Source: an uncultured Porphyromonadaceae bacterium
GTDB lineage: Bacteria > Bacteroidota > Bacteroidia > Bacteroidales > Muribaculaceae
DNA: 6,883 nt
Direction of reading: 5' to 3'
Assembly (NCBI GenBank): GCA_947174155.1
Contig: CAMWHX010000054.1
Coordinates: forward strand, 1 to 6,883
The notes under the pieces were generated by a model, which had not been told where the DNA came from, searched no databases, and worked only from the letters and a program-made list of their open reading frames with translations. The position numbers and the translations under genes are program-made. The stretch's first letter is position 1. Every line of letters begins with the position of its first letter. Of the stretch, positions 1 through 6,883 are shown piece by piece.

Positions 1-51
1 GGGGACACAAGGATTTTCAGTCCTTTGCTCTACCAACTGAGCTATGGCACC
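1..51 (-). tRNA. tRNA-Phe (GAA), 3' part cut off by the window edge
   Basis: Read on the minus strand, the sequence starts with acceptor strand GGTGCCA (51 to 45), then TA, a D-arm GCTC-AGTTGGTA-GAGC, and an anticodon arm AAGGA-CTGAAAA-TCCTT. The anticodon is GAA (minus strand, positions 18 to 16), which reads phenylalanine codons. The variable loop begins, but the T-arm and the 3' acceptor strand lie beyond base 1. The 5' end at 51 is fixed by the 7-nt acceptor strand. Identity is read directly from the anticodon arm. A consensus promoter lies upstream at 111-142. Confidence 0.95.
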
Positions 52-110
52 ATCTGCTGCGGCTATCTTCGCTCTCGCTTGAGCGGGATGTTACTGCCGT
101 TTTGCGAGTG

Positions 111-142
111 CAAAGTTACAACCTTTTTTCGGACTGTGCAAA
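111..142 (-). promoter_or_regulatory. Bacteroidetes-type promoter for tRNA-Phe
   Basis: On the minus strand TTTG (142-139) is followed by 20 nt and then TAACTTTG (118-111). This matches the housekeeping promoter of Bacteroidetes (about -33 TTTG, about -7 TAnnTTTG) in both boxes and in spacing. The -7 box ends about 60 bp before the first tRNA base, which leaves a leader of about 50 nt to be removed by RNase P. The leader contains a minor CGCTC/GAGCG hairpin. No transcript data are available. Confidence 0.8.
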
Positions 143-199
143 TTTTTTGACGACTTTTTTTTGATATATTTTCTAATGGGCTGAGATTCAGATGTTTTT

Positions 200-242
200 A
201 GCGGGAGGAGAGATTGGGGTTATCCCTGTCTCTCCTCCCGCT
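200..242 (-). terminator. 14-bp inverted repeat after tpx, probable terminator
   Basis: AGCGGGAGGAGAGA at 200-213 is matched exactly by its reverse complement at 229-242, and the 15-nt loop holds a further GGG/CCC pair. It lies 42 bp after the tpx stop, where a terminator would be expected. On the minus strand the stem is followed by TAAAAACATC, not by a run of T, and on the plus strand only by CTTTGGG. It is therefore not a textbook intrinsic terminator for either strand. It may stabilise the 3' end of the tpx mRNA or act with Rho. Confidence 0.55.
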
Positions 243-284
243 TTGGGTGTCTTTGAAGTTATCTCCTTGTGGCGGAGTGAGGTT

Positions 285-782
285 TTACTTCAACAGATCG
301 TGTACAAACTGGTAATCGGGTTCCTCGGTAATCTCCTCGCAGAGGGATGTGCCCTTGATCTTACCCTCCTTGTCGATGACGACGAGGGCGCGGGAGAAGA
401 GGCCGCGCAGGGGACCGTCGACGAGTTCGACACCGTAGGTCTGACCGAAGTCACTGCGGAATGCCGAAGCAGTGCGCACCTTGTCGATGCCCTCGGCTGC
501 ACAGAAACGTCCGGCTGCAAAGGGGAGGTCCATAGATACGCAGAGCACCTCTGTGTCGGGCAGAGAGGCTACCTCCTTGTTGAAGCGGCGTACCGAAGCG
601 GCGCATACACCGGTGTCGACAGAGGGGAAAATATTGAGGACGATATTCTTGCCACGCAGATCGTGAAGCGCGATTTCAGAGAGGTCCTGAGCCACGAGGG
701 CGAAATTGGGAGCCTCCTGTCCGGGGGTGGGGAGAGCGTGGGCGATGTGCATGGAGTTGCCGTTAAACTTTACTGTTTCCAT
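285..782 (-). CDS. tpx: Thiol peroxidase (2-Cys peroxiredoxin, Tpx type)
   Basis: Encodes a 165-residue protein that reduces hydrogen peroxide and organic hydroperoxides using thioredoxin as electron donor; in E. coli the homologue (168 aa) is found in the periplasm or soluble fraction. The sequence shows the family's peroxidatic cysteine at C60 in FPSVDTGVCAASVRRFN and the resolving cysteine at C94 in RFCAAEG, with the expected spacing. The C-terminal EITEEPDY is also typical. There is no signal peptide, so a cytoplasmic location is likely. The frame is open upstream to about 1085, but homology begins at the METVKFNGN methionine (ATG at 782-780) and the residues before it look non-coding. 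No Shine-Dalgarno is seen, as is usual in Bacteroidetes. It is a monocistronic minus-strand gene with the inverted repeat at 200-242 downstream. Identity is close to certain. Confidence 0.96.
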   Translation of the reverse strand: METVKFNGNSMHIAHALPTPGQEAPNFALVAQDLSEIALHDLRGKNIVLNIFPSVDTGVCAASVRRFNKEVASLPDTEVLCVSMDLPFAAGRFCAAEGIDKVRTASAFRSDFGQTYGVELVDGPLRGLFSRALVVIDKEGKIKGTSLCEEITEEPDYQFVHDLLK

Positions 783-1092
783 TTTAATAAGTGTGTTTTT
801 ATGGTTAAGTAGCTTACTATATTGCAAACACCTTTCTCCCCGTGATGGTTTTGCCCGGGTCTTGTGCATGACGGCACATCTCGGAGCGAGGGGCCCTATC
901 TGATACGTATATCCGCCCACGGCTTCAAACTTTCTTCCGGGACGATGTCTAAAAGATGGTGAAAAGTTGGGGAGGGAGCGAAAAAAGTTGTAATTTTGTA
1001 ATATGCTTCCACAGATGAGGCTTATCGGCGTGCTGACGTGTGATGAGCCGGAGTCAGGGGGCGCATAAATACAAGACAAGTACAAAACTACA
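783..1092. other. Divergent intergenic region between tpx and the coiled-coil gene
   Basis: This is 310 bp with no supported gene. It holds a good promoter for the plus-strand gene (966-998). For tpx no full consensus is found: the best candidate reads GGTGTTTG on the minus strand (832-825), which lacks the TA of the -7 box and has no TTG at the right distance. Tpx genes are often controlled by OxyR or similar activators, which could compensate for a weak promoter, but no operator can be recognised here. Confidence 0.5.
966..998 (+). promoter_or_regulatory. Bacteroidetes-type promoter for the coiled-coil gene
   Basis: GTTG (966-969) is followed by 21 nt and then TAATTTTG (991-998), a full match to TAnnTTTG with slightly long spacing. 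It would give a leader of about 85-90 nt before the ATG at 1093. No other plus-strand site in this gap fits as well. Confidence 0.6.
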
Positions 1093-2010
1093 ATGAATAA
1101 GAATCAGAAAATAATACTTTTTGGCGGAATAGGTGTGGTAGTCTGTCTCGTAGCTCTTGTCGTGGTGTTGATACTCAATAATTCGAGTGCCAACACGGCA
1201 GCGGCCGAAGCGGAGGCACGTGCGGATTCTCTTGCTTTGGCCAACGATCGCCTGACGTTGACCTCGGAGTTCAATCAGCTTAACGCTGACTTCTCGCAGT
1301 ATGAGGATCAGCAGATCTATCTTAAAAACGATTCTCTCGTGCATCAGTATAATGAGGCTCGCATGAAGGTCGAGGGTCTGCTTCGCGAGCTTGACCAGGA
1401 GAAGCGCAATAACTCCGCTAATCGTGCCCGCATCAAGAAGCTGGAAGATGAGATTGCCACACTGAAAGGTATTGTGCGGCATTATCTTGAAGAGATACGT
1501 CGCCTCGGAGAGGAGAACGAGGGGCTTCGTCGCGAACTCGAAACCGTCAATGAGCGAAACCAGCAATTGGCCACCGAGGTCACTACCGCTACCAAGAGTA
1601 ACGCGGAGTTGACTCAGACCGTCAAGCTTGCCCGTAAGCTTAACATCACCTCCCTCTCGCTCAGAGCGCTCAATAAGAAGGGTAAGGTAGAGAAGAATGT
1701 CACCAAGGCGCGCCAGCTGGCCGTGTCCTTCACCGTAAGTCCCAACAATACTGCCTCCCCCGGTATGAAGGATTTCTATGTGCGGATCGTGACACCGGAG
1801 GGTGCACTGCTCGGAGGGGGCTCTTCATTCCAGTTTGACGGCGCCAATGTGGCTGCTACGGCTCATCGTCAAGTGGAGTATAATAATGAGGAGCTGGCCG
1901 TGACCATGTATTGGGATGTAAACGCTACGTTGACTCCAGGCGAGTATCTCGTGGAGGTATTCTGCGACGGTTATCGTCTGGCGTCTCGCAAGTATGCAAT
2001 GAGTAAATAA
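1093..2010 (+). CDS. Membrane-anchored coiled-coil protein of unknown function
   Basis: The 305-residue product has a short positively charged N-terminus (MNKNQK), one strongly hydrophobic segment at about residues 7-28, then an alanine/glutamate-rich stretch. A long charged helical region runs over about residues 40-180 with heptad-like spacing of L, I and V, best explained as a coiled coil. The last part (about 185-305) is rich in alternating hydrophobic residues (LAVSFTVSP, DFYVRIVTPEG, ELAVTMYWDV, EYLVEVFCDG) and looks like a compact beta-sandwich. The segment at 7-28 probably acts as a signal anchor, leaving the coiled coil and beta domain in the periplasm. I do not recognise a named family; this looks like a conserved hypothetical of Bacteroidales. 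The ATG at 1093 is the first in frame after the promoter. The PAS gene follows after 47 bp and may be co-transcribed. The function is unknown; a structural or envelope-scaffold role is only a guess. Confidence 0.9.
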   Translation: MNKNQKIILFGGIGVVVCLVALVVVLILNNSSANTAAAEAEARADSLALANDRLTLTSEFNQLNADFSQYEDQQIYLKNDSLVHQYNEARMKVEGLLRELDQEKRNNSANRARIKKLEDEIATLKGIVRHYLEEIRRLGEENEGLRRELETVNERNQQLATEVTTATKSNAELTQTVKLARKLNITSLSLRALNKKGKVEKNVTKARQLAVSFTVSPNNTASPGMKDFYVRIVTPEGALLGGGSSFQFDGANVAATAHRQVEYNNEELAVTMYWDVNATLTPGEYLVEVFCDGYRLASRKYAMSK

Positions 2011-2057
2011 GGGCCCGGAGGAGAGAAATCAACGTTTTTTCGAAGCTATTAGATAAT

Positions 2058-2426
2058 ATGAACACGAATAACGACTGGAGCCGTGTGGCCGAGGGTGTGA
2101 CACCCGACTGGGCGCGGGCGGTAGGATGTGCTGTGACGGTGTGTGATGCCGATGGCAAGATCCTGTATATGAATGACCTGTCGCGGGAGACTTTCGCACG
2201 TCATGGCGACATCATCGGACACAATCTGTATGATTATCATCCCGAGCGGGCGCAGAAGATGATCCGCCACATGCTGAGCACCGGAGAGACGAATGCCTAC
2301 ACTATTCTGAAAAACGGGCGAAAGAAGCTGATATATCAGACACCGTGGCGTCGTGACGGCGAGATAGCCGGGTTAGTGGAGATTTCGATCCCTCTTCCGG
2401 AGGATATGCCTCACTATGTGAGATAA
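2058..2426 (+). CDS. Small stand-alone PAS-domain protein
   Basis: The 122-residue product is almost entirely one PAS fold: strands GCAVTVCDADGKILYMN (about 23-39), helices around LSRETFARHGDIIGHNLYDYHPERAQ, and closing strands AYTILKNGRKKLIYQTPWR and GEIAGLVEISIPL (to about 112). PAS domains sense ligands, redox state or light, or mediate protein contacts. The GHNLYDYHPERAQKMI segment resembles PAS domains attached to DUF438 proteins. There is no kinase, GGDEF, HTH or other output domain and no membrane segment, so it should act in the cytoplasm, by binding a partner. H55, H61 and H71 are visible, but no heme or flavin site can be claimed. It lies 47 bp after the coiled-coil gene on the same strand, probably in one transcript, and its stop is 8 bp before the large nested inverted repeat. 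The ligand and partner are unknown. Confidence 0.88.
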   Translation: MNTNNDWSRVAEGVTPDWARAVGCAVTVCDADGKILYMNDLSRETFARHGDIIGHNLYDYHPERAQKMIRHMLSTGETNAYTILKNGRKKLIYQTPWRRDGEIAGLVEISIPLPEDMPHYVR

Positions 2427-2488
2427 GAATAGGGGCACAAGCCGAAAAGTCGGTGCATAATCTATTTTATCGCAGGGGCATCGTCAGA

Positions 2489-2503
2489 CCCCGCATGGCG
2501 GGG
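2489..2503. repeat. Left lateral hairpin of the nested repeat, outer level
   Basis: CCCCGC (2489-2494), loop ATG, GCGGGG (2498-2503): a perfect 6-bp GC stem between the outer stem and the second stem. Its counterpart on the right side is the hairpin at 2697-2713, which has a different sequence. Confidence 0.7.
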
Positions 2504-2511
2504 CTATATAT

Positions 2512-2689
2512 CAGGCCCGTATCGACGGCAACTCTGTTGCCGTCGGTGCGGGTATGAGAAAGATTCCCTCCAACCCCCTGCGAGGCGGTGCAAGGCGAAC
2601 GCCTTGCACCGCTTCGCAGGGGGTATATATATATGGCCATTGTATACCCGCACCGTCGATACGCTTCGCGCATCGACGATACGGGCCTG
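2512..2689. repeat. Perfect four-way junction inside the nested repeat
   Basis: Four helices follow one another without a spare base. A 12-bp stem pairs 2512-2523 with 2678-2689. A 9-bp hairpin occupies 2524-2544 (GACGGCAAC, loop TCT, GTTGCCGTC). An 11-bp stem pairs 2545-2555 with 2644-2654. A hairpin occupies 2655-2677 (GTCGAT, an A-C mismatch, CGC, loop TTC, GCG, ATCGAC). The boundaries 2523/2524, 2544/2545, 2654/2655 and 2677/2678 all abut, which is the geometry of a perfect four-way helical junction. This holds for either strand, as RNA or as extruded single-stranded DNA. The pairings are read directly from the sequence; formation in the cell is inferred. Confidence 0.8.
2573..2624. repeat. 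Apical 24-bp hairpin
   Basis: The arms 2573-2596 and 2601-2624 pair over all 24 positions, the only non-Watson-Crick pair being G2584 with T2613 (a wobble in plus-strand RNA). The loop is GAAC (2597-2600). The right arm runs into an alternating TA tract (2624-2634). It is the most stable element of the nested structure. As a terminator it lacks a downstream T run on the plus strand; on the minus strand it is followed by TTGGAGGG, so it does not look like an intrinsic terminator either way. Confidence 0.85.
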
Positions 2690-2696
2690 TTACATA

Positions 2697-2713
2697 AGCC
2701 TGCTATGCAGGCT
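2697..2713. repeat. Right lateral hairpin of the nested repeat, outer level
   Basis: AGCCTGC (2697-2703), loop TAT, GCAGGCT (2707-2713): a perfect 7-bp stem. With the hairpin at 2489-2503, the outer stem and the 12-bp stem it would form an outer four-way junction, although that one has unpaired linkers. Confidence 0.7.
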
Positions 2714-2786
2714 CACTTCGGTTTTAATATCGGATTCATAGCCTATACTTTTTTTGTCTTTATGCACCGACTTTTCGGCTTGGGCC

Positions 2787-3012
2787 GGATTTCCGGAGTA
2801 ACTGCTCATCCGCGTGAGTTTAGTGGTCTATTCTTCTTTCTTAGCCAAGATCTTTATCCTTATATTGGTCGCCATATAACCGTTGGTGAGTGGTTGCGCA
2901 ACTGTGATTATTCCGGTATCAACTATGAGGCTGACAATGATTTGGACTGATATGGGAATACAAAGACTTGAAAGTATTACATAGACTTATTGGTTATTCC
3001 TCCGACAGGCAT
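2787..3012. other. Region without a confident gene; possible coding remnant
   Basis: The stretch is more AT-rich than its surroundings. On the plus strand a frame ending with TGA at 2948-2950 reads AHPREFSGLFFFLSQDLYPY and continues through a tryptophan, cysteine and acidic tail, with codons that look natural for this genome (CGT, GGT, GAT, TAT). The nearest ATG in frame (2762) lies inside the right outer arm of the nested repeat, giving only 62 codons. The minus strand also has an open stretch of about 50 codons here, ending near 2835. Either may be the end of a decayed gene interrupted by the repeat, or chance. I recognise no family. Confidence 0.25.
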
Positions 3013-3076
3013 GATCAGAAATGAAGAGCACTCACAAGTCTTGTACAAGACTTGTGAGTGCTCTTCATTTCTGATC
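3013..3076. repeat. Perfect 64-bp palindrome with no spacer
   Basis: Bases 3013-3044 are the exact reverse complement of 3045-3076: 32 bp per arm, no mismatch and no central loop. The centre consists of two tandem palindromic 11-mers, ACAAGTCTTGT (3034-3044) and ACAAGACTTGT (3045-3055). It lies 30 bp downstream of the stop of the minus-strand thioredoxin-fold gene and could end its transcript, but neither side has a T run. Other readings are a dimeric protein-binding site, a recombination site, or a product of inverted duplication. Confidence 0.92.
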
Positions 3077-3106
3077 TTAACGCTTTATTGGCTGTGAGGG
3101 GGGATA

Positions 3107-3403
3107 TCAGAAGGCGCGTTTGGCCATGTCGATGAGTTCGGTGAGGGTTTTGTTGCCGGTCTCGCGCTGGAGCTCCTGACCCTCTTTGAAGAGGATCCAG
3201 GTGGGGTAGTGCAGGATGTTGTACTCGTGTTTCAGGCGGTGGTCATAGGAGGCGTCTACTCGCATGATGTTGATGCGGTCTCCAAATTCCTTGCGCAGAC
3301 CCTCGGCGAGATACTTGATTTCTACGGCATCCTGTGTGCCGGCGTGGATGAATACTACCATCGAGGGGATACCCTCCTTGATACGGGATTCAAATGTCTT
3401 CAT
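3107..3403 (-). CDS. Cysteine-less thioredoxin-fold protein
   Basis: The 98-residue product has the layout of a short thioredoxin domain: an N-terminal helix, the strand MVVFIHAG (about 15-22), a long helix, the strand INIMRVDASYDHRLKHEYNI, the cis-proline loop HYPTWILFKEG (P68), and a C-terminal helix TLTELIDMAKRAF. Where thioredoxins carry WCGPC there is GTQDA (about 22-26), and the protein contains no cysteine at all. It therefore cannot do disulfide exchange and is more likely a binding or scaffold protein, or a relic of a thioredoxin. There is no signal peptide. It starts with the ATG at 3403-3401 and sits alone on the minus strand, 159 bp downstream of the spmAB gene. A small inverted repeat lies just upstream (3426-3440). 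The fold assignment is reasonably firm; the role is unknown. Confidence 0.85.
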   Translation of the reverse strand: MKTFESRIKEGIPSMVVFIHAGTQDAVEIKYLAEGLRKEFGDRINIMRVDASYDHRLKHEYNILHYPTWILFKEGQELQRETGNKTLTELIDMAKRAF

Positions 3404-3562
3404 AATATAGATTCTAATTGTAATTCTGTTATTCTAACAGATTTCAGGGAGGAATGGTTTTGTAGTTCCCTGATGTTGTGGAGGCGCGGTTTCCGCGCAA
3501 GGGGAGGCCCGGGGGCGCGCCACATCCCGGTCAAGCGCGGTTTAGTCTCACCGGGTGCCTCT
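3404..3562. other. Intergenic region between spmAB and the thioredoxin-fold gene
   Basis: This is 159 bp without a gene. The half next to spmAB is very GC-rich and holds two weak hairpins: GCGCGG-TTT-CCGCGC (3484-3498) and CCCGGT (3526-3531) with ACCGGG (3550-3555). The second lies just after the spmAB stop and may end the operon's transcript. The motif GCGCGGTTT occurs twice (3484 and 3535). The other half is AT-rich and should hold the promoter of the thioredoxin-fold gene, but no TAnnTTTG box is seen on the minus strand. Confidence 0.45.
3426..3440. promoter_or_regulatory. Small inverted repeat upstream of the thioredoxin-fold gene
   Basis: CTGTTA (3426-3431), TTC, TAACAG (3435-3440): a perfect 6-bp inverted repeat ending 23 bp before the start codon of the minus-strand gene. 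It could be an operator for a dimeric repressor or a leader hairpin. Short repeats of this size also occur by chance. Confidence 0.3.
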
Positions 3563-4789
3563 TTACCACATCAGGTAGGCGATGAGGACGGCGGCGATGG
3601 CTCCTGTGATGTCGGCCAGGAGGGCGTAGCCGGCGGCGTAGCGGGTTTTGCTGACCCCTACGGAGCCGAAGTAGACGGCGAGGATGTAGAAGGTCGTGTC
3701 GGTGCTTCCGCGGACCACTCCGGCGAGCTTGCTGACGAAGGCGTCAGCCCCCTCGGTGCGCATGACGTCGAGCATCATCGCGCAACTTCCGCTCCCACTC
3801 AATGGCTTCATAAGCATCGTCGGCAACGCGCCGACCCACTGTGTGTCAAACCCGAGCCACGCGACAAAGCGCTCCACCGTTCCGGTGACCATATCCAGTG
3901 CTCCCGAGGCACGAAACATCCCGATAGCTACAAGTATGGCGACCAGATAGGGGATGATGGTCACGGCTGTCTTGAATCCCTCCTTGGCCCCCTCGATAAA
4001 TGTGTCGTAGACTCGTATGCGTTTGCGCATTCCCATCACCAGGAAGGCTATGATGACGCTGAATAGGATGAAGTTGGCTGCAAATCCGGAGTAAGCCTCC
4101 ACTTTAGCAGCGGGGAGTGTGGAGAAATACCAGGCGACGCCGGCTACGAAGAGGGCAATGCCGGCGAGCCAGCTCCAGAGCACGAGGTCCATGCGTATCC
4201 GCTGACGGATACACAGGGCCACCATACCGACAAGTGTGGCTACGGCCGTAGCCATAAGGATGGGGATGAAGACATCTGTCGGGTTGGAGGCTCCACCCTG
4301 GGCGCGATACATCATGATGCTCACCGGTATCAGACACAGACCGGAACTGTTGAGCACCAGAAACATGATCATGGCATCGGTAGCCGTGTCCTTTCGGTCA
4401 TTGAGTGTCTGCATCTCCTGCATGGCCCGCAGTCCCATAGGTGTGGCGGCGTTATCGAGGCCGAGCATGTTGGCCGATAGATTCATGAAGATGGCCCCCA
4501 TGGCAGGATGTCCCTTCGGTATCCCGGGGAAGAGTCTCGAAAAGAGGGGTTGCACCACCCGCCCCATTGCCTCGATGGCACCGGCTCGTTCGCCGATCTT
4601 CATTATCCCCATCCAGAGGGAGAGGATACCGGTCAGACCTAAGGATATTTCAAAGGCGAATGAAGCCTGCGAGAAGGAGGCATTCATGATCTCGGTCCAT
4701 ATCGCGGTCCCTCCGCCGGTCAGAGTCACACCCGCAGCCATGAGGAAGGTGAGGATGAAGAAGGCAATCCAGATATAATTCAGTATCAT
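3563..4789 (-). CDS. Fused SpmA-SpmB membrane protein (Gate / nucleoside-recognition domains)
   Basis: The 408-residue integral membrane protein joins the two spore maturation proteins SpmA and SpmB of Bacillus in one chain. The N-terminal half (about 1-200) carries the SpmA signature FMNLSANMLGLDNAATPMGL (101-120). The C-terminal half (about 235-408) carries the SpmB signature GSTDTTFYILAVYFGSVGVS (361-380). Hydrophobic segments fill both halves, including about 3-20, 48-63, 140-160, 174-194, 203-221, 237-255, 277-293 and 388-407. Both halves belong to the Gate-domain superfamily, whose members include nucleoside transporters; in Bacillus they are needed for spore core dehydration. Bacteroidales do not sporulate, so the role here must differ, perhaps transport. 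It is the last gene of the minus-strand cluster, starting 21 bp after the ABC ATPase stop. Whether it works with the metal ABC genes is open. Confidence 0.93.
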   Translation of the reverse strand: MILNYIWIAFFILTFLMAAGVTLTGGGTAIWTEIMNASFSQASFAFEISLGLTGILSLWMGIMKIGERAGAIEAMGRVVQPLFSRLFPGIPKGHPAMGAIFMNLSANMLGLDNAATPMGLRAMQEMQTLNDRKDTATDAMIMFLVLNSSGLCLIPVSIMMYRAQGGASNPTDVFIPILMATAVATLVGMVALCIRQRIRMDLVLWSWLAGIALFVAGVAWYFSTLPAAKVEAYSGFAANFILFSVIIAFLVMGMRKRIRVYDTFIEGAKEGFKTAVTIIPYLVAILVAIGMFRASGALDMVTGTVERFVAWLGFDTQWVGALPTMLMKPLSGSGSCAMMLDVMRTEGADAFVSKLAGVVRGSTDTTFYILAVYFGSVGVSKTRYAAGYALLADITGAIAAVLIAYLMW

Positions 4790-4790
4790 G

Positions 4791-4820
4791 AGGTCTTAAA
4801 GATGGAGGTCTTATAGATGG
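4791..4820. repeat. 15-bp tandem duplication at the end of the ABC ATPase gene
   Basis: AGGTCTTAAAGATGG (4791-4805) is followed directly by AGGTCTTATAGATGG (4806-4820), differing at one base. On the minus strand the copy at 4806-4820 contains the last codons and stop (TAA) of the ATPase gene; the next copy repeats an in-frame LHL-stop before the spmAB start. It lies in the 21-bp junction between the two genes and looks like a recent slippage duplication. Confidence 0.75.
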
Positions 4821-5434
4821 AGAGTGTTGGTGGCGAGACGGTTGAAGGCGGTCATCTCGTGAGACACGAGCACGATGGTAGTGTGGCGCGAGAGGTCGGC
4901 CATCAGGTCGTATATGCGGTATTCAAACTCCTTGTCGACATAGCTGAGGGGTTCGTCGAGCACCAAGAGTTCCGGGCGGCAGGCAAGTGCGCGTGCCAGC
5001 AGGGTGCGTTGCAGTTGACCACCGCTGAGCACTCCGACGGGGCGGTCGAGATAATCCCCGATTCCGGTCAGCGAAACTATTTCAGAGAATCTCTCCTCCC
5101 AGTCGCGCGGCAGGCTTCCCAGCCATCCCGTGTACATACCCGACTTCACAGCCTCGCTGACTGTAATGGGAAACTTCGTGTCGATATTGCTCTTCTGAGG
5201 GAGATAGCCTATCCTCAGATGTCGTGTCGGGTGTCCCTCCTCGTTGAAGTATGTGACGCGTCCGGAGGTGGGTTTAAGCAGACCCAACATGACCCGAAGC
5301 ATGGTAGTCTTGCCACTGCCGTTGTGGCCCGTCACAGCCAGAAACTCCCCGCGATCAAGTGTCAGGGAGAAGTGGTCGAGTATCGGACGCCGATCGTAGA
5401 TGACCGAAATGTCGTGCAAGGTCAGTATCTTCAT
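4811..5434 (-). CDS. Metal ABC transporter ATP-binding protein (ZnuC/MntB type)
   Basis: The 207-residue ATPase has all motifs of an ABC nucleotide-binding domain in order: Walker A GHNGSGKT (36-43), Q-loop LPQ (Q80) followed by KSNIDTKFPITVSE as in zinc/manganese importers, signature LSGGQLQR (136-143), Walker B LLVLDEP (156-162) and H-loop SHE (H192). It would hydrolyse ATP at the inner face of the inner membrane to drive metal import. At 207 residues it is shorter than ZnuC of E. coli (about 250), lacking the C-terminal extension. The ATG at 5434-5432 (MKILTLHDIS) is chosen over an in-frame TTG six bases earlier. It starts 9 bp after the stop of the binding-protein gene, so the two are surely co-transcribed. 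The metal cannot be decided from this protein alone. Confidence 0.93.
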   Translation of the reverse strand: MKILTLHDISVIYDRRPILDHFSLTLDRGEFLAVTGHNGSGKTTMLRVMLGLLKPTSGRVTYFNEEGHPTRHLRIGYLPQKSNIDTKFPITVSEAVKSGMYTGWLGSLPRDWEERFSEIVSLTGIGDYLDRPVGVLSGGQLQRTLLARALACRPELLVLDEPLSYVDKEFEYRIYDLMADLSRHTTIVLVSHEMTAFNRLATNTLHL

Positions 5435-5443
5435 TATCAAATA

Positions 5444-6394
5444 TTACTTCAAGTGTCCAACCCCGTTTCGGGAGTCAAACGACCGGGAGATTGTCAGCAG
5501 CGATTCGAGCCACGATTCAGAGTTGAGATCGAGGATCACGAGCGGTATTCCGAGTTGACGCGCAGCCTCGGAGGCACGGGTGGGATCCTGCGTCTGCTCG
5601 GTGAAGAGTACAGCCACATCTCCCGCTTTATCGAGCGCCTCGGCATACATCTTCGGGGTCATCTCCCGATGTCCTCCCGAGAGGGATATTTGGGTCAGAC
5701 CGTAGTCGCGGGCGAGGTATCCGAGCGAGGGATGGGTTATAGCGAAACGCCGGTTGCTCCCTTGCGAAAAGTTGGCTCTCAGAGTCGAATCCATAGCGGC
5801 GAGTGAGCGCTGCAGAGAGTCGCGACGTGAGGTAATACTCAACGCCCTCTCCGGCCAGCGACGTATCAGTGCGTCCGACATGGAGTCGACAATTACACTA
5901 ACGTTGCGCACCGAGGAGAGATAGTGAGGATCAGCCTCTTCCCCCTCATGACTATGTCCCTCATGCTCATCATCATGGTGATGATGGTGAGCATGATTAT
6001 GGGTGTGGTCGAAGAGGGGAGTGAGACCACGTGAAAGGTTGACCGTCGGGAGGTTGGGAAAGTTGGAGGGTAGGGAGCGCGAAAGGGCCCGCTCGAACCC
6101 CGGGGTGTCCAGAGTCAGGAATATCTGCGAATCGGCCAACCCCTTCATAGTCGCCAAAGTCGGTTCGTAAGACTCCGGATCAGCCGTGGGGGGGACGAGA
6201 GTCACCACCTCCACACTGTCACCCATCAGGTCACTCACTAACCGAGCCAACGGGGGGACGCTGACAGCCACGCGCGGTGTCCCGGTCTCCTCCCCCGGGG
6301 TCTTATCTTCGGAGGTGTGCTGACAGCCCCCGGCTGTCAGCAGCAGGGCGACAGCCGTAGGGAGGAGTTTGCGACCGATGCGCAGGGGGAGCAT
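5444..6394 (-). CDS. Metal ABC transporter substrate-binding lipoprotein (ZnuA/TroA family)
   Basis: The 316-residue protein has a lipoprotein signal: basic MLPLRIGRK, a hydrophobic stretch, and lipobox TAGGC with C24 as the lipidated residue. The mature part is a cluster A-I (TroA-like) metal-binding protein. A histidine-rich loop (about 130-149, eleven histidines including a run of five) marks zinc-type members and may act as a zinc collector. Likely ligands are H157 in EADPHYLSS, H221 in ITHPSLGYLARDYGL, and an acidic residue near E266/D270 in FTEQTQDPTR. At the place of the usual first ligand in DPHSYEP the sequence reads DPESYEP, with E74 instead of histidine. It should be attached to the periplasmic face of the inner membrane and deliver Zn2+ (or Mn2+) to a permease. 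It lies between trpS (25 bp upstream) and the ATPase gene (9 bp downstream). No Zur-type operator could be recognised. Confidence 0.93.
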   Translation of the reverse strand: MLPLRIGRKLLPTAVALLLTAGGCQHTSEDKTPGEETGTPRVAVSVPPLARLVSDLMGDSVEVVTLVPPTADPESYEPTLATMKGLADSQIFLTLDTPGFERALSRSLPSNFPNLPTVNLSRGLTPLFDHTHNHAHHHHHDDEHEGHSHEGEEADPHYLSSVRNVSVIVDSMSDALIRRWPERALSITSRRDSLQRSLAAMDSTLRANFSQGSNRRFAITHPSLGYLARDYGLTQISLSGGHREMTPKMYAEALDKAGDVAVLFTEQTQDPTRASEAARQLGIPLVILDLNSESWLESLLTISRSFDSRNGVGHLK

Positions 6395-6419
6395 AGTGCG
6401 TCTGGGAGAATGAGATATA

Positions 6420-6883
6420 TCAGATCTTGCGGATACCCATTATCTCGCGCACATCTCGCAGAGTATCGGCGGCATAGGCACGGGCACGCTCGGCGCCCTC
6501 GGCCACTACCTTCGAGAGATACTCGTCGTTGTCACGGATATCGATGATGCGCTGACGGATGGGGGCCACGATAGTCTCCAGATCGGCTGCCAACTGCTTC
6601 TTCATGTCGCCGTAGCGGATCGAGCAGTCGGCATAGGCGTCGCGAAACTGCTGCACGACAGCCGGATCGGAGGCGAGATTCATCAGCGTGAAGAGGTTTT
6701 CGACGGGTTGCGACACGGGGGAGTTGGGTACCTTCGGACCCTCGTCGGTGACGGCGCGCATCACCTTCTTGCGCAGGGTCTTCTCGTCATCCATAAGGTA
6801 GAGGCAGTTGCCTTCGCTCTTACCCATCTTGCCGGAGCCGTCGAGACCGGGCACTTTCAGAGCCTCGCCTCCGAAGTTGAAGT
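6420..6883 (-). CDS. trpS: Tryptophanyl-tRNA synthetase, C-terminal part (5' end outside the window)
   Basis: The last 153 codons of a class I aminoacyl-tRNA synthetase that charges tRNA-Trp in the cytoplasm. The frame is open to the window edge and begins FNFGGEALKVPGLDGSGKMG; KMGKS is the variant of the KMSKS motif that binds ATP in the transition state. Downstream segments MRAVTDEG, NLFTLMNLAS and the helical tail ending GIRKI fit bacterial TrpRS. The GTG at 6854 is a normal internal valine codon, not a start. Roughly the first 200 residues (Rossmann fold with the HIGH motif) lie beyond base 6883. The metal-binding lipoprotein gene follows after 25 bp, so trpS may head this transcript. Confidence 0.95.
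   Translation of the reverse strand, partial: FNFGGEALKVPGLDGSGKMGKSEGNCLYLMDDEKTLRKKVMRAVTDEGPKVPNSPVSQPVENLFTLMNLASDPAVVQQFRDAYADCSIRYGDMKKQLAADLETIVAPIRQRIIDIRDNDEYLSKVVAEGAERARAYAADTLRDVREIMGIRKI

What the first reader, a model, noticed from the sequence alone, without database searches (positions are those of the whole stretch)
2512..2689. Perfect four-way helical junction encoded with no unpaired junction bases
Four helices (12-bp stem, 9-bp hairpin, 11-bp stem, lateral hairpin with a 6-bp outer stem) abut exactly at 2523/2524, 2544/2545, 2654/2655 and 2677/2678. A chance set of inverted repeats would not be expected to tile without gaps or overlap. As RNA this is a classic four-way junction fold; as extruded DNA it resembles a Holliday junction. 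It may be a new structured RNA, a substrate for a junction-resolving or recombination enzyme, or a palindromic repeat.
Basis: partly seen in the sequence, partly recalled or inferred. Interest (0 to 1): 0.8.

Follow-up and report, generated by a model that had tools for sequence, protein, structure and literature searches.

The report
Inverted REP-like palindrome pair, gut bacterium
The striking four-way fold is real, but it arises because two inverted copies of a short repeated palindrome lie side by side; in related gut bacteria such palindromes sit around a single-strand-DNA transposase gene, a link I found no report of for that transposase group in the papers I could search.

Summary
In detail: all 38 described pairs are Watson-Crick, the helices abut without gaps, and the 353-bp region folds at z = -18.6. 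But the junction is a by-product. The region holds two inverted copies of a ~72-bp unit (small hairpin, linker, imperfect palindrome). Inverted copies with equal arms and unequal inner stems give such a junction by construction: 256 of 552 artificial combinations of family units do. In nine doublets of one relative genome, pairing is kept within units (0.988; shuffled 0.871) but not between them (0.944; shuffled 0.951). A model of the unit matches 11 of 397 family genomes. In two, units flank an IS200-like Y1 transposase in inverted orientation; it carries the Y---Q--HH signature of 'subclass 1.2', tabulated without REP repeats (PMC6006769). The window's doublet lies between 27-bp repeats matching ISAon1-family IS ends. 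Best reading: a REP doublet (BIME/REPIN-like), probably mobilised by a subclass-1.2 transposase and nested in an ISAon1-type remnant or MITE. A selected RNA junction is not supported; a resolvase substrate could not be tested.

The parts
2433..2460 (+). Left terminal inverted repeat, ISAon1-family IS end type (GGGCACAAGCCGAAAAGTCGGTGCATAA)
   Evidence: 26 of 28 letters match the ISAon1-type end seen in relatives
2486..2556 (+). Left REP-like unit (small hairpin P1 + linker + imperfect palindrome P2)
   Evidence: Model R1 76.1 bits, E 1e-18 in the window (the model was built with this copy); 24-copy alignment A1
2489..2503 (+). Small hairpin P1 of the left unit (6 bp, 3-nt loop)
   Evidence: Helix 1 of A1: 99.3% of cells paired, 3 of 6 pairs with a change on both sides
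2516..2552 (+). Imperfect palindrome P2 of the left unit; contains arms 2516-2523 and 2545-2552 of the junction and the 9-bp hairpin 2524-2544
   Evidence: Helix 2 of A1; junction fold
2573..2624 (+). Central long hairpin (25-nt arms, 96% complementary) between the two units
   Evidence: Inverted repeat I4; a central hairpin also lies between units in other doublets, such as the nine of G042
2643..2715 (-). Right REP-like unit, inverted relative to the left one
   Evidence: Model R1 78.7 bits, E 2e-19 in the window (the model was built with this copy)
2647..2685 (-). Imperfect palindrome P2 of the right unit; supplies junction arms and the lateral hairpin 2655-2677
2698..2712 (-). Small hairpin P1 of the right unit
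   Evidence: alignment
2760..2787 (-). Right terminal inverted repeat, ISAon1-type
   Evidence: 24 of 28 letters match; 96% complementary to the left repeat over 27 nt
2058..2426 (+). Neighbouring gene: PAS-domain protein of 122 aa, ending 6 bases before the element
   Evidence: Pfam PAS_4, E 2.7e-8
3107..3403 (-). Neighbouring gene on the other side, thioredoxin-like, converging on the element
   Evidence: Pfam Thioredoxin, E 1e-7

Best explanation
The element is a REP doublet (BIME/REPIN-like): two inverted copies of a ~72-bp repeat unit around a spacer with its own hairpin. Because the arms agree and the two copies are inverted, outer arms can pair with outer arms and inner arms with inner arms, while the two different inner stems stay as hairpins; that is a gapless four-way junction by construction. 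Inferred: the units are the single-stranded recognition and cleavage sites of a Y1 (HuH-type, IS200-like, subclass-1.2) transposase acting in trans, which spreads the doublet; the alternative folds (long hairpin, four-way, two separate hairpins) would be alternative states of the single strand. In the window the doublet has been captured between ISAon1-type ends (an IS remnant or MITE), between convergent genes.
For: Repeat family: searched with the whole element, units are hit in 2 of 49 genomes (G041, 15 places; G040, 6) and 4 of 101 genus genomes (G040, G041, G071, G073). Model R1, built from 24 units (two of the window, 22 of those four genomes), matches 11 of 397 family genomes at E <= 1e-4: 10-12 listed matches in G040, G041, G042, G071 and G073, 6 or fewer and weaker ones (32-47 bits) in the other six, two of which have one match only. 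Covariation within the unit: 94.2% of cells paired, 9 of 20 pairs with changes on both sides, covariation 0.278 against 0.117 in shuffles (0 of 500), at most 48.8% paired when slid. Doublets: 52 of 91 counted units have a neighbour within 400 bp; of 30 neighbour pairs 17 are +-, 6 -+, 6 --, 1 ++ (loci fetched around hits). Junction as by-product. Transposase: a Y1_Tnp protein lies between inverted units in G041 and G073 (Pfam E 5e-24 and 3e-20), and weaker unit matches lie on both sides of a third one in G183. Of 30 top related transposase loci, 29 could be tested; 20 share a repeat between left and right flank (18 including an inverted one), G041 and G073 included, against 1 of 294 random blocks (0 inverted). 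For three other loci that I chose for their inverted flank repeats, the repeat recurs in its own genome at 34 (G287), 7 (G160) and 3 (G383) places, the two beside the gene included. ISAon1 ends.
Against: The window's own genome is not held, so neither copies of this element nor its transposase could be sought there. Five of the 11 genomes with unit matches (G040, G042, G071, G273, G035) have no homologue of this transposase at 1e-10; a Pfam Y1_Tnp search of these five finds only weak matches inside 319-356-aa frames in G040 and G071 and none in G042, G273 and G035. At genome level transposase presence is not clearly enriched: 6 of 11 genomes with unit matches against 190 of 397 overall. In a phylum-wide sample 16 of 30 transposase loci have shared flank repeats, 7 of these including an inverted one. 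In G383 only one copy lies away from the gene. The classical RAYT foot GT[AG]G is absent; a scan for a TAG foot in other families was inconclusive (4 of 20 loci). No target duplication flanks the terminal repeats. The whole composite was not found in the genomes, and none of the 11 genomes with unit matches has the end motif at 3 mismatches or fewer.
Confidence: 0.8

Rival explanations
1. A new structured non-coding RNA whose functional core is a perfect four-way junction.
For: Very strong predicted fold on both strands; the gapless junction recurs in 6 of 17 natural doublets with RNA parameters and 7 of 17 with DNA parameters.
Against: Cross-unit arm pairing in nine G042 doublets is no better than between elements (0.944 against 0.951; all 5000 permutations at least as high), while within-unit pairing is (0.988 against 0.871; 0 of 5000). 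L218, L222 and L229 lose 2, 2 and 4 of 16 cross-arm positions and keep 8 of 8 arm pairs in each unit, although with DNA parameters L218 still folds as a gapless junction. 39 of 91 counted units have no neighbour within 400 bp (some lie near contig ends). The fold exists on both strands. No sigma-70-type promoter was found in 2380-3120, but that scan does not cover other promoter types and weighs little.
Confidence: 0.05
2. A simple ISAon1-type MITE whose internal palindromes are incidental, moved by an ISAon1 transposase recognising the 27-bp ends.
For: Ends match ISAon1-family ends (26 and 24 of 28); in L188 such an end lies directly upstream of ISAon1 reading frames.
Against: The interior units are a dispersed family of their own: none of the 11 genomes with unit matches has the end motif at 3 mismatches or fewer. 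No second copy of the composite was found in the genomes. No target duplication. It would explain the ends, not the junction.
Confidence: 0.1
3. A substrate for a junction-resolving or site-specific recombination enzyme (extruded cruciform), such as an invertible segment or attC-like site.
For: Cruciform potential; inverted ends 299 bp apart.
Against: No recombinase domain in the eight window proteins scanned. The ends match IS ends. The units are scattered like a repeat family.
Confidence: 0.03

Closest known systems
REP doublets: BIMEs of E. coli and REPINs of Pseudomonas fluorescens (PMC3116915 and PMC3733652, abstract beginnings in listings and passages seen)
   Same: Inverted pairs of an imperfect palindrome with a spacer, dispersed in the genome, with the repeats also flanking a Y1 tyrosine transposase gene; single-strand folds alternate between one long hairpin and separate hairpins (the REPIN paper's Figure S11 legend calls the less stable one 'clover').
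   Different: The unit has an extra upstream hairpin and no GT[AG]G foot, and the associated transposase carries the class-1.2 signature Y---Q--HH, not the class-2 Y---NP.
Subclass 1.2 TnpA-Y1 proteins (PMC6006769, sections 12, 17 and 18 and passages read)
   Same: Y---Q--HH motif, WQ motif, open frames of 165-168 aa (matched part 141 aa; median 148 in the paper), Bacteroidota.
   Different: [quoted passage not shown] here 20 of 29 testable loci have repeats on both flanks. The HuH motif is NH[VI]H in the two genes that flank this unit, while the table gives DH[IV]H.
ISAon1-family insertion sequences (NCBIfam NF049916, NF049917)
   Same: The terminal repeats of the window element match their ends.
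   Different: No transposase frame and no target duplication; the interior is a REP-like doublet.
REP dimers inserted within long palindromes (Anabaena variabilis GTAG-15, PMC3733652, passage read)
   Same: A repeat doublet nested in a longer palindrome.
   Different: Here the outer palindrome is an identifiable pair of IS ends.

Membership tests
REP doublet (BIME/REPIN) | Short imperfect palindromic unit | tested here: met
   A1 and pair counts; T-G at one arm position in 24 of 24 copies and at another in 23 of 24
REP doublet (BIME/REPIN) | Many dispersed copies in a genome | tested here: met
   15 places in G041; 10-12 listed in each of five genomes, where at most 12 candidates per genome were scored, so hundreds of copies are neither shown nor excluded; not testable in the window's own genome
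REP doublet (BIME/REPIN) | Copies arranged as inverted doublets | tested here: met
   23 of 30 neighbour pairs inverted (17 +-, 6 -+); the window pair itself
REP doublet (BIME/REPIN) | Cognate Y1 transposase gene flanked by the same repeats | tested here: met
   G041 and G073, weaker unit matches around one in G183; but no homologue at 1e-10 in 5 of 11 genomes with unit matches, and not testable for the window's genome
REP doublet (BIME/REPIN) | GT[AG]G tetranucleotide at the foot of the hairpin (canonical RAYT REPs) | tested here: not met
   The foot reads TTAG, ATAG, TCAG or ACAG in A1
Class-2 RAYT / TnpA-REP | Y---NP motif in the transposase | tested here: not met
   Y---Q--HH in 30 of 30 family loci; signature table in PMC6006769
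Subclass 1.2 TnpA-Y1 | Y---Q--HH motif, WQ, Y1_Tnp domain | tested here: met
   28 of 30 loci in the phylum sample; no tree was built against the paper's set
Subclass 1.2 TnpA-Y1 | HuH motif DH[IV]H | tested here: inconclusive
   NHVH and NHIH in the two genes that flank this unit; both NH and DH forms among the 30 loci
ISAon1-type IS or MITE | Terminal inverted repeats matching ISAon1 ends | tested here: met
ISAon1-type IS or MITE | Target site duplication | tested here: not met
   Flanks AAGAATAG and GATTTCCG differ (read directly; the duplication length expected for the family is recalled)
Known structured RNA family | Match above an Rfam gathering score | tested here: not met
   only microRNA families below their gathering scores in the element
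Junction-resolvase substrate | Cleavage by a resolvase | not testable with these tools
   needs a biochemical assay

The most novel reading that the evidence does not exclude
Subclass-1.2 Y1 transposases of Bacteroidota, for which a survey reported no REP partner, run REP-like systems of their own: two-hairpin units flank the gene and spread as inverted doublets, and the relatedness of the two inner stems in a doublet sets whether its single strand is a long hairpin, a four-way junction or two separate transposase-accessible hairpins, acting as a mobility switch.
Probability: 0.4. Interest if true: 0.65.

Novelty: new variant of a known kind. Interest (0 to 1): 0.5.

Why it matters
It gives a plausible DNA partner to a transposase group for which a systematic survey reported none, and so makes testable a second origin of REP-like elements, on the IS200 side of the Y1 tree. 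It also shows how an impressive 'perfect' multi-helix junction can arise with no selection on the junction itself, a useful caution for RNA discovery from single sequences.

Tried and rejected
Whole-genome search of the window's own assembly: not held. Phage and plasmid collections: no match. A 22-nt piece of the outer repeat in viral contigs: none. Empty-site comparison: none of the 53 related loci matches the element beyond three short stretches, and none has the thioredoxin-like neighbour at 1e-5, so the right flank is not shared and the insertion could not be dated. First idea for the 27-bp ends, a conserved peptide motif: rejected, because the reading frames around them are unrelated and the motif begins about 55 bp from several contig ends, as an unassembled IS end would. 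The central hairpin as a separate repeat: the hits were short. The idea that the transposase is a classical RAYT (the label in my notes and scripts): dropped after reading the signature table of PMC6006769. A foot motif (TAG) at the palindrome: AG is invariant in A1, but inconclusive across other families. Literature: the listings (20 of 85 papers shown; 10 of 48 shown) showed nothing on REP repeats of subclass 1.2 or of Muribaculaceae besides PMC6006769's 'no'; ISAon1 is in no paper of the library.

Rows dropped and limits of controls: A1 holds 24 of the 27 unit copies; three of contig 14 of G041 were left out (one degenerate, two with N). One search counts 91 of the 123 matches (E up to 1.2e-5); the 32 weaker ones were left out. 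The random blocks do not control for repeated ends that any IS gene may have; the dispersal searches address that for three chosen loci only. The permutation test uses the nine G042 doublets, not all 17.

Full report
What is in the window. Relatives of its 305-aa gene (1093-2010) lie in 52 loci titled as Muribaculaceae, Porphyromonadaceae, Bacteroides or Bacteroidales records (one as 'bacterium'), nearly all MAGs, plus one low-identity hit in Terrilactibacillus. The finding lies between a PAS-domain gene (2058-2426, +) and a thioredoxin-like gene (3107-3403, -).

The observation. All 38 pairs described are Watson-Crick. The minimum-energy fold of 2434-2786 contains the junction described, z = -18.6 on the + strand and -18.2 on the - strand; no junction base is unpaired. 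Rfam gives only microRNA families below their gathering scores inside the element. The true element is larger: a 27-bp inverted repeat, 96% complementary, closes it at 2434-2460 and 2760-2786.

A repeat family. The element has no match in phages or plasmids and is absent from the 53 related loci. Searching 49 whole genomes behind the loci gave matches in 5: units in G041 (15 places) and G040 (6); the end repeat alone in G044 and G010; one 20-nt match in G013. Of 101 genus genomes 10 had matches, 4 of them to units (G040, G041, G071, G073), the others to the ends or to the central hairpin only. Reading these showed one unit: a 6-bp hairpin with a 3-nt loop, a linker ending in AG, then an imperfect palindrome GCCCGTATCG...CGGTGCGGGT. 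The window holds one copy at 2486-2556 (+) and one at 2643-2715 (-). Twenty-four copies aligned (A1) show strong within-unit covariation: 94.2% of cells paired, 9 of 20 pairs changed on both sides, covariation 0.278 against 0.117 +- 0.011 (0 of 500 shuffles), 37.9-48.8% paired when slid. Two positions of the stem are T-G in 24 of 24 and 23 of 24 copies, so the palindrome is consistently imperfect and asymmetric between strands. The covariance model R1 matches 11 of 397 family genomes at E <= 1e-4, with at most 12 candidates scored per genome: strongly in the four genomes it was built from and in G042, weakly (32-47 bits) in six others.

Why the junction is gapless. When two copies of a palindrome lie inverted, the outer arm of one is complementary to the outer arm of the other, and likewise the inner arms. 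If the arms agree but the inner stems differ, the best fold is two arm stems plus two inner hairpins meeting at one point, with nothing left over. I tested this by joining every ordered pair of different units among the 24 with the window's spacer: 256 of 552 give a junction with no unpaired base (RNA parameters), 264 of 552 with DNA parameters. Among 17 natural pairs in the window's orientation, RNA folding gives a gapless junction in 6 (window, L245, L221, L224, L225, L226), 2 unpaired bases in 2 (L222, L228), 4 in 1 (L229) and none in 8; DNA folding adds L218 to the gapless ones. With RNA parameters 7 of those 8 pair mainly across the two units (54-67 cross pairs) and L218 keeps two separate hairpins.

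Is the junction selected? In the nine G042 doublets, left and right arms agree in 0.944 of positions, against 0.951 when left and right units are exchanged among elements (all 5000 permutations at least as high); inner stems 0.676 against 0.750 (P of at least the observed value 0.98). Within units, pairing is 0.988 against 0.871 (0 of 5000). So each unit's own palindrome is kept and the junction as such is not. The finding's own refutation criterion, homologous copies that do not preserve the four helices, is met for the cross-unit helices in 3 of 9 (L218, L222, L229 lose 2, 2 and 4 of 16 arm positions). Energetically the four-way fold beats separately folded pieces by 13.8 kcal/mol (RNA) and 10.0 (DNA) in this copy, so it may well form in a single strand; I read it as a consequence, not a conserved design.

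What moves the units. In G041 and in G073 the units flank a Y1 transposase (PF01797, E 5e-24 and 3e-20; 63% identical to each other) in inverted orientation. Weaker unit matches lie on both sides of such a gene in G183. The two proteins read NHVH or NHIH, WQRGYG, YIRNQEEHH. In PMC6006769 (sections 12, 17, 18 and passages read) the motif Y---Q--HH marks subclass 1.2, tabulated with 'no' REP, while class-2 proteins (RAYTs) carry Y---NP. All 30 family loci taken (of 190 genomes with a homologue) have Y---Q--HH. Of 29 testable, 20 share a repeat of at least 40 nt between the two 600-bp flanks, 18 including an inverted one; random blocks give 1 of 294, 0 inverted. For three further transposases, chosen for their inverted flank repeats, the repeat recurs in its own genome at 34 places in G287 (many in +/- pairs), 7 in G160 and 3 in G383, the two beside the gene included. 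In a phylum-wide sample 130 of 296 genomes have a homologue at 1e-10; of 30 loci, 28 have the motif, 16 shared flank repeats, 7 of these with an inverted one. The link is strong in this family and looser beyond it.

Against the link. G040, G042, G071, G273 and G035 have unit matches but no homologue at 1e-10; a Pfam search of these gives only weak matches inside 319-356-aa frames in G040 and G071 and none in the other three. These genomes are fragmented, and genes between repeats assemble badly (my inference), but loss or another transposase is possible. Presence at genome level is 6 of 11 against 190 of 397 overall.

The outer repeats. The motif GGGCACAAGCCGAAAAGTCRGTGCATRA occurs with at most 3 mismatches in 15 of 397 genomes, its backward control in none; none of the 11 genomes with unit matches is among the 15. 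In several contigs it begins about 55 bp from a contig end, as a repeated IS end would (inference from assembly behaviour). In L188 it lies directly upstream of two frames that match NF049916 (108 bits, cut-off 55) and NF049917 (119 bits, cut-off 250; cut by the contig end), the ISAon1 family. Contig ends of G217 that carry the last part of that transposase show the other end, matching 20-21 of 28 letters. The window's ends match 26 and 24 of 28. No target duplication is visible. The doublet is thus nested in an ISAon1-type remnant or a MITE; which came first is unknown. REP elements are known targets of insertion sequences (PMC1525189, abstract read), and REP doublets inside longer palindromes have been described (PMC3733652, passage read).

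Mechanism. Shown: family, doublets, within-unit covariation, flanking of Y1 transposase genes in relatives, IS-type ends. Inferred: that the transposase binds the imperfect palindrome in single-stranded DNA, cuts at its foot and spreads the doublet in trans, as proposed for REPINs (PMC3116915, passages read); and that the competing folds modulate this. The place just after the stop codon of the PAS gene and between converging genes fits extragenic repeats (recalled) and might affect mRNA 3' ends, which was not tested. Statements on typical target duplications are from recall.

Noticed in passing
window 3013-3076: A perfect 64-bp palindrome between the element and the thioredoxin-like gene, scored as a terminator-like hairpin on both strands; a 25-nt piece of it had no exact match in the 257 loci fetched.
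   Followed up: partly
L142-L171 and L258-L287: Y1 transposases with a Y---Q--HH motif are widespread (homologue at 1e-10 in 130 of 296 genomes of a phylum sample) and often lie between repeats; a systematic survey of their repeat partners looks worthwhile.
   Followed up: partly
L218, L221, L222, L224-L229 (G042): Nine very regular doublets with a long central hairpin and recurring, exchangeable inner-stem types, in a genome with no Y1_Tnp match.
   Followed up: partly
L208 146-204 and L210 146-173: ISAon1-type ends directly next to further ISAon1-like end sequence in G217, suggesting insertion into or beside existing ends.
   Followed up: no
L236 (G273, contig 14): Three inverted doublets of a diverged unit type (CCCGGGGC arms) within 10 kb, two of them much alike.
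   Followed up: no
window 2395-2409 and 2791-2805: A 15-nt direct repeat (80%) on either side of the element; may be chance or a trace of a rearranged target.
   Followed up: no
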